From Sulfurimonas sp. HSL-1656 (GTDB taxonomy: Bacteria; Campylobacterota; Campylobacteria; Campylobacterales; Sulfurimonadaceae), in NCBI RefSeq assembly GCF_039645585.1, contig NZ_CP147915.1, positions 868,001 to 932,000 of the forward strand: DNA of 64,000 bases, written 5' to 3'. Within the stretch, counting starts at the first letter, position 1, and every line of letters starts with the position of its first letter. The position numbers and the translations under genes were made by a program. The notes under the pieces were generated by a model. The model saw only the letters and a program-made list of their open reading frames with translations. It was not told the DNA's origin and ran no database searches. Below are positions 1-64,000 of the stretch, one piece after another.

Positions 1-260
1 TGGCGGTGAAGCTCAAAATGGCATTCGCCTCCATCTACGAGGGGCTCTTCGAAGGGGCACTGATCCGCTGCGACTTCTTCGTCATCGACGGCGAGGTCTA
101 CCTCAACGAGATCAACCCCATCCCGGGTTCGATGGCAAACTACCTTTTCGCGGATTTCCCCGCGGCTATCAATGACCTGCTTTCAAACCTGCCGCGTACG
201 CGCCGTCCGCAGGTCGATTACAAATACATCCACTCCATCAATGCAGCCAAAGGAAAATAG
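1..260 (+). CDS. ddl: D-alanine--D-alanine ligase, C-terminal fragment
   Basis: This is the last 86 or so residues of Ddl, which joins two D-alanines with ATP in the cytoplasm for peptidoglycan precursors. The gene starts before the window; the GTG at 6 is internal. The ATP-grasp C-terminus is clear: a GALIRCDFFV strand followed by VYLNEINPIPGSMA, whose Glu and Asn are the Mg2+-ATP ligands of the family. The stop at 258-260 overlaps the GTG start of the next gene by one base, and murF follows, so this is a coupled cell-wall operon in the same order as in Helicobacter and Campylobacter. Confidence 0.95.
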   Translation, partial: AVKLKMAFASIYEGLFEGALIRCDFFVIDGEVYLNEINPIPGSMANYLFADFPAAINDLLSNLPRTRRPQVDYKYIHSINAAKGK

Positions 261-994
261 TGGCCCTTAAGACCCTCCAATACGCACAGCACACCTTCTC
301 GATCAGTTACGAGATCATCAACCCCGGGGCAAAGCACACCATCGTTTTCCTGCACGGGTGGGGATCGAACAAAGAGCTGATGAAGCAGGCGTTCGGCCAA
401 ACGCTTGACACCTTCCGCCACGTCTATATCGACCTGCCGGGCTTCGGAAACTCGACCGCGCCGATCGCGCTCGACAGCGAGAACTATGCCGACATCATGG
501 AGCTTTTCCTGGCGCAGATCAACGCCAATGACAAAGAGGTGATCGTCGGGCACTCCTTCGGCGGGAAGGTCGCGACCCTGCTGCGCCCCCGGCTGCTGGT
601 GCTGCTCTCCTCCGCGGGGATCGTCTGGCCGAAGCCGCTGAAAGTGCGGGCGAAGATCGCCGCGTTCAAACTGCTCAAGACCCTGGGGCTGGCCCAGCTG
701 CGGTCGCGTTTCGTCGCCGAGGACGCCAAGAGCCTCAACAAGGTAATGTACGAGACGTTCAAACGCGTCGTCAACGAAGATTTCTCCGGTACCTTCCGCC
801 ATTTCGGAGGGCGGGCCCTGCTGTGCTGGGGGCGCGAGGATACGGCGACGCCGATGAAGAGCGCGGAAAAGATCAACGGCCTCATCGCCGACAGCCGGCT
901 TGTCGCGATGGAGGGGGACCACTACTTCTTCCTCAAACAGCCTGAAGCGGTGGCGGCCGAGATCGCCGCCGAGATTACGCGGAGCGTGAAGTGA
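260..994 (+). CDS. alpha/beta hydrolase between ddl and murF
   Basis: A 244-residue cytoplasmic alpha/beta-hydrolase-fold protein. The oxyanion motif HGWG is near residue 32, the nucleophile elbow GHSFGG has Ser99, and Asp194 (CWGRED) and His221 (GDHYFF) complete a plausible triad. The start is a GTG overlapping the ddl stop, and the end overlaps the murF start by 4 bases. Helicobacter and Campylobacter carry a hydrolase at this same position between ddl and murF, so a link to wall metabolism is likely, but the substrate is not known. Older annotations as a 2-hydroxy-6-oxohepta-dienoate hydrolase are not supported by anything visible here. Confidence 0.9.
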   Translation: MALKTLQYAQHTFSISYEIINPGAKHTIVFLHGWGSNKELMKQAFGQTLDTFRHVYIDLPGFGNSTAPIALDSENYADIMELFLAQINANDKEVIVGHSFGGKVATLLRPRLLVLLSSAGIVWPKPLKVRAKIAAFKLLKTLGLAQLRSRFVAEDAKSLNKVMYETFKRVVNEDFSGTFRHFGGRALLCWGREDTATPMKSAEKINGLIADSRLVAMEGDHYFFLKQPEAVAAEIAAEITRSVK

Positions 995-2433
995 CCCCGG
1001 CGGCTCTGCAGACACTGGCGGTCGTGACCAACCTCGCGCTGGTGCTGACGCTGGGATGGTATCTCATCCTCAACCTGCAGTGGTACAGCTACAAGCTCGA
1101 GCGCGTCGTGCTCAACCACCACAAACGCAGCTGGCACCTTTTTTACTTCGTCACCCCTTTTCTCGCCTATTTCGTTCTGGGCGAATTTTTCCCGCTCTTT
1201 TTCCTCCTCTATCTGGGGGCCTTTATCTGGTGGTACGTGCGCCTGGACAAGAAGCTGGTTCTGACCTGGCGGGTCAAACGTTTCCTCATCCTGCTCGCTG
1301 CGCTGGCGCTGTTCGGCGATTTCCTCTGCCTTATCAAGAGCTGCGGTACGCTCCCCCTTTTCCTCCCGCTTCTGCTCGCGTGGCTGCTTTCGACGGGGAT
1401 AGAAAAGTTTCTCTTCCTCGCCTATAAGCGGGAGGCGCAGCGCAAACTGGCCCGGCTGGAAAACCTGACGGTTGTCGCCGTGACGGGGAGCTACGGCAAA
1501 ACGAGCATGAAGAACTTCATCGCCCAGCTGCTCGGGACGCAGTTCGAGGTTTACATGACGCCGCGCAGCGTCAATACCCTCGGCGGGATCATCAAAGATA
1601 TCAACGAAGCCCTTCCCGAAACGGCCCGGGTATACGTCTGCGAAGCGGGCGCGCGCCGTCCCGGGGATATCCTCGAGATCGCGCAGCTGGTCGCACCGCA
1701 CTATGCCGTCGTCGGCAAGGTCGGCCCGCAGCACCTGGAGTATTTCGGCGACCTGGAGACGATCGTGCGCACCAAGCTGGAGCTGATCCAGTCGCCGCGT
1801 CTGAAAGCGGCGTTCGTCCACTATGAAGCGACGGAAGAACCGCATGAAAACGTCCGTTTCTTCGGAACGGAGATCGAAAACATCGCCGCCGACCTGGAGG
1901 GGACGGCGTTCGACCTCGCCCTTGACGGGGAGCAGTTGCATCTGCACGCCCCGGTGCTCGGGGGCTTCAACGCCATCAATATCGAGGCCGCCGTGCTGAT
2001 CGCCCGGGCGGTGGGGATGGATGATGCCGCCATCACCCGCGGGGTGGAAGCCCTGAAACCGGTCGAACACCGCCTGCAGCGCATCGATGCCGGCGGAAAG
2101 ATCATCCTTGACGACGGCTATAACGGCAATATCGACGGGATGAAAGAGGGGATCCGCCTCTGTGCTTTGCACTCCGGGCGCAAGGTGATCGTCACCCCTG
2201 GCCTCGTGGAGAGCACGGAAGCCCTCAACCGCGAACTGATCGAAGCGATCAACGGGGTGTTCGACCTCGTGATCGTCACCGGGAAGCTCAATGCGGCGCA
2301 GTTCAAGGCGCAGCTGAAGATCGCCGACGCTCTCTACCTTGAAGAGAAGAGTACCCTGACCGCCGTCCTGGCCGAAAAGACCCGTCCAGGCGATATCATC
2401 TACTTCGCCAACGACGCCCCGAACTTTATCTAG
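991..2433 (+). CDS. murF: MurF-type Mur ligase with N-terminal membrane segments
   Basis: UDP-N-acetylmuramoyl-tripeptide:D-alanyl-D-alanine ligase, 480 residues. It would attach the D-Ala-D-Ala made by the upstream Ddl. The first ~150 residues are mostly hydrophobic and look like several membrane helices, which classical MurF lacks. The Mur ligase core follows: a P-loop TGSYGKTS near residue 165 (classical form GTNGKTT), the central domain with a CEAGAR segment and VGPQHLEYF, and the C-terminal domain around ILDDGYNGN. The GTG start overlaps the previous gene by 4 bases. The role is inferred from domain order and the ddl neighbourhood. Confidence 0.87.
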   Translation: MTPAALQTLAVVTNLALVLTLGWYLILNLQWYSYKLERVVLNHHKRSWHLFYFVTPFLAYFVLGEFFPLFFLLYLGAFIWWYVRLDKKLVLTWRVKRFLILLAALALFGDFLCLIKSCGTLPLFLPLLLAWLLSTGIEKFLFLAYKREAQRKLARLENLTVVAVTGSYGKTSMKNFIAQLLGTQFEVYMTPRSVNTLGGIIKDINEALPETARVYVCEAGARRPGDILEIAQLVAPHYAVVGKVGPQHLEYFGDLETIVRTKLELIQSPRLKAAFVHYEATEEPHENVRFFGTEIENIAADLEGTAFDLALDGEQLHLHAPVLGGFNAINIEAAVLIARAVGMDDAAITRGVEALKPVEHRLQRIDAGGKIILDDGYNGNIDGMKEGIRLCALHSGRKVIVTPGLVESTEALNRELIEAINGVFDLVIVTGKLNAAQFKAQLKIADALYLEEKSTLTAVLAEKTRPGDIIYFANDAPNFI

Positions 2434-2468
2434 GGGCCTCCGGTAACCGACGGCAAATTATTTTGTAA

Positions 2469-2474
2469 TATAAT
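2469..2474 (+). promoter_or_regulatory. -10 box (TATAAT) for the 2514 gene
   Basis: A perfect TATAAT in an AT-rich patch, 39 bases before the ATG at 2514. The 80-base gap after murF therefore appears to start a new transcription unit. No convincing -35 box is visible, as is common in Campylobacterota. A ribosome site AAAGGAG precedes the ATG. Confidence 0.6.
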
Positions 2475-2513
2475 ACGGGCATTATCAACCGCCCCATAGC
2501 CAAAGGAGCCCCC

Positions 2514-4745
2514 ATGCAATTTCTTCTCAAGCTTTTCAAAGCCCTGAACTCCGCCCAAAGCCCCTGGCAGGTGACACTGGCGATCACGCTCGGGATGATC
2601 GCGGGACTGACGCCGATCAGCGGCCTGCAGAATGCGGTAATCCTGCTGATTGCCTTCCTGCTCAATATCCACCTGGGGCTCTTCTTCGTCTCGGCAGCGC
2701 TTTTCGCCGGTATCGGCTACCTCTTCGACCCCTGGTTCGAACAGCTCGGCTACGCCATTCTCAGCAGCGAAGGGCTGCAGGGACTCTGGACGGGCTTTTA
2801 CAACAACAGCTTCGTCCGCCTGACGCACTTCAACAATACCCTGGTCATGGGGGCGACAGTCGTCTCCCTGCTGCTGGCCGTACCGCTCTACCTCCTGCTG
2901 GGCTTTCTGATCGGGCGTTACCGTACCGTGCTGGCGGCATTCCTGGAACGGCGACCCGTCCTGGGGACCTTCGGTTTCCTCAAAGCGACGACGCACCTGG
3001 ATCCGACGGTGCGCTGGTGGGGTGCGGGCCTCTACGTCGCCGGAGGGGGGATCGTCACTGCCGTCGCGCTGCTGGTCATCGACCCGCTGCTCAAATGGAC
3101 GGTGGAAACGGGCGGCAGTTTCGCGCTGCAGCGTGATGTCCGTGTCGGCGCCGTCGATACCGATTTCAGCAAAGGCGCTGTCACGCTTCACCGCCTCGAA
3201 GTCGCGGGCAAAAAAGAGGGGGTCGATGCCGTTTCCGCGGACCTGATCAGTTTTGATGCCGATCTGGCGGCACTGCTGATGGACAAAGTACACATCGAGA
3301 AGATGATCATCAGCGGCGTCGGCTTCGATACCCCGGCGACACTGAAAAAATCCCCGGCGGAAGCAAAGGCGGCGGCGTCGGAAGAGGGTGCAGAAAGCGC
3401 ATTCGCCCTCCCGACTTTTGAGTTCCCCGACCCCAAGACCCTCATTGCCAAAGCGGACCTGCAGTCGGTCAAGGTCTACAACGATGCGCAAAAAGAGATC
3501 GGCGAGATCAAGGCGCGCTGGGAGAAAGCCTCCAAGGAGGAACTGACCGCTGACAGCCTCTCCGATCTGCAGGCCGATCTGGACAAGCTCAAAACGATGA
3601 GCCAGTCAAAAGACCCGCAGTCGATGATCAAACTGGCCCAGGAGGCCAAGGCGTTCAAAGCAAAAGTAGAGGCACGTAAAAAGGCGCTCGCGCAGCTCAA
3701 GGCGGATTTCGACAACGACCGCAAACGCATTGCCTCATTGATGCAGCAGGTTAAAGACGCCCCGATGGCAGATTATAACCGCCTCAAATCGACCTATACC
3801 CTCGACGGGAACGGGGCGCTCAACGTCATCGGAGGACTCTTCGGCGAGAAGATCAAGGGCTACCTGGCGATGGCGCGCGAGTACTACGCGATGGTCTCTC
3901 CCTACCTCGGCAGTGCCGGGGGAGAGAACCCGCCGGAGGAGGCGGTACCGCCGCGGGGCGAAGGGCGCTGGATACGCTACCCGCAGACCGTGCCGAGCCC
4001 GGACATGCTGGTGGCCCTGACCCAGATCGACGGCCTCTTCAAAAGCCAGGCCTTCTCCGGCACCGTTAACGACATCTCTGACAACCAGAAGGCGCTGGGG
4101 CGCCCGCTGACGTTCAAGGCGACGAGTGACGGCCCGACGGTCAAGGGGCTCGTGCTTTCCGGCGAAGACAACCGCCTGGGCGACACGGTAAAGGACAGTG
4201 TCAACTTCAAGGCGATGCAAATTCCGCTGGATGCACTCGATATGAAACCGGTCATGCTGGACAAGAGCAACATGGCCATGACGGGAACGCTCAGCCTCAG
4301 CGACGCTTCTGCGCTTACCGGAAACGGCAGCTTCGCCTTCAGCAACGCGGCTATCACGGCCGAGGGGCTCAGCGGCAAAACGGGCGAGATCGTCTCGGGT
4401 ATTTTGAGCGGAATCTCCGCGTTCAAGCTTGACACGGCCCTGGGCGGGACACTGACGGCACCGACCATCGGCGTCACATCCGACCTGGACCGCCAGATCT
4501 CCCAGGGGCTCGGCAAAGCGATGGGCAAAGAGCTTGAAAAGTACCAGGGTGAACTCAAGTCGCTGCTGGGCGGGGACACCGCGGCGCAGCTGGCCGACCT
4601 GAAAACGTCGGAGTCCGGTATCGCCGACGTCAACAAGCTTGTCGGCGACCAGAACACGATGCTCGGCAAGCTCGCGGAGGAAGCGGCCAAACTGGCCGGC
4701 GGCGGCGCGGTCGGCGACAAACTCAAAGGCGCGCTTCCGTTCTAG
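2514..4745 (+). CDS. TIGR03546/TIGR03545-like fused membrane protein
   Basis: A 743-residue envelope protein. Residues 1-~150 hold several membrane helices and resemble the small TIGR03546 family (DUF2062-like). A further membrane helix near 175-190 anchors a long extracytoplasmic part resembling TIGR03545, with an AsmA-like start (DVRVGAVDTDF) and a Lys/Ala/Glu-rich coiled coil at about 330-410. In most genomes I recall, the two families are adjacent separate genes, so this looks like a fusion. Function is unknown; AsmA-like proteins are often tied to outer-membrane lipid or protein handling. It has its own promoter and sits between wall genes and a secreted thioredoxin-like gene. Confidence 0.75.
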   Translation: MQFLLKLFKALNSAQSPWQVTLAITLGMIAGLTPISGLQNAVILLIAFLLNIHLGLFFVSAALFAGIGYLFDPWFEQLGYAILSSEGLQGLWTGFYNNSFVRLTHFNNTLVMGATVVSLLLAVPLYLLLGFLIGRYRTVLAAFLERRPVLGTFGFLKATTHLDPTVRWWGAGLYVAGGGIVTAVALLVIDPLLKWTVETGGSFALQRDVRVGAVDTDFSKGAVTLHRLEVAGKKEGVDAVSADLISFDADLAALLMDKVHIEKMIISGVGFDTPATLKKSPAEAKAAASEEGAESAFALPTFEFPDPKTLIAKADLQSVKVYNDAQKEIGEIKARWEKASKEELTADSLSDLQADLDKLKTMSQSKDPQSMIKLAQEAKAFKAKVEARKKALAQLKADFDNDRKRIASLMQQVKDAPMADYNRLKSTYTLDGNGALNVIGGLFGEKIKGYLAMAREYYAMVSPYLGSAGGENPPEEAVPPRGEGRWIRYPQTVPSPDMLVALTQIDGLFKSQAFSGTVNDISDNQKALGRPLTFKATSDGPTVKGLVLSGEDNRLGDTVKDSVNFKAMQIPLDALDMKPVMLDKSNMAMTGTLSLSDASALTGNGSFAFSNAAITAEGLSGKTGEIVSGILSGISAFKLDTALGGTLTAPTIGVTSDLDRQISQGLGKAMGKELEKYQGELKSLLGGDTAAQLADLKTSESGIADVNKLVGDQNTMLGKLAEEAAKLAGGGAVGDKLKGALPF

Positions 4746-4783
4746 GAGTGTTGCCGGGTAGACTACAGGAAAATGGGAGAACA

Positions 4784-5296
4784 ATGAAAAGAGTAATCAT
4801 AATGGCGGCGGCGCTGCTGCTGATGTTCGGGGCGGCGGATGCCGCGGAGATGTTTACGCTCAAAGCGGCGGGCGAGAAGACGATCGTTGCGACGGAACTG
4901 TCCAACGGCATGCGTTTCAAAGGGTACGAGGGCAAACCGGTACTGGTGAACTTCTTCGGCAAACAGTGCCGCTACTGCAAGAAAGAGATCCCGCACCTCG
5001 TCGCAATGGAAAAACGCTACGGGAACAGAGTCGGCATTTTCGGTATCCATATGCAGGGACGCATGATGCCGCAGGACCGCATGCAATTGGCAGGGGCGGC
5101 AGGGTTCAACTACCCCGTATTCGAATACGAGGACAATATGGCGATCGTCCAGCATATCGGCTCACGGGCGCGTTTCAACGGCAGTATCCCCTTCAACATC
5201 ATCTTTAACGGCAAAGGCGAGGTTTCCGAGATCGTCCCGGGCTATCTGAGCGATAAGGACCTTGAGATGATCTTCGACGAACTGCTGAAGAAGTGA
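4784..5296 (+). CDS. secreted thioredoxin-like (TlpA/ResA-type) protein
   Basis: A 170-residue thiol-disulfide protein. The signal peptide ends around AADA-AE at residue 20, so it acts in the periplasm. The redox motif is Cys62-Arg-Tyr-Cys65, preceded by the VNFFGK strand typical of TlpA/ResA proteins; the cis-proline region is GSIPFN. The frame is open upstream to a GTG at 4748, but the ATG at 4784 has a GGGAGA ribosome site and begins the signal peptide. It may reduce or isomerise disulfides of exported or haem proteins; no partner is obvious nearby. TRAP permease genes follow 10 bases later. Confidence 0.85.
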   Translation: MKRVIIMAAALLLMFGAADAAEMFTLKAAGEKTIVATELSNGMRFKGYEGKPVLVNFFGKQCRYCKKEIPHLVAMEKRYGNRVGIFGIHMQGRMMPQDRMQLAGAAGFNYPVFEYEDNMAIVQHIGSRARFNGSIPFNIIFNGKGEVSEIVPGYLSDKDLEMIFDELLKK

Positions 5297-5306
5297 TCTG
5301 CCGGAT

Positions 5307-5813
5307 ATGACAGAGCAGGGGAAGTTTGCCTTTATCCGGCTGCTGATCCGTACGGTCGGCGCCTTGAGCGCAGCCGTCCTGGGCATGCTGGTGCTCCTGA
5401 TCGTCTTTGACGCCACCCGACGCTACCTCTTCCATGAGGGCTCCGTCGCGCTGCAGGAGCTGGAGTGGCACCTCTTCGACGTAGTCATCATGCTCGGCGT
5501 CGCCTATGCGATGCACCGGGGGGCGCATGTCCGCGTCGATATCTTTTACGACCGTTTTTCCGACCGGACCAAGCATCTTGTCAACGTGGTGACGATGCTC
5601 TTTTTCGTGCTGCCGGTTTCCGTGCTGATCCTCTATGTCAGTTTCGACTTTGTCATGATGAGTTTTACCCAGATGGAGGCCTCATCCGATCCGGGCGGAC
5701 TGCCGTACCGTTATCTCGTCAAAGCGCTCATTCCCCTCGCGTTTGCGCTGCTGATCCTGCAGGCGCTGCGTGAGCTGGTGAATGCCTGGCATGCACTGAA
5801 GGATAACGTGTGA
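5307..5813 (+). CDS. dctQ: TRAP transporter small permease (DctQ)
   Basis: A 168-residue inner-membrane protein with four predicted helices, matching the DctQ family. It would pair with DctM in a tripartite ATP-independent periplasmic transporter, usually for organic acids and driven by the sodium gradient. Family-like features are the ELEWHLFDVVIMLGVAYAM segment and the RVDIFYDRF motif after helix 2. It overlaps dctM by 4 bases (GTGA), so the two are made together. The periplasmic binding protein DctP is not encoded next to it or elsewhere in the window. Confidence 0.9.
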   Translation: MTEQGKFAFIRLLIRTVGALSAAVLGMLVLLIVFDATRRYLFHEGSVALQELEWHLFDVVIMLGVAYAMHRGAHVRVDIFYDRFSDRTKHLVNVVTMLFFVLPVSVLILYVSFDFVMMSFTQMEASSDPGGLPYRYLVKALIPLAFALLILQALRELVNAWHALKDNV

Positions 5814-7093
5814 TCGCGCTGGCCATGTTCGTGATCGCGCTGGCGCTGCTGCTTTCGGGCATTCCCGTCGCCTTCGTCTTCGGCGGGGTTGCGCTGCTCT
5901 TTGCGCTGCTGATCCCCGAGATGGGATTGGGGGTCTTCAGCCTGCTGCCGTTCCGCATCTACGGCATCATGGGCAATACGACCCTGATGGCCGTCCCGCT
6001 CTTCATCGCGATGGGGCTGATCCTTGAGAAGTCGAAAATGGCCGAGAAGCTGCTGGAGACGATGAGCGGCCTTTTCGGCGGGCTGCGCGGCGGACTGGCC
6101 GTCAGCGTCGTGCTGGTCGGGACGATCCTGGCCGCTTCGACGGGTATCGTCAGCGCTTCGGTCGTGATGATGAGCATTATCGCCCTGCCGCTGATGCTGC
6201 AGGCCGGGTATAACAAGGGCCTTGCCTCGGGGACGGTCGCGGCCAGCGGCACACTCGGGCAGATCATTCCGCCCTCGATCATTCTCATCATCCTCGGCGA
6301 CGTCATGAACGTCAGCGTCGGGGAACTCTTCATGGGGGCGGTGCTGCCGGGGCTGGTGCTCGTCGGCCTCTATATCGTCTATATCCTGGTCTATGCGGCG
6401 TTGAAACCCGAAGCGGCCCCGGCGGCGTCGCAGGGCGAACGTGTCGGTATTTTCAGAGCTTTGGCCGCGATCGCACCGCCGCTGCTGCTGATGGTCGCGG
6501 TCCTCGGCTCCATTTTCGCCGGGATCGCGTCACCGACGGAATCGGCGGCATTCGGCGTCGTCGGCGCGCTGCTGCTCAGCGCCCTCAACGGCACGTTCGG
6601 CCGCTCCATGGTCAGCTATGCGCTGCTGGAGACGGTCAAGCTCAGCGGGATGATCTTTATGATCCTGATCGGAGCGACGGCCTTCAGCCTCGTGTTCAAC
6701 GAACTCGGCGGGAGCGATCTTGTCTTGGAGTTCTTCAGTCACGATATCGGGAACGTCTGGGTCTTTATCGGGGTCGCGATGCTGGCCATCTTCATCCTCG
6801 GTTTCTTCATCGACTTCATCGAGATCTCCTTTATCGTCGTACCGATCCTCGTGCCGGTCATGCACGCGTTCGGGATCGATCCGGTCTGGTTCGCGATCCT
6901 GATCGCGCTGAACCTGCAGGCCTCCTTCCTTACCCCGCCGTTCGGACTGGCGCTCTTCTTCCTCAAGGGGGCCGCCGGGACGATGGTGACGACGCTGCAG
7001 ATCTACCGGGGAATCATCCCTTTTATCCTGCTGCAGCTGCTGGCGATCGTTATCGTTATGCTCTTCCCCGACCTCGTCTTCGCGTTCATATAG
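5810..7093 (+). CDS. dctM: TRAP transporter large permease (DctM)
   Basis: A 427-residue polytopic membrane protein of the DctM family, usual length, with about a dozen hydrophobic helices. It is the transport channel of a TRAP system. Recognisable parts are TTLMAVPLFIAMG near the N-terminus, the GTLGQIIPPSI loop, ITSPTESAAFG-like IASPTESAAFG, and the C-terminal TPPFGLALFFLKG motif. The GTG start overlaps dctQ. The substrate cannot be told from sequence without the binding protein. Confidence 0.93.
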   Translation: MIALAMFVIALALLLSGIPVAFVFGGVALLFALLIPEMGLGVFSLLPFRIYGIMGNTTLMAVPLFIAMGLILEKSKMAEKLLETMSGLFGGLRGGLAVSVVLVGTILAASTGIVSASVVMMSIIALPLMLQAGYNKGLASGTVAASGTLGQIIPPSIILIILGDVMNVSVGELFMGAVLPGLVLVGLYIVYILVYAALKPEAAPAASQGERVGIFRALAAIAPPLLLMVAVLGSIFAGIASPTESAAFGVVGALLLSALNGTFGRSMVSYALLETVKLSGMIFMILIGATAFSLVFNELGGSDLVLEFFSHDIGNVWVFIGVAMLAIFILGFFIDFIEISFIVVPILVPVMHAFGIDPVWFAILIALNLQASFLTPPFGLALFFLKGAAGTMVTTLQIYRGIIPFILLQLLAIVIVMLFPDLVFAFI

Positions 7094-7106
7094 GCGGCAT
7101 AGGTTG

Positions 7107-7688
7107 ATGTCTGCCAGAATCACAGCGCAAAGACGGTTGTGGAAGGCAATACGGTCCAGGACTGGACTGGGAATTTTGTTGTCGGTTCTCCTGTTTCAGG
7201 GCTGTGCGAATGTCGTGCGTTTCGAGAAGCCCTCTCTGGTAGCACATGCCGAAAAGCTTGACGGCTCGGACGACGTCCTTTATTATTCCATCGGAATCGA
7301 CTTCACCGAGACGGTAGCACCCGACATTGCAAAAGTGCGCCTGAAATTTACTCCCGAAACAGCGTCGTATGCGTTGTACGAACTGACGCCGGCAGTGGCG
7401 TCGCGCTATCTCGAACGATATCAGCCGCCGCCGCAATGGCCCGAAGCGTGGAAGCAGAGGGCGGCAAAAGACGATGCCTATGAGGGCAAAGGGATTTACA
7501 TGAAATTTGCAGCGGGGCGGCTGGAGCGTCTCGGGCTCTGTTCGCACTGTGCCGGAGGGAGGGCAGCACCCATTGTCGGCACAGCGGACGGCGGTGCTTT
7601 TTACGCGCTGCCGCTGACGGAGCGGCAGATGGTCGAACTTTTCGGCGCACCTCTCAAACGTATGAAGGTACGTGAAGTCTATTACTAA
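7107..7688 (+). CDS. hypothetical lipoprotein
   Basis: A 193-residue protein of unknown function. The N-terminus has basic residues, a hydrophobic stretch and a lipobox LLFQGC, so the mature protein should be lipidated at the Cys near residue 33 and sit in the periplasm or outer membrane. A CSHC motif occurs near residue 150. A TTG at 7104 is one codon upstream, but ATG 7107 is preferred. It follows the TRAP genes by 13 bases and could be read from the same transcript. No family was recognised. Confidence 0.75.
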   Translation: MSARITAQRRLWKAIRSRTGLGILLSVLLFQGCANVVRFEKPSLVAHAEKLDGSDDVLYYSIGIDFTETVAPDIAKVRLKFTPETASYALYELTPAVASRYLERYQPPPQWPEAWKQRAAKDDAYEGKGIYMKFAAGRLERLGLCSHCAGGRAAPIVGTADGGAFYALPLTERQMVELFGAPLKRMKVREVYY

Positions 7689-7703
7689 ATCCGGGGAACA
7701 GTG

Positions 7704-8594
7704 ATGTCACATATTTTTTCAAGAACGTTCCGGGTCGACTGGTCCGATGCCAATGCCAACGGAGAGGTGCACCTGCCCACCTATTTCCGCTACCTGATCG
7801 AAACGGCCTGGTCCTGGGGGGCGGCGGTCGGACTCGGGATCGAGGACAGCCGGAAGCTCGGGCTGGTCTGGGTGGTCCGTGAAACGCAGATCACTCTGCT
7901 GCGGCCGCTCCTCCCCGACGACGAATTCGAACTGACCATCTGGCTGGCCCACTGGCGCAGGGTCCACGGCACGCGCTTTTTCGAAATTGTCCATAAGGCG
8001 AGTGGGGAGGTTGTCGCGCAGGGGGCGCAGGAGGTCGTTACGCTCAACCCGGCGAACATGCGCCCCAAAGCGGTCCCCGATACCATTGTGGAACGTCTGA
8101 CGACGACGACACCCCGGACGGTTCCGCACCGGCCCTTCCCGAAGCTGACGATGGAGGGGCGCCGAACGATTCAGCGGCGGCGGACCGTGGAGTGGCAGGA
8201 CCTGGATACGCTTGAACATGTCAATAATACCCGTTACGTCGCTTTCGCCGAAGATGCCGTCGTTACGGCATTGGCCGGTTTCGGGTGGGGCCCTGCGGCG
8301 CTTAAAGCAGAGGGGATGGCGCTGCGGAACCGTCATATCCATATCCAGTACCTGGTACCGGCGGTCTGGGGGGAGATGCTGGAGATGACGATGGCGCTCA
8401 CGGCATTGGGCATGGATGGCGGTGAATGGGCCGTCGCGATTGTGCGTGCATCCGATCATACCCCGATTGCACGGTGCGTCATCGCCTGGGAGATTTTCCA
8501 GACAGCCGAGGGCTCAACCCGGCCGATGCCGGAGGCACTGTACCGGCAGCTGACGGCGTACGCAGCCGTGCCTACCGAAACACCACAGGCTTAA
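7704..8594 (+). CDS. acyl-ACP thioesterase-like double hotdog protein
   Basis: About 296 residues with two hotdog domains in tandem. The first starts FRVDWSDANANGEVHLPTYFRYLIE; the second contains WQDLDTLEHVNNTRYVAF near residues 165-185. The His and Asn of the second motif match the active-site region of bacterial acyl-ACP thioesterases (FatA/FatB-like). It would hydrolyse acyl-ACP or acyl-CoA in the cytoplasm, but chain length and role are not visible. The ATG at 7704 is preferred to the GTG one codon earlier, with GGGGAA upstream. It stands between a lipoprotein and a HIT gene. Confidence 0.8.
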   Translation: MSHIFSRTFRVDWSDANANGEVHLPTYFRYLIETAWSWGAAVGLGIEDSRKLGLVWVVRETQITLLRPLLPDDEFELTIWLAHWRRVHGTRFFEIVHKASGEVVAQGAQEVVTLNPANMRPKAVPDTIVERLTTTTPRTVPHRPFPKLTMEGRRTIQRRRTVEWQDLDTLEHVNNTRYVAFAEDAVVTALAGFGWGPAALKAEGMALRNRHIHIQYLVPAVWGEMLEMTMALTALGMDGGEWAVAIVRASDHTPIARCVIAWEIFQTAEGSTRPMPEALYRQLTAYAAVPTETPQA

Positions 8595-8662
8595 GCGTGC
8601 TTGCGGGGAACCTTCCCCGGAGACGCTTCCATCTGCCGATGAGAATGCGCTATACTCCCCAG

Positions 8663-9157
8663 ATGAAAGAGATTCTTTATGCGCCGTGGCGCACGGACTA
8701 TATCAGCGGGCAGACGATCGAAGGGTGCGTTTTCTGCCATATCAGCGAACATGCCGACGCCGACGCCGAACTGCATGTCCTCTATCGCGACGAACACTGC
8801 TTTGTCGTCATGAACCGCTACCCCTACACACCCGGCCATTTCATGATCATCCCCCACGTTCATACGGATGCGCTTGAAACACTGGCGCCCGAGGCGTGGC
8901 TGCGGATCAGCGCCCTGGCGCAGCAGGGGGTGCGTATGCTCAAAGAGGGGTTCGGCGCACAGGGCGTCAATATCGGCATGAACCTCGGAAAAGCCGGCGG
9001 GGCGGGGATTGCCGAACATATTCACCTGCACCTCGTACCGCGCTGGGAGCGGGATACGAACTTTATTACCGCCGTGGCCGGGACCCGGGTCTATTCGACG
9101 GATTTCGAACGGATCTACCGCCGGCTGCTGGAACTGGCTCCGCGCTATTTCGTGTGA
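8663..9157 (+). CDS. HIT family nucleotide hydrolase
   Basis: A 164-residue histidine-triad protein. The triad is His119-x-His121-x-His123 followed by LVPRW, and the N-terminal LYAPWR...CVFC segment matches the AP4A-hydrolase-like branch common in Campylobacterota. It would cleave dinucleoside polyphosphates or nucleoside phosphoramidates in the cytoplasm. The frame is open back to 8426, but homologues begin near LYAPWR, so ATG 8663 is chosen (8639 and 8645 are alternatives). A TATACT lies only 7 bases before this ATG. A HIT gene also follows murF in Helicobacter; here other genes are inserted between them. Confidence 0.9.
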   Translation: MKEILYAPWRTDYISGQTIEGCVFCHISEHADADAELHVLYRDEHCFVVMNRYPYTPGHFMIIPHVHTDALETLAPEAWLRISALAQQGVRMLKEGFGAQGVNIGMNLGKAGGAGIAEHIHLHLVPRWERDTNFITAVAGTRVYSTDFERIYRRLLELAPRYFV

Positions 9158-9270
9158 CATCCGGCCTCGATATTTTTGTGAGATAAAAAAAGTTTGATTT
9201 CTTGTTTAATTTTATGTTCAATAGATATCAGATAGCATAGTGCAATCTATATGTGAAAGTGGGTATATCC

Positions 9271-9780
9271 ATGAAAGCAGTAATCGCAGCCCTGACATTT
9301 CTGATGTGGACGGCGCTTTTTGCGGCCGAAGGGGAAGCATCGACGAAGACGAGCACGGTCAACTGGTATAAAATGGCTGCCTCGCAGGGAAATGCGGAAG
9401 CGCAGTTCTACCTCGGCGTAATGTACAGCCGGGGTGCCGGCGTGACCAAGAACGATGACCTCGCGGTCTACTGGTATAAAAAAGCCGCGGCACAGGAACA
9501 TGCGGAGGCGCAGTTGAACCTGGGCTATATGTATGAAACCGGCAACGGCGTCAAAAAGAATTACGGCGAAGCGGTGCAGTGGTACCAGCGCGCGGCGGAC
9601 AACGGCAGCACGGTGGCGATGAACAACCTCGGGATCATGCACATGATGGGTCTGGGGGTCAAAAAAGACAGCACCAAAGCCTACCGTTACTGGCGCAAGG
9701 CGGCCCAGAAGGGCAATAACAACGCCTGGGACAACATTGAAAAACTGCGCCGCCTTGAGCCGCAGGCCTGCCTTGACTGA
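9271..9780 (+). CDS. secreted Sel1-repeat protein
   Basis: A 169-residue protein with a signal peptide (about 20 residues, ending FAAE) followed by three to four Sel1/TPR-like repeats, each carrying the pattern A-x-A-Q-x-x-L-G-x-M-Y...G-V-x-K-x, from about residue 35 to 160. Such repeats form a helical solenoid for protein-protein contact in the periplasm or outside the cell. ATG 9271 starts the signal peptide; a GTG at 9253 is also in frame. An AT-rich stretch at 9180-9250 probably contains its promoter. No partner can be assigned. Confidence 0.85.
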   Translation: MKAVIAALTFLMWTALFAAEGEASTKTSTVNWYKMAASQGNAEAQFYLGVMYSRGAGVTKNDDLAVYWYKKAAAQEHAEAQLNLGYMYETGNGVKKNYGEAVQWYQRAADNGSTVAMNNLGIMHMMGLGVKKDSTKAYRYWRKAAQKGNNNAWDNIEKLRRLEPQACLD

Positions 9781-9798
9781 GGCTTGAAGGAGTAACGC

Positions 9799-10128
9799 TT
9801 GACATCCGTATTGCTTGAATTTTCCATGTTCCCCACCAGCGGCGACTGCCGGGACGGTGCCTCCGTCTCCGCCTATGTCAGCCGCATCATCGATATGATC
9901 GACCGCAGCGGGCTGCCCTACCAGCTCACCCCGATGGGAACCATTGTCGAGACGGGAAGCGTCAAAGAGGCGCTTGCCGTCGTGGAGAAAGCCTACGATG
10001 TCCTGGGCGAGGAGTGCGAACGGGTCTATTCGTCGCTGAAACTTGATATCCGGAAAGGCAAAGCAGGGCGCTTAAAAGGGAAGATCGATTCCGTACAGCG
10101 GGAGTTGGGCAGGGACGTCAGCCACTGA
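9799..10128 (+). CDS. MTH1187/YkoF-type thiamine-binding protein
   Basis: A 109-residue protein of the UPF0045/MTH1187 family. The family pattern is clear: SVLLEFSMFPT at the start, SAYVSRIIDMI, and PYQLTPMGTIVETGS in the middle. Members form small ferredoxin-like oligomers that bind thiamine or a related pyrimidine. The start is a TTG at 9799 with AAGGAGT upstream; no ATG fits. It follows the Sel1 gene by 18 bases and ends at a hairpin shared with the converging small membrane gene. Confidence 0.85.
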   Translation: MTSVLLEFSMFPTSGDCRDGASVSAYVSRIIDMIDRSGLPYQLTPMGTIVETGSVKEALAVVEKAYDVLGEECERVYSSLKLDIRKGKAGRLKGKIDSVQRELGRDVSH

Positions 10129-10159
10129 CTGCTGCCGAAGCGAACCGGGTGTGAATTCA

Positions 10160-10184
10160 GGTATACGGGCTTTACCCGAATACC
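10160..10184. terminator. bidirectional hairpin between converging genes
   Basis: An inverted repeat with arms GGTATACGGG and CCCGAATACC (one A/A mismatch) around a CTTTA loop. It lies between the ends of two converging genes, so it probably ends transcripts from both sides. There is no strong T-run. Confidence 0.55.
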
Positions 10185-10200
10185 GTAGCGATCAGGAAAA

Positions 10201-10410
10201 TCATCCGTTTCCGTCGTGGTCGTGTTCGGCGTGGTGCGCGTGAAGCTCCATCGTAATACCCGAATGGATGAAGAGTGCGAAAGCGATCACCGTATAGATC
10301 AGTTTGCCCGTTGTGTCTCCCATCATGCTCCAGACAATCCCGAAAACGAATGCGACTGAAAAGATGATAAACCAGTTGCGGTCGCGCTGAAACTGCGTTA
10401 AATCCTTCAT
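10201..10410 (-). CDS. small two-helix membrane protein with His-rich tail
   Basis: A 69-residue protein. After a charged N-terminus (QFQRDRNW) come two hydrophobic helices at about residues 13-30 and 36-53, then a tail rich in His and Asp (HAHHAEHDHDG) that could bind a metal. No family was recognised. It is on the same strand as, and downstream of, the cytochrome c lipoprotein and the 30-residue membrane peptide, so it may belong to a small respiratory operon. The ATG is preceded by GAGGGTTTTCAC, a plausible ribosome site. Confidence 0.65.
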   Translation of the reverse strand: MKDLTQFQRDRNWFIIFSVAFVFGIVWSMMGDTTGKLIYTVIAFALFIHSGITMELHAHHAEHDHDGNG

Positions 10411-10450
10411 GTGAAAACCCTCCTCAGTGTGAAAGAAAAATAAGTATAAC

Positions 10451-10543
10451 CTATTTTTTCTTGCGGGTCAGCACGTAGAGGAAGATCGCACCGATGACGA
10501 GAAAAATGACGAGTTTGATCTGGGTCTCTTCCATCGTCTGCAT
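10451..10543 (-). CDS. 30-residue single-helix membrane peptide
   Basis: A very short frame reading MQTMEETQIK, then one hydrophobic helix (LVIFLVIGAIFLYVL), then TRKKK. It starts 9 bases after the stop of the cytochrome c gene with TGAGGT just upstream. The layout (acidic head, one helix, basic tail) is that of small subunits such as CcoQ that accompany redox complexes. It is probably a real, translationally coupled gene, but the sequence match to a known family is not strong enough to name it. Confidence 0.5.
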   Translation of the reverse strand: MQTMEETQIKLVIFLVIGAIFLYVLTRKKK

Positions 10544-10552
10544 GGCCGGACC

Positions 10553-11044
10553 TCAGTGCGTTTTAACGTAGAGGTTGGCGATGTATTCGGAGAGGGCCTC
10601 GACCTGGACCGGGCTCAGCTCTTTGACCTGGTTCTGCATCAGGGTCTTCATGGCACCGCCGTAGGTGCCTTTCTGGTAGCCGATGATGGCGTCGGCGATG
10701 CGCTTGCTCTCCCACTCGCCGATGACGGCGGACTGGTTCAGTGCCATTTTCTCGGCGTGGTTGCCGTGGCAGGCGGCGCACTTCTGGAAGAGTTCGGCCG
10801 GAGCGGCTTCGGCGACGGGTGCGCTTTCCGCTGCCGGGGCCGCTGCAGGTGCCGTTTCGGCAACAGGCGCCGCCGGCGCGACAGAGGTGTTGTCTGCAAC
10901 TTCCGCTACCGGTGCCGGGGTGGCTGCCGGCGCAGGCGTTTCAACGGGGGCTGCGGCTTGGGGTGTGGCCTCGGGCTGTGTCTTCGGTGAATCGTTACAG
11001 CCGGCGAGCAGGAGTAGGGCGGCTGTAAAAGCAATGGTTCTCAT
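10553..11044 (-). CDS. lipoprotein c-type cytochrome (class I)
   Basis: A 163-residue monohaem cytochrome. The lipobox LLAGC puts the lipidated Cys at residue 16. A low-complexity linker of Ala, Pro, Glu and Val spans about 20-82 and would hold the haem domain away from the membrane. The haem site is Cys89-Ala-Ala-Cys92-His93, and a Met in the MKTLMQNQ segment is a likely sixth ligand, as in cytochrome c553-like proteins. The frame extends upstream to 11140, but ATG 11044 starts the signal peptide. A Crp/Fnr gene lies directly upstream with a 16-base palindrome between. Confidence 0.88.
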   Translation of the reverse strand: MRTIAFTAALLLLAGCNDSPKTQPEATPQAAAPVETPAPAATPAPVAEVADNTSVAPAAPVAETAPAAAPAAESAPVAEAAPAELFQKCAACHGNHAEKMALNQSAVIGEWESKRIADAIIGYQKGTYGGAMKTLMQNQVKELSPVQVEALSEYIANLYVKTH

Positions 11045-11137
11045 CAAAGGGAGCCTTTTTAAAAAGATGCCGCCATTGTACACTGTTAGAGCATTTGGGT
11101 CAAAGGTGCGGATGAAGTTTGTTCCGCTGTATAAATT

Positions 11138-11153
11138 CACTTTAAGTAAAGTG
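11138..11153. promoter_or_regulatory. 16-base palindrome upstream of the cytochrome gene
   Basis: CACTTTA-AG-TAAAGTG, a perfect 7-base inverted repeat, overlaps the stop codon of the Crp/Fnr gene and lies 94 bases before the cytochrome start. Its size and symmetry suit a dimeric helix-turn-helix protein. It differs from the classical FNR box (TTGAT-N4-ATCAA). Confidence 0.4.
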
Positions 11154-11774
11154 CGTAGTTTCGGGGCATTGGAGCAGTTCGATCATGCCCCGGTGCAGCG
11201 TGACGATTCCGTTGTGCTCGAACTCTTTGAGCAGGCGGCTGATCACCTCCCGCGATGAGCCGAGGTGTGCGGCGAGTTTTTCATGGGTGATGGGGATTCG
11301 GCGTATATTCTGGGCCTGCAGCCACTCCAGAAGGCGGTCGTCGAGTTTCTTGAAACGCACATCCTCGACCAGCCCTGCCATGCATTCGAGCCGCCTGGCA
11401 AAGAGGGCGAAAATATAGTCCTGGTAAACAGCTTCGGCCGTATAGAGCCGCTTGACGACGTCGGCGGGAAAAAGATAGCCGCTGATCGGCCCGTCGGCGA
11501 CGGCGGTTCCGATGGCGGGGGTGTCGGTAAAGGCGCTGTTGAGGTTGACGTTGCACTGTTCGCCGGGGCCGAGGAAATAGAGGGTGATCTCCTGTCCCGA
11601 CTCATGCTGCCGGAAGACGCGGACGTTCCCCTCGGTGAGAAAAAGGATCTCCCTGCAGCGGTCCCCCTGCCGGAAGAGTTCCATGCCTCCCTCAAGCCGG
11701 ATCGCCCCGGCGTGGGCGTCGATCAGTTTTCTGGAATCACGTCCGAGGCGGCCGTAGCAGGGGAAGCATTCCAT
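11142..11774 (-). CDS. Crp/Fnr family transcription regulator
   Basis: A 210-residue regulator. Residues ~20-115 form a cyclic-nucleotide-binding-like beta barrel (EGGMELFRQGD...YFLGPGEQCNVN), and 160-195 a winged helix whose recognition helix SSREVISR carries the Glu176-x-x-Ser179-Arg180 pattern of FNR proteins. Only a CFPC pair sits at the N-terminus, so a classical four-Cys FeS cluster is not evident. The longer frame to 12482 runs antisense to the neighbouring aminotransferase gene; ATG 11774 has a good AAAGGA site. It probably controls the downstream cytochrome gene and may respond to oxygen, NO or redox state (inference). Confidence 0.9.
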   Translation of the reverse strand: MECFPCYGRLGRDSRKLIDAHAGAIRLEGGMELFRQGDRCREILFLTEGNVRVFRQHESGQEITLYFLGPGEQCNVNLNSAFTDTPAIGTAVADGPISGYLFPADVVKRLYTAEAVYQDYIFALFARRLECMAGLVEDVRFKKLDDRLLEWLQAQNIRRIPITHEKLAAHLGSSREVISRLLKEFEHNGIVTLHRGMIELLQCPETTHFT

Positions 11775-11843
11775 CACGTTCCTTTCGGGGGTTCGGGCCC
11801 CCCGGTGCTGCAAAAGTATAGCAGATTCTAATGGGCCGCAAAG

Positions 11844-11849
11844 TATAAT
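11844..11849 (+). promoter_or_regulatory. -10 box (TATAAT) for the dapC-murC-mutS2 operon
   Basis: TATAAT 25 bases before the ATG at 11874, followed by an A-rich leader. It lies in the 99-base divergent gap between the Crp/Fnr gene and the aminotransferase. Confidence 0.6.
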
Positions 11850-11873
11850 AGAGCAAAAAAAATCAGGACGAGA

Positions 11874-13013
11874 ATGCAGTTTGAATCCTACCCGTTCGAA
11901 AAACTGAGTGCCCTGCTCGATCCCATCGAGCCCAACAGTGCCTACGCCCCGCTGACACTGACCATCGGGGAGCCGCAGTTCGAGACCCCTGCCTTTATCC
12001 GCAACGCGCTGTGCGGCAGTGCCGATACGCTGCGCCGTTACCCGAAAACGGCGGGCGAAGAGATCCTTAACGGCGCCATGCGCGATTTCGTCGCCCGCCG
12101 TTTCGGGGTGACGCTGGCAAACGATCAGCTCGTCTCCAGCTTCGGGACCCGGGAAGTCCTTTTCAATTTCCCGCAGTACCTGCTGTTCGACAAGCCCGAT
12201 CCGGTCATGACTTTTACGAACCCCTTCTACCAGATCTATGAAGGGGCCGCGATCGCGAGCCGCGCGAAGGTAAATTACCTCAACCTCGATGCCTCCAACG
12301 GGTTCAAACCGCAGGTCGACCCGGCGGTGCTTCGGGCCAGCAACCTGGTGATCCTCAATTTCCCGAACAACCCCACCAGCAGCTGCCTCTCCGTCGAAGA
12401 GCTCGGGGAATGGGTCAAGCTGGCGCTGGAGTACGATTTCGTCCTCCTCAACGACGAGTGCTACAGCGAGATCTATCCGCATGAAGCCCCGGCAGGCATC
12501 CTCGAGGCGAGTGCCGCCGTCGGCAACACGGCGTTCAAGAACGTGCTGGCGCTCAACTCCATCTCCAAACGCTCCAGCGCGCCGGGGCTGCGCAGCGGCT
12601 TCCTAGCCGGGGATGCAACGATCCTCGAAGGGTACCGCCAGTACCGCACCTATATCGGCTGCGCCTCGCCGCTGCCGCTGCAGACGGCCGCGGCGGCGGC
12701 CTGGGCGGATGAAGCCCATGTCGCAGAGGCCCGGGCCGTTTACCGTGCGAACTTCGAGATCGCGCGGGAGATCCTCGGCACGGAGGTTCCGGAGGCGACT
12801 TTCTACCTTTGGCTGGAAGTGGACGATGCCATCGCCTTTACCGAAAAGCTCTACCGTGACTACAACCTGAAGGTTCTGCCGGGTGAATACCTGGCACGCA
12901 CCGACCTCAACGGCAACAACCCGGGAAGAGGGCGTATCCGTATCGCCCTCGTCGAGAGCCCGGAACGCACGCGCATGGCGCTCGAACGCATCAAGGAGGC
13001 GATGAATGGATAA
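11874..13013 (+). CDS. dapC: succinyldiaminopimelate aminotransferase-type enzyme
   Basis: A 379-residue class I/II PLP aminotransferase. Visible parts: TLTIGEPQFETP at the N-terminus, NFPNNPTSS near residue 163, the NDECYSEIY segment with the PLP-ring Asp/Tyr, the Schiff-base Lys232 in SISKRSSAPGLRSGF, and a C-terminal RIRIAL Arg for the substrate carboxylate. In Campylobacterota this type sits next to murC and is assigned to the DapC step of lysine/diaminopimelate synthesis, which supplies peptidoglycan. It heads a run of five coupled genes. Exact substrate is inferred from context. Confidence 0.85.
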   Translation: MQFESYPFEKLSALLDPIEPNSAYAPLTLTIGEPQFETPAFIRNALCGSADTLRRYPKTAGEEILNGAMRDFVARRFGVTLANDQLVSSFGTREVLFNFPQYLLFDKPDPVMTFTNPFYQIYEGAAIASRAKVNYLNLDASNGFKPQVDPAVLRASNLVILNFPNNPTSSCLSVEELGEWVKLALEYDFVLLNDECYSEIYPHEAPAGILEASAAVGNTAFKNVLALNSISKRSSAPGLRSGFLAGDATILEGYRQYRTYIGCASPLPLQTAAAAAWADEAHVAEARAVYRANFEIAREILGTEVPEATFYLWLEVDDAIAFTEKLYRDYNLKVLPGEYLARTDLNGNNPGRGRIRIALVESPERTRMALERIKEAMNG

Positions 13014-13491
13014 GACTGAAGCCCTGAAAGAAAAAATCCTCAAGGCGCAGGAGGCGGCGGATATCGCCGGCCTCTACGTGCTGGAGCAGGAAGCGAACGA
13101 GTGTTTTGACGAGCAGACGCTGATCGCCTATTACGCCAACATTCTCGACCTGGCGCTGGAAAACCTGACCGACGCCCTGGGGAGCGCACGCCGTATGCAG
13201 ATGACCGAGGTCAAGGACTTCGCCACGCTGCGGGCCCTTTACGAGTATGCCGTCGAGCACTACAGCGCGGGCAAAGCGTCAGATGCGGCGGCGCTCTTCG
13301 AGATCCTTGCGGGCCTCAGCGACGACGCGCGCTTTTCCGAGGCGATGACGCAGCACCAGGGCTTTGCAGAACGGCTCCCCGATTTCGGACAGTTCCTGGA
13401 TGACGCGGCAGACCTGGAAGCAACCCAGCGCAACGGGACCTTCTACATCAGTGCGTTCCGCACCGACGGGAACGGGACGGGCGAATCGTGA
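13006..13491 (+). CDS. conserved hypothetical protein between dapC and murC
   Basis: A 161-residue soluble, acidic, mostly helical protein with no signal peptide. Its N-terminus overlaps dapC by 8 bases and its end overlaps the murC start by 4, so it is locked into the wall-precursor operon. Helical hairpins rich in Ala, Glu and Asp (for example EYAVEHYSAGKASDAAALFEIL) look like a TPR-like fold. No known family was recognised and no function is proposed. Confidence 0.75.
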   Translation: MDKTEALKEKILKAQEAADIAGLYVLEQEANECFDEQTLIAYYANILDLALENLTDALGSARRMQMTEVKDFATLRALYEYAVEHYSAGKASDAAALFEILAGLSDDARFSEAMTQHQGFAERLPDFGQFLDDAADLEATQRNGTFYISAFRTDGNGTGES

Positions 13492-14795
13492 AGATCCATT
13501 TTATCGGCATCGGTGGGATCGGCATCTCCGGTCTCGCGCAGTACATGGACCACAAGGGCAACACGGTCAGCGGCAGCGACATCGCCGACAACCGTATCGT
13601 CAAACAGCTCCGCTCCAAAGGGATCGCCATTACCATTCCCCACGACGCGAGCGCGATCACGGATCAGGACCTTGTGGTGCATTCGGCCATCATCAAACCG
13701 ACCAATGTCGAAGTGATAGCGGCGCAGGAAAAAGGGATCGAGGTGCTGCCGCGCCGTGAAGCGCTGCTGCGCATTCTCCAGGATAAAGAGGTCTACGCCG
13801 TGGCCGGTGCGCACGGCAAGAGTACGACCTCGGCGATCCTCGCGGCGATCATGGAAGGTTCCGCCATCATCGGGGCCGAGTCCAAGGCTTTCGGTTCCAA
13901 CGTCCGGTACGACGATACGAACGAACGGCTCATTTTCGAAGCGGATGAAAGTGACGGCAGTTTTCTCAACTCCAACCCCTACTGTGCCATCGTGACCAAT
14001 GCCGAACCGGAGCACATGGAGTATTACGAGTACGACTACGAACGCTTCTATGACGCCTACCGTCGCTTTATCGCTTCTGCTGCGATCCGCGTGATCAACG
14101 CGGAAGACGAATTTCTCGGGACGATCGAAGGGGATGCGATCCGGCTTTATCCCAGCCGCGATATCTCCGAGGTCGAATACGTGCTGCACGACGGGGAGCC
14201 GCATACGCGTTTCCGCCTGAAAGCGCTTGGGACGTTCGACGTCTGGGGCTTCGGCGAGCATATCGCCCTGGATGCGGCGCTGGCGATCCTTGCCGCGGCA
14301 GAGACGATGCCGGTCGAGACGGTACGCGAACGTATCCTCGGATACCGGGGGATCAAAAAGCGCTTTGATATCATCGACAGCCGCGGCGGCTGCGTGCTGA
14401 TCGACGATTACGGCCACCATCCCACGGAGATCGCGGCGACGATGGCATCGGCACGGACCTACGCCCGCATGCTGGGCCTGGAGTCGGTGACGGCCGTCTG
14501 GCAGCCGCACAAATACTCCCGCACCATCGATAACCTCGAGGCGTTTTCCCACTGCTTCGAAGGGGTGGACCGCCTGATCATCCTGCCGGTATGGGCGGCG
14601 GGGGAAGAGCCCCGCATCATCGATTTCGAAGGGGTGTTCGCCGCGTACAGCCCGCTGCTGGCCGACCGGGTTAAACGCCGGGGCTGCGGCCTGGAGGTCC
14701 TGAAAGAGGATACAATGGTGCAGCAGCTGGAATCGGGCCTGATCATCGGGTTCGGTGCCGGCGATATCACCTACCAGCTCCGGGGAGAAAAATGA
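13488..14795 (+). CDS. murC: UDP-N-acetylmuramate--L-alanine ligase
   Basis: MurC, 435 residues, adds L-Ala to UDP-MurNAc with ATP in the cytoplasm, the first amino acid step of the stem peptide. The N-terminal Rossmann motif FIGIGGIGISGLAQ is at residues 4-17; the P-loop GAHGKST is near 107; EADESDGSF and the late DDYGHHPTEI motif with the conserved His pair are present. The GTG start overlaps the previous gene. The length is slightly short compared with enterobacterial MurC but usual for Campylobacterota. Confidence 0.96.
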   Translation: MKIHFIGIGGIGISGLAQYMDHKGNTVSGSDIADNRIVKQLRSKGIAITIPHDASAITDQDLVVHSAIIKPTNVEVIAAQEKGIEVLPRREALLRILQDKEVYAVAGAHGKSTTSAILAAIMEGSAIIGAESKAFGSNVRYDDTNERLIFEADESDGSFLNSNPYCAIVTNAEPEHMEYYEYDYERFYDAYRRFIASAAIRVINAEDEFLGTIEGDAIRLYPSRDISEVEYVLHDGEPHTRFRLKALGTFDVWGFGEHIALDAALAILAAAETMPVETVRERILGYRGIKKRFDIIDSRGGCVLIDDYGHHPTEIAATMASARTYARMLGLESVTAVWQPHKYSRTIDNLEAFSHCFEGVDRLIILPVWAAGEEPRIIDFEGVFAAYSPLLADRVKRRGCGLEVLKEDTMVQQLESGLIIGFGAGDITYQLRGEK

Positions 14796-15121
14796 GTTAC
14801 CTCTACATCGTCGCCGTCATCGCGCTGCTGTATGCGGGGATGCACTTCTTTACCGAGCTCTCCCACCGCCAGAAGCTCTCAATGGCCGGCGTGCTGCTGC
14901 TGATCATCGCGGGGGGCGTGGCCTGGAACCAGTCGGTCGATGCGCAGCAGGAGCATGTCCGTGCCGTCATTTTGAAGTTCAACCAGCACCAGACGCTTGA
15001 GTGCAGGGGGGTGGAGGTCAATGATCGTACCTTTACCCTCAGCGTCGGGACCCAGAGCTTCATCGCCCACGCGGGGACGCCCCATGCCGGGCAGATTTTC
15101 GACGCCGCAGGGTGCCGATGA
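14792..15121 (+). CDS. small membrane protein between murC and mutS2
   Basis: A 109-residue protein with two hydrophobic helices at about 3-18 and 30-46, followed by a ~60-residue tail that should be outside the membrane and contains two Cys (ECRGVEV, AAGCR). ATGA overlaps couple it to both murC and mutS2. A small protein occupies this position in Helicobacter as well. No function is known to me. Confidence 0.7.
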   Translation: MSYLYIVAVIALLYAGMHFFTELSHRQKLSMAGVLLLIIAGGVAWNQSVDAQQEHVRAVILKFNQHQTLECRGVEVNDRTFTLSVGTQSFIAHAGTPHAGQIFDAAGCR

Positions 15122-17325
15122 GCGCATTCGGCCATCTGCTCGATCAGCTTGATCTGCAGGCCCACGTGGCCGAGATCGAGAGCTTTCTCAGCCGGAAAAA
15201 ACCCCTCTATATCGAAGGTGACCAGGGGCGTCACTACCAGTTCATCCGCGCCCTCGACGCCCTCGAATTTCCCGCCCCGCCGAAAACGACTGCGTTCGAC
15301 ACGATCCTGATCCACCTGAAAAAGCAGGGGGTGCTCAGTTTCGAACAGATCTTCGAGCTCATCAAGGTCGTGCGCTACTTTCGCACCCTGCGAAACCGCG
15401 GCTTCGAGGGGATCATCGGCGAATGGATGGCTTCCGTCATCGTCCCGGATACGTTCAAAGAGGTCGAACGCCACTTTGACGAAAAGGGCCACTTCAAAGA
15501 GGAACTCGATGAGGAGCTCTATGCCATCGCCGAGCGGATCAAGGCGCAGAAGGGCGATATCGCGGTACAGATGAAAGGGCTGCTCTATGCGGACAATCTG
15601 CGAAGCTACCTCGTCGACACCCAGGTGCACTATGTCAACGACGAGGAGTGCCTCCTGGTGCGCGGCGGTTTCGGCGCCGTGTTCAAAGGGAGCGTCGTGG
15701 GCCGGACGGGGGCAGGCTTTTTCTATGTGACGCCCGACAGCCTGCTCAAAAGCAAAGAGCAGATCCGTGCCCTGACCCAGGAGCGCGATGCCCGTTACTA
15801 CGAGTACGCCAAAGGCTTTTCGGCACAGCTGCGCGAGCTGCAGCCCTTCATCGGTTTTATCGACAAAGAGTTCGACCGCCTGGACCACTACCAGGCGCGC
15901 GTGCTGTTTGCCCGTGCGAAAGGGCTGCATATCGTCGCGGCACAGCAGGGCGATGCCATCGTCCTGGAGTCGTTCGAGCATCCCGCCCTCTCCAACCCCA
16001 AACCCGTCAGCCTCGACTTCAGTGCCTCGGTGCTGATGATCACCGGGGTCAACGCGGGGGGAAAGACGATGCTGCTCAAATCGATCCTTTCCGCGGCGCT
16101 GATGGCCAAATATCTGCTGCCGATGAAGCTTAACCCCCACCGCTCCCGCATCGGCTCCTTCAAACAGATCGAAGCGGTCATCGACGACCCCCAGAACGTC
16201 CGAAACGACATCTCCACCTTCGCCGGGCGGATGCAGCAGTTCTCCCGGCTCTTCGAGCGTAAGTCGGCGCTGGTCGGGGTCGACGAGATCGAACTGGGAA
16301 CGGACAGCGACGAAGCGGCGGCGCTGTTCAAGGTGATCCTCGACGACCTGATCCGGCGCGGCCAGAAGATCGTCGTCACGACCCACCACAAGCGGCTCGC
16401 TTCCCTGATGGCGGACCGCGACGACGTCGAACTGGTCGCGGCCGTCTACGACGAGGAGCGCCGGGTCCCGACCTACGAGTTCCTGCAGGGGATCATCGGC
16501 AAGAGCTACGCCTTTGAGACGGCCCTGCGCTACGGGATCGCCCAGGGGATCGTCAACAGGGCCAAAGAGGTCTACGGCGAGCAGCACGAGAAGCTCAATC
16601 TTCTCATCGAGCGCGGCAGCGAACTGGAGCGGGGGCTGCGGCGCAAGCATGCCGAGGTGGACGAGCGTCTGGAACAGCTCGACGAACGGGAACGTTCCCT
16701 CAAAGAGGAGCGTGAAACGCTGCGGCGTGAGTATGAAGGGCTGGAGCGCCGGCTGCGGGGCGAGTTCCAGCAGGCGATCGAGAGCGCCAAGCAGGCGGCC
16801 AAGGCGGGGGATACGGCGGCGATCCACCGCGCGATGAACGAAGCGAACCGGCAGCTGCCGCAAAAGCAGGAGCCGCCGCAGAAGAGCACCCCGGTCGCGT
16901 TCAACGTCGGCGACGCCGTCAAGTACCGCAAGCAGCGCGGCGTCATCGTCGCACTGAAGGAGAAGGAGGCGACGATCGAAGTCGAGGGGATGCGGCTGCG
17001 CGTGAGGCGCAACGAGCTCAAGCCTGCCGGAAAGGCGGCGGTTCCCAAACCGAAAGTGCAGGTGAGCAACAAGGTCGAAAAACGCGGCGGCCTCAAGCTC
17101 GACCTGCACGGCATGCGGGCCGAACAGGCCCGTGAGAAGATGGATGTCTTCATCTCCGATGCGCTGATCCAGGGGTGGGACGAGGTGATCATCTACCACG
17201 GCATCGGCACGGGCAAACTCGCCTATGCCGTCAAAGAGTTCCTCAAAGAGCACCCCAGCGTCAAAAGCTTCGAGGACGCCCCCCCGCAGCTGGGCGGTTT
17301 CGGGGCAAAAATCGTTTACCTCTGA
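15118..17325 (+). CDS. mutS2: endonuclease MutS2 with Smr domain
   Basis: A 735-residue MutS-family protein without the mismatch-recognition domain. The ATPase has Walker A GVNAGGKT near residue 309, Walker B VGVDEIELGTDSDE near 387, and the THHKRL switch. A long Glu/Arg-rich coiled coil spans ~500-580, and the C-terminal Smr nuclease domain carries LDLHGMR near 660 and YHGIGTGKL. In Helicobacter MutS2 suppresses recombination; in other bacteria the family also acts on collided ribosomes. ATG 15118 sits in an ATGA overlap; the frame opens from a GTG at 15112. Confidence 0.95.
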   Translation: MSAFGHLLDQLDLQAHVAEIESFLSRKKPLYIEGDQGRHYQFIRALDALEFPAPPKTTAFDTILIHLKKQGVLSFEQIFELIKVVRYFRTLRNRGFEGIIGEWMASVIVPDTFKEVERHFDEKGHFKEELDEELYAIAERIKAQKGDIAVQMKGLLYADNLRSYLVDTQVHYVNDEECLLVRGGFGAVFKGSVVGRTGAGFFYVTPDSLLKSKEQIRALTQERDARYYEYAKGFSAQLRELQPFIGFIDKEFDRLDHYQARVLFARAKGLHIVAAQQGDAIVLESFEHPALSNPKPVSLDFSASVLMITGVNAGGKTMLLKSILSAALMAKYLLPMKLNPHRSRIGSFKQIEAVIDDPQNVRNDISTFAGRMQQFSRLFERKSALVGVDEIELGTDSDEAAALFKVILDDLIRRGQKIVVTTHHKRLASLMADRDDVELVAAVYDEERRVPTYEFLQGIIGKSYAFETALRYGIAQGIVNRAKEVYGEQHEKLNLLIERGSELERGLRRKHAEVDERLEQLDERERSLKEERETLRREYEGLERRLRGEFQQAIESAKQAAKAGDTAAIHRAMNEANRQLPQKQEPPQKSTPVAFNVGDAVKYRKQRGVIVALKEKEATIEVEGMRLRVRRNELKPAGKAAVPKPKVQVSNKVEKRGGLKLDLHGMRAEQAREKMDVFISDALIQGWDEVIIYHGIGTGKLAYAVKEFLKEHPSVKSFEDAPPQLGGFGAKIVYL

Positions 17326-17331
17326 TATAAT
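17326..17331 (+). promoter_or_regulatory. -10 box (TATAAT) for the barrel-RND unit
   Basis: TATAAT at the end of mutS2, about 70 bases before the GTG at 17397. It is followed at 17348-17374 by a GGCCCGG/CCGGGCC hairpin in the leader, which may instead be the mutS2 terminator. Confidence 0.45.
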
Positions 17332-17396
17332 ATCCTCTAATATACTTGGCCCGGGAACGCCTTGCTGCCGGGCCGGATGGAGAGGTGACGTCTACC

Positions 17397-18761
17397 GTGA
17401 ACCGTCTTGTCGCCGTGACACTGGCCTTGGGAGTGATAGGGGGGTGTACACTGCTGGACGGAAAAGAGATTTCCTCCCAGACGACCGGCCTGCCCGGCAG
17501 CCTTGCCCTCAAACAATCCTTTATCGTGCGGCAGCTCGACAACGGCGCTACCTACCCGAACAGCCCCTATATTCTGACACTCAGCGAAGGGAATTACGAG
17601 GAGGGGTCGTACCGCATCGACGGCGGGCTTCTGCTCTACAAAGGGCATGACGGCAGCGGCGTGACTCTCAACCAGGCGGCCCTGGTCTACTGGGGGGACG
17701 ATTTCGACGTCAGAATCGGCAAAATCGTTTCCAAAACGGGGGTGCTTGACTATCTGAGCGGGTTGGATATTCTCAACCCGGTACGGGTCGACTTTTTCGA
17801 CGACACGAATATCAATCTCCGCAGGATACCCCAGTGGATGGCGGAGCTCTCCTACTTCGTCGGGGATTCCTCCCTGGTCAGACTGACCCTTCAGCCCTAC
17901 GACGGGCGCACACAGAGCTACCTCTCGACCTATGTGGGCTTTCTGCTTGACAGCTACCTCCCCGCCTATTTCGAACAACTCAGCCGTAACAGCGCGGAGG
18001 GGGCAGCGGTCTACCAGGAGGTTTTCCTCCCGCTGTACCGAGACAGCATCAGTCCTGCGCTCAAAAGTGATATCGATTCACAATACAATGAACGCGCCCT
18101 GGCCATCGGGAATAGCACGTTTCAGGCACTTTTTGAGCGCAGCAGCGACGGGGCCACGTTCGCTGCCGTTTGGACGAACCGCTATTCGGAAGTGCCCTAT
18201 ATCCGGGTCGACGAGCAGCTGTTGGCGATGATTGACGCGCTTGCGGACGGCGAAAGCACCGGGGAAGCACTCAGAGCCTACCTGGACCAGCCGGACCTCA
18301 ATCCCATCAAGGGGGTAAGAGGCTTTCGGTATAACCAGTTTGCCCTGTATGCCGAGGGGACGGTCAATAGTTACGGCGTTCGCGCCGAAGCGAGCGTACG
18401 CGACAGGGTACCGGTACTCAACAGCTTTACACCGCTTAGCATGCTCGGTTTCGGGTTGGATCGCCAGGCCGGGGACGCCTACTTCGACCTGGAGGTACAG
18501 TGGGGCTACCTCAAACAGTACCGCGAGAGTGTGTTGGCGACGATGCTGCTGAACAGGTTTGACCTGGCCGTGTACCGGGGTGTGGCCGTACGCTTCGACC
18601 ATTACCTGATCACGGGGTGGTATGCGGGCAATGCCACCGCCGTGATGCTCCCGAACCTTGTGTTGAGCCGGGGTGCCTTTGAGGTCGGCCTGCACGCCCT
18701 TTACCACTCGGACGACAAAGCGTACAACACCGTCGGGTTCACCCTGAGGGCGACCTTTTGA
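17397..18761 (+). CDS. DUF1302-like outer-membrane barrel with lipoprotein signal
   Basis: A 454-residue protein. GTG 17397 gives a lipoprotein signal (hydrophobic stretch then VIGGC near residue 16) and follows GGAGAGGTG. The body is rich in alternating aromatic beta strands and ends in VGFTLRATF, a classical outer-membrane barrel C-terminus. The segment VRIGKIVSKTGVLDYLSGLDILNPVRVDFF resembles the R-G-K...NP-x-D region of DUF1302/alginate-export-like barrels. It is coupled by a TTGA overlap to an RND/MMPL gene; barrel, MMPL and LolA-like genes form a recurring set in Proteobacteria. Export of a lipid or other hydrophobic compound is an inference. Confidence 0.7.
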   Translation: MNRLVAVTLALGVIGGCTLLDGKEISSQTTGLPGSLALKQSFIVRQLDNGATYPNSPYILTLSEGNYEEGSYRIDGGLLLYKGHDGSGVTLNQAALVYWGDDFDVRIGKIVSKTGVLDYLSGLDILNPVRVDFFDDTNINLRRIPQWMAELSYFVGDSSLVRLTLQPYDGRTQSYLSTYVGFLLDSYLPAYFEQLSRNSAEGAAVYQEVFLPLYRDSISPALKSDIDSQYNERALAIGNSTFQALFERSSDGATFAAVWTNRYSEVPYIRVDEQLLAMIDALADGESTGEALRAYLDQPDLNPIKGVRGFRYNQFALYAEGTVNSYGVRAEASVRDRVPVLNSFTPLSMLGFGLDRQAGDAYFDLEVQWGYLKQYRESVLATMLLNRFDLAVYRGVAVRFDHYLITGWYAGNATAVMLPNLVLSRGAFEVGLHALYHSDDKAYNTVGFTLRATF

Positions 18762-20602
18762 AGCTCGCGCTGAAAACGGGTGCACTGCTGATACTGCTGC
18801 TGTTCGGCGCGGCCCTGATGCGGCAGGTCGAGGTCCGTACGGTGGATTGGAGCCGTTTTTTTCCAGGTACGCCTGCTTCGGCGGTGCAGCAGCAGTGGTT
18901 CACGCCGGACCGGCAGTACCTTTTTACGGCACTCCCAGAGGAGTCGCCCCTACCCGTATGGCGTTCGGATGGGCTGATCACGGACTATTACCGCATCGAC
19001 GCCCAGGGACTCCACCTGATCACGTTCAGCCGGGAAAACCAGAACGCCGTCCTCGCACAGGTAAGCGCCTATCCGCACAGCGGCACCGCCGTCGTCGGCG
19101 CGCTGCTGCTGCAGGGCTTTTTCGATGACATGGTGTTTTATGTCTCTGCGATAGCCCCGTTCCTGCTTCTGCTGCTTTGGCTGTTGACATCGCTGGAATA
19201 CCTGCTGAACATTCTGATCGAGATCGGGGCGTTTACGGTATCACTGCTTGCCGTTTTGGTGGCCCGCGGTGTCGCCGTCGATCCCGCGGCACTGTTGGCG
19301 GTCGTTTTCCTCGTCATTTATGCGTTGACCCTTTTCAACTATCTTCATTCGGGGGAGATCAGCAAACATCAGCTGGCATTCGGCATCACTCTTTCGGTCG
19401 CCACGACCGCACTGAGCAGTCTCTTCCTTTATGGTTCTGAGTTTGGGCTCATCAGCACTTTCGGGAAGATGATGCTGCTCGGGCTCGGGGTGCTCTACGG
19501 CTATCTCATCGGCCGGATCTATCTGTTCGGGCCGGTGCGTTTCGTGTTCGGCTGGCGCAGGCGGTGGCAGGCGGAGGGTGCCTGGTTGAAAAAGGGGATG
19601 CTGCTTCTCGGCACGCTTATTGTCGCCTGCAGTTTCGTTTGCGTAAAAACGCCTTCGATAGATCTGAACCCTCTGAACCTTATGCAGCCGACCATGGCGA
19701 TGTACAAGCGCATTGCGGCATTTGAGTCCGTCCATCTGCCGACACTGCCTTTTGTCGTCCGTTTACATGCGAAAAAGGGCGACTTTTCCGATGTCGAAAA
19801 GGCCCGGGCACTCGCCGGAGTGATGCAGCGCATTACCGAAGCGGTCCCCGGGAGGCTGCTGGGGAGCCTTCCGATGGGGTATGAGCGTTTTGCAGACGCA
19901 CCGCTCGTTGATGCGACGCCCGATGCCTATGCCCAGTACCTGCTCGCCCTGGAGTGGCTCGACGGCGGCCTGCCGCTGCTGAGCCCGGATCAGCGCGACA
20001 CCTATATGACGCTGAGCATTCCGATCACGACCCCTTCGTATGCCATCACCGCCATGGTCAAACGGCTCCGGGCGATCGGTGAGGGCTCGGACGATTTCTC
20101 GGTCAGTGTTCTGGGAAAGATCGCCGATTTTGAACATTTTTTGAAACGTTTCGCCGGGGAGTTTTTTGCCGGTGTCGGCATCTCACTCGGTTTCGTCGTA
20201 CTCTTTTTTCTTTTTTACTGCCGGACATGGAAGAGCATCATCGTCCTTGTGTCCCCGCTGCTTTCACTGCTTCTGCTCGCGGGCGTGCACCGTCTTTTAG
20301 GGATGGATTTCACCATGATCACCCTGCTTGGCACCGTGTTGTTCGTCGGGCTTGTCACCGATTCGGTCATCCATCTTTTCATCTGTATCAAGCAGCAGGG
20401 GCATGCGTGCATCGGCAACGTCCTCCGCCCGATCATCGTGTCGAATATGACGATGCTGATCGGGCTGGCCGGGATGCTGTTCGGCGGTACGATGCTGCGT
20501 CAGTTCGGTTTGGAAGTGGGGAGCCTGCTCGCGGCAAACCTTGCCGTCGTGGTCTACCTGCTGCCCATACTGCTGAAGCGCTACTTCACCCGCTGCGGGT
20601 GA
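18758..20602 (+). CDS. RND/MMPL-type exporter
   Basis: A 614-residue inner-membrane protein with about 12 hydrophobic helices: one near residue 5-20, a group at ~130-300 and a group at ~465-610, with two periplasmic regions. The GTVLFVGLVTDSVIHLF segment in the second half is the acid-containing proton-relay helix of RND/MMPL transporters, and LRPIIVSNMTMLIGL matches the following helix. It is shorter than typical MMPL (700-800 residues), with a small first loop. The start is a TTG overlapping the upstream stop. It probably moves a lipid-like or hydrophobic substrate between inner membrane and periplasm using the proton gradient. Confidence 0.8.
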   Translation: MKLALKTGALLILLLFGAALMRQVEVRTVDWSRFFPGTPASAVQQQWFTPDRQYLFTALPEESPLPVWRSDGLITDYYRIDAQGLHLITFSRENQNAVLAQVSAYPHSGTAVVGALLLQGFFDDMVFYVSAIAPFLLLLLWLLTSLEYLLNILIEIGAFTVSLLAVLVARGVAVDPAALLAVVFLVIYALTLFNYLHSGEISKHQLAFGITLSVATTALSSLFLYGSEFGLISTFGKMMLLGLGVLYGYLIGRIYLFGPVRFVFGWRRRWQAEGAWLKKGMLLLGTLIVACSFVCVKTPSIDLNPLNLMQPTMAMYKRIAAFESVHLPTLPFVVRLHAKKGDFSDVEKARALAGVMQRITEAVPGRLLGSLPMGYERFADAPLVDATPDAYAQYLLALEWLDGGLPLLSPDQRDTYMTLSIPITTPSYAITAMVKRLRAIGEGSDDFSVSVLGKIADFEHFLKRFAGEFFAGVGISLGFVVLFFLFYCRTWKSIIVLVSPLLSLLLLAGVHRLLGMDFTMITLLGTVLFVGLVTDSVIHLFICIKQQGHACIGNVLRPIIVSNMTMLIGLAGMLFGGTMLRQFGLEVGSLLAANLAVVVYLLPILLKRYFTRCG

Positions 20603-20604
20603 AG

Positions 20605-21336
20605 TCAGAAGGCGCAGCGGTGAAGACGGTTGTGATAAAAAAGCCCCTGTTTGATATCGCGTGAGACGCTTTGGGTGTCAACCCTGTAGGTCAGCTTCCG
20701 GGACTTGATGAGGTCGTTGACCTGCCAGCGGGTAATGAGCAGCTGTTCATCAAAGCGGTCTACTTCGTCGATATTGACGATCCGCTGCAGCTGAGGACCT
20801 TTGAAGATCTCGACTTTTTTGATCACGGAGGTCACGGGGTCGATGTAGTAGATTGAGCGGTTCCCGTTTCGCTTCAGTGTCACCTTGTAACAGGCGTTAC
20901 CCTCAAGCAGCGTCTCCTCCAGCGGCTCGAACGTCCCTTTTTTCGCGTCCAGTTCGGCGTAGGAGATCCCCATGCCGACGGCTTCGCTCTCCTCTTCCTG
21001 TTCGGGGATGATCCGCACGCGTTTCAGGGCGGGGAAGTAGATGGCGTTGCTGCTGCTCTCCTGCTCCCGTTCGATGAGTATGGCCGTGCACTTGATGTTT
21101 TGCGGGGAGCGGAAGCGGATCAGGAGTGACGACGCGTCGCCCGACTGCCGTTCGGCGACCATGAAAGAGCGTTCCTGGCGGTTGCCCTCGTTTTCGACGG
21201 TCATCGCAACGTCGAAACGCAGGTTGCCGAACGAGAAGAGTTTGGCGCTTTTCGCATAGATGGCTTCAGCGCTCTCCGAAGCGAACAGGCTGATTCCGGC
21301 CCAGGCCAGCAGGGCGGCTGTACGGTGCCACTGCAT
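20605..21336 (-). CDS. LolA-like outer-membrane lipoprotein-sorting family protein
   Basis: A 243-residue periplasmic protein with a signal peptide (about 24 residues, ending SEAEA-like ESAEA). The body matches the LolA-like fold used with MMPL exporters: early RFDVAMTVEN and SLLIRFRSPQNIKCTAILIE, then FPALKRVRIIP, and YYIDPVTSVIKKVEIF. Such proteins are unclosed beta barrels that carry a lipid moiety across the periplasm. It ends 2 bases from the converging RND gene and begins immediately after the stop of the Tat lipoprotein gene (TGACATG). ATG 21351 inside that gene is an alternative start. Confidence 0.78.
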   Translation of the reverse strand: MQWHRTAALLAWAGISLFASESAEAIYAKSAKLFSFGNLRFDVAMTVENEGNRQERSFMVAERQSGDASSLLIRFRSPQNIKCTAILIEREQESSSNAIYFPALKRVRIIPEQEEESEAVGMGISYAELDAKKGTFEPLEETLLEGNACYKVTLKRNGNRSIYYIDPVTSVIKKVEIFKGPQLQRIVNIDEVDRFDEQLLITRWQVNDLIKSRKLTYRVDTQSVSRDIKQGLFYHNRLHRCAF

Positions 21337-21337
21337 G

Positions 21338-23437
21338 TCACACCGTCGCATTGGTATCTGCCGTCTGGCCGGTATGATTGCCGACCCACTCCAGCGCGCT
21401 GAGGGTGATCTCGCGCAGGAGGCTCTGATTCTCCAGTACCGCCAGGGCATACTCCTGCATGTTCGCCATCATCTGCTCCATCGTACCCGCCACGACGGTG
21501 ACGATCTGGTCCTCTGCCACCGGCGTATACCATTCACGGTCGAGGATGAGCGCCATCCCCGTCAGCATCAGGTTGGTGATCGTTTTCATCCCGTCATAGA
21601 TCAGCAGCCCGAAATCGAGGATCAGCATCTCCGTATAGACGATCAGCTGTTCGGTGTAGACGATCCGGTCGGCCATCTCGCCGATCCGGTCGGCCATCTG
21701 TCCGATCTGCACGGCCATCCAGAGGATCCGGTCGGCCATGACCCCCACCTCCTCGCCGCGGGAGGCGAAGAGGTAGCCGAACTCCATCCCTTTCATCGCG
21801 AACTGGTAGGCATCCTCCTCGATATCCATCGTAAAGCTGTAGGCGAGGTCGGCCATATGGGTGGCAAAGTCGTAGGCGTCGCTTGCCGTCTGGGCGGTAA
21901 AAGTGTAGGCGAGGTCCGCCAGGTGCGATGCAAAGGCAAAGGCATCGGTTTCCGTCTGGGAGGCGAAATCGGCCGCCTGGGTCGAAAAGGTGACGGACAT
22001 CGTGGCGATAAGGTCGAAGATGTCGCGCCAGGAGGCATTGCCGTCCAGAAGGTCGCGGAGCTGATCGAAATAACCGGTGTTGTCCGTCGCAGAGAGGGTG
22101 CCTGTCGTCAACATCCCCTGCATCTCACGGGTATAGACCGTGAAGGCATCCGTCTGCGGCAGGGCGCCGGAACCGAACAGCGTGACGAAGGTCTCGGCAT
22201 CGCTCCCTTCGGCAAACCCCTCCTGGACGACCCCCTCTGTCGTGACCGCATGCGCGCTCAGCATCGTGAAGAGCTGCCGCACGACGACGGAAATGACCGA
22301 GAGGGAGACGGAACGCTTTTTGAGGGTATCGATCGACGCCAGCTGCTCCGTGTCGAGCGTGTAGTGCTCGGTCGTAGGGTCATAGCCGTCCTGAAGCGAC
22401 GCCAGCAGCGCTTCGGTGTGCGTCTTCGTCGTGCCGATGATCTCTCCGACGGCGCCGCCGACGACCTTGAACATCAGCGTCACCAGGGCGCTTTGCACGG
22501 AAACCGATCCGAGGAACGCTTCCATCTGCAGGGTCTCATCGGGTGTCATTGTGCCGGTCGACGCGGGGGATGCCGCCGCCGTACCGGCTGAAGCCAGTTT
22601 GTCGAGGGAAAAAAGCCCCATGAGGGCCACCGCGGCGATCGCCATCTTTGCAAAACTCAGCAGGGTGTCGCTATTGCTTTCGAAGCTCAGATCGGCTGCC
22701 GTTTTTTCCGCAATGATCTTGAGCAGTTTGTCAATGGCGAAGAAGGTAAGGGTGGCGTAAAGGAGGGCCCGGGCGTCGTTGCTGTCAAAGAGGCTTTTGA
22801 GGTAGTTGAAAAAGCCGTTCATGGCGATCCGGATGGCATCGAAGATGTACTGGAGCGCATCGCCGGCCGCCGCTTTCAGTTTGGTGAGGAGGTTGTCGAA
22901 ATCGCTGAATTCCGAAGGGGTGTCCGCCGCGGTACGATAATGCGCTGAAGCGACGGCAGCTGCCGGGGTACTCTGTGACGGTTCCTGCAGGCGGTTATTG
23001 TAGTCAAAAAGACGCATGCTCGCCAGCAGTTTGACGTACTGGTGGCCGAACTGCTGGTGGGCGAGGCTGCCGTAGGTTTCGTATTTTCGCCACATCGATT
23101 CCGTTTCATCGCTCTGGAAAAACAGCGCATTGAGCGGGGAAGAGGCAGGCAGGGTCGGGGTCGTCGCGGCGAAGAAACTGCTGATGTCGGCCTGGGCTGT
23201 CTGGGTCCTTGAGAGCAGCGGGGGAGCATAGGTCCCGGTCAGGCTTCCCAAAAGGGTTTCGATCTCGGTCACGGTGCTGTCGTTCTGCGTTTTGGCCGTT
23301 TGCAGCAGTGCGACACGCCGGTCAATGGGAGAGAGGGCTGTACCGCCGCCGGAGCCGCCGCAGCCCGATAGGAGATTGATCGCAGGGAGCGAATAAAGCG
23401 CGATCGTGCTTGTAGAGAGAAACTTTCGTCTGTTCAT
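21338..23437 (-). CDS. large Tat-type lipoprotein with 22-residue helical repeats
   Basis: A 699-residue protein, family not recognised. The N-terminus combines a twin-arginine motif (NRRKFLST) with a lipobox (NLLSGC), then a Gly/Ser linker, so it should be Tat-exported and lipidated. Two strongly hydrophobic helices lie at about 225-245 and 262-285. From about residue 495 to 600 come 22-residue repeats (for example SDAYDFATHMADLAYSFT), then shorter MADRI-x repeats. The 22-residue (2 x 11) period suggests long amphipathic helices. It is coupled to the LolA-like gene, implying a joint role with the RND exporter and barrel. Codon use and GC look like the neighbours. Confidence 0.7.
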   Translation of the reverse strand: MNRRKFLSTSTIALYSLPAINLLSGCGGSGGGTALSPIDRRVALLQTAKTQNDSTVTEIETLLGSLTGTYAPPLLSRTQTAQADISSFFAATTPTLPASSPLNALFFQSDETESMWRKYETYGSLAHQQFGHQYVKLLASMRLFDYNNRLQEPSQSTPAAAVASAHYRTAADTPSEFSDFDNLLTKLKAAAGDALQYIFDAIRIAMNGFFNYLKSLFDSNDARALLYATLTFFAIDKLLKIIAEKTAADLSFESNSDTLLSFAKMAIAAVALMGLFSLDKLASAGTAAASPASTGTMTPDETLQMEAFLGSVSVQSALVTLMFKVVGGAVGEIIGTTKTHTEALLASLQDGYDPTTEHYTLDTEQLASIDTLKKRSVSLSVISVVVRQLFTMLSAHAVTTEGVVQEGFAEGSDAETFVTLFGSGALPQTDAFTVYTREMQGMLTTGTLSATDNTGYFDQLRDLLDGNASWRDIFDLIATMSVTFSTQAADFASQTETDAFAFASHLADLAYTFTAQTASDAYDFATHMADLAYSFTMDIEEDAYQFAMKGMEFGYLFASRGEEVGVMADRILWMAVQIGQMADRIGEMADRIVYTEQLIVYTEMLILDFGLLIYDGMKTITNLMLTGMALILDREWYTPVAEDQIVTVVAGTMEQMMANMQEYALAVLENQSLLREITLSALEWVGNHTGQTADTNATV

Positions 23438-23802
23438 GAGTCACCTTTCAGTTCCAGTAGGCCGCAGATCCGTACAGTGCGTATGCGAATCTGCGACACG
23501 CAAGTACACTCTTCATCCAAGGAAAAACGTCAAGGGGGGTCGAACTGCCGCCCCGTGCCATGGAAACGAAGAGAACTAGGATGCCGAGCACGGGAACAGC
23601 ATAAAAGAAGATTACTTAATTTCCATGGGTAAAATCATAAAAAATAATTATATTTAATGCCATGGTATCGGCGCTGTGGTGCGCGATATCGCAAAAGTGA
23701 ATACCGTCATCTTGACGAAAGAGACCGGAAGCTGGGGAGATGTCAGAGGAGGGGGGTATGAATGTACCCCGGATGGTATCGGGGTACGGGGAGCCGTCGG
23801 GC
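23438..23802. other. intergenic stretch with probable promoter for the Tat lipoprotein
   Basis: 365 bases without a convincing gene. An AT-rich patch at about 23610-23660 contrasts with the GC-rich surroundings and is the likeliest promoter for the minus-strand Tat lipoprotein operon. At 23764-23787 a perfect 8-base inverted repeat (GTACCCCG, 8-base loop, CGGGGTAC) lies after the hemerythrin gene and may end its transcript, although no T-run follows. Confidence 0.5.
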
Positions 23803-24180
23803 TCAGCCGGCTTCGTTGCTGGCGAGGAACTTCGCCAGGTCGAGGTCGTAGAACATCGTATGGCGGCGGAATTTGTCGTAGGCGTAGCCCTCGATAAAGG
23901 AGCGTGCCATCGGCGGCATCGTCGTGATCATGGCAAAAAAAGACTCCATCTCGTCGACAAGCTGTTCATGGTCGCCGGTATGGGTTTCGCGTTCGGGGTA
24001 GAGGTACTTCATCATCAGCTTCTCCTCTTCGGCGAAGTGGCGTTTCGTTTCGTCGATCCATTCCCTGAAAAGCGCCGTGTCGATCCCGCCCTCCGTCTTT
24101 TGAAGCTGCTCGAGCATCTCCAGAAAACGCTCGTGCGCCGTATCCATCTCTTCAACATTCAGGCGAAGATCGTGTGTCAT
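23803..24180 (-). CDS. bacteriohemerythrin
   Basis: A 125-residue single-domain hemerythrin. All expected di-iron ligands are present in order: His16 (MDTAH), His48 and Glu52 (HFAEE), His67 and His71 (HTGDH), His107 and Asp112 (HTMFYD). It would reversibly bind O2 in the cytoplasm, for storage, sensing or delivery. It stands alone, divergent from ligA, with a GGAGGCGG ribosome site before the ATG. Solo hemerythrins are common in microaerobic Campylobacterota. Confidence 0.92.
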   Translation of the reverse strand: MTHDLRLNVEEMDTAHERFLEMLEQLQKTEGGIDTALFREWIDETKRHFAEEEKLMMKYLYPERETHTGDHEQLVDEMESFFAMITTMPPMARSFIEGYAYDKFRRHTMFYDLDLAKFLASNEAG

Positions 24181-24196
24181 ACCGCCTCCTTTGTAA

Positions 24197-26251
<2,055 letters not shown>

Positions 26252-26255
26252 ACGC

Positions 26256-28094
26256 ATGAAAAGCCCCACAGAAAATATTATCGTCGGTGATTACCAGGAG
26301 ATCCTGGAACTCCAGAATGCCATCTTGGAAAAGGTGGCCGAAGATGCAAGCAAAGAGGCGGTGCTCGAGGAGCTCTGCCGGTTGCAGGAGAAGATGGTCC
26401 CGGGCAGCGTCGCGTCGATCATGCTGCTGAATACCGATGACGGCAAGCTCTACGTCGAGGCGGCGCCGTCGCTCCCAAAGGGGGCGATCGGGACGCTCGA
26501 CGGAGTACTCCCGGGTCCGCGCAACGGCTCCTGCGCCAATGCGCTGCTGCGGAACGAACCGCAGTATGTCTGCGACATCAGCACCGACGAGCGCTGGCAG
26601 AACGTGCTGGAGCTTGCGCAGAAGTTCGGGCTTAATGCCTGCTGGTCCCTGCCGGTGGTCCTCGAGGGAAAGACGGTCGGCACATTCGCCCTGACCTCGT
26701 TTGAAGCGCGTACGCCGACCCTGTTCCATAAGATGCTGCTCATGGTGGGTGCCCGGATCGTCAGCATCGTCCTCAAACGGGAACAGCACCGGGAAAAACT
26801 GAGCTACCTCGCCTTTCACGACCCGCTGACGGGACTGGTGAACCGGGTGATGCTCGAAGAGCGGCTCAAACACATGATCGCCCGTTCCGAACGCACGGGA
26901 AAAGGCGCGGCGCTCTTTTTCATCGACCTGGACCGCTTCAAATTCCTCAACGATACCTACGGGCACGCCACCGGGGACCGCCTGCTGGTGGAGGTGGCGA
27001 AGCGCCTCGGCGAGAACGTGCGCAACGAGGATACGGTGGCGCGTTTCGGCGGCGACGAATTCGTCATCCTGTTCGAAGAGGATGAGGACAGGGATGAGGT
27101 CCTGGAAAAGGCCCAGCGCCTGATCGATGCTTTCAGCGAACCGTTCCAGCTGGCCGAGCAGCGTTTCCATATCTACGGCAGCGTCGGCATCGCCATGTTC
27201 CCGGCTGACGGGAAGGATGCCCAGTGCCTGCTCAAGCATGCCGATACGGCGATGTACCAGGCGAAACAGGCCCAGGACCACATCCGCTTCTACACGCCGC
27301 AGATGAGCGAACAGAGCTTCAAGAGCCTGGTGCTGGAGAAGGAGCTGCGCGAAGCGATCAGCAACAACGAGTTCGTCGTCTACTACCAGCCCGTATTCGA
27401 AGGCAGCGGCACGAGTATCCGCGCGGCGGAGGCCCTTGTGCGCTGGCAACACCCCGAACGCGGACTGCTGCTGCCCAGCGAATTCATCCCCTTCGCCGAA
27501 GAGACCGGACTGATTTCGCGGATCGACGAGATCGTGCTGATCCAGGTCATTGCCGACCTGCGGCGCTGGCATGCGATGGCGATCAACAGGATCATCCCGC
27601 TCTCGGTCAATATCTCCGGCCGACATATCAATGAAAAAGATGTGACCCGCCTGACGGAGATCCTCAACCGCAGCGCCCTGGCGCGCGACTACATCGGACT
27701 GGAACTGACGGAGACCTACCTGATGCAGTTTGCCGAGGAGACGGTCGTACAGCTCGAACGGCTCAAACATGCCGGGGTCAGGCTGGCCATGGATGATTTC
27801 GGCAGCGGCTACTCGTCGCTGGGGTACCTCAAGCGTTTCAAGATCGATACCCTCAAGATCGACCAGCTCCTTGTACGCGACATCGTGGAAAACCCCGATG
27901 ACCGCTCCATCGCCGAAGCGATCATCAAAATGGGGCACAGTCTTGGGCTGCAGATCGTCGCAGAGGGGGTCGAGACGCTGGAACAGCTGGAACTGCTCAA
28001 GACGATGGAGTGCGATGCCCTGCAGGGGTTCTATTTCGACCGGGCCCTGCCGCCGGAGCTCTTTGAACTCAAATACCTGCGGAGGCGGGGATGA
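26256..28094 (+). CDS. GAF-GGDEF-EAL cyclic di-GMP enzyme
   Basis: A 612-residue soluble signalling protein. A GAF domain (~25-170) is followed by a GGDEF domain whose active motif FGGDEF near 263 is intact and preceded by an RNED inhibitory site (RxxD) at the correct five-residue distance. The EAL domain (~355-610) keeps the catalytic set: AEALVRW, LSVNISG, ELTE, MDDFGSGYSS, LKIDQ and EGVE. It could therefore both make and break cyclic di-GMP, with the GAF domain sensing a ligand. It lies 4 bases after ligA and overlaps the next gene by 4 bases. Confidence 0.93.
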   Translation: MKSPTENIIVGDYQEILELQNAILEKVAEDASKEAVLEELCRLQEKMVPGSVASIMLLNTDDGKLYVEAAPSLPKGAIGTLDGVLPGPRNGSCANALLRNEPQYVCDISTDERWQNVLELAQKFGLNACWSLPVVLEGKTVGTFALTSFEARTPTLFHKMLLMVGARIVSIVLKREQHREKLSYLAFHDPLTGLVNRVMLEERLKHMIARSERTGKGAALFFIDLDRFKFLNDTYGHATGDRLLVEVAKRLGENVRNEDTVARFGGDEFVILFEEDEDRDEVLEKAQRLIDAFSEPFQLAEQRFHIYGSVGIAMFPADGKDAQCLLKHADTAMYQAKQAQDHIRFYTPQMSEQSFKSLVLEKELREAISNNEFVVYYQPVFEGSGTSIRAAEALVRWQHPERGLLLPSEFIPFAEETGLISRIDEIVLIQVIADLRRWHAMAINRIIPLSVNISGRHINEKDVTRLTEILNRSALARDYIGLELTETYLMQFAEETVVQLERLKHAGVRLAMDDFGSGYSSLGYLKRFKIDTLKIDQLLVRDIVENPDDRSIAEAIIKMGHSLGLQIVAEGVETLEQLELLKTMECDALQGFYFDRALPPELFELKYLRRRG

Positions 28095-28639
28095 GAAGCG
28101 CAGGCATGCTGCTTGCGGCGACGCTGCTGTGCGCTGCCGAGCGCAGCGGCCCCTACCTGGAAGCGGGGGCGGGCGTGGGCAGCTACAACGACGACAGCCG
28201 CCGTGCGGAGGTTACGACCGACAGCGTGACACAGTACCGTTTCGGCGCGGGGGCGTTTATCAATAACTACCTTTCCGTCTCGCTTGATTATGCCCAGTTC
28301 GGGGCGTTCGACGGGCGTACGGGAACAGGCGAAACCTCCCGGGAGACTTTCAAAGTGCTGTCGGCCGCCGTGACGGGGCACTACCCCGTCTTTAACGAAC
28401 GGATCGACCTCTATGCGCGTTTCGGCGCCGGCGAGCTTTACTGGGACCAGAGCCGCCCCGAGCGCAAAAGCAGCTCGGCCGGGACGGTCGTCTACGGCAT
28501 CGGCGTCGGTGTCCGGGCGCTGGAGTGGATCACGGTCAACGCGGGGTATGACTTCTACCAGTTCGGGATGGACGAGAACGGGACATCCTATGATATGAGT
28601 CTCGGGAGTGCCTATGTCGGCATCCAGGTGCTTTTTTAG
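28091..28639 (+). CDS. small outer-membrane beta-barrel protein
   Basis: A 182-residue protein with a short signal peptide (cleavage near CAAE) and an eight-strand opacity/OmpW-like barrel pattern: PYLEAGAGVGSYND, YRFGAGAFI, LYARFGAGELYW, WITVNAGYDFYQF, and a C-terminal LGSAYVGIQVLF ending in Phe. It overlaps the cyclic di-GMP gene by ATGA and the tlyA gene by one base. Function is unknown; a membrane protein gene also sits between ligA and tlyA in Campylobacter. Confidence 0.75.
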   Translation: MRSAGMLLAATLLCAAERSGPYLEAGAGVGSYNDDSRRAEVTTDSVTQYRFGAGAFINNYLSVSLDYAQFGAFDGRTGTGETSRETFKVLSAAVTGHYPVFNERIDLYARFGAGELYWDQSRPERKSSSAGTVVYGIGVGVRALEWITVNAGYDFYQFGMDENGTSYDMSLGSAYVGIQVLF

Positions 28640-29346
28640 TGCGTCTTGACCACTACCTTGTCGAAGCGGGCCTGGCACCGACGCGTTCGAAAGCGCAGCA
28701 GCTCGTCAAAGCCGGGAGTGTCACCGTCGAGGGCAGCGTCGTGACGAAACCGGCCTTCGACGTAACGTCCCAGCAGGTAGCGGTGACCGAAGCCATGCCC
28801 TATGTCAGCCGCGCGGCGCTGAAGCTCAAGGGGTTCCTGCCATCCTTGCCGTTTGACGTCAGGGGGATGTATGCGCTCGATATCGGCGCTTCGACGGGGG
28901 GATTCACCCAGGTGCTGCTCGAAGCGGGTGCGGCAGCGGTCGATGCCGTCGATGTCGGCAGGGACCAGCTGCACCCGGAGGTGAAGGCGGACCCCCGCGT
29001 CCGGAGCTTCGAACAGACCGATATCCGCCGTTTCGCGCCGGGCCGGTCCTATGACGTTGTCACGAGCGACGTCTCGTTCATTTCGCTGCACCATATCCTC
29101 GATGACGTGGAGCGGCTCGCAGCGCACTGGATCGTGCTGCTCTTCAAACCGCAGTTCGAGGTCGGCCGCGACGCGGCGCGGGACAGGAAGGGGGTCGTCA
29201 CGGACCAGGCGGCCATAGCGAAGGCGATGGCGGATTTCGAAGCGGCCTGCGCGGCGCGGGGCTGGCGGCTGTGTGTGAAGGAACAGGCCGCAATCACGGG
29301 CAAGGAGGGGAACAGTGAGACATGCTACTGCTTTGAAAGAGGTTGA
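28639..29346 (+). CDS. tlyA: TlyA-type rRNA 2'-O-methyltransferase
   Basis: A 235-residue protein with an N-terminal S4 RNA-binding domain (RLDHYLVEAGLAPTRSKAQQLV) and a FtsJ-type SAM methyltransferase domain (ALDIGASTGGFTQVLLE near 80, then SDVSFISL and LFKPQFE). The family methylates cytidines in 16S and/or 23S rRNA and affects capreomycin sensitivity. The GTG start overlaps the previous stop by one base. Its order before ribF matches Campylobacter. Confidence 0.93.
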   Translation: MRLDHYLVEAGLAPTRSKAQQLVKAGSVTVEGSVVTKPAFDVTSQQVAVTEAMPYVSRAALKLKGFLPSLPFDVRGMYALDIGASTGGFTQVLLEAGAAAVDAVDVGRDQLHPEVKADPRVRSFEQTDIRRFAPGRSYDVVTSDVSFISLHHILDDVERLAAHWIVLLFKPQFEVGRDAARDRKGVVTDQAAIAKAMADFEAACAARGWRLCVKEQAAITGKEGNSETCYCFERG

Positions 29347-30154
29347 GGCCGTCGCCATCGGGGGCTTTGACGGGATGCACGAAGGGCATCAGCACCTTTT
29401 CAACGCCCTGGGCGAAGCGGGGGCGATCGTCGTGATCGAGACGGGATACGCCAACCTGACCCCGGGTCGCGAGCGGGAACATTTCACGTCACACCCCATC
29501 GTCTACCTCCCCCTTGACGATATCCGTATGCTCGACGACCGGGGTTTCGTCGACTATCTTCTGGAACGTTTCCCGGCACTTTCAAAGATCGTCGTGGGGT
29601 ATGACTTCCGGTTCGGCCGCGACCGCAGGTTCTCCCATGCGGACCTCACAAAGGCGTTCGGCGGCAAGGTACAGGTGATTGACGAAGTGACCGTCGGCGG
29701 CGAGTCGGTGCATTCGCACAAGATCCGGGCGAAGCTGATCATCGGCGATATCACCGGGGCGAACCGCTTCCTCGGCCACCACTATACCGTCCGCGGCAGG
29801 GTTGTCGCCGGGCAGGGGATCGGAAAGAAAGAGCTCGTGCCGACGGTCAACATGCTCACCGACGGCTTTCTGCTCCCCAAAGAGGGGGTCTACGCGAGCC
29901 TCGCCCGCCTCGACGGCGAGGAGCACTACCATCCCGCCGTCACCTTTATCGGCCACCGTGTCACCACCGACGGCAGTTTTGCCGTGGAAACACACGTGCT
30001 CGACGGGGAGATCGTCTGTCGGGAACAGATCGATGTCAGTTTCGTCCGGCGGCTGCGCGGCAACGAAAAATTCCCTTCGCTGGAGGCATTGAAGGCGCAG
30101 ATTGCACTGGACACCGCGGCAGCACGCAAAGCGGTGGTACGGCTGGAGCTTTGA
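29315..30154 (+). CDS. ribF: bifunctional riboflavin kinase/FAD synthetase
   Basis: A 279-residue RibF that makes FMN and then FAD. The N-terminal nucleotidyltransferase domain has GGFDGMHEGHQHLF, and later VVGYDFRFGRDR. The C-terminal kinase domain has GIGKKELVPTVNM and GVYASL...VETHVLDGE. The start GTG at 29315 overlaps tlyA by 32 bases and puts the nucleotide motif at the usual distance. It is probably the last gene of the ligA operon; a 155-base gap follows. Confidence 0.94.
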   Translation: MRHATALKEVEAVAIGGFDGMHEGHQHLFNALGEAGAIVVIETGYANLTPGREREHFTSHPIVYLPLDDIRMLDDRGFVDYLLERFPALSKIVVGYDFRFGRDRRFSHADLTKAFGGKVQVIDEVTVGGESVHSHKIRAKLIIGDITGANRFLGHHYTVRGRVVAGQGIGKKELVPTVNMLTDGFLLPKEGVYASLARLDGEEHYHPAVTFIGHRVTTDGSFAVETHVLDGEIVCREQIDVSFVRRLRGNEKFPSLEALKAQIALDTAAARKAVVRLEL

Positions 30155-30273
30155 ACGCTTTTTATGCATCACCGGTGCCCGAATGGCGCAATACTGCCCA
30201 TTCTTGGCGGCTTTTTCCGGCGACAAGCCGCCGCTTCGGGCATTGGCTTAGGCTCTTTTAATGCGAAGAGGGC

Positions 30274-30279
30274 TATAAT
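30274..30279 (+). promoter_or_regulatory. -10 box (TATAAT) for atpB
   Basis: TATAAT 31 bases before the GTG start at 30310, in the only sizeable gap between ribF and atpB. Confidence 0.6.
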
Positions 30280-30309
30280 CGCACAACTATTTTGATCGAA
30301 GGAATTCTC

Positions 30310-30990
30310 GTGGGTGAACTCTTTACTTTCTTCGGTGTGATCAGCGAAAATCACGCCTACCTCTTTATGTCGCATATGCTGCTGACAGCACTGATCGTTA
30401 TTATGCTTGCCAAAATGGCGACCAAGAACCTCAAAGTCGTCCCGGGGGGCACACAGAACCTGATGGAAGCGTACCTCCAGGGTGTCGTTGCAATGGGTTC
30501 GGACGTTATGGGCCGCGAAAAAGCGATGCGCTACCTGCCGCTCGTCGCGACGCTGGGTCTCTTTATCGGTATTGCCAACCTGATCGGGGTTATCCCGGGC
30601 TTTGAAGCACCGTCCGCATTCCTGGACTTTACGCTGGCGCTGGCGCTGATCGTATTCATCTACTATAACTTTGAAGGTATCCGCCGCAACGGTGTTGTCG
30701 CCTACTTCAAACACTTCATGGGGCCGGTTTGGTGGCTCGCATGGCTGATGTTCCCGATCGAGATCGTTTCACACATCTCCCGTATCGTTTCGCTTAGCTT
30801 CCGTCTTTTCGGTAACGTCAAAGGGGACGACATGTTCCTGATGGTCATGCTGATGCTCGCCCCGTGGCTGCTGCCGATGATCCCGTTCGCGCTGCTGTCA
30901 TTCATGGCGCTTCTGCAGGCATTCATCTTCATGATGCTGACCTACGTTTACCTTGGCGGGGCCGTGACGCTTCACGAAGAATCCCACTAA
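30310..30990 (+). CDS. atpB: F0F1 ATP synthase subunit a
   Basis: A 226-residue inner-membrane subunit forming the proton half-channels against the c-ring. The essential Arg is Arg165 in SLSFRLFGNV, and the last helices (LQAFIFMMLTYVYLGGAV) match the family. The frame is open to a TTG at 30292, but the GTG at 30310 has an AAGGA site 7 bases upstream and gives the usual Campylobacterota N-terminus GELFTFFG. As in other Campylobacterota, it is encoded apart from the main atp cluster, which is not in the window. Confidence 0.94.
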   Translation: MGELFTFFGVISENHAYLFMSHMLLTALIVIMLAKMATKNLKVVPGGTQNLMEAYLQGVVAMGSDVMGREKAMRYLPLVATLGLFIGIANLIGVIPGFEAPSAFLDFTLALALIVFIYYNFEGIRRNGVVAYFKHFMGPVWWLAWLMFPIEIVSHISRIVSLSFRLFGNVKGDDMFLMVMLMLAPWLLPMIPFALLSFMALLQAFIFMMLTYVYLGGAVTLHEESH

Positions 30991-31008
30991 TTTCTTCCGC
31001 AATGCCGC

Positions 31009-31278
31009 ATGAAACGCAGCACGTTTGATACGCTTCTGAGTTTCCTGCTCGGCTTTGCCTGGGCCCTGCTGGTGCTGGGTTCCTGGCTTGTCTTCAATAT
31101 TACCGCCATCTTCGGTTTCTCCATCGCACTGCTCGCCACCATCCTGTTTGTTTTTCTGGTACTTTGCGCCGTTTTGATGCTCGAAGGGCTCAACCTCTAT
31201 AAAGACCGTGTCGAAAACCAGCGCCGCCAGACCGAACTGCTGCAGCGGATCGCGGAGCTGCTTGAAAAGGAGGCGTGA
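31009..31278 (+). CDS. small two-helix membrane protein after atpB
   Basis: An 89-residue protein with two long hydrophobic helices (~8-33 and 36-60) and a charged helical C-terminus with heptad character (KDRVENQRRQTELLQRIAELLEK). It follows atpB by 18 bases and precedes the thiE-like gene by 4, so it is co-transcribed. No family was recognised. The position suggests, but does not show, a link to the ATP synthase or membrane assembly. Confidence 0.65.
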   Translation: MKRSTFDTLLSFLLGFAWALLVLGSWLVFNITAIFGFSIALLATILFVFLVLCAVLMLEGLNLYKDRVENQRRQTELLQRIAELLEKEA

Positions 31279-31282
31279 ACGC

Positions 31283-31867
31283 ATGCCTTTTTTCGCCTAC
31301 CTGATCACCGACGGCTGTTACGGCGCCGCGACCCCGGGCGCCTTCGCCAAACGGCTTGAAACGCTCTTTGAGGCCCATAGCGTCGATTATGCACTCTACC
31401 GGGATAAAGCGAATCCGGACTATGCGCGGTTTGCCGCCGTGTTCGTCGATGGGTGCCGGGCGCACGGGGTCAAAGCGATCCTGCATCAAGATACGGCCCT
31501 GGCACTTTCCCTGGGGGCGGACGGCGTGCACCTGACGTCGACGCAGTTCGACGCGATCAAAGGGGCGAAAGAAGCGGGGCTCTTTACCGTGATTTCCGCG
31601 CACAGCCCCGTCGAACTGGCGCATGCGGCGGCCGAGGGGGCCGATGCCGCGACCTACAGCCCGATCTTCGAGAGTCCGGGCAAAGGGGAGCCCAAAGGTT
31701 TAGACGATTTAAATGAAACAGCGGGTAAAATTGACCTACCTGTTATCGCGCTGGGGGGCATCGTCAGCCCCGATCAGATCAGCGCGGTCCGCGCCGCCGG
31801 TGCTGCCGGTTTTGCATCGATCAGATACTTTATAAATTCAGCCAAGGAATCCTTTTGTTCGAAGTGA
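31283..31867 (+). CDS. thiamine phosphate synthase family protein (ThiE/TenI)
   Basis: A 194-residue TIM-barrel protein of the ThiE/TenI family. Typical parts are LYRDKANP (phosphate-side Arg/Lys strand), [32 protein letters not shown] and [11 protein letters not shown] with the phosphate-binding Gly. ThiE makes thiamine phosphate; TenI-type relatives are aromatising tautomerases. ATG 31283 has a strong AAAAGGAGG site; the frame is open upstream. It overlaps gatB by 13 bases. Which of the two activities it has is not decided by the sequence alone. Confidence 0.8.
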
Positions 31868-33279
31868 TTATCGGACTCGAAGTCCACGTCCAGCTCAATA
31901 CGAAAACCAAACTTTTTTGTTCGTGTCCCACCAGTTTCAACGACCGTCCGAACGTCAACACCTGCCCCACCTGTCTGGCCCTCCCGGGTGCACTCCCGGT
32001 CTTCAACAAAGGCGCGCTTCACAAGGCGGTAATGTTCGGGACCGCGATCGATGCGACGATCAACCGTACCAGCTTCTTCGACCGCAAAAGCTACTTCTAC
32101 CCGGACAGCCCGAGCGCGTACCAGATCACGCAGCTCTATACGCCCGTCGTCGAGCACGGAAAGCTCGAGATCGACTTTGAAGACGGCTCCCACAAGACGA
32201 TCCGCATCAACCGCGCCCACATCGAGGCGGATGCCGGTAAAAACATCCACGACGGCGCGGTTTCGAAAGTCGACCTCAACCGTGCGGGTACGCCGCTCGT
32301 CGAGATCGTCTCCGAGCCGGACATGCGTTCGGCGGACGAGGCGATCCTCTACCTCAAAAAGCTGCACTCCATCGTACGTTACCTTGATATCTCGGATGCG
32401 AACATGCAGGAGGGCTCCTTCCGCGTCGACGTCAACGTCTCGATCCGCCCCAAAGGGGACGAAAAGCTCTATACCCGTGTCGAGATCAAGAACATCAACA
32501 GCTTCCGCTTCATCCAGAAAGCGATCGAGATGGAGGTCCAGCGCCAGATCGATGCCTGGGAAGACGGCGTCTATGACGAGGAGATCGTCCAGGAGACCCG
32601 CCTGTTCGACCAGGCGAAGCAGGAGACCCGCTCCATGCGCGGCAAGGAAGAGGCGGCGGATTACCGCTACTTCCCCGAACCGGACCTCCTCAAGGTCGTC
32701 GTCGACGACGCGATGTACGAGACCGCGACGCAGATCCCCGAACTGCCGGACGAGAAGCGCGAGCGCCTCGTCAAAGAGCACGGCCTGCGCGAGTATGATG
32801 CGAGCGTCATTACCGCCGAGCTGGAGATGGCCAACTTCTTCGAGAAGATGCTCTCCCAGGGCATCAGCGCCAAGAATGCCGTCACCTGGCTCACCGTAGA
32901 GCTTCTGGGGCGTCTCAAGGGCGGCGTCACGGTTGCCACTTCGCCGGTCGATGCCGACAAACTGGGCCTTATCGTCAAACGTATCGAAGACAACACCATC
33001 AGTGGCAAAGCGGCCAAAGAGGTGCTTGACTACCTGATGGAAAACGACGAGAGCGTCGATGCGACGATCGACAAACTGGGCCTCAAACAGGTCAGCGATA
33101 CGGGGGCCATCGAAGCGATGGTCGATGAGATCCTTGCGGCGAACCCGGCCAAGGTCGAAGAGTACCGCGGCGGCAAAGACAAGCTTTTCGGTTTCTTTGT
33201 CGGCCAGGTGATGAAAGCTAGCAAAGGCAGCGCGAATCCTCAGGCGGTAAACGATATCCTCAAGCAGAAGCTGGGCTGA
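31855..33279 (+). CDS. gatB: Asp/Glu-tRNA amidotransferase subunit B
   Basis: A 474-residue GatB, the kinase/tRNA-binding subunit of GatCAB, which amidates Glu-tRNA(Gln) and Asp-tRNA(Asn). The start is a TTG at 31855 after AAGGAATCC, giving [21 protein letters not shown]. Other family motifs are [36 protein letters not shown] and the C-terminal YqeY-like tail with [11 protein letters not shown]. gpsA follows closely in Campylobacter; here two potassium-channel genes intervene. Confidence 0.96.
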
Positions 33280-33283
33280 TACC

Positions 33284-34849
33284 GTGAACCTCTTCTCCAG
33301 GGCGCTTGTCGACAGTGCCTATGCTCTGGAGTCCTCCGAAGGCCTGCGCCGCTCGCGCCACCATGTCGACAACCTGATGAACAACGCCGGGTACCGCTAC
33401 AAGCGTTACTTCGACCTTTTTATGATGGTGCTGATCCTCTCGAGCGTCTTCATCCTTATCCGCGACGTCAAGTTCCAGCAGAATGATTTCCTGGCCGTTT
33501 TCAACAACTACATCATCTCCTTCATCTTCCTGATCGAATACCTGATGCGCTTCTGGGTCAGCAGCGACAGTGCGCGCATTATTATCGACCAGTACGAGAA
33601 GGATGTGCTGCTGCAGCGGAACTTCCGTGTCGGCAGGGCCGTGATGAAGGCGCTGTACGCCAAGTGGCGCTACATGAGCTCCCTGGCAGCCATCATCGAC
33701 CTGCTGGCGATCATGCCGTTTTTCCACGAGCTGCGGCTGCTGCGCCTCTTCATTATCTTCAGGGTCTTCAAGCTCTTCCGCTACGCCCAGAACATGCACC
33801 ATTTCGGGGCGATTCTGGCCAGCAAGAAGTTCGAACTGCTGACACTGTTTACCTTCGTCGGCCTCATCATCTTCGTTGCCTCGGTGATGATCTACGTCAT
33901 GGAGGCGCTCAACCCCGACTCCAAGGTCAACACGCTCTTTGACGCGCTCTACTGGTCGGTCGTGACGATCTCGACCGTGGGGTACGGCGATGTCGTCCCC
34001 GTCAGCGGCGAAGGGAAGATCGTGGCACTGATCGTCATCGTCTCCGGGGTGGCCGTCCTTGCCTTCGCAACCTCGATCGTCGTGTCGGCCTTCACCGAGA
34101 AGCTCGACGATATCCGCGACGGGAAGCTGATCCAGGAGTTGCAGAAACTGAAGCACATCTACCTGATCTGCGGCTACGGCACGGTGGCGCAGCAGACGGC
34201 CTCCAAACTCCGCCGGATGGGCCGGGAGGTGGTCATCCTCGACGCCGATGCATCGAAGATCGCCGAAGCGCGGCGGCATCATGACCTGGCCCTGGCGTTC
34301 GACCCCGCCAGCCTGGAATCGATCGGGCAGCTCGGCATCGACCCCGTACGGCAGATCCGGGCCGTCATCCTGCTCGGCGATACCGATGTCGAAAACGTCT
34401 ATACGGCACTGACGATGCGTTCGATGAACAAAGAGCTGCGGATCCTCTCCCTGCTCCATGACAAAAAACACCGCCGCAAACTGGAGAGTGCCGGGGTGAA
34501 CGACATCGTCTACGCCCAGGAGCTGATCGGGCAGCTGTCGCGCGAATACAGCGACCAGCCCATTGCGTTCGAGGCGCTGCATGCGCTGCGTGCCGAGCAC
34601 TCCGGTGTCGTGATCGACGAGATCCTCGTCGACGAGCGGATGGCCCGTTTCATACAGAACGTGCAGGATCTGAAAATCAGGGGAGGGCGCATCATCCTGC
34701 TCGGCGTCGAGTCGCGCAGCGAGCAGCGTTTCGTCTTCAACCCTGCGTCCGATTTCGCCCTCGGCGAGGGGGACCTGCTGGTCGTCATAGGGGAGAATGC
34801 GATGCTGCATGAGTACCGCATCGATCTTCACAAGGCGGTGCGCACATGA
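33284..34849 (+). CDS. voltage-sensor-like potassium channel with RCK domain
   Basis: A 521-residue membrane protein. Six-helix channel architecture: S1-S4 at ~45-165, with an Arg-rich S4 (LRLLRLFIIFRVFKLFRYA), and the pore with the K+ selectivity filter TVGYGD near residue 232. The cytoplasmic part is an RCK/TrkA-N domain (YLICGYGTVAQQTASKL near 290) and TrkA-C-like folds to the end. It would conduct K+ under control of a nucleotide or ion. The GTG start follows gatB by 4 bases and the end overlaps a second RCK gene by 4. Confidence 0.9.
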   Translation: MNLFSRALVDSAYALESSEGLRRSRHHVDNLMNNAGYRYKRYFDLFMMVLILSSVFILIRDVKFQQNDFLAVFNNYIISFIFLIEYLMRFWVSSDSARIIIDQYEKDVLLQRNFRVGRAVMKALYAKWRYMSSLAAIIDLLAIMPFFHELRLLRLFIIFRVFKLFRYAQNMHHFGAILASKKFELLTLFTFVGLIIFVASVMIYVMEALNPDSKVNTLFDALYWSVVTISTVGYGDVVPVSGEGKIVALIVIVSGVAVLAFATSIVVSAFTEKLDDIRDGKLIQELQKLKHIYLICGYGTVAQQTASKLRRMGREVVILDADASKIAEARRHHDLALAFDPASLESIGQLGIDPVRQIRAVILLGDTDVENVYTALTMRSMNKELRILSLLHDKKHRRKLESAGVNDIVYAQELIGQLSREYSDQPIAFEALHALRAEHSGVVIDEILVDERMARFIQNVQDLKIRGGRIILLGVESRSEQRFVFNPASDFALGEGDLLVVIGENAMLHEYRIDLHKAVRT

Positions 34850-35571
34850 CCATGGATGCCATCATTCTTTTCGGGTACAACGAATTTGCGCGGGAGATCG
34901 CGCAGCAGCTCCGCTACACCTGCCCGCGCATCGTCGTTTATGCGCTCAACAACAGTGATGTCGAGCAGGCGCAGGCCGCGGGGCTCGAGGCGCACCTCGC
35001 GGACCTCGAGGACAACTGGGACGATCTGCTCTCCTTTGACCTCGCCGTGACGCGGATCATCTGCGCCCTTGAGAGCGAGGCGGAAAACGTCTTCCTGACC
35101 CTCTCGCTGCGCGACCGATTCCCCGATGCCGTGATCGTCGCCCTGGCCACGACGCAGGAGAATTCTTCCAAGCTCCGCCTGGCCGGTGCCAACAAGGTCA
35201 TTGCCGAACTGCAGACGACGGCGAACCTGATCATCGAGCGGCTGGAGAAGCCGGTGATCACGCGGCTGCTTGAAGCGCTCATGGATACGCAGATGGAGCT
35301 CAAGGTCGCCCAGATTGTCCTCTCGGAGCAGTCATCCGCGGTCGGCAGTCATATCAACGAACTGCTCGAATCGACGCAGCGGGACATCATCGTCCTGGCC
35401 GTCGTGGACCAGCGTATGAGCGAGTCGTTTATTTTTACGGCCAAAGGCTACAACCACCTGCTGAATGCGGGGGATGTTTTAGTCGTGATAGGCTACGATA
35501 AGGAGATCAAGGCATTTGAAGAGGAAGTCGGAGGGGTATGTGAAACGGATCGCAGTCATCGGAGCGGGTAA
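34846..35571 (+). CDS. stand-alone RCK/TrkA-type regulatory protein
   Basis: A 241-residue cytoplasmic protein with an N-terminal RCK/TrkA-N-like fold (IILFGYNEFAREIAQQL, a degenerate nucleotide loop lacking the usual GxGxxG) and a C-terminal TrkA-C domain (GSHINELLE...LNAGDVLVVIGYD). It is coupled to the channel gene, so it likely supplies the second RCK layer of the gating ring. Its last 32 bases overlap gpsA. Confidence 0.82.
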   Translation: MTMDAIILFGYNEFAREIAQQLRYTCPRIVVYALNNSDVEQAQAAGLEAHLADLEDNWDDLLSFDLAVTRIICALESEAENVFLTLSLRDRFPDAVIVALATTQENSSKLRLAGANKVIAELQTTANLIIERLEKPVITRLLEALMDTQMELKVAQIVLSEQSSAVGSHINELLESTQRDIIVLAVVDQRMSESFIFTAKGYNHLLNAGDVLVVIGYDKEIKAFEEEVGGVCETDRSHRSG

Positions 35572-36436
35572 ATGGGGCTCGGCCCTGGCGTTCGCACTGG
35601 GGGAGAATGGGGAAAACGACGTGGTCATCACGTCTCGGCACTCAAGGGATGTTCCCAATTTCGTCGACCTGGAGACGGCGCTGCAGCGCGAGTACCTCGT
35701 CATGGCGATCCCGGCACAGCAGGTCGGCGCATGGCTGAAGGAGCACTTCCGCTATAACGACCAGAAGGTGCTGGTCGCCGCGAAGGGGATCGAAGCGCAG
35801 AGCGGCCGTTTCCTCAATGAAATCTTCGCCCCCTACGTCCCCGACCAGAACATTGCATTCCTCTCCGGCCCCTCTTTTGCGGCGGAGGTGATTCAGGGGC
35901 TGCCGACCGCACTGGTCGTCAGCAGCACGGATGCCCAGACGGCCATGGGGTTCGCCGAAGCGTTTCCCGAGTTCATCCGCACCTATACCGACGACGACAT
36001 CGCCGGGGCGGAAGTGTGCGGCAGCTATAAAAACGTCATCGCGATCGCCGCGGGGATCTGCGCGGGGCTGAAGCTCGGCAACAACGCCGCGGCGGCGCTG
36101 ATCTCCCGCGGCCTGATCGAAATGCGGCGCTTCGGCCTCTCCTACGGGGCGAGGGATGAGACCTTCCTCGGCCTCAGCGGCGCCGGGGACCTTTTCCTCA
36201 CCGCCAGCTCCGTGCTGTCGCGCAACTACCGTGTCGGCCTGGGGCTGGCCGAAGGCAAAGCGAAAGAGCAGATCGTCGAGGAACTCGGCGAAGTGGCGGA
36301 GGGGATCGGGACGGCCTACGCCCTGCACGGCATCGCGCAGCGCAGCGGGGTCTACCTGCCGATCGCGACGGAGGTGTATGAAATCCTGGAGGGCAAAGCC
36401 CCCCGGGAGAGCCTCAACGATCTGCTGACGAGATAG
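35540..36436 (+). CDS. gpsA: glycerol-3-phosphate dehydrogenase [NAD(P)+]
   Basis: A 298-residue GpsA, which makes sn-glycerol 3-phosphate for phospholipids. NAD(P) motif VIGAGKWGSALA is at the start; GPSFAAEV, the catalytic Lys in CGSYKNVIAIAAGI and the LSGAGDLFLT motif follow. GTG 35540 is chosen over the in-frame codon at 35516 because GGAGGGG lies just upstream and the Rossmann motif starts at residue 3. Confidence 0.96.
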   Translation: MKRIAVIGAGKWGSALAFALGENGENDVVITSRHSRDVPNFVDLETALQREYLVMAIPAQQVGAWLKEHFRYNDQKVLVAAKGIEAQSGRFLNEIFAPYVPDQNIAFLSGPSFAAEVIQGLPTALVVSSTDAQTAMGFAEAFPEFIRTYTDDDIAGAEVCGSYKNVIAIAAGICAGLKLGNNAAAALISRGLIEMRRFGLSYGARDETFLGLSGAGDLFLTASSVLSRNYRVGLGLAEGKAKEQIVEELGEVAEGIGTAYALHGIAQRSGVYLPIATEVYEILEGKAPRESLNDLLTR

Positions 36437-36439
36437 CGC

Positions 36440-37798
36440 ATGGAGGCGTCGACGGTCAAGATTGTCTGGGCCGTAGGGACGGCACTGCTTTTTTACACTA
36501 CTGCGCTCCTGCTGCTTTCACCGGTCCAGGCGGCCCTGGTCGGAGTGGTGACGCTGCTGGTGGTGCTCTGGACGAATGAGGGGCTGCCGCTGGGCGTCGT
36601 CTCCCTCCTGCCCATTGTCCTCTTTCCCGCACTGCACATCCTGCCGACAAAGGCCACGACCGTCAATTACGCCCACCCTATCATCTACCTCTTCCTGGGG
36701 GGCTTTATGCTCGCCATCGCGGTCGAAAAGAGCGGCCTGCATATCTGGATTGCACGGAAGATGCTGGGGATCTTCCCGGCGACGGGGCGGGGGATCATCA
36801 TCTCCCTGGCGCTGACCTCGGGGGTGATGAGCTCGATCCTCTCCAATACGACGACGGCCCTGCTGCTGATGACCATTGCGCTTTTCCTCTCCGACGATCC
36901 GCGGCTGAAGATGCGCTTCACGCTGGCCATCGCCTACGGCGCCAGCATCGGGGGGATCCTGACGCCGATCGGCACCCCGCCGAACCTGATCCTGCTGGGC
37001 GTCATGGAAGAGCACGGCATGGCGATGATCCCCTTTGTACAGTGGATGTGGATGGTCGCCCCCCTGGCCCTCGTCATGGTTATCATCATCTCCCTGGTCC
37101 TGGCGCTGGGGATCCGGGACGTCCGCCTGGAACTCCCGGAGGTGGAGAAGCCGCTGACGCCGGAGCAGAAGAAGGTCCTTGCGCTGCTGGGCGGACTCGT
37201 GGTACTGCTGCTCGTGAATGCCCCCATTCGTCCCTGGTGGGAGGGGCTGGGCATGAGCGAACCGGTGATTCTGCTCAGTGCGGGTCTGCTGCTCTTCGCA
37301 CCCCCGTTCAACCTGCTGGTCTGGCAGGAGGACAAGGCGAAGATCCCTTACCGAATCATGTTCCTGTTCGGGGCGGGGTTTGCCATCGCCAAGGCCTTCT
37401 CCGAAACGGGCCTGGCGGGAAGGGTGGCGGAGTATCTTGTCGACTACAGCTACCTGGCACCGCTCTACCTCATGTTGATCGTTGCGGCGCTGATCACCTT
37501 TACGACGGAGATCACCTCCAATACGGCACTGATCTCCATCATGCTGCCGGTCATCTACGCGGTGACGCAGCAGACGGGGCTGGATGCGACCCTTTTCATG
37601 ATGGTCGCGACAATCTGTTCGAGCTACGCGTTCATGCTGCCCATCGCGACTCCGCCCAATGCCATCGCGATGTCCAGCGGGGTCATCCCGATACGGACGA
37701 TGGCCCTGTACGGCCTTCTGTTCAATCTTGTCGGCATCATACTGATCGTCTTGATCGCCTATCTCTTCTGGCGGCCGGTACTGGGGGTAGTAGGTTAA
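36440..37798 (+). CDS. DASS/SLC13-type anion transporter
   Basis: A 452-residue inner-membrane protein of the divalent anion:Na+ symporter family. Both signature SNT motifs are present: SSILSNTTTALLLM in the first half and EITSNTALISIMLPV in the second, plus PIGTPPNLILLG and PIATPPNAIAMSSG hairpins. Substrates of the family include dicarboxylates, sulfate and phosphate; the one used here is not evident. It starts 4 bases after gpsA and its stop overlaps that of the converging nuclease gene. Confidence 0.9.
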   Translation: MEASTVKIVWAVGTALLFYTTALLLLSPVQAALVGVVTLLVVLWTNEGLPLGVVSLLPIVLFPALHILPTKATTVNYAHPIIYLFLGGFMLAIAVEKSGLHIWIARKMLGIFPATGRGIIISLALTSGVMSSILSNTTTALLLMTIALFLSDDPRLKMRFTLAIAYGASIGGILTPIGTPPNLILLGVMEEHGMAMIPFVQWMWMVAPLALVMVIIISLVLALGIRDVRLELPEVEKPLTPEQKKVLALLGGLVVLLLVNAPIRPWWEGLGMSEPVILLSAGLLLFAPPFNLLVWQEDKAKIPYRIMFLFGAGFAIAKAFSETGLAGRVAEYLVDYSYLAPLYLMLIVAALITFTTEITSNTALISIMLPVIYAVTQQTGLDATLFMMVATICSSYAFMLPIATPPNAIAMSSGVIPIRTMALYGLLFNLVGIILIVLIAYLFWRPVLGVVG

Positions 37799-38511
37799 CG
37801 CTTGAAAGTGGCCAGGATGGGGTTGTGGTCCGAAACCCGGCCCGTATCCACGGCTTCGGCGGCTAATAGCGTCACATCGCGGTAGTAGAGATGGTCCAGG
37901 GGTTTGGAAAAACGCTGCTTGATATGGTGGCCGTTAATGTAGGCGGCGGGCAGGAGCCCGACGGCCGCGGCAAAGTGCTCCAGGTACTCCATCCGTTTGC
38001 GGCTCCAGGTATTGAAATCGCCCGTGACGATCAGCGCCCCCGTTCGCTGCTGCAGTACGACGCGCAGCCGCTCGATCTCTTCAACGAAGACGGCGGCGGA
38101 GACGAAATTGATGGCGTGAAGGTTGACGGCCGTGAGTTCGCCCCCGTCTTCAAAAGGGTGGGTCGTAATGAGCATGCTTTTGCGGGTGGCGATGTGCATC
38201 TCGCGGCGGTTGGTTTTGAGGCCGACGGTATCGTGAATAGGACAGCGGGCCGCGGTCAGAACACCGTATTGGCGGTGGCGGAGGTCGATGTTAATGGCGG
38301 CGGAGACGTTGTAGCCCGGAAAATGGTCCGCCGTGCGTGCATCGAGGACGGCCTCCTGGAAAAGGATCAGTTCGGGACTGCCGGTGGCCAGGAGCGACTG
38401 GAGCGTTTTGTCAAAGGGGGGACGCCCCATCTCTTTGTGGACGTTCCAGCTCAGCAGTGAAAAGGTATCCGGCAGGGGGCTGCCCGCCGCTTCCGATCGG
38501 TAGTGTCGCAT
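37795..38511 (-). CDS. endonuclease/exonuclease/phosphatase family protein
   Basis: A 238-residue EEP-fold metal hydrolase. Motifs in order: LLSWNVHKEM with the metal Asn, LILFQEAVL with the catalytic Glu, VNLHAINF, IVTGDFNTWS with the Asp/Asn pair, and C-terminal RVSDHNPILATF with the catalytic Asp-His. No signal peptide is present, so it should act in the cytoplasm; substrate may be DNA, RNA or a phosphoester. ATG 38511 is very close to a likely -10 box, so the message may be almost leaderless. Confidence 0.85.
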   Translation of the reverse strand: MRHYRSEAAGSPLPDTFSLLSWNVHKEMGRPPFDKTLQSLLATGSPELILFQEAVLDARTADHFPGYNVSAAINIDLRHRQYGVLTAARCPIHDTVGLKTNRREMHIATRKSMLITTHPFEDGGELTAVNLHAINFVSAAVFVEEIERLRVVLQQRTGALIVTGDFNTWSRKRMEYLEHFAAAVGLLPAAYINGHHIKQRFSKPLDHLYYRDVTLLAAEAVDTGRVSDHNPILATFKR

Positions 38512-38521
38512 AATTCAATCA

Positions 38522-38537
38522 TAACCTACATAGGTTA
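38522..38537. promoter_or_regulatory. palindrome between divergent nuclease and Dabb genes
   Basis: TAACCTA-CA-TAGGTTA is a perfect 7-base inverted repeat. It overlaps a TAAAAT -10-like box (38536-38541) for the Dabb gene and lies 11 bases from the nuclease ATG, so a bound repressor could control both directions. Confidence 0.4.
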
Positions 38538-38590
38538 AAATGGCATCAAAAATATGCCCGTTACTGCGGGAAAAACAGAGGAGAAAAAAG

Positions 38591-38881
38591 ATGATCGTCC
38601 ATATCGTCATGTTTGCATTCAAAGCGGAGAATAAAGCGGCGAACGTCGCCAAAGCCAAGGCGATGCTCGAAGCGCTTACGGAGAAGATCGAACCGCTGCT
38701 CAGCATGGAAGTCGGCGTGGATTTCAGCGGCAGCGAGCGGGCGATGGACCTGGTCCTGACGTCGACGTTTGAAACGAAAGAGGGGCTCTCTATCTATGCG
38801 ACGCATCCGGCGCATCTGGAAGTCGTGGCGTTTATCAAGGAAGTGACGGAGATGTCAAAGGTGGTCGATTACGTCCGCTAA
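38591..38881 (+). CDS. Dabb family (stress-responsive alpha-beta barrel) protein
   Basis: A 96-residue dimeric ferredoxin-like protein of the Dabb family. It starts MIVHIVMFAFK, with the conserved His in the first strand, and ends in LEVVAFIKEVTEMSKVVDYV, typical of this fold. ATG 38591 follows GAGGAGAAAAAAG. Members are small cytoplasmic proteins of mostly unknown role. The gene is alone, bounded by a palindromic promoter region and a strong hairpin. Confidence 0.85.
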   Translation: MIVHIVMFAFKAENKAANVAKAKAMLEALTEKIEPLLSMEVGVDFSGSERAMDLVLTSTFETKEGLSIYATHPAHLEVVAFIKEVTEMSKVVDYVR

Positions 38882-38895
38882 GGGGAGGTGGTGCA

Positions 38896-38920
38896 GCCGG
38901 CCGGAGTTGCTCCGGCCGGC
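38896..38920. terminator. strong GC hairpin between converging genes
   Basis: GCCGGCCGGAG-TTG-CTCCGGCCGGC: eleven perfectly paired bases with a three-base loop, placed between the ends of the Dabb gene and the converging lipoprotein gene. It probably ends both transcripts, though no T-run follows. Confidence 0.65.
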
Positions 38921-38923
38921 GTG

Positions 38924-39409
38924 TCAGTTACACTCGTTCAGAGACGGGTTCTGGAAGAGCTGGTTGATGTTCTCTTCGATGAAGCGGTAATCGACACCGT
39001 CGATGTGGAACCCTGCTTTCTTGATCTCGATACACTTGACGTTTGTTTTGGACCATTTTCCGCCCAGGACGCCTTTCTGGCTGCTTTTGTCGGGGGCAAC
39101 GCGTTCATAGTCGTCGGCCCAGAGGGTGACGGTCTTGCCGTCCTCGGTGATGCCCTCTACGTAGAAAGTGGCCATATCCACCGGCTTGGGTGACGCGTTG
39201 ACGAAGTAGACGACCGGCCGGCTGTCGCCCTTGTCATCGGTTTCGACGTCGACATCGTAGATGACGACCGGCATCTTCATCTTTTTCGCGCTTTCCAAAT
39301 CCACATGGCTCGGTACCAGCACATTCGTCAACGTGTTCAGTTTGGCACAGCCGGTCATAAGGGCTGCAGCCGCAACTGAAGAAATAAGAAACGCAAATCC
39401 TCTTCGCAT
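38924..39409 (-). CDS. hypothetical lipoprotein
   Basis: A 161-residue protein with a lipobox ALMTGC (lipidated Cys near residue 21). The body is predicted mostly beta and contains DVDVETDDKGDSRPVVYFVN and a C-terminal NECN. No family was recognised. An AGGAGG site precedes the ATG and is partly inside a CCTAA-AGATA-TTAGG inverted repeat (39421-39435), which could hide the ribosome site. A -10 TATAAT lies at 39440-39445 on this strand. Confidence 0.7.
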   Translation of the reverse strand: MRRGFAFLISSVAAAALMTGCAKLNTLTNVLVPSHVDLESAKKMKMPVVIYDVDVETDDKGDSRPVVYFVNASPKPVDMATFYVEGITEDGKTVTLWADDYERVAPDKSSQKGVLGGKWSKTNVKCIEIKKAGFHIDGVDYRFIEENINQLFQNPSLNECN

Positions 39410-39439
39410 AAAGCTATCCTCCTAAAGATATTAGGATTG

Positions 39440-39445
39440 ATTATA
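39440..39445 (-). promoter_or_regulatory. -10 box (TATAAT) for the lipoprotein gene
   Basis: TATAAT on the minus strand, 31 bases before the ATG at 39409. Confidence 0.5.
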
Positions 39446-39527
39446 TCGGATGGCTGCCTTAAATGACCATGAAGATATAATAATTTATTAAATTGTCTTT
39501 TGGATGTGATAGTTTTATGATGCCCGC

Positions 39528-40175
39528 TTACGGGCGTTTCGAGAGCAGTGCCGTTTTTTTGTTGTCGTGGAAAATGAACTCCATATTCAGCAGTTCCGCA
39601 GCCGTTTCGAAGCTTCTCGGTGTGAAAAAAACAAGGTGTGTCGGATCGCGGCGGTACCACCAGTTCTGGTAGAACGCTTCGCTGTTTTGGTGGAACTGCG
39701 TCATCAGCGCGAGGGTGCCTCCCGGCACCAGATGCGCTTTGAGCTCCGCCAGGGTCTGCATCGGGTCGGCAATGTGCTCGATCACCTCGGTCGCAGTGAT
39801 CAGGTCGAAACGCGCCTCCGGCGCAGGGGCTTCCGGCGCGAAAAATTTGTCGTAGATCGTCACCTCGAATCCGCGGCGGCGAAGCAGCTCGGCCAGTACC
39901 GGTGTCGGGCCGGAACCGAAATCGAGCACATTCTCAACAGGGTGGCCGGTGTGTGCAAGGGTGGCATCGATGAACTGTTCGAACATCGCGACATACCCTT
40001 CGTTCTCGAGCGAGTTGTGATGCTCGTTGTACTTTTTCAGTTCCTGCGTTTGCGTGGGGTGGGCGGCTTCCTCTTTGAAGATCAGCTCGCAGCGGGGGCA
40101 GTGGTAGGCAAGGTGCTCCAGCTGCCGGTCGCGGAAGGAGGACGAGGGGGTCTGGCAGAGGGGACACGCTCTCAT
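39528..40175 (-). CDS. zinc-ribbon SAM-dependent methyltransferase
   Basis: A 215-residue protein. Residues 1-30 hold a CPLC...CPRC zinc ribbon; the class I methyltransferase domain has VLDFGSGPTPVLAELL, DLITATEVIEHI and HLVPGGTLALMTQF, the layout of SAM-dependent methyltransferases in the methyltransf_23 group. ATG 40175 overlaps the ABC-F stop (ATGA), so the two are co-translated; the frame also runs open upstream. The substrate is unknown. Confidence 0.85.
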   Translation of the reverse strand: MRACPLCQTPSSSFRDRQLEHLAYHCPRCELIFKEEAAHPTQTQELKKYNEHHNSLENEGYVAMFEQFIDATLAHTGHPVENVLDFGSGPTPVLAELLRRRGFEVTIYDKFFAPEAPAPEARFDLITATEVIEHIADPMQTLAELKAHLVPGGTLALMTQFHQNSEAFYQNWWYRRDPTHLVFFTPRSFETAAELLNMEFIFHDNKKTALLSKRP

Positions 40176-42124
40176 TGCCCTTCGATCTGCTCCGCTTTTT
40201 CCTCGATGGTGAGGAGCTCGTCGACTTTCGCTTCGTAGTCGGCTTCGAGGGCTTCGAGCTCTTTGGCCAGGACGGAGATCCCTTTCTCGGCGTAGCACTT
40301 CGGGTCGGCGAGACAGGCATTGAGCTGTTCGATCTTCGCCTCCAGCGCTTCGATCTCGCCGGGCAGGGACTCGAGGGCCATCTTCTCCTTGTAGGTGAGG
40401 CGCAGCGGTTTCTCTTTTTTCGGTTTCTCCTGCACGGCCGGTTTGGCGGTTGCCGTTTCGGCATCGCGCTCCATCGCCTCCATTTCGCGGAACTCTTTCT
40501 CCTGTTCGAGGTAGTCGCTGTAGAGCTGGTAGCGCTCCTCGACCTCGCCGTTGCCTTTGAAGACAAAGAGCTTCTTGGCGATCTTGTCGACGAAGTAACG
40601 GTCGTGGCTGACGAGGATCACCGCGCCGGGGAAGGCCTGCAGCTTCTCTTCGAGGATGTTGATGGTCGGAATATCGAGGTCGTTGGTCGGTTCGTCGAGG
40701 ATAAGGCAGTCGACCTTCTTCGTAAAGAGCAGGGCGAGTGCCACACGGTTCTTCTCGCCGCCGCTGAGAATCCCGATCTTCTTGTCGAGGAATTCGCGCG
40801 GGAAGAGGAAGTTCTTGAGGTAGCCGTAGACGTGCATGTTCCTGCCCTGGACCTCGACCCGGTCGCCGCCGTGGGGGCAGAAGGTCTCTATGAGGTTCTT
40901 CTCGTCATCGAGCATTTCGCGGTGCTGGTCGAAGTAGCCGATGGAGAACTCCCCCTGCTTGATCTTGCCCGCCGTCGGCTTGAGGCGTCCCAGCAGCGCT
41001 TTGAGCAGGGTCGACTTCCCGCTGCCGTTGGGGCCGACGACGGCGATGACGTCTTTTTGAAGGATGCGCGTCGAGAAATCTTTGATGAGCATTTTGCTGC
41101 CCAGGGTGATGTCGAGGTGTTCGATCTCGAAGAGCATCTTCTGTTTGTTGACGCTTTTGTCACGGTTGAAGTGCTTCGCTTCGCGGTCGAGTTCGACTTT
41201 CATCTTTCGGATCTGCGCCGGGTTCGTCTTTGCCTGCTCGCGCAGGTTCATCAGCCTCTCCTTGCGCCCCTCGTTGCGTTTGAGGCGGGCACGCACGCCG
41301 CGGGAATACCACTCGTTCTCTGAGCGCAGCAGGCGCAGGAGGTTGTCGTGCTGCTTCTGCATGGTGCGCAGCAGCTCCTCTTTTTGCGTCAGGTAGCTGC
41401 TGTAGCCCCCTTTGAACTCCCGCAAAGCGGCATCCTCGACCTCGACGGTCTTGGTCGCGATCTGGTCGATGAAGTAACGGTCGTGCGAGATGAAGACGAG
41501 GGTGAACTTCTCTTTGAGAATAAGCTCTTCGAGGAACTCGACCATATAGACGTCGAGGTGGTTGGTCGGTTCGTCGAGCAGCAGGACATCTGGCTTCTGC
41601 AGCAGCAGCGACGCCAGCGCGACCCGGCGCTGTTCACCACCGCTGAGCAGGTTGACGTTCTTCTCTTCGTACATCTTCAGCTGGAAGTGCTGCAGCACCC
41701 GCTCGATCTTGTCGTCGAGGTTCCAGGCGCTGTGGTGGTCGAGGTAGGCGGAGAGCTCCGTGTGTTCCTTGATGAGCTGCGGGTCGTCGAACTTCTCGCC
41801 CATCTGCGCCGAAAGGGCGTCGAAACGCGCCAGCGCCTGCTTGAGTTCGACGAGGCCGTGCTCGATCGCCTCTCGCACGCTGTGCCCCTGCTCGAAATGC
41901 GGTACCTGGGCGAGCATCTTCACCTGCAGGTTCTGGCGGATGATGCGCTCCCCCTCGTCGTACTCCAGCATGCCGCCGACGATTTTCATCAGCGTCGATT
42001 TGCCGCTCCCGTTCTTGCCGACGATAACGACGCGTTCTCCCTCGTCGACGTGGAAATCGACGTTCTCGAGGATTTTTTGCGCTTCGTAGTTTTTAGAGAT
42101 GCCGTGCAGATCGATGAGGGCCAT
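40172..42124 (-). CDS. ABC-F family ATPase (Uup-like)
   Basis: A 650-residue cytoplasmic protein with two ABC ATPase domains and no membrane part. Domain 1: Walker A GKNGSGKST, signature LSGGEQRRVALA, Walker B VLLLDEPTNHLD. Domain 2: GPNGSGKST, LSGGEKNRVALA, LILDEPTNDLD. A C-terminal Lys/Glu-rich coiled coil (~560-645) resembles Uup. ABC-F proteins act on the ribosome to restart stalled elongation or protect it. A TATAGT box at 42150-42155 on this strand is a likely -10. Confidence 0.93.
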   Translation of the reverse strand: MALIDLHGISKNYEAQKILENVDFHVDEGERVVIVGKNGSGKSTLMKIVGGMLEYDEGERIIRQNLQVKMLAQVPHFEQGHSVREAIEHGLVELKQALARFDALSAQMGEKFDDPQLIKEHTELSAYLDHHSAWNLDDKIERVLQHFQLKMYEEKNVNLLSGGEQRRVALASLLLQKPDVLLLDEPTNHLDVYMVEFLEELILKEKFTLVFISHDRYFIDQIATKTVEVEDAALREFKGGYSSYLTQKEELLRTMQKQHDNLLRLLRSENEWYSRGVRARLKRNEGRKERLMNLREQAKTNPAQIRKMKVELDREAKHFNRDKSVNKQKMLFEIEHLDITLGSKMLIKDFSTRILQKDVIAVVGPNGSGKSTLLKALLGRLKPTAGKIKQGEFSIGYFDQHREMLDDEKNLIETFCPHGGDRVEVQGRNMHVYGYLKNFLFPREFLDKKIGILSGGEKNRVALALLFTKKVDCLILDEPTNDLDIPTINILEEKLQAFPGAVILVSHDRYFVDKIAKKLFVFKGNGEVEERYQLYSDYLEQEKEFREMEAMERDAETATAKPAVQEKPKKEKPLRLTYKEKMALESLPGEIEALEAKIEQLNACLADPKCYAEKGISVLAKELEALEADYEAKVDELLTIEEKAEQIEGQ

Positions 42125-42248
42125 GATGCTCTTTTTTTCTGCGTATTTTACTATAACGGGTTGAAAGTCAGGTGTCGGGGGATAATGCTCTCGCGTGTGG
42201 TGAGGTGAAAGTGGGCAGGGTTTGAATGGAAATCCCCTTATACGGTGC

Positions 42249-42278
42249 CGGTACGCCGCCTGATGCAGGCGTTACCGG
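42249..42278 (-). terminator. hairpin after the OmpA lipoprotein gene
   Basis: An interrupted stem with outer arms CCGGTA/TACCGG and inner arms CGCCTG/CAGGCG around an ATG loop, just past the stop of the minus-strand OmpA gene. Confidence 0.4.
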
Positions 42279-42283
42279 AAAGC

Positions 42284-43000
42284 CTAGAGGCACTGGTCGA
42301 CGACGTTTTCCTGTGTCTGGTAGAGGAAGATCTCGACGCGGCGGTTCTGGGCCATATTGGCTTCGCTGTTGTTGGGGACCAGCGGTTTGTCGAAGGAGCA
42401 GCCGCGGGCATAGACGGCGTTGGAGAGCCCCTGGTTGACCATGGCCGTGGCGACGGTGCGTGCACGGCGTTCGGAGAGCTGGAGGTTGTAGTCATAGGAA
42501 CCGCGCGGATCGGTATGCCCGACGACCTGGACGATGGAACTGGGGTACTTTTTCAGCGCCGTCGTCAGCTGGTCGATCTTCGTGAGCGCCATCGGCGTCG
42601 GGTTGTCAGAGTTTGTCGGGAACATCATAGCGCTCTTGAAGGTGACTTTGACAAATTTCTCATGCTGGGTGACGATGATATTGTCCGCACCGACGTCACT
42701 CTGGCTGACCGTGGTATTGAGAGACTTGGCGACGTCTTTGGCCTGCTGGTCCATCGCATAGCCGATCCCCCCGCCGGCGGCTGCGCCGACCGCGGCACCG
42801 ATGAGCGCGCCCTGGCCTTTGTTCTTGCCGCCGAGAAGCAGGCCGCCGACCGCGCCGACCGCTGCGCCGATCAGTGCCCCTTTTTTCGTCTTGTCGTATT
42901 CATCCGTCTGTGTACCATCTGCATTGGGCTGTGTACCTGCACAGCCGCCGATCAGTGCGGCAGCGAGGATGAGTGAAAGGGATTTGGTTTGAAATGTCAT
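42284..43000 (-). CDS. OmpA-family lipoprotein (YiaD-like)
   Basis: A 238-residue outer-membrane lipoprotein with lipobox LIGGC. Residues ~38-85 form a glycine-zipper region (GALIGAAVGAVGGLLLGG repeated twice), and 130-230 an OmpA C-terminal peptidoglycan-binding domain with VVGHTDPRGSYDYN and LSERRARTVATAMV plus NRRVEIFL. It would tether the outer membrane to the wall. An AGGAG site precedes the ATG and a TACAAT box lies at 43028-43033 on this strand. Confidence 0.92.
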   Translation of the reverse strand: MTFQTKSLSLILAAALIGGCAGTQPNADGTQTDEYDKTKKGALIGAAVGAVGGLLLGGKNKGQGALIGAAVGAAAGGGIGYAMDQQAKDVAKSLNTTVSQSDVGADNIIVTQHEKFVKVTFKSAMMFPTNSDNPTPMALTKIDQLTTALKKYPSSIVQVVGHTDPRGSYDYNLQLSERRARTVATAMVNQGLSNAVYARGCSFDKPLVPNNSEANMAQNRRVEIFLYQTQENVVDQCL

Positions 43001-43060
43001 TGATTATACTCCTAAACTAGATGGCTTATTGTATCAAGAAAATGTCTCTATTTCGTGATA

Positions 43061-43912
43061 TTAGCCGACGGGCGTATCGGTCTGAAGGTAGTCGCCGTGC
43101 ACCCACCCCTCGCGGCAGATGCGGACCTTTTGCCACACCCCGTTGCGTTCGACCAGTTCGACCCGGGTCCCTTTCTCGATCGGATCGCCTGCGAGCGGGG
43201 CGCTTCCCGAGGGTTGGGCCCGGACGTTTAGGAGGCTGGCGGTGACCGTCGCATCGGCTGTTTCATCCTCCGCTATCCCGGTATCGGCATGGCGCCCCGT
43301 CAGGATTCTGTCGCGCAGGCGATCCAGGGGGAAGGCTGGCCCCGGGTCTATCTTGCGGCCGGGGGCGATCTCTTCATGGCCGACGATAGTGCGGATGCCG
43401 TAGCTGTTTTTCAGAATCCGGCACACCTCAAAACAGGCCTCGATCTGTTCGGCAGTATAGGTGTGCCAGTAGGAGGGGACCGTCTGGTTCCGGTGGATGG
43501 CCTGGATGACCTCCGCGTCTTCGTAGCGTCTGCCGAACCAGGCGAGGTAGCCGCCGCCGGAGGGGGTGAGCTCGCCGGCGTTGACGAGCTCGATCCCGAT
43601 GGCATAGCGGTTGAGACTGCTGCGCTCCTGCCAGCGGCTCGTACCGGCATGCCAGGCGATGCGGCCGAAATCGACCATCTGGACAATGCTGCCGTCGCGG
43701 TCGATGATCAGGTGCGCGGATGACTCAATATCAGGGTTTTTGAACGTGTTGACGGCCGAGGAGAGGGTGGGCCCCGCCGTAAAATGAATGACGATAGTGT
43801 CAGGCTCCCCTGTATCAAAAGGACCGCTGTCTTTGTGCTCGCAGGGATCGAAGAGGACCTCTTTGTCAAAAAGTGCGCCGGTCAGTCTGTTGCTTGCTAT
43901 AGTGAGTGCCAT
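43061..43912 (-). CDS. N-acetylmuramoyl-L-alanine amidase (type 2) with SH3 domain
   Basis: A 283-residue peptidoglycan hydrolase. The amidase_2 domain (~35-190) has the zinc His in VIHFTAG, the YAIGIELVN strand, and GHEEIAPGRKIDPGP with the second His, Lys and Asp. A C-terminal SH3b-like domain (~215-280: SLLNVRAQPSG...VWQKVRICREGWVHGDYL) would bind the wall. There is no signal peptide, unlike most cell-wall housekeeping amidases, so it resembles a phage endolysin. It follows two small membrane or secreted protein genes in the same operon. Confidence 0.88.
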   Translation of the reverse strand: MALTIASNRLTGALFDKEVLFDPCEHKDSGPFDTGEPDTIVIHFTAGPTLSSAVNTFKNPDIESSAHLIIDRDGSIVQMVDFGRIAWHAGTSRWQERSSLNRYAIGIELVNAGELTPSGGGYLAWFGRRYEDAEVIQAIHRNQTVPSYWHTYTAEQIEACFEVCRILKNSYGIRTIVGHEEIAPGRKIDPGPAFPLDRLRDRILTGRHADTGIAEDETADATVTASLLNVRAQPSGSAPLAGDPIEKGTRVELVERNGVWQKVRICREGWVHGDYLQTDTPVG

Positions 43913-43915
43913 GAT

Positions 43916-44422
43916 CTATCCTCTTGTTCTGGATTGGGGGTCCGGTGCATTACCGGACTCGTTGCTGCCGTTACCGGCTTGGGAAAGCGTATTTGCTTTT
44001 TCTTTCTCCTGAAGCGAACGGAAAAGGTAGCCGGCGATGGCACCGAGGACACCGATCGCGGCCGTGAGCTGTTCATTGGTCTCGACGACCAGGACGAGAA
44101 TGATCGTGCCGAAGATGATGATGTTCAGCCCGGCCAGGTGGATGATGTCGCTCGTATCGTACTCCTTGTGCCGGAGGAACATGAATGAGACGGTGAACAT
44201 TACGACGGACAGAAGGGAGAGCGCAAGGACATAGTAACGTTCATTCTCCATCTTGAGGATGATCAGGTCCGCCTGGGTTTTGAGGTATTCGTTGTCGGTT
44301 GGTGCGGGCTGGATCTGCTGCTGTTCAGCCTGCTGCGGCGAGTAGGCGGGGAAAGTGTCCTCACCGAGGGCATGGCAAGCAAGGCCCAATGTCAGAAAAA
44401 GAACAATCAAAATGCGTGTCAC
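43916..44422 (-). CDS. membrane protein upstream of the amidase
   Basis: A 168-residue protein. A signal peptide (ending CHALGE) is followed by a Gln/Pro-rich stretch, then three hydrophobic helices at about 60-140, and a hydrophilic tail rich in Asn/Ser/Gln. No family was recognised. It overlaps the 107-residue gene by ATGA and ends 3 bases before the amidase start. Its membrane nature would allow a holin-like or transporter role for the amidase, but that is only inference. Confidence 0.65.
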   Translation of the reverse strand: MTRILIVLFLTLGLACHALGEDTFPAYSPQQAEQQQIQPAPTDNEYLKTQADLIILKMENERYYVLALSLLSVVMFTVSFMFLRHKEYDTSDIIHLAGLNIIIFGTIILVLVVETNEQLTAAIGVLGAIAGYLFRSLQEKEKANTLSQAGNGSNESGNAPDPQSRTRG

Positions 44423-44742
44423 GGTTCTCTCCTTTCCCAGTAACGGATGATGCCGTCGTAATAATCGGCTTCATCGTAGCGTCTTGCCTGCAGGGCGCTT
44501 GCGCGCAGTTCCCGCATCCGCGTTATCCATGCCTGCTGGGTGGCAGGATCCTGCCGGTTGAGTCGTGCGATGGCGTCACGCTGCTGCTGCGTCAGTCCGT
44601 CGCTGCGCTGGGGGGGAGCATACTGCTGCACATTCGTACTGCCGGGAGCATTGAGCGGGACATTGTATTTATTCAATGCGGCGCTCCAGAGGACACTGGG
44701 GGGCAGAATAAGGGCCGTCAGAATAAGAAAGAACGTTTTCAT
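44419..44742 (-). CDS. small secreted hypothetical protein
   Basis: A 107-residue protein with a clean signal peptide (LTALILPPSVLWSA) and a soluble helical C-terminus rich in Arg, Gln and Ala (TQQQRDAIARLNRQDP...YWERREP). It is first in a three-gene operon with a membrane protein and an amidase. The ribosome site is GAGGTGAC. No family was recognised. Confidence 0.65.
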   Translation of the reverse strand: MKTFFLILTALILPPSVLWSAALNKYNVPLNAPGSTNVQQYAPPQRSDGLTQQQRDAIARLNRQDPATQQAWITRMRELRASALQARRYDEADYYDGIIRYWERREP

Positions 44743-44913
44743 GTCACCTCCTTTCGGACAAGGGAGTGTTCCGAGCCATTCTGTGAAATAGATAGAAACA
44801 GTTTATATTACAACAGAACAGATAAATCTAAAAAATAAGGAAAGCGCGGAAGGGTGATGCACCGCAATAGCCGTTGAAACGCGGCCGAAAATGAATAGTG
44901 AGGGAGGGAAACG

Positions 44914-45216
44914 TCAGAGATCGCAGAGCATGCGCCGGACGATGAACCATTTGGCGATGGCCTGGTCCGTGTACTGATACTCCTGCTGGGCGTGGGGGAT
45001 GGAGATGTTGCGGATCTTGGCACGGAGGATGCCGAAGGCCACGAAGCCGAACAGCAGCGCCGCAACGGCGTAGAACCAGTCATAGAAAAACCAGGCCGCC
45101 ACGGCGAGGAGATAGGTGCCGTAGGAGAAAAGCCACCCCAGCAGCAGTGCCGCGGCGCGGCAGAAGGGTTTGGTCGGTTCGGGTGTCGGTTCGAGCAGCG
45201 GGATATCGGTTTTCAT
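44914..45216 (-). CDS. hypothetical membrane protein
   Basis: A 100-residue protein with two close hydrophobic helices (~20-65, LLLGWLFSYGTYLLAVAAWFF and FYAVAALLFGFVAFGIL) and a charged C-terminus with HAQQEYQYTDQAIAKWF. It is monocistronic, with AT-rich gaps on both sides (44743-44913 and 45217-45369), neither of which shows another gene. No family was recognised. Confidence 0.6.
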   Translation of the reverse strand: MKTDIPLLEPTPEPTKPFCRAAALLLGWLFSYGTYLLAVAAWFFYDWFYAVAALLFGFVAFGILRAKIRNISIPHAQQEYQYTDQAIAKWFIVRRMLCDL

Positions 45217-45369
45217 GGCATGATTATAGCCATTTGGGTGCGCGAAGATAAAGTGACGATAAAATAAATTAAAAAATCGACTTAAATCGTCAGATTAATC
45301 TGCAAACCGTTTGGCAGCGTCATGAAGAATAAGTATGATTTTGACAAATAAAAATTAAAAGGATAGGTT

Positions 45370-45567
45370 ATGAATGAGCCGACACTGCAGAGCATTGGCG
45401 ATTACAACGGTCTTAAAGGCGAGAAGAAATGGGTGGTCCGGGCGGTGCTGCTTTCAGGCCTGTTGCTGGGGGCACTCTACGTTATCGTGTCGAACAGCTA
45501 TGTCGGTGATGTGCATGACCGGCTGCCGGTCAGTGACGGCATCTCCGCCGTTCCCTTCAACCGCTGA
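45370..45567 (+). CDS. small single-helix membrane protein
   Basis: A 65-residue protein with one hydrophobic helix at ~22-41 (VVRAVLLSGLLLGALYVIV), a charged N-terminus and a short outer tail. AAAAGGAT precedes the ATG, and the 130 bases upstream are AT-rich, consistent with a promoter. Nothing similar was recognised. It is 75 bases before the M48 protease gene, which appears to have its own -10 box. Confidence 0.55.
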   Translation: MNEPTLQSIGDYNGLKGEKKWVVRAVLLSGLLLGALYVIVSNSYVGDVHDRLPVSDGISAVPFNR

Positions 45568-45608
45568 ACTTCTTTGCCCTTCGCTGACCCGTTTTAGGGT
45601 CGCGATGC

Positions 45609-45614
45609 TACAAT
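45609..45614 (+). promoter_or_regulatory. -10-like box (TACAAT) for the M48 protease operon
   Basis: TACAAT 29 bases before the ATG at 45643; the leader also has an AAGGTTT ribosome-site-like stretch. Confidence 0.45.
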
Positions 45615-45642
45615 TACCGACATACTCTCATAAGGTTTCTTC

Positions 45643-46926
45643 ATGGTGACAGCTCTGATGGTTATGATCAGCCTCTATTTTATCGTCAAACTCTATATCA
45701 GCGTGATGCAGGTCGGTTTCATCAACCGTGCCAAGCGGATGGCTCCGGTGATGATGGGAAGTGCGGATTATCTAAAGGCCGGCAATTACGCCGTGGCCAA
45801 AGAGAAGCTGCAGATGACGGGGATGCTGATCGAATATATCATGTTCCTCGTCTGGCTCGACGGCGGGATCCGCTGGCTGGAGAGCATGACCGGGGGGATG
45901 GACGAACCGGTGAAAAGCATTAGCATGGTGCTGGCGTTTCTGCTGATCAACACGCTGGTGGAGCTGCCGCTGTCGCTCTACGAGAAATTCGTACTCGATG
46001 CGAAATTCGGATTCAACCGTACGTCTGTCGGTCTCTACATCAAGGACACGCTGATTACGTTGACACTGGTTGCACTGCTGGGCGGTGCGGTCATCTGGGG
46101 TGTGACGGCGATCATCGCGTCGGCGGCGCTGTGGTGGTTTTGGGCCTTCCTTTTCCTGTTTGCCGTCGTCGTTGCACTCAATATGCTTTTCCCGACGCTT
46201 CGGGCGCTCTTTTTCGACAAGCTGACGCCCCTGGACGACGAGACACTGGCGGGTGAGATCGATACGCTGATGCAGAAGACCGGCTTTGTCAGCAGTGGCG
46301 TCTTTGTCAGCGACGCCAGCAAACGGGACACCAGGCTCAACGCCTATTTCGGCGGCCTGGGCAAGAGCAAGCGCGTCGTCCTCTACGACACGCTGCTCGA
46401 AAAACTCGAAGAGCGCGAACTCCTGGCGGTTCTCGGGCATGAACTGGGACACTTTGCCCACGGCGACCTCTACAAGAACATCGGGATCGTCGGGGGGATG
46501 CTCTTTTTCATGCTCGCCCTCTTCGGGAACCTGCCCGAATCGCTCTTTATGCATCTGGGGGTCGGCAATACACCTGCTGTGACCGTCATCCTGTTTCTGC
46601 TTTTCATGCCGCTGGTCAGTTTCTTTATCATGCCGCTCATGGGCCTGATCAGTCGCCACAACGAGTACGAGGCGGACCGCAGCGGGGGCGAACTCGTCGG
46701 CAAGCTCTACCTGGCCAACGCCCTGCGCAAACTGGTGACGGAGAACCGCTCCTTCCCCCTTTCGCATCCGCTCTATATTTTCTTCTACTATACCCATCCG
46801 CCGGTGATCGAACGCCTGCGGGCCCTCGGATTCGAGGAGCGGGGGAGCGGTAAGGGGGCATTGCGCTCCGACTGCGACGCCGACAGCGTCGAGCGTGAGC
46901 TCGATGACGAAGGGGTACGCTCCTGA
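45643..46926 (+). CDS. M48 family (Ste24-type) membrane metalloprotease
   Basis: A 427-residue inner-membrane zinc protease. Hydrophobic helices precede the catalytic HELGHFAHGD motif near residue 266, and EYEADRSG supplies the third zinc ligand, as in Ste24/CAAX proteases. The length equals Ste24p, longer than HtpX. Bacterial members act in membrane-protein quality control; CAAX processing is not expected. Its stop overlaps the prmC ATG (TGATG). Confidence 0.92.
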   Translation: MVTALMVMISLYFIVKLYISVMQVGFINRAKRMAPVMMGSADYLKAGNYAVAKEKLQMTGMLIEYIMFLVWLDGGIRWLESMTGGMDEPVKSISMVLAFLLINTLVELPLSLYEKFVLDAKFGFNRTSVGLYIKDTLITLTLVALLGGAVIWGVTAIIASAALWWFWAFLFLFAVVVALNMLFPTLRALFFDKLTPLDDETLAGEIDTLMQKTGFVSSGVFVSDASKRDTRLNAYFGGLGKSKRVVLYDTLLEKLEERELLAVLGHELGHFAHGDLYKNIGIVGGMLFFMLALFGNLPESLFMHLGVGNTPAVTVILFLLFMPLVSFFIMPLMGLISRHNEYEADRSGGELVGKLYLANALRKLVTENRSFPLSHPLYIFFYYTHPPVIERLRALGFEERGSGKGALRSDCDADSVERELDDEGVRS

Positions 46927-47762
46927 TGGGTGGGCATGTCCGTCCGCTGCGCGAATGCCTCGATATCATCGCCGCCGAAATCGCCGTGAGCGCGGAGCGC
47001 CCGCGGCGGGAGGCGGAACGGATGCTGATGGAATACCTGGAGCGTGACGGCCTCTGGCTGATCACCCACCAGGACGAACCGGTCTCCTGCGACGAGCGGC
47101 TCTGGGAGTGGGTGGCACGGCGCAAGGCGCATGAGCCGCTGGAATACATTTTCAAGCGCGTCAGTTTCTATTCACAGCTCTTCTATATCGCTCCGGGTGC
47201 GCTGATCCCGCGCCCGGAGACGGAACTTCTGATCGACCGTGTCCTCGGAACAGTCGAGCGCGAGGGAAATTTCACGCTCTGCGAGGTCGGGGTCGGCAGC
47301 GGCGCGGTCAGCGTGACCCTGGCGCTCCACCTGGAGCATGCGACGATGATCGGCGTCGATATCAGCGAGGATGCCCTGGGGGTTGCGGGCAAAAACATCG
47401 CGGACTTCGGGCTTGAAGCGCGGATCGACCTGCGTCAGAGTGACCTGCTTGCAAATGTGCCGGAAACGGTTGACGTCCTGGTTTCCAATCCCCCCTACGT
47501 GGCTGCCGACGCGGCACTTGAACGCAACCTTGATTATGAACCCGACCTGGCCCTTTTCGGCGGCGTGACGGGGATGGACATCATCGTCCGCCTGATCGAT
47601 GCGGTCGCCGAAAGGCAGATTCCGCTCTTTTGCTGCGAAATGGGTTACGACCAGCGCGAGGCAGTCTCTGCCATCGTCCCGGATGGGTATGGGGTTGAAT
47701 TCTACAAGGACCTTGCGGGGCTTGACCGCGGGTTTGTCATGACACGAAAGGATGATAGATGA
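46926..47762 (+). CDS. prmC: release factor N5-glutamine methyltransferase
   Basis: A 278-residue PrmC that methylates the Gln of the GGQ motif of RF1 and RF2. The helical N-terminal domain ends at EPLEYIF; the SAM domain has ALIPRPETELLID, CEVGVGSGAVSVTLA and the substrate motif NPPYV near residue 188. It overlaps both neighbours by 1-4 bases. Confidence 0.95.
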   Translation: MGGHVRPLRECLDIIAAEIAVSAERPRREAERMLMEYLERDGLWLITHQDEPVSCDERLWEWVARRKAHEPLEYIFKRVSFYSQLFYIAPGALIPRPETELLIDRVLGTVEREGNFTLCEVGVGSGAVSVTLALHLEHATMIGVDISEDALGVAGKNIADFGLEARIDLRQSDLLANVPETVDVLVSNPPYVAADAALERNLDYEPDLALFGGVTGMDIIVRLIDAVAERQIPLFCCEMGYDQREAVSAIVPDGYGVEFYKDLAGLDRGFVMTRKDDR

Positions 47763-48250
47763 ATACAAAACAGTTAAGCGTCACGCTTTACCTGCTCGCC
47801 GTGGCGGCCACGCTCGGTGCGGTGCTGATCCTGGGCATCGTGGTCGCCCCGGTGATCTTCCACTCGGCGGCGGTCCTGCCGAACGATCTGCTGAGCCGCT
47901 ATGAAGAGGGAATGTTGATGGGGGAGATTTTCCGCCGTTTCAGTTACTGGGCCTACGTGATGGCTGTTATCATGCTCGTTTTTGAAGGAAACGAGTACCG
48001 CCGCCAACGCCGTGACAAGTGGGCCATCATGAGCGCGCTGCTCGGGGTGGCGACACTGCTGATGTTCGCCGCAGTCTATGTACCGATGATCCTTGCCATG
48101 CAGGCGGAGGGGGCCGATGCCACGGCCAGCGAAGCTTTCGCGTCACTGCACAGTGCCAGCGAATTCGATTTCAAACTGCTGGCGGTCGCACTCATCGTGC
48201 TCTTTGTCCGCCGGATGCAGCTGATGTTTCTGCCAGCCGCCGGGCGCTAA
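47759..48250 (+). CDS. DUF4149-type membrane protein
   Basis: A 163-residue protein with four hydrophobic helices, fitting the DUF4149/TMEM205-like family: early LGAVLILGIVVAPVIF, then FRRFSYWAYVMA and a final LHSASEFDFKLLAVALIVLF. It is coupled to prmC by ATGA, an arrangement seen in other Campylobacterota. Function is unknown. Confidence 0.75.
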   Translation: MNTKQLSVTLYLLAVAATLGAVLILGIVVAPVIFHSAAVLPNDLLSRYEEGMLMGEIFRRFSYWAYVMAVIMLVFEGNEYRRQRRDKWAIMSALLGVATLLMFAAVYVPMILAMQAEGADATASEAFASLHSASEFDFKLLAVALIVLFVRRMQLMFLPAAGR

Positions 48251-48270
48251 TATAAGAGGATACCGCCCCG

Positions 48271-48660
48271 TTAGGAGCGGTTGATGCCGTAACGCCCCGG
48301 CCCGGAGAAGAAGAGGGCCAGTGCGGCAAAAAGATAGAGCAGGGCCATTTCGCTGACCGGACCGCCTGTTTTGGTGAGCTGCAGCGGGAAGAGCCCGCCG
48401 AGAAGGGCCACGGCCACTATCATATTCACAGCCATCAGCGCCGCGCCGATCCGCGCATAGAATCCCAGAATGATCATCACCGGGGCGATCACTTCGCCGA
48501 CAAAGACACCGTAACCGAGCCAGCCCGGCACTCCGTGCGCCTGCAGCATCCCCTGAATGTGGGAGATGCCGTGCAGCAGTTTGTGGACACCGTGGAACAG
48601 CATCAGGATGCCGATAGAGAGGCGCAGCAGCAACCGGGCAAGATCATCGTTTCTGAACAT
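48271..48660 (-). CDS. DoxX family membrane protein
   Basis: A 129-residue inner-membrane protein with four helices and the DoxX pattern: LLLRLSIGILMLFHGVHKL, YGVFVGEVIAPVMIILGF and LYLFAALALFFSGPGRYG. DoxX relatives include quinone-linked redox proteins and proteins tied to thiosulfate oxidation, but many have unknown roles. It shares its strand and a 9-base gap with the J-domain gene. Confidence 0.88.
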   Translation of the reverse strand: MFRNDDLARLLLRLSIGILMLFHGVHKLLHGISHIQGMLQAHGVPGWLGYGVFVGEVIAPVMIILGFYARIGAALMAVNMIVAVALLGGLFPLQLTKTGGPVSEMALLYLFAALALFFSGPGRYGINRS

Positions 48661-48669
48661 AGAGTCTCC

Positions 48670-48960
48670 TTAGCGTCCGCCGAACTTCTGTTCCCACCAC
48701 TCCTGGGGGGTGAGGCAGGTCTCTTTGAGGTAGGGTTCGTCCAGGCGGTATTCATAATGTTTGACAAATTCGAGCAGCGTTTTGTAGGCGTCGTTGATCC
48801 GTGCACTCATGGCGTTGGCCGTGTCGGGGTCGTCGGCGTGTTTGTCAGGGTGCCAGCGGTGCATCATGTTCTTATAGCGTGTTTTGATTTCGGACAGGGT
48901 CGCTTTGTCGTGAAGGCCAAGCAGGGTCTTGGCCTTCAGAACGCTCTCATAGGGGGGCAT
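48670..48960 (-). CDS. short J-domain protein
   Basis: A 96-residue protein consisting largely of a DnaJ J-domain with the HPDK tripeptide intact (MMHRWHPDKHADD near residue 34) between two helices. The C-terminal YLKETCLTPQEWWEQKFG replaces the usual zinc and substrate domains. It would stimulate an Hsp70 ATPase on a special client. It follows ftsZ by 11 bases. Confidence 0.85.
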   Translation of the reverse strand: MPPYESVLKAKTLLGLHDKATLSEIKTRYKNMMHRWHPDKHADDPDTANAMSARINDAYKTLLEFVKHYEYRLDEPYLKETCLTPQEWWEQKFGGR

Positions 48961-48971
48961 AGGGAAGGGCG

Positions 48972-50123
48972 TCAGTCTTTTTGCTGGCGCATATAGGTCG
49001 GTACGTCGAGGTAATCGTCGCTCAGGTCACCGCCGACGACCATTCTCGGGCGCGTCACGGTACGGCCGGCGGCAGGGGCCTCCTGTGCCGGTGTTTCATA
49101 AGTGTCGTTATTGACGGAGGGTGCTTTTTTCGCCGTCTCTTCATGGTCGAAACCGGTGGCAACGAGGGTGATCTTGATGTAGTCGATCGCCAGGGTCGCA
49201 TCCGTCGTGGTCCCGAAGATGACATCGGCATTCTCGTCCGCGCTCTCCTCGACGACACCCATCGCTTCACCGATGGCGACCATCGGGAAGTCGGGGTGCA
49301 TCGTAAAGTGGACGAGGACGCCCATGGCGCCGTTGATGCTCATGTTGTCGAGCAGCGGTGACTCGATCGCCGCGCGGATCGCTTCATAAGCGGCATTATC
49401 GCCCTGGTACTCCCCGACGCCCATCAGGGCCATCCCGTGGTGGCACATGACGGTTTTAAGGTCGGCGAAGTCGAGGTTGATGTCGTTGTCACCGGAGGAG
49501 AGGATGACCCCGGACGTCCCGCTGACAGCCTGCGCGAGAATGCTGTCGACGATCTTGAAGGACTCTTTCAGCCCCAGGTTCTTATCGATGATGGAAAGGA
49601 GCTTGTCATTGGGGATGACGACGATGGAGTCGCTCTCTTTTTTCAGTTCGGCCAGACCCTGCTCGGCGAGCTTGAGACGTTTGCGCCCTTCGAACGCGAA
49701 AGGCTTGGTGACGACGGAGATCGTCAGTGCACCGAGGTCACGTGCGATCTGGGCAATGACCGGGGCCGCACCGGTACCGGTACCCCCGCCGAGACCGGCA
49801 GCGATAAAGACGATATCGGCCCCCTCGATGGCGGCGCGGATATCGTCATAGTTCTCGATGGCGGAATCTTTGCCGACGCTCGGTTTCATCCCGGCGCCGA
49901 GCCCCTTCGTCAGACGGCTTCCCATCTGGATTTTGACCGGTGCAAAAGAGGTCTGAAGCACTTGTGCGTCGGTATTGGCGACGACCATCTCGATGCCGTC
50001 AACCCCCTCGTTGATCATATGACCGATCATATTGCCGCCGCCGCCGCCGACGCCGATGGCAACGATACGCGCACCGTTGTTGGCCGTCGTCTCTTCGATT
50101 TTGAACATATTGTCAGATCCCAT
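48972..50123 (-). CDS. ftsZ: cell division protein FtsZ
   Basis: A 383-residue tubulin homologue that forms the Z-ring. GTP-binding motifs: GVGGGGGNMIGHM near residue 27, the tubulin signature GGGTGTGAAP near 117 and NDKLL. The T7 loop region NLDFADLKTVM and a C-terminal FtsA/ZipA-binding peptide DVPTYMRQQ are present. ATG 50123 has a GGGGAG site. It is downstream of ftsA, 14 bases apart. Confidence 0.98.
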   Translation of the reverse strand: MGSDNMFKIEETTANNGARIVAIGVGGGGGNMIGHMINEGVDGIEMVVANTDAQVLQTSFAPVKIQMGSRLTKGLGAGMKPSVGKDSAIENYDDIRAAIEGADIVFIAAGLGGGTGTGAAPVIAQIARDLGALTISVVTKPFAFEGRKRLKLAEQGLAELKKESDSIVVIPNDKLLSIIDKNLGLKESFKIVDSILAQAVSGTSGVILSSGDNDINLDFADLKTVMCHHGMALMGVGEYQGDNAAYEAIRAAIESPLLDNMSINGAMGVLVHFTMHPDFPMVAIGEAMGVVEESADENADVIFGTTTDATLAIDYIKITLVATGFDHEETAKKAPSVNNDTYETPAQEAPAAGRTVTRPRMVVGGDLSDDYLDVPTYMRQQKD

Positions 50124-50137
50124 CTGTCACTCCCCTG

Positions 50138-51505
50138 TTAAAATAACTGTGTAATCCAGTTCCAAAACTTGCTGCCGATGCCGGCTGCTTTTTCCGCACC
50201 CTTCTTCGTATCGAAGGATTTGATTCTGATCGTACCGGCTTCCTCGGAGGGGGGCAGCGGAATCTCTTCCTCTGCGGGCTCCTGAACGGAAGGTTCGGTC
50301 AGATCCGGTTTCTCCAGCGGCTCCTCGCTGCGGTAGCGCACCTGCCGGTTGACGTCGATTTCGTAAGGCGCGTAGCCTCCCGCCGCGTATTTGACAAGAC
50401 CGACCGCCGTGGCAGTTGCCGGGTCTTTGAGGGCTTCAAAAAGCCCGTCGACGTTGCTCGGTTTGGCCAGGCGTACCGGGACGTTGTCAAAGATTGCGAC
50501 GGCAAGATCACGGAGACCGTCGAGCTTGGTAAAGCCGCCTGTGAGGACAACTCCGGCACCCAGCTGATCCTTGAGGTTGCTTTTGTCAATGGACTGGGCG
50601 AGGATCATCAGCGTCTCTTCGACCCGGGCGTAGATGACGTTGTGCACGACCCCCAGGGAGACCTCATGGGTGGACTCTTCGTCCCCGATAATGGGGAGCT
50701 CGATCAGGTCGTCGCTCGGGGTGCTCAGCGAGCCGAACTTGATCTTCACGTTCTCGGCGACGTTGAGCGGCGTGTGCAGCGCCATGGAGAGGTCGCTGGT
50801 GATGTGGTGCGAACCTACTCCCAGAAAATCGTTGTAGCGGATGGCGGTACCGGAGTGGATCACGGTGTCGCAGGTATGCCCGCCCATGTCGATCACGGCT
50901 GCACCGAGCTCTTTCTCATCCTCGTTGAGCACGGCGATGGCAGAGGCGTAGCCGCTGAGTACGACGGTATCGACCTCGACCCCTGCGCCGCGTACGGCTT
51001 TTTTGAGGTTGTTCAGGTTGGACTTCTGCGTCGTGATGATGTGCGTCTCGACCTCAAGGCGCGACGCATTCATCCCCAGCGGGTCCTCGATGAACTCCTG
51101 GTCGTCGACGATGAAGTTGTACGGCAGCGTATGCAGTACCTCGTACTCGTTGGGGATGTTGGCGTTGTAGAGCGACGTGTGCATGACACGGCTGATCTCT
51201 TTGAACGTGATCTCGCGGTTGGGAATATTGACGATCCCGCTGGAGTTCAGGCTCTTGGTGTAGGCGCCGGAGATGGAGACGATGGCCCGTTTGATTTCGG
51301 TGCCGGCGACGCGTCTTGCATCTGCCAGGGCGGCCTTGATCGCTTTGGAAGCGAGCTCGATATTGGTGATGGAGCCCTTTTTGATCCCCTGGGAGCGGAC
51401 GATGCCGGCCCCCGAGATCTGGATCGCCCCGTCAGGGGAGATGTCCGCGATGATGGCGCAGATCTTGCTGGAGCCGATATCGATCGCGAGGACGCTTTTT
51501 TTCAC
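50138..51505 (-). CDS. ftsA: cell division protein FtsA
   Basis: A 455-residue actin-like protein that anchors FtsZ to the membrane. ATPase motifs: AIDIGSSKICAIIAD at the start, VIDMGGHTCDTVIHSG near 205 and VVLTGGFTKLDGL. The C-terminus after a low-complexity linker (~395-435) ends in an amphipathic FWNWITQLF, the membrane-targeting helix. The GTG start overlaps the ppiD-like stop. Confidence 0.97.
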   Translation of the reverse strand: MKKSVLAIDIGSSKICAIIADISPDGAIQISGAGIVRSQGIKKGSITNIELASKAIKAALADARRVAGTEIKRAIVSISGAYTKSLNSSGIVNIPNREITFKEISRVMHTSLYNANIPNEYEVLHTLPYNFIVDDQEFIEDPLGMNASRLEVETHIITTQKSNLNNLKKAVRGAGVEVDTVVLSGYASAIAVLNEDEKELGAAVIDMGGHTCDTVIHSGTAIRYNDFLGVGSHHITSDLSMALHTPLNVAENVKIKFGSLSTPSDDLIELPIIGDEESTHEVSLGVVHNVIYARVEETLMILAQSIDKSNLKDQLGAGVVLTGGFTKLDGLRDLAVAIFDNVPVRLAKPSNVDGLFEALKDPATATAVGLVKYAAGGYAPYEIDVNRQVRYRSEEPLEKPDLTEPSVQEPAEEEIPLPPSEEAGTIRIKSFDTKKGAEKAAGIGSKFWNWITQLF

Positions 51506-52977
51506 TGCCCGAATCCTTTGAGGAAGATCTGTGTTTCATACCGCTCGGCAAGGGTGGCAATCAGGGACTGGCTGAGAAGGGTCTCTTTGACCTGGGCAAC
51601 GGCCTCGGTCTCATTGGGCGCGCTTGCAGGGTCGATCTTCTGGTCGACGATGCGGTAGAGCACGATTTTGCCCGAAGAGAGTTGCGCCATGTTTTCGGCT
51701 TTGTTCGAGCGGAAGAGGCTGGCGAGCAGTGCCTGTGTCTCCTGTTCGTTCAGGCCTTCGACACCGGCCGTTGCATCACGCTTGAGGTAGCCCTCTGTCG
51801 TCGTGCCGCGGAAAGACGCGAGTGAGGACTGTGCCAGTTCCATCAGTTTCTGGCCGCGCATCTGGCTGGTGTAGGCGGCGAGGAGTTCCGCTTTGGCTGC
51901 TTCGAAGGTTTTCGGCATCGGCGCGATGGTCTCGAGGCGTTTGATGACCACGTAGGCGCCGTGCTCTTTTTTCGGTTTGAGGTAGGGGCTGGCTGCATCG
52001 GCGGCGGCGATGGCCTGCACCGTCTCGGCGCTGAAGCTGCCGTCGCCTTCGCGGACGGTCGTTTCGACGATCTTGACGCCGGCGTCGAGTTTCTCTTTTT
52101 TGAAGGCGATGTAGGTTTTCAGGGCCTCTTTGTTGGTCGCCTTGTCATTGAGGGCAGCGGTGACGGCGCTCTTGGCGTTTTCAAAGGCCATGATCTTGCC
52201 GTCCGGTCCTACGAAGTCGTATTTGTGTGCGTCGTAGTATGCCTGCAGCTCTTCGTCACCTGCACCGGCATCAACCGCATCCTGGGTAATGTAGGCGATC
52301 TTGAACGCACGCGGTGTCATGTAGTCGTTTTTGTGGCTCTCCCAGAACGCTTTGAGTGCGGCGTCGGAGGTGTCGATGTTGACCATGGCACCGTCAAGCA
52401 CTTTGTACTCGAACTTGTCGGCAATGCCGAGGGCGGTTTCGAATGCCGTCTTTTCGACACCGTTCGCCGTCGCCGGGAAAAGGGCGAAGAGTTTCTGGAT
52501 CAGCAGCGCGCGGCGGATATCCGCTTCGTAGTCGACCGGGGTCAAACGGTTCTGTTTGAGCACCTTCTGGTAGAGCTCTTTGCTGAAGACCCCGTTCTCG
52601 ATGAAGGCCTGCTGGGACTGCAGTACCGCGGCCACCTCTTTGTCGGTCGCTTCGAGGTTATAGCTGTTAGCCAGGTTGACGAGCAGGGCCTGGTTGACGA
52701 GCTGCTGTAACGCCTGTTTGTCCAGGCCGAGCTTTTTAGCCTGCTCTTCGTCGAACTGGCCCTGGAAGATCTGGCTGTAGCGGTTGAAAAGCTGTGCGTA
52801 GGTCTTTTGGAGTTCCCGGCTGGTGATGCTGACGTCACCGACTTTGGCCACGGCCCCCGATTTGTCGCCGTAGCTGTACTGCCCCCATCCGACAAATCCC
52901 GCCCCGATAAACGCGATCGTTGAGATCCAGATCGTAATGACGAGGTATTTTCGGTGTCGTTGCATCCATGTAATCAT
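51502..52977 (-). CDS. PpiD/SurA-like periplasmic chaperone
   Basis: A 491-residue protein with one N-terminal helix (YLVITIWISTIAFIGAGFV) anchoring it in the inner membrane, then a SurA-N-like domain (VGDVSITSRELQKTYAQLFNRY...LVNQALLVNLAN) and a PPIase/chaperone region. The parvulin domain is degenerate, so peptidyl-prolyl isomerase activity is doubtful; a chaperone for outgoing outer-membrane proteins is likely. The ppiD-ftsA-ftsZ order with bioA next to it matches Helicobacter pylori. Confidence 0.88.
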   Translation of the reverse strand: MITWMQRHRKYLVITIWISTIAFIGAGFVGWGQYSYGDKSGAVAKVGDVSITSRELQKTYAQLFNRYSQIFQGQFDEEQAKKLGLDKQALQQLVNQALLVNLANSYNLEATDKEVAAVLQSQQAFIENGVFSKELYQKVLKQNRLTPVDYEADIRRALLIQKLFALFPATANGVEKTAFETALGIADKFEYKVLDGAMVNIDTSDAALKAFWESHKNDYMTPRAFKIAYITQDAVDAGAGDEELQAYYDAHKYDFVGPDGKIMAFENAKSAVTAALNDKATNKEALKTYIAFKKEKLDAGVKIVETTVREGDGSFSAETVQAIAAADAASPYLKPKKEHGAYVVIKRLETIAPMPKTFEAAKAELLAAYTSQMRGQKLMELAQSSLASFRGTTTEGYLKRDATAGVEGLNEQETQALLASLFRSNKAENMAQLSSGKIVLYRIVDQKIDPASAPNETEAVAQVKETLLSQSLIATLAERYETQIFLKGFGQ

Positions 52978-53131
52978 CTGTGTCGTTTGCCTTCTTGCGT
53001 CGTAGTTGTCAATTTTATAAGTTTAAAGCTTAAGAATTGCCTTAAACTCCCTGTTTTCCGCACGTTTTTTCACTGTGAGTTCAATATTTTTCGATAAGAT
53101 TTTCAAAATTCTACCGTAGGAAGGGTACAAG

Positions 53132-54430
53132 ATGAACAACCGCGAAATTTCCGAGAGGGACCTGCGCCATATCTGGCATCCGTGCACGCAGATGAAAGAT
53201 CACGAATTTCTGCCGCTCACGCCGATCAAAAAAGGGAACGGTATCTATCTCGAGGATTTCGACGGCAACTGCTATATCGACGCGGTGAGCAGCTGGTGGG
53301 TCAACCTTTTCGGCCATGCGAACCCGATCATCTCTTCGGCGGTCAAAACCCAGGCCGAAACGTTAGAGCACGTTATTTTGGCCGGCTTCACCCATGAGCC
53401 GGTTGTTCGTCTTTCCGAACGCCTGGCGGCGCTGACGCCGGAGGGGCTAACGCGCTGTTTTTACGCGGACAACGGGTCGAGCGCCATCGAAGTTGCCCTG
53501 AAGATGGCCTATCACTATTATAAGAATATCGGAAAAGAGCGGCCGCTTTTTATCTCCCTGACGAACAGTTACCACGGTGAGACGATCGGGGCCCTTTCCG
53601 TCGGGGACGTGTCGCTCTACAAAGAGACCTACGGACCGCTCCTGCTGCAGACGATTCAGACGCCGGTACCGGCCGACCAGAGCGAGGAGGCTGCGGTTGC
53701 CGCCGCGGCGGAACTGGAAGTCCTGCTCAAGGCCCGCGGGGAAGAGGTCGCAGCCCTCATTGTCGAGCCGCTGATCCAGGGGGCGGGGAACATGCATATG
53801 TACCATCCGCGCTACCTGAAAGAGGCGCGAAAACTTTGCGATGACTATGACATTATGTTGATCGCCGATGAAATTATGACGGGATTCGGACGAACCGGAA
53901 CGATGTTTGCCTGCGAACAGGCGGGAATTACCCCGGATCTGATGACGCTTTCCAAGGGGTTGACCGGTGGTTATCTGCCGCTTTCTGTTACGATGACCAC
54001 GGAAAAAGTGTACGAAGCCTTCTACTGTGACTACAACCTTTATAAAGCATTTTTGCATTCGCACAGCTACACGGGCAATGCGCTTGCCTGTGCCGCAGCC
54101 AATGCCACGCTCGATATCTTTGAACTCGACAATGTCATCGAAGCCAACCGCAAACTCTCTGCGATGATGGGGGAGGGGCTCAAACGTTTCGAAAGCCTGC
54201 CGAACGTCAAGTCGGTGCGGCAGACGGGAATGGTCGCTGCGGTGGAACTGGAGGGGTACACTCCCGAGGAGCGTATCGGGTTGAAGGTCTTTGATTTTGC
54301 ACTGAACCGCGGTGTGCTGCTCCGCCCCCTGGGGCCGGTCGTCTACTTCATGCCCCCGTACATTATTAATGAAGAGGAGCTGACCTACGTGATGGACACG
54401 GCCTACGAGGCAATTACGTCACTGTTGTAG
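53132..54430 (+). CDS. bioA: adenosylmethionine-8-amino-7-oxononanoate aminotransferase
   Basis: A 432-residue class III PLP aminotransferase of biotin synthesis, using SAM as amino donor. HIWHPCTQMKD and the SSWWVNLFGHANP segment are typical of BioA. IADEIMTGFGRTGTMFA provides the PLP Asp, and the Schiff-base Lys275 is in LSKGLTGGYLP. It diverges from ppiD over a 154-base AT-rich gap, and its ribosome site is GGAAGGG. Confidence 0.96.
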   Translation: MNNREISERDLRHIWHPCTQMKDHEFLPLTPIKKGNGIYLEDFDGNCYIDAVSSWWVNLFGHANPIISSAVKTQAETLEHVILAGFTHEPVVRLSERLAALTPEGLTRCFYADNGSSAIEVALKMAYHYYKNIGKERPLFISLTNSYHGETIGALSVGDVSLYKETYGPLLLQTIQTPVPADQSEEAAVAAAAELEVLLKARGEEVAALIVEPLIQGAGNMHMYHPRYLKEARKLCDDYDIMLIADEIMTGFGRTGTMFACEQAGITPDLMTLSKGLTGGYLPLSVTMTTEKVYEAFYCDYNLYKAFLHSHSYTGNALACAAANATLDIFELDNVIEANRKLSAMMGEGLKRFESLPNVKSVRQTGMVAAVELEGYTPEERIGLKVFDFALNRGVLLRPLGPVVYFMPPYIINEEELTYVMDTAYEAITSLL

Positions 54431-54443
54431 TATTGAAATAAAA

Positions 54444-54460
54444 GCGCAGAATATCTGCGC
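54444..54460 (-). terminator. intrinsic terminator for the minus-strand sor/aldolase genes
   Basis: GCGCAGA-loop-TCTGCGC, seven perfect pairs, followed on the minus strand by TTTTATTTC. It lies 14 bases past the bioA stop and about 135 bases beyond the end of the minus-strand aldolase-like gene. Confidence 0.65.
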
Positions 54461-54594
54461 GCGAGCGCTCCAAGAGCACTTCTTTCAGGGCGCACTCTGC
54501 TGATGTAGCGAAGCGGAATTCCGCAATGAAGTGAGGACAACGAGAACATAGCGTTAGCGTAGGTATCTGGGCTTTGCTCAGATGCCGTTAAAAG
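54461..54594. repeat. intergenic segment with palindrome and hairpin, possible repeat
   Basis: The segment contains a 12-base perfect palindrome GCGGAATTCCGC (54513-54524) and a hairpin ATCTGGGC/GCTCAGAT near 54568-54586. Two minus-strand frames are open across it, one giving a 48-residue peptide beginning MFSLSSLHCG. The sequence style resembles dispersed intergenic elements. No second copy exists in this window, so the repeat status is a guess. Confidence 0.3.
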
Positions 54595-55173
54595 TTAGGA
54601 GAGCATACTCTGCCGGAGCATCAGGATCCGGCAGCTCTTCTCGAGAACGGCCAGCTGCTTCGCCATCTCGTGCAGGTCGCGGTTATAGGCGTAGATGCCG
54701 TAGCCGCGGATGACGACCAGCTCCAGGTCTGAGTTGAGCAGCCGCTTGGGGATCTCCGTGGAGGCGCGCTCGTACCACTGGTCGAAGGAGCGGGGGTCGT
54801 AGACTTCCACACGGGGCATCTCCTTGATCCCGAAATAGTCCATGGGCTCGATGATGGGATGCAGCAGGCTGTAGGCCATCGTGTTGGGCGGCATCGAGAA
54901 GGTGATGAATTTCGCATCGCTGATCTGGCGGTAGATGCTGTGGTGGATGGCCGCGTCGATACTGGCCTCGTTCCAGCGGTAGTCTTTCTGGAAATAGAGC
55001 TCGATCAGCTGCTGCTCGTTCATATGGTCGAAGATGGTATCTTTCGTATTGATAATGAAACGGCTGTTGTCCGATTTGGCCGAAACGCTGCCGTGGTAGA
55101 TACTGAAGAACTCTTTGCGGAACATCGAGAGGGAAAAAGAGACGAGCTGTTCTTTGAGATGCTGTTTGTTCAT
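54595..55173 (-). CDS. class II aldolase/adducin-like protein
   Basis: A 192-residue protein resembling the class II aldolase/adducin family. Visible features are SIYHGSVSAKSDNSRFIINT, a His pair DAAIHHSIYRQI, and LELVVIRGYGIYAYNRDL near the C-terminus, where adducin-like aldolases have G-H-G. Several classical zinc ligands are missing or shifted, so aldolase activity is uncertain. ATG 55173 is preferred to the longer open frame. It lies downstream of sorAB. Confidence 0.7.
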   Translation of the reverse strand: MNKQHLKEQLVSFSLSMFRKEFFSIYHGSVSAKSDNSRFIINTKDTIFDHMNEQQLIELYFQKDYRWNEASIDAAIHHSIYRQISDAKFITFSMPPNTMAYSLLHPIIEPMDYFGIKEMPRVEVYDPRSFDQWYERASTEIPKRLLNSDLELVVIRGYGIYAYNRDLHEMAKQLAVLEKSCRILMLRQSMLS

Positions 55174-55240
55174 AGCGCTATTGTAACGGAAGATAGGTGA
55201 ATTTTTGTGTGAAGGAGAGCGCGCGACGGAGGGGCCGGCC

Positions 55241-55552
55241 TTACGGCTGGCCGTTGCCGTACTGCTCGGCGAGGTAGTCGGTGATGAGGGACTGGTCCTC
55301 ATCTGTGATGGGCGCCTTGAACGCGTCGACCATCTTTTCGACTTTCTCTTTCCAGAAGCTGCGGGACTGTTTGCCCTGGTTCAGGATATAGCCGAAAGAG
55401 TGGCAGGTCAGACAGTTGGCCTGGACCAGGTCGAAGTGTTTGCCCATTTTGATCTCAAACGGGACATAAGGGACTTCGACATCCTCGTTCAGGACGGCGT
55501 GGAGATTAAGGGCGCCCAGGCTCAGCAGGGCGGCAAAGATTGTTTTTTTCAT
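55241..55552 (-). CDS. sorB: sulfite:cytochrome c oxidoreductase, cytochrome subunit
   Basis: A 103-residue periplasmic monohaem cytochrome c. A signal peptide (ALLSLGALNLHA) is followed by the haem motif CLTCH near residue 47-51. Small size and the position 11 bases downstream of a SorA-type gene suggest the electron acceptor subunit SorB. It would pass sulfite electrons to a cytochrome c. ATG 55552 starts the signal peptide; the frame opens further upstream. Confidence 0.85.
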   Translation of the reverse strand: MKKTIFAALLSLGALNLHAVLNEDVEVPYVPFEIKMGKHFDLVQANCLTCHSFGYILNQGKQSRSFWKEKVEKMVDAFKAPITDEDQSLITDYLAEQYGNGQP

Positions 55553-55563
55553 AAAGGCTCTCC

Positions 55564-56754
55564 TTAGACTACTTCGACGGTAACGACGTCGATCCCGTTG
55601 AATTTGTAACCGCCGTGGTTCCACTTGATGTCTTTGGCAAGCGGCTGCTCTTCGCCGGCGCGGTTGATCGCCTTGGCCATGATGGTCTGCTTGCCGTATT
55701 TCTTCGGTTTGAAGTCATACGTGAAGGCACGGAACGCGTAGCGGCCAAGGTCGTCGCCCAGCGTCGCCTCCTGCCACGTTTTGCCGTCGTCGAAAGAGAG
55801 CATGACGGCTTTAATGCCCGCACCGTAATCGAAGGCAACCCCGCGGATAGTGGTGTAGGAGTTGTGATAGAGCGTTTCGCCGTTGGTCGGGTAGCCGATG
55901 AAGGACTTGACGTTCATCTTCGTGATCGGTTTCGTCGGAACGTGTTCGCCCGGCTTCTGGCATTCGCAGTCGTTGTCCGGGATGCGGTACGCTTTGTCCA
56001 TAAAGAAGAGGTGCTGGTAGTCGCTGGTGACGGTCAGGTTGCTCAGCATTTTGACCCAGCTGTCGGAGTAGGTGCCGGGGATGACGAGGCGCACCGGGTA
56101 CCCGTTGAGATAAGGCAGGTCCTCGCCGTTCATCTCGTAGGCTACGATGACGTGGTCACCGATCTCCTCAAGGTGCAGTTCGCGGACAAAGTTCGGCGTT
56201 TCGTAGTAGGCAGCCGTTTCGGAACCGTTGAAACCGACCCACTCCGCCTCTTTTTTCAGACCGGCACGCTCAAGGATGTCGCGCAGACGCACACCTTTCC
56301 AACGGGCACACCCCATGGCGCCGCTGCCCCACTGGATACCGCCGGCTGTCGGCTTGAACGCGGAGCGGCTGTTACCGCCGCACTGCAGGACGGCATAGAC
56401 CTCGACCGGCTCGAAGTCATGCTTCAGCTGGTCGACGGAGAGGGAGAGTTCGCGCTCGACGAGGCCGTTGACCTTGATGCGGAAGGTTCCCAGGTCGATA
56501 TGCGTCGGGATGTCCGGCATGTGCCAGCGCACGAAGAACATGTCGTTCGGCGTGACCGGGTGGGCAAAGACGTAGCGCGGCGATTCGAGCAGCGGCGGGC
56601 GGTCTGAGTAGGTGATCATCGGCCGTTTCTGCGGGAACGGAATGGAGGAGATTTTGCGGTTATCGACGGGCTGGCCCGCGGCGAAGGCTTCGGGGCCCAG
56701 CGCGGTCACGCCGGCACCGGCCAGCGCGCCTTTAAGGAAAGATCTGCGTTTCAT
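55564..56754 (-). CDS. sorA: sulfite:cytochrome c oxidoreductase, molybdenum subunit
   Basis: A 396-residue molybdopterin enzyme exported by Tat (KRRSFLKGALAGAG). The molybdenum ligand is Cys125 in VLQCGGNSRSAF, and GAMGCARWKGVRLRDIL matches the cofactor-binding loop of sulfite oxidases. The C-terminal dimerisation domain (~290-396) has the Ig-like pattern KAVMLSFDDGKTWQEA. It would oxidise sulfite to sulfate in the periplasm, passing electrons to SorB. A divergent LysR gene and a 10-base inverted repeat lie upstream. Confidence 0.92.
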   Translation of the reverse strand: MKRRSFLKGALAGAGVTALGPEAFAAGQPVDNRKISSIPFPQKRPMITYSDRPPLLESPRYVFAHPVTPNDMFFVRWHMPDIPTHIDLGTFRIKVNGLVERELSLSVDQLKHDFEPVEVYAVLQCGGNSRSAFKPTAGGIQWGSGAMGCARWKGVRLRDILERAGLKKEAEWVGFNGSETAAYYETPNFVRELHLEEIGDHVIVAYEMNGEDLPYLNGYPVRLVIPGTYSDSWVKMLSNLTVTSDYQHLFFMDKAYRIPDNDCECQKPGEHVPTKPITKMNVKSFIGYPTNGETLYHNSYTTIRGVAFDYGAGIKAVMLSFDDGKTWQEATLGDDLGRYAFRAFTYDFKPKKYGKQTIMAKAINRAGEEQPLAKDIKWNHGGYKFNGIDVVTVEVV

Positions 56755-56785
56755 GATTTGAGGACCTTGAGACGATATAAAATCG

Positions 56786-56817
56786 TTTGATAAAAATTAT
56801 GTCCGTATTTTATCAAA
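56786..56817. promoter_or_regulatory. 10-base inverted repeat between sorA and lysR (likely operator)
   Basis: TTTGATAAAA, 12-base spacer, TTTTATCAAA: a perfect 10-base inverted repeat, 32 bases before the sorA ATG and just upstream of the lysR promoter. The position fits a LysR-type site controlling sorAB and autoregulating the regulator. Confidence 0.6.
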
Positions 56818-56850
56818 AAGATATAGTTAAGAAAAATAAAACCAAAATGA

Positions 56851-56856
56851 TATAAT
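56851..56856 (+). promoter_or_regulatory. -10 box (TATAAT) for the lysR gene
   Basis: TATAAT with a TTAAGA-like -35 at 56827-56832 (18-base spacer), 75 bases before the ATG at 56931. The leader contains an AGCCCC/GGGGCT hairpin at 56890-56908. Confidence 0.6.
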
Positions 56857-56930
56857 GTGCAATAAAACTGTTCTTAATGGATGCCGTCCAGCCCCGAAGA
56901 GAGGGGCTTTCAGGTACAGGAGGAGGCGAA

Positions 56931-57818
56931 ATGTATACGTTGAAGCAGCTGGAACTTTTCCTCGATCTGGGGCGGAGCGAAAAGATCATCGATACGGCCA
57001 AAAAATTCGGGCTGAGCCAGTCGGCGGTATCGATGGCGATCAAGGAGCTCGAGCGGCTGCTCGACGGACCGCTTTTCGAACGGATCGGCAAGCGGCTGGT
57101 GCTTAACGGGCGGGGGGCAATGCTGATGCGCAGTGCCGCCCCCCATGTCGATGCCCTGCATGCCCTCTACGACCAGATGCGCAGCGATTCGCTGCGCGGC
57201 GAGCTCCGCCTCGCGGCCAGCGTGACGATCGCGGAGTATTTCATCCCGACGCTGGTCTGCAACTACATGGAGCAGAACGAACACGTCACGATCTCCCTCA
57301 AAAGCGCCAACACCGCCGACGTCATCCGGAAGGTCACTTCGGGTGAAGTTGACATTGGGTTTATCGAGGGGGAGGGGATCCTCGAAGAGGTCGAGAGCCG
57401 GGTGCTGATGCGCGACGAACTGGTCGTCCTCAGCAGTGACAAAGCCCTCTCGGAGCAGGGTCCGTGGTTCATCGACCAGCTGGCATCGCGGCCGTGGATC
57501 ATGCGGGAGAAGGGCTCAGGCACCCGGGCCGTCTTTCTCAACGCCATCAGCCCCGTCGACCAGGAGCTCAACATGGTGATGGAGCTGGAGCACATCGAGT
57601 CGATCAAGAACTTCCTGCTGGCCAAGCCCGATTACCTCAGCGTCCTGCCGCGTATTTCCGTCAGAAGGGAGCTCGAAGAGGGGCACCTGTACGAGGTGCC
57701 CGTCAAGGCGCACCACTTCGAGCGCGACTTTACGATGATCGCCCGCAGCCAGCAGACCCTGCTGCCGCTGCAGGCCCATTTCCAGGAGTACCTCTTAAGT
57801 TCCATCGGGTTACAATAG
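56931..57818 (+). CDS. LysR family transcription regulator
   Basis: A 295-residue regulator. The winged HTH (LFLDLGRSEKIIDTAKKFGLSQSAVSMAIKELERLL) covers ~6-60, and the LysR substrate domain ~88-290 (AASVTIAEYFIPTLVCNYM, VDIGFIEGEG). ATG 56931 has a very strong AGGAGGAGG site and fits the family start; the frame opens from 56877. It is divergent from sorAB, so sulfite or a related signal is a likely effector (inference). Confidence 0.92.
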   Translation: MYTLKQLELFLDLGRSEKIIDTAKKFGLSQSAVSMAIKELERLLDGPLFERIGKRLVLNGRGAMLMRSAAPHVDALHALYDQMRSDSLRGELRLAASVTIAEYFIPTLVCNYMEQNEHVTISLKSANTADVIRKVTSGEVDIGFIEGEGILEEVESRVLMRDELVVLSSDKALSEQGPWFIDQLASRPWIMREKGSGTRAVFLNAISPVDQELNMVMELEHIESIKNFLLAKPDYLSVLPRISVRRELEEGHLYEVPVKAHHFERDFTMIARSQQTLLPLQAHFQEYLLSSIGLQ

Positions 57819-57821
57819 CGC

Positions 57822-58754
57822 ATGCAGAATATCCCCCATATCCCGGTGCTTTACCGCGAAGTCACCGATGCTTTTTCCGGATGCGACGCCGGCATTGTCG
57901 TCGACTGTACCATGGGGTACGGCGGGCACAGCAGCCTGCTGCTCGAAGCGAACCCCACCATCCGGCTGATCGGCATCGACCAGGACGAAACGGCGATCCG
58001 TTTCTCCACGGAACGGCTCGCCCCGTTCGGGGAGCGTGTCGAGATCCGGAAGGGGCGCTTCTCCGCCGTGCTGGAGGAGATCGTACGCGATTACGGCGCG
58101 GAGCAGATCAGAGGCGTACTGGCCGATATCGGCGTCTCTTCGCTGCAGCTCGATGAAAAAGAGCGCGGCTTCTCTTTTGAGAGCGAGACCCTCGACATGC
58201 GGATGGACCCCTCGGCGCCGCTCGATGCCGCAACCGTCGTCAATACCTACGCCGAAGCGGAGCTCGAGCGCATTCTGCGCGACTACGGGGAGGTTCCCAA
58301 CGCAAGGAAAGTCGCCCAGGTGATTGCTGCGCAGCGCCCTTTCAGCTCAGCCAAGGCGCTCGCCGAGGCCGTCCGCCCCTACGCCCCGCGCGGCAAAAAA
58401 ATCCACCCTGCGACGCTGGTGATGCAGGCGATCCGCATCGAGGTGAACGATGAACTGGGGGAGCTGAACCGCCTGCTCGACGTCTGTGAACGCGCCTGTT
58501 TCCCCGATGCCCTCATCGGGATCATCTCGTTTCATTCGCTCGAGGACCGGATCGTCAAGCAGCGTTTCGCGCAGTGGAGCCGCAACTGTATCTGCCCCAG
58601 TGACGCGATGCGCTGTACCTGCGGCAACAACCACGCCCTGGGGCGGCCCCGGCCGAAAAAGCCGATCACGGCTCTCCCCGATGAACTCAAGCAAAATCCC
58701 CGCAGCCGCAGCGCGAAGCTGAGGCTTTTCGAGATGAACTGCCATGGACGCTAA
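57822..58754 (+). CDS. rsmH: 16S rRNA m4C1402 methyltransferase
   Basis: A 310-residue RsmH (MraW), which N4-methylates C1402 of 16S rRNA with SAM. Motifs: HIPVLYREV, DCTMGYGGHSSLLL, the SSLQLDEKERGFSF segment with the DMRMD motif, and late ISFHSLEDRIVK. It starts 3 bases after the LysR stop, and its end overlaps the ftsL-like gene by 11 bases, as in typical division clusters. Confidence 0.96.
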   Translation: MQNIPHIPVLYREVTDAFSGCDAGIVVDCTMGYGGHSSLLLEANPTIRLIGIDQDETAIRFSTERLAPFGERVEIRKGRFSAVLEEIVRDYGAEQIRGVLADIGVSSLQLDEKERGFSFESETLDMRMDPSAPLDAATVVNTYAEAELERILRDYGEVPNARKVAQVIAAQRPFSSAKALAEAVRPYAPRGKKIHPATLVMQAIRIEVNDELGELNRLLDVCERACFPDALIGIISFHSLEDRIVKQRFAQWSRNCICPSDAMRCTCGNNHALGRPRPKKPITALPDELKQNPRSRSAKLRLFEMNCHGR

Positions 58755-59037
58755 AGCGAACCTCCTGGAGGAGACCGGCAGCGCCATTGTGACCCGCAAG
58801 GGAATAGGGCTGCGGTTTCTGCTCAGTATGCTGATGGTCTTCGGGATCGGCTGGATGCTGCTCTTTCCCAAGATCTACCTGCAAAACAGCATCTACTACA
58901 AGAGCCGCGACATCGCGACGCTGCAGCGCGAATACGAGACCCTAAAAGAGGAGAACCTCGTCATCAAACGGCGGGTGGAGGCGATGAAGTTTAAAAACCA
59001 GGTGCTCGACACCCTCTTTGCCGAGGAGCAGCAGTGA
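58744..59037 (+). CDS. ftsL: FtsL-like division protein
   Basis: A 97-residue bitopic protein: cytoplasmic N-terminus, one helix at ~24-42 (LRFLLSMLMVFGIGWMLLF) and a periplasmic coiled coil (DIATLQREYETLKEENLVIKRRVEAMK). Size, topology and place directly after rsmH are those of FtsL, which joins FtsB/FtsQ and regulates septal wall synthesis. FtsL is poorly conserved, so the name rests mainly on topology and position. It overlaps the RND gene by 4 bases. Confidence 0.75.
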   Translation: MDAKANLLEETGSAIVTRKGIGLRFLLSMLMVFGIGWMLLFPKIYLQNSIYYKSRDIATLQREYETLKEENLVIKRRVEAMKFKNQVLDTLFAEEQQ

Positions 59038-62000
59038 TCGCACGTCTCATAGAGTTTGCGCTGAACAAGCCGCTGCTCAACCACATGCTCCTGCTCTTCG
59101 TTCTGCTCCTCTCCGTTTTCGCCTACATCAACATTCCCAAAGAGATCTTCCCGCCGATCCAGATGGACAAGATCACGATCACCGGCGGCTATGCCGGGGC
59201 GAGTGCGGATGTTCTCGACAAGATGGTCGTCACCACCATCGAGGATGAACTGGGCAACATCAGTGAGCTGGAGACGGTGACGACGACGATCAAAAACGGC
59301 GCTTTCACCATCACGGGTGACATCAAGCCGGGGTCGCAGAATATCAACGTGCTCAACGACGTCAAGGATATCATCGCCCAGACAAAGCGGGACCTCCCCT
59401 CCGATATGGACGAACCCATCGCGCAGATCCATGAAGAGACGATCCCGCTGGTGCTGGTAGCCATTGCGGGGGATGTCCCCATGACCGAACTGCTTGAACG
59501 TGCGGATGAACTCAAAAGTGCGCTGTCGCGCTTCAAGGAGCTCAGCGACATCACGATCCGCGGCGACTCCGACGACGAGCTCGTCTTCCGCATCGACCCG
59601 GACAAACTGGACGCCTACGGCCTCTCCACCGATGCCGTGGTTGCGGCGCTGCAGAACCTCAGCTCCATCTTCCCCGTCGGGACCATCAAACGGCGGGGGG
59701 AACACCTCTATATCAGCACCTATAACGGCGAAAAGGATACGGCGGCGATCGAGAATACGGTCATCGGCGTCGGTGACAAGCGGGTGAAAATAGGCCAGAT
59801 CGCCACCGCCAGCTTCGAGCTGGGGGACGCGACGGAACTGTCGCACTACAACGGGGTACGCAATGTCTCCGTCAACATCACGAAGTCCAAATCGGGCAAC
59901 GCCATCGCGCTGGCCAAACAGATACGTGAAACCCTGGAAGAATTCGAGGTACGCTACCCGGACCTGCAGTTCGCCGTCTACACCGACACCTCGGTCTGGA
60001 TCAAGAACCGCCTCAACACCGTCGTTTCCAACATCATTGTCGGGCTCATCCTCGTCTTCAGTGCCATGCTTATCTTCGTCAATCGCGGTATTGCACTCGT
60101 GGTGGCGATGGGGATCCCGATGAGTTTCATGATCGGGTTGATCGCGACGGAGATGATCGGCTATTCGCTCAACATGCTCTCCCTGCTGGGCGCCCTGATC
60201 GCTCTGGGGATGCTTGTCGACGAGGCGATCGTCGTCGCAGAGAACATCTACCGCCACATGGAGGAGGGGATGCCCAGGCGTCAGGCAGCGGTCCAGGGGG
60301 CGGTGGAGATGTTCCCTGCCGTGCTGACGGCGACCTTGACGACCGTCTTCGCCTTTTTGCCGATGCTGCTGATCAGCGGGGAGATGGGGACCTTTATCAA
60401 GATCCTGCCGGTGATGATCACGATCCTGCTGCTCAGCTCTCTTTTCGAAGCCTTTTTCTTCCTGCCGCTGCACTCCCATGAACTGCTGCGCCTGCGCCGG
60501 GAGAGCCACGTCAGCCACGGCATCTGGCAACACCTCTACCGCTGGTATGACAAGACGCTGCACTTCCTCTTCCGGCGCCGGACACTCTCCTTGCTGCTGA
60601 TCGTCGTTTCCATTGCCGGATTGACAGCCGTGATGGTGTCGCAGAGCCGCTTTCAGCTCTTCCCCGCGTTTGACGTCACCCAGGTCTATGTGACGGGGAA
60701 GGTCAATATCAACAATGAACTCGAAGACACCGAGGAGCGGGTCGCGGCCATCGAGCGGATTTTGCTGGAAAAGCTCGATCCCGAAGAGTACTCCTCGGTG
60801 ACGGCGGTGATCGGGATGCGCCTGGATGCGAAAAACAAGGCGGAGATCGGGGAGAACCTTTTCCAGGTTTTCATCGACCTGCACGAGCGCGCCCCCGACA
60901 ACTGGTACAACCGCTATATCAACCCCATCTTCTCTATCGAGTACAACGCCGAGGTGCTCAAACGGCAGCGCGATGCCAAGCGGATCAGCGAGGATGTCAA
61001 GCAGTGGCTCGAATCGCTCGCGCAGCGCAGGGAGGCGGACGGGACGAAAACGTTCGAGAACTTCAATGTCACCGTCCCGGGAACGGGGGTCGTCGCGCAC
61101 GATATCGAGCTTGCGCTCAGCGGCAAGGATGATGCGGAACTGGCCACGGCCGTCAGTGCCCTTGAGAAGGCACTGGCCGGGGTGACGGGAGTCTATAACA
61201 TCTCCGACGATGCCGATCTCGGCGAACGGGAGCTGAAACTGCGTATCAACGACTACGGCTATGACCTGGGGCTGAGCGAAGCGGAAGTCAGTCGCCAGCT
61301 GCGCGCCCACTACCTCAAAGGCGAATACGGAAAGATGTTCAGCGAGAGCGGCCTGGTGCGCATCCGCATCGAGAGCGTGCAAAAAGACGATCCCGAGAGC
61401 CTGGAAAGCTTCCGCATCCGGCTCCCGGGCAGCACGCAGACGGTTGCGCTCCGCGATATCGCCGATTTTATCTATACCCAGGGGTATGTGACAATCGAGA
61501 AGGAGGACGGTGTGCGTATCCGCAGCGTCTACGCTTCGTTGGACAAGGATCTCCGGACGTCGTCGGAGGTGATGACGGCGATCGCGCCGGTGATGGCGCA
61601 GCTGGGTGCCGAAGGGTTCCATATCGAGGTCAAGGGTGAGGAGAAAGAGAACGCCAAAACGGTCCGGGAGATGTCCCAGGCGGCCGCCGTGGCGATCTTC
61701 CTCATTTTTATTACGCTCGTCTGGCTCTTCGATTCGCTCGTCCTGGCCCTGATCGTGCTCAGTACGATCCCGCTGGTGCTCGTCGGGGTCTATGTCGGCC
61801 ACTGGATCATGGGACTGACGATCACGATGCCGAGCCTTATCGGTGCGGTCGGTCTGGCAGGGGTCGTCGTGAACGACGGGCTGATCATGGTGAGTTTTAT
61901 CCGGAAAGCCAAGGACAGCGAAGTCCTGATGCAGCGCGCGCGGACCCGTCTGCGTCCGATCCTGATGACGTCGATTACGACGGTACTCGGGCTGATGACA

Positions 62001-62141
62001 TTGATCTTCTTCGCCTCCGGTCAGGCGCAGATTCTTCAGCCGATGGCGGTATCGCTGGGGTACGGGATCTTATGGGCAACGGTACTGAACTTGTTCTATG
62101 TACCGCTGCTTTATGCCGTCGTCTACCGCATTAAGCGGTAA
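59034..62141 (+). CDS. RND efflux transporter permease
   Basis: A 1035-residue inner-membrane pump of the AcrB/HAE1 type. Both six-helix bundles and both large periplasmic loops are present (AFAYINIPKEIFP near residue 21, GMLVDEAIVVAENIYRH near 395 with the proton-relay Asp, and GLAGVVVNDGLIMVSFI in the second half). The adaptor and outer-membrane channel genes are not adjacent. GTG 59034 overlaps the ftsL-like gene by 4 bases, so the pump is translated with rsmH-ftsL, replacing the ftsI/murE usual at this place elsewhere. Substrate is unknown. Confidence 0.95.
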   Translation: MIARLIEFALNKPLLNHMLLLFVLLLSVFAYINIPKEIFPPIQMDKITITGGYAGASADVLDKMVVTTIEDELGNISELETVTTTIKNGAFTITGDIKPGSQNINVLNDVKDIIAQTKRDLPSDMDEPIAQIHEETIPLVLVAIAGDVPMTELLERADELKSALSRFKELSDITIRGDSDDELVFRIDPDKLDAYGLSTDAVVAALQNLSSIFPVGTIKRRGEHLYISTYNGEKDTAAIENTVIGVGDKRVKIGQIATASFELGDATELSHYNGVRNVSVNITKSKSGNAIALAKQIRETLEEFEVRYPDLQFAVYTDTSVWIKNRLNTVVSNIIVGLILVFSAMLIFVNRGIALVVAMGIPMSFMIGLIATEMIGYSLNMLSLLGALIALGMLVDEAIVVAENIYRHMEEGMPRRQAAVQGAVEMFPAVLTATLTTVFAFLPMLLISGEMGTFIKILPVMITILLLSSLFEAFFFLPLHSHELLRLRRESHVSHGIWQHLYRWYDKTLHFLFRRRTLSLLLIVVSIAGLTAVMVSQSRFQLFPAFDVTQVYVTGKVNINNELEDTEERVAAIERILLEKLDPEEYSSVTAVIGMRLDAKNKAEIGENLFQVFIDLHERAPDNWYNRYINPIFSIEYNAEVLKRQRDAKRISEDVKQWLESLAQRREADGTKTFENFNVTVPGTGVVAHDIELALSGKDDAELATAVSALEKALAGVTGVYNISDDADLGERELKLRINDYGYDLGLSEAEVSRQLRAHYLKGEYGKMFSESGLVRIRIESVQKDDPESLESFRIRLPGSTQTVALRDIADFIYTQGYVTIEKEDGVRIRSVYASLDKDLRTSSEVMTAIAPVMAQLGAEGFHIEVKGEEKENAKTVREMSQAAAVAIFLIFITLVWLFDSLVLALIVLSTIPLVLVGVYVGHWIMGLTITMPSLIGAVGLAGVVVNDGLIMVSFIRKAKDSEVLMQRARTRLRPILMTSITTVLGLMTLIFFASGQAQILQPMAVSLGYGILWATVLNLFYVPLLYAVVYRIKR

Positions 62142-62181
62142 AGACGTGCTTTGAAATGAGAGGAGAAAAGGAAGTGCGGTT

Positions 62182-62207
62182 GGGAGGGAAGCCGACACTT
62201 CCCTCCC
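62182..62207. terminator. 10-base hairpin after the RND pump gene
   Basis: GGGAGGGAAG-CCGACA-CTTCCCTCCC, ten perfect pairs, 41 bases after the RND stop. It should end the rsmH-ftsL-RND transcript and, from the other side, any RNA started at the aptamer. The plus side is followed by TCTGTTTG. Confidence 0.7.
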
Positions 62208-62214
62208 TCTGTTT

Positions 62215-62312
62215 GAATTCGGTTACTCATTTGATTACAGACGCCCAGTCCGCACAGACGTCAGCGCCTGCAAGTTGGCATCAGGTTGAGTAGTAAGGAG
62301 TGAACCGAATTC
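62215..62312 (-). ncRNA. long nested stem downstream of the aptamer
   Basis: Outer arms GAATTCGGTT (62215-62224) and AACCGAATTC (62303-62312) pair perfectly, extended by ACTC/GAGT across a one-base bulge. Inside, 62238-62244 pairs with 62264-62270; this stem closes with a G-U pair only if the minus strand is the RNA and has an A-C clash on the plus strand. So the minus strand is the likelier product, the same strand as the aptamer. No family was recognised. Confidence 0.4.
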
Positions 62313-62392
62313 ACCTTATGTTGAACCGAGAAAAATTGTGTGCTAATTAGTAGAGCGTGTGCAAGACACTCGAGGAGTAGAAGACCTTAGTT

Positions 62393-62477
62393 TTATGTTT
62401 AGGCAACCCGGCCGTCTCAGTGAGACCCGTAGGCTTTCCGTCCCCGTTTCGCAACGAGTTTGGCATTATCTACATAA
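62393..62477 (-). promoter_or_regulatory. GEMM-I-like cyclic di-GMP riboswitch aptamer
   Basis: Read on the minus strand: P1 UUAUGU (62477-62472) pairs with ACAUAA (62398-62393). P2 CUCGUU/AACGGG is capped by a GNRA loop GCGA (62452-62449). GGACGGAAAGCC follows (consensus GGACGCAAAGCC), then P3 GUCUC-ACU-GAGAC and the 3' conserved GCCGGGUUGCC. Relative to the Vc2 aptamer as I recall it, G20 is kept, and G21 and C46, which pair in the structure, are changed together to C and G. Conserved G20 favours cyclic di-GMP over cGAMP. A possible terminator stem ending in a U-run (62335-62331) follows. No gene on this strand lies downstream. Confidence 0.68.
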
Positions 62478-62632
62478 TTAAGCAACAACAGATTGTTATA
62501 AGTTACAGCTTACAGTTTCATTAAAATTTGATTTTTTTCTAGCTTTATTTTTTTATCGGATCGTAAAGTAGCGGCGGGCAAAGTCCGGACGGTGATTATG
62601 AGTTGAGGAGATGCACTTAAGCCCAAAAGGGG

Positions 62633-62638
62633 TATAAT
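62633..62638 (+). promoter_or_regulatory. -10 box (TATAAT) for the DUF2018-polyprenyl synthase-hemA operon
   Basis: TATAAT 28 bases before the ATG at 62666, with CAAGGTAAC as the ribosome site. Confidence 0.65.
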
Positions 62639-62665
62639 CACGAATTATTTTCAAGGTAACACAAG

Positions 62666-62953
62666 ATGTACGAAGCACTTTTTGAAGACGAAGGCGATAT
62701 CTTCGGCGGTTCGCCCCGCAGTAAATTCATGGACGTGATCTTCAACGCCAACCGTTCCGTCGCCGAAGGGGAGCTCCAGCGCCTCATCGAGCGCCTGGCG
62801 GCGATGGAGAAACTGCTCGGCCAGACCATGGACGATGCGACGATTGACCGGACGATCAAACAGCTTCAGTTCGAAGAAGCGGATGCAGTCAATGACATGG
62901 CGAAGGAACTCTATATCGAGTCGATGGGCAACGTCCTCAGTCAAAGCGAATAG
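62666..62953 (+). CDS. DUF2018 family protein
   Basis: A 95-residue helical protein of the Campylobacterota-specific DUF2018 family (Helicobacter HP0242 type), with the typical EDEGDIFGGSPRSKFMDVIFNA start and LQFEEADAVNDMAKEL near the end. HP0242 is known to fold as a small helical dimer; its function is unknown. As in Helicobacter, it precedes the polyprenyl synthase and hemA genes. Confidence 0.9.
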   Translation: MYEALFEDEGDIFGGSPRSKFMDVIFNANRSVAEGELQRLIERLAAMEKLLGQTMDDATIDRTIKQLQFEEADAVNDMAKELYIESMGNVLSQSE

Positions 62954-62968
62954 GGGGAAAACGCCGAG

Positions 62969-63859
62969 ATGGTCGAAGCGGTAGCGCGCAGAATGCAGGA
63001 GATGGTCGCAGCGGTGGGATACCCGTACGCGACCGGGCTTTTTGAAACACTGTCCGGCGGCAAGCGCCTCCGTGCCCGGCTGATCATGATGATCGCGGGC
63101 GAGAGCGACGCTTCCGTGACACTGGCCGCGGTGATCGAACTGATCCACGCCGCCAGCCTGCTGCACGACGATGTCATCGACGAGGCCCAGCTGCGCCGCG
63201 GCACCCCTTCGGTCAATGCGACCGAGGGAAGCAAACAGGCGGTGATGCTCGGCGACATTCTCTACTCCAAGGCGTTCAGCGAATTGACACAGTTCGATGC
63301 GCAGATCGCAAAGACCGTCGCGGATGCCGTTACGTCGCTCTCGGTCGGCGAGATGATGGATGTGCAGATGGCGAAATCATTCAATGAGGATGATACCCGC
63401 TATCTGCAGATGCTCTATCTCAAGACGGGGGTCCTGATCGAAGCCGCGGCACAAAGTGCCGCCATGCTGGTCGGCAAGAATGCCGAGGCGTATGCACTCT
63501 ACGGCAAAAACCTCGGCGTCGCCTTCCAGATCATCGACGACATCCTCGATATCGTTTCCGATGAAGCGACGCTGGGCAAACCGGCGATGAACGACTTTGT
63601 CGAGGGTAAATGCACCCTGCCGTATATCCACCTCTACCGCACCCTTGAAGGGGAGGGGAGAGAACGCCTCCTTGCCCTTCACGGCAAAACCGCATCTGGC
63701 GAAGAGACCCGCTGGCTCAAGGAGCAGCTGGAGGCAAGCGGTGCGGTCAAGGCCGCCTACGCGCAGGCCCGCCGTCTCAGTGACGAAGCAAAACAGGCGG
63801 TCAGCGGCGACGCGCCGCTCGAAGCGGTCATAGAATCCATGATGCAAAGAACCTTCTGA
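62969..63859 (+). CDS. polyprenyl diphosphate synthase
   Basis: A 296-residue trans-isoprenyl diphosphate synthase. GGKRLRARLI near residue 30, the first Asp-rich motif in LLHDDVIDEAQLRRGTPSVN near 69 and the second in FQIIDDILDIV near 189 are intact. It would make octaprenyl or a similar chain for menaquinone, needed for respiration. The family cannot give the exact chain length. It overlaps hemA by one base (TGATG). Confidence 0.93.
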   Translation: MVEAVARRMQEMVAAVGYPYATGLFETLSGGKRLRARLIMMIAGESDASVTLAAVIELIHAASLLHDDVIDEAQLRRGTPSVNATEGSKQAVMLGDILYSKAFSELTQFDAQIAKTVADAVTSLSVGEMMDVQMAKSFNEDDTRYLQMLYLKTGVLIEAAAQSAAMLVGKNAEAYALYGKNLGVAFQIIDDILDIVSDEATLGKPAMNDFVEGKCTLPYIHLYRTLEGEGRERLLALHGKTASGEETRWLKEQLEASGAVKAAYAQARRLSDEAKQAVSGDAPLEAVIESMMQRTF

Positions 63860-64000
63860 TGCACTACCTCATTCTCAGTTTTACGCACAAAAACACGACG
63901 CTTCCCATCCGGGACAAGCTGGCGTTCAATGATGATAAAACCAAAGAGACGTTTCTTGCCCGTACCCTGGAAGCCCCCTACCTGAACGAAGCCTTCGTCC
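63859..64000 (+). CDS. hemA: glutamyl-tRNA reductase, N-terminal fragment
   Basis: The first 47 residues of HemA, running off the window edge. The start MHYLILSFTHKNTTLPIRDKLAF matches the family N-terminus (S-x-x-H-K-N/T with R-E/D-K-L-A-F). The enzyme reduces Glu-tRNA to glutamate-1-semialdehyde, the first committed step of tetrapyrrole synthesis. Order polyprenyl synthase-hemA is as in Helicobacter. Confidence 0.9.
   Translation, partial: MHYLILSFTHKNTTLPIRDKLAFNDDKTKETFLARTLEAPYLNEAFV

What the first reader, a model, noticed from the sequence alone, without database searches (positions are those of the whole stretch)
43061..44742. Endolysin-like cassette: signal-less amidase with two small envelope proteins
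The amidase has a catalytic domain plus SH3 domain but no signal peptide, as phage endolysins do. Upstream, in a tightly coupled operon, are a three-helix membrane protein and a secreted protein. This could be a domesticated lysis module (DNA or vesicle release, competition) rather than wall housekeeping. No other phage gene is nearby.
Basis: inference. Interest (0 to 1): 0.5.

Follow-up and report, generated by a model that had tools for sequence, protein, structure and literature searches.

The report
Transferable lysis cassette with captured endolysin
A bacterium carries a phage-type cell-wall-cutting enzyme behind two small envelope proteins, and relatives of those two proteins sit beside quite different destructive enzymes, so the trio looks like a swappable self-destruct module rather than ordinary wall maintenance.

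Summary
The three genes are real, tightly spaced and at the stated place. The amidase (Amidase_2 + SH3, no signal peptide by hydropathy) belongs to a family common in phages: 152 relatives in viral contigs, the best 52% identical; among sampled relatives it occurs only in this genus. The two upstream genes form a conserved pair (exported ~107-aa protein; small membrane protein with signal-like N-terminus) found intact in six sampled Campylobacterota genomes, plus one broken copy. In all six, the pair lies within 3-77 nt of hydrolases without signal peptides (read by eye) that differ between loci: amidase here, lysozyme-like enzyme, Tle1-like lipase, MBL enzyme of the LmuA/Avs1a kind (once followed by a caspase), papain-like protease. 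Caspase-MBL nuclease loci (canu) are published anti-phage systems. Three sister genomes keep an intact amidase at the same place without the pair, a fourth a broken one. In the window, promoter region, pair and about the first 85 codons of the amidase look imported together. Best reading: a constant membrane pair (sensor or holin-like gate) coupled to exchangeable killing enzymes, here a captured endolysin, for altruistic lysis, perhaps against phage. Function and topology are untested.

The parts
44419..44742 (-). Gene 1: exported small protein, 107 aa; after the signal-like segment begins A-L-N-K-Y-x-V-P
   Evidence: ORF; one hydrophobic segment, 3-20; family of 7 members, leave-one-out HMM E = 4.4e-6 for the window member
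43916..44422 (-). Gene 2: membrane protein, 168 aa; signal-like segment, acidic segment, two to three TM helices, charged tail; motif LTAxxGxLGAIAGYLF
   Evidence: ORF overlapping gene 1 by 4 nt; hydropathy; family of 6, leave-one-out E = 3e-23; single-sequence AlphaFold model helical but low confidence, pLDDT 62
43061..43912 (-). Gene 3: signal-less N-acetylmuramoyl-L-alanine amidase with C-terminal SH3 domain (endolysin kin), 283 aa
   Evidence: Pfam; H43, E108, H179, K187, D189 invariant in 5 aligned sequences; groups with a viral amidase
43337..43810 (-). Amidase_2 catalytic domain of gene 3
   Evidence: Pfam residues 35-192
43082..43231 (-). Bacterial SH3 domain of gene 3
   Evidence: Pfam residues 228-277
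43643..44913 (-). Probable imported segment: upstream region, genes 1 and 2, and about the first 85-90 codons of the amidase; breakpoints approximate
   Evidence: Upstream DNA unlike four congeners; 47 of 250 against 25 of 602 sites unique to this genome; dS 1.2-1.8 in codons 1-85

Best explanation
The three genes are one transferable operon-like unit of a constant membrane part plus an exchangeable enzyme. The constant part is an exported small protein and a small inner-membrane protein. The variable part is a hydrolase made without a signal peptide; here it is a phage-type endolysin captured by this genus. Proposed mechanism: at rest the pair sits closed in the inner membrane, the exported protein acting as lock or detector on the periplasmic side, and the amidase is harmless in the cytosol. 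When the envelope is disturbed (phage entry, loss of membrane potential, envelope stress) the membrane protein opens as a holin-like gate or signals inward; the enzyme reaches its target and the cell lyses or dies for the benefit of its kin. Shown: gene order and spacing, conservation of the pair, change of enzyme between loci, endolysin kinship of the amidase, foreign origin of the 5' block. Inferred: co-transcription, topology, gating, trigger, lysis, and the defence purpose.
For: Pair intact at 6 loci (1 more broken), each within 3-77 nt of a signal-less hydrolase: amidase (window), Tle1-like lipase 43 nt upstream (G025), MBL + caspase + papain-like protein (G385), MBL (G649), papain-like protein then a lysozyme-like fragment (G666), lysozyme-like enzyme (G625). 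The G385 MBL matches the PADLOC models LmuA 7e-72, Avs1a and RT-associated MBL; the G649 MBL matches NCBIfam Avs1a 2e-74, below that model's cut-off. A caspase with such an MBL nuclease is a published anti-phage system (canu, PMC12799240, section 8 and passages). Amidase family: 152 relatives in viral contigs, best 52%; groups with a viral amidase at 96/84. Foreign block of upstream region, pair and 5' amidase. Rare, scattered distribution.
Against: Three congeners keep an intact amidase under purifying selection (dN/dS 0.09-0.14 among them) without the pair. MBL, caspase and papain-like enzymes need no gate. Only two helices are clear in all six membrane proteins; a third passes the threshold in 2 of 6, so a holin-like outline and a cytosolic tail are not established. 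In the published canu loci the nuclease is downstream of the caspase; in G385 it is upstream, and in G649 no caspase is visible before the contig ends. The pair has no PADLOC match and the window flanks are ordinary, not a defence island. PHROGs gave no lysis family for the pair (best 0.003 for one relative, a moron membrane protein). None of 80 viral loci of 3.7-6.8 kb holds the pair at E <= 1. Few loci, one phylum, no control for chance neighbours.
Confidence: 0.42

Rival explanations
1. Domesticated phage lysis cassette used for release (T10SS-like): the membrane protein is a holin, the exported protein an antiholin or regulator, and a subpopulation lyses to release DNA, enzymes or vesicles.
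For: Amidase is of endolysin kin; small multi-helix membrane protein beside it; another pair precedes a lysozyme-like enzyme whose relative is in a Bradyrhizobium phage, followed there by small membrane genes. Holin/endolysin/spanin clusters outside phages are established as T10SS (PMC10847048, passages). An immune-like system (LypABC) is required for lysis in gene-transfer-agent release, so defence and release can merge (PMC13236601, passages).
Against: No spanin pair seen: the exported protein has no Cys and no second hydrophobic segment. The pair also lies beside MBL, caspase, papain-like and Tle1-like enzymes. No obvious cargo gene beside it.
Confidence: 0.22
2. The pair is an independent envelope function (stress sensor or secretion helper) that landed upstream of a resident amidase; the link has no meaning.
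For: Sister genomes have the amidase without the pair; the import could be chance recombination.
Against: The foreign block includes the start of an amidase allele (70-81% identical to the congeners), so the donor probably already had the pair in front of such an amidase. The other five intact loci also carry hydrolases within 3-77 nt.
Confidence: 0.15
3. Cytosolic peptidoglycan recycling enzyme (AmpD role).
For: AmpD-type catalytic residues; AmpD model PRK11789 at 6e-29 but below cut-off, 100.7 of 143 bits; nearest solved structures are AmpDh2 and AmpD; the only other Amidase_2 in the genome is fused to a NagZ-like domain with a signal-like N-terminus.
Against: 5 of 101 family genomes have it, all in one genus, 5 of 8 of that genus; has an SH3 domain; groups with viral enzymes.
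Confidence: 0.07
4. Anti-competitor effector with its immunity proteins, delivered by an injection machine.
For: Tle1-like lipases and amidases are typical T6SS effector folds (recalled); one pair genome (G649) has an eCIS whose contig begins with the end of a papain-like protein of the kind beside other pairs; the own genome has one lone sheath-domain gene.
Against: No VipB in 9 genomes searched; eCIS tube in 1 of 12, not in the own genome; the same pair with unlike enzymes cannot be enzyme-specific immunity.
Confidence: 0.06

Closest known systems
canu caspase-nuclease defence loci (PMC12799240; abstract, section 8 and passages read)
   Same: One pair locus (G385) has an MBL enzyme of the LmuA/Avs1a kind next to a caspase; canu loci are described as holding several genes of unknown function
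   Different: Window has neither nuclease nor protease; gene order in G385 is reversed; no exported/membrane pair appeared in the parts read
Type 10 secretion / phage lysis cassettes (PMC10847048, passages read)
   Same: Signal-less peptidoglycan hydrolase of phage kin next to a small multi-helix membrane protein
   Different: No spanins; an exported non-lipoprotein instead; the same pair also with enzymes that do not attack the wall
Zorya (PMC11890865, abstract and outline only)
   Same: Constant envelope complex with a separate effector module (idea only)
   Different: No Pfam or PADLOC match of the pair to ZorA or ZorB
NucA/trypsin conflict systems with lysozyme- and papain-like effectors (PMC7159879, section 32 and passages read)
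   Same: Lysozyme-like and papain-like domains predicted there to attack peptidoglycan; 4 of 6 plasmid loci read for the G625-type enzyme hold nuclease, trypsin-like, patatin/S8 or CHAT/caspase genes
   Different: No EAD, NucA or trypsin gene in the window operon; the pair was not found in those plasmid loci

Membership tests
Phage-type endolysin (Amidase_2 + SH3) | Amidase_2 fold with conserved zinc and catalytic residues | tested here: met
   Pfam 5.5e-30; H43, E108, H179, K187, D189 invariant in 5 sequences (residue roles recalled from AmpD)
Phage-type endolysin (Amidase_2 + SH3) | No signal peptide | tested here: met
   Hydropathy maximum 1.29; N-termini of close homologues read by eye; no predictor run
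Phage-type endolysin (Amidase_2 + SH3) | Groups with viral rather than cellular amidases | tested here: met
   With viral L083 at 96/84 in an unrooted 33-row tree, 26 rows viral (22 of 80 viral loci, 4 of 52 phage records); cellular sampling thin
Phage lysis cassette / T10SS | Holin | tested here: inconclusive
   Two to three helices; no significant PHROG match; function untested
Phage lysis cassette / T10SS | i-spanin and o-spanin | tested here: not met
   Exported protein has no Cys and no second hydrophobic segment; no spanin among PHROG matches
canu | MBL nuclease and caspase together | tested here: not met
   Neither among the three window genes; both present at the G385 pair locus
Zorya | ZorA and ZorB | tested here: not met
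   No PADLOC match at 0.01, no Pfam match
T6SS or eCIS effector | Delivery machine in the genome | tested here: not met
   VipB 0 of 9 including own genome; eCIS tube absent from own genome, 1 of 12 overall
AmpD recycling amidase | Passes the AmpD equivalog cut-off | tested here: not met
   100.7 bits against 143
Anti-phage defence system | Protects against phage in an assay | not testable with these tools
   Needs experiment

The most novel reading that the evidence does not exclude
An undescribed envelope immune system in Campylobacterota: an exported protein plus a small membrane protein senses phage attack or membrane damage and fires interchangeable killers (MBL nuclease with caspase, papain-like protease, lipase, lysozyme), and in this genome it has recruited a phage-type endolysin so that infected cells lyse early.
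Probability: 0.3. Interest if true: 0.8.

Novelty: new variant of a known kind. Interest (0 to 1): 0.57.

Why it matters
It ties a captured phage endolysin to a two-gene membrane module whose other partners include enzymes of a known anti-phage kind. If right, it names a new constant part (sensor or gate) for effector-swapping self-destruct systems, shows cell-wall lysis used as an effector alongside nuclease and protease, and gives small three-gene units that can be tested directly in E. coli.

Tried and rejected
Housekeeping or recycling amidase: rejected as main reading because of distribution and SH3 domain. T6SS and eCIS delivery: searched, not supported in the own genome. Pair as enzyme-specific immunity: rejected because the same pair accompanies unlike enzymes.

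Searches for the pair that found nothing: plasmids, phage records, viral contigs with alignment A1. With A3 one viral locus, and a follow-up that locus and one more, share only the end of the membrane protein, in small membrane proteins inside tail-gene regions; these small proteins found nothing in plasmids or phage records. A viral-contig scan with the window amidase alone found none; the alignment query found 152. Plasmid records with amidase relatives: 262 of 72,556, but only 3 where one place covers at least 80% of the query, the best 36% identical.

Marginal hits dropped: one search gave 5 hits, of which G000 and G385 are clear and three (E 5e-4 to 1e-3) marginal; one of these three was read and is another protein. 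One search gave 4: G000 and G025 clear, G044 is SecF-like by eye, G418 not read. One search gave 7: four clear, G616 with a broken membrane gene, G617 not read, G574 only its surroundings listed.

AlphaFold of the membrane protein alone was too weak to use. The 3.3 kb between ABC-F and YiaD-like genes in G027 was read as a possible hotspot: a lipoprotein-like PKD-type protein and a 157-aa protein, nothing like the pair. Passages of the lipocone paper PMC12419801 gave no link. After checking, I lowered the main confidence from 0.45 to 0.42 because the third helix is clear in only 2 of 6.

Full report
WHAT IS THERE. The window is part of a one-contig 2.56 Mb genome. On the minus strand lie an exported 107-aa protein, a 168-aa membrane protein and a 283-aa amidase, spaced by a 4-nt overlap and a 3-nt gap. 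The amidase has Amidase_2 and SH3 domains and no hydrophobic N-terminus. Its AmpD-type catalytic residues are invariant in five aligned sequences (the roles of the residues are recalled). The first two proteins match no Pfam, PHROG or NCBIfam family significantly. Names ABC-F and PrmC for flanking genes are recalled from their sequences; YiaD-like and M48 come.

THE AMIDASE IS ENDOLYSIN KIN. In the family, 5 of 101 genomes match (E <= 1e-10), all in the window's genus, 5 of the 8 listed of that genus. In the class, 4 of 397 match (E <= 1e-12), all in the genus. One scan of genome contigs gave 13 loci: a fragment at 86% on a contig of the same length as the G056 contig, and a Sphingobacterium protein (38%) that spans nearly the whole query; the rest match parts. 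Viral contigs gave 152 relatives, the best 52% identical, of which 80 were kept, although a scan with the window protein alone had found none. Among 50,697 phage records 52 matched, the best about 41% identical, some annotated as lysin A or amidase. In plasmids 262 of 72,556 records matched, 3 with one place covering at least 80% of the query. In a 33-row tree (22 of 80 viral loci, 4 of 52 phage records, 7 cellular rows of which 3 are this genus) the genus groups with viral L083 at 96/84, apart from two cellular rows (Sphingomonas, Rhizobium). The tree is unrooted, cellular sampling is thin and I looked harder among viruses, so capture from a phage is likely but not proven. A smaller tree did not place the genus.

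THE AMIDASE LIVES WITHOUT THE PAIR. In G036, G010, G027 and G056 the amidase gene lies at the same place between the YiaD-like lipoprotein gene and the 100-aa gene, and searches of these genomes find neither pair protein. G036, G010 and G027 have it intact; G056 has only a 5'-truncated, interrupted copy. The three share an AT-rich upstream region that the window lacks, and the upstream part of G056 is of the same type.

AN IMPORTED BLOCK. Against three congeners the window's amidase is 70-81% identical in DNA in its first 270 bp and 72-94% in later 90-bp blocks. The congeners are 83-97% identical to each other in that first part. Sites unique to the window genome: 47 of 250 in the 5' part against 25 of 602 in the rest (Fisher p 4e-11, with the cut chosen; a breakpoint scan that allows for this was matched by 0 of 2000 permutations). 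dS in codons 1-85 is 1.2-1.8 against 0.26-0.41 among the congeners. Flanking genes are 93-96% identical to G036. So upstream region, pair and amidase start probably came in together, from a donor that already had the pair in front of such an amidase. The rest of the gene is not clean: one later block (630-720) also has 12 unique sites of 81, and its dS against G036 (0.41) exceeds that of neighbours (0.18-0.20), so more than one import, or faster change, is possible. dN/dS of 0.09-0.17 shows an amidase kept under selection.

THE PAIR IS A FAMILY. Searches with the membrane protein covered 101 genomes of the family, 397 of the class, 228 of the family and 175 of the family of G385; the sets overlap. 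They gave six genomes with an intact pair (G000, G025, G385, G649, G666, G625), the exported partner being found by reading the neighbouring frame, and G616 with an intact exported protein but a membrane gene holding a stop. Leave-one-out profiles recover the window proteins at 4.4e-6 (exported) and 3e-23 (membrane) among 10,588 six-frame segments. Six of the seven exported proteins begin, just after the signal-like segment, with L-x-[KR]-Y-x-x-P. All six membrane proteins share the motif LTAxxGxLGAIAGYLF. The segment after the signal-like part is acidic in 5 of 6; two helices are clear in all six, and a third passes the threshold in 2 of 6.

THE PARTNER CHANGES. Window: amidase (3 nt). G025: Tle1-like lipase 43 nt upstream, Pfam 5.7e-83; the gene downstream is an unnamed 225-aa protein 110 nt away. 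G385: a vWA protein and a 900-aa exported-looking protein upstream, then the pair, then (3 nt) an MBL enzyme, a caspase (3.8e-29) and a papain-like protein with a weak DUF900 alpha/beta-hydrolase match. G649: MBL (21 nt), 58% identical to that of G385, then contig end. G666: papain-like protein (12 nt), then a truncated lysozyme-like frame and an exported-looking protein. G625: lysozyme-like enzyme (77 nt) and a lipoprotein-like gene. The lysozyme-like label rests on homology to plasmid and phage proteins mostly annotated as peptidoglycan-binding and on a recalled motif; Pfam, PHROGs, NCBIfam and PDB sequences gave no match. The G385 MBL matches LmuA (7e-72), Avs1a and RT-associated MBL models. 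Published work shows that such MBL nucleases can be pro-enzymes activated by partner proteases and that a caspase-nuclease system protects E. coli against T4 (PMC12799240, abstract, section 8 and passages). There the nuclease is downstream of the caspase, in G385 upstream.

HOW IT MOST LIKELY WORKS. A conserved pair with changing destructive enzymes is the logic of effector-swapping immunity and of lysis modules. I think the pair is the trigger: the exported protein on the periplasmic side, the membrane protein as gate or relay. Amidase and lysozyme need passage through the inner membrane, which favours a gate; MBL, caspase and papain-like partners do not, which favours a relay. A membrane lesion plus an enzyme would satisfy both. 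Altruistic lysis is the likely outcome. All of this paragraph is inference, and the helix number and topology are unsettled.

AGAINST. No assay; few loci; one phylum; no control for chance neighbours; no PADLOC match for the pair; not in a defence island; amidase kept without the pair in sisters; no pair in 80 viral loci of 3.7-6.8 kb; T6SS and eCIS tube markers absent from the own genome.

KNOWN OR NEW. The amidase is a new member of a known enzyme family. The combination differs from T10SS lysis cassettes (no spanins), from canu (no nuclease or caspase here), and from Zorya (no match). Conflict systems with lysozyme- and papain-like effectors have been predicted (PMC7159879, section 32), but the pair was not found in six related plasmid loci. 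I rate it a new variant of a known kind.

Noticed in passing
G000:C1:1432913-1434385 (L060:7914-9386, minus): A 490-aa protein joins a phage/CIS tail-sheath domain (Phage_sheath_1, 1C) to a 6-O-methylguanine-DNA methyltransferase DNA-binding domain; no gp19-type tube gene was found in the genome. A sheath-domain gene with the same open-frame length lies at a similar coordinate in G036.
   Followed up: partly
G000:C1:1720168-1721895 (L030:9169-10896, minus): NagZ-like glycosidase (recalled from sequence) fused to an Amidase_2 domain, with a signal-like N-terminus.
   Followed up: no
L026, L027, L028 and L031, directly upstream of the amidase gene: Congeners share an AT-rich upstream region holding an inverted repeat (GGTTTAT...ATAAACC in part of them, read by eye) that may be a regulated promoter; the window genome lacks it.
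   Followed up: partly
L061 (G649:C81): A contig with eCIS genes (AAA ATPase, Pvc16, sheath, tube) begins with the C-terminal part of the papain-like protein type found beside the pair elsewhere.
   Followed up: partly
L041:2508-2756 and L043:4305-4550: Small membrane proteins inside viral tail-gene regions, on the opposite strand, share the GAIAGYLFG end of the membrane protein.
   Followed up: partly
L067-L072: Of six plasmid loci read for the lysozyme-like enzyme, four hold nuclease, trypsin-like, patatin/S8 or CHAT/caspase genes; six more hits were not read.
   Followed up: partly
L003:552-1373 and 1378-6723: The Sphingobacterium amidase relative lies 4 bp from a convergent 1781-aa protein with CHAT and LCAT-like domains.
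   Followed up: no
L028:4792-7029 and 7226-7699: In G027 3.3 kb of other genes, including a lipoprotein-like 745-aa protein, separate the ABC-F gene from the YiaD-like gene.
   Followed up: partly
L060:2904-5216: Four tandem similar lipoprotein-like genes.
   Followed up: no
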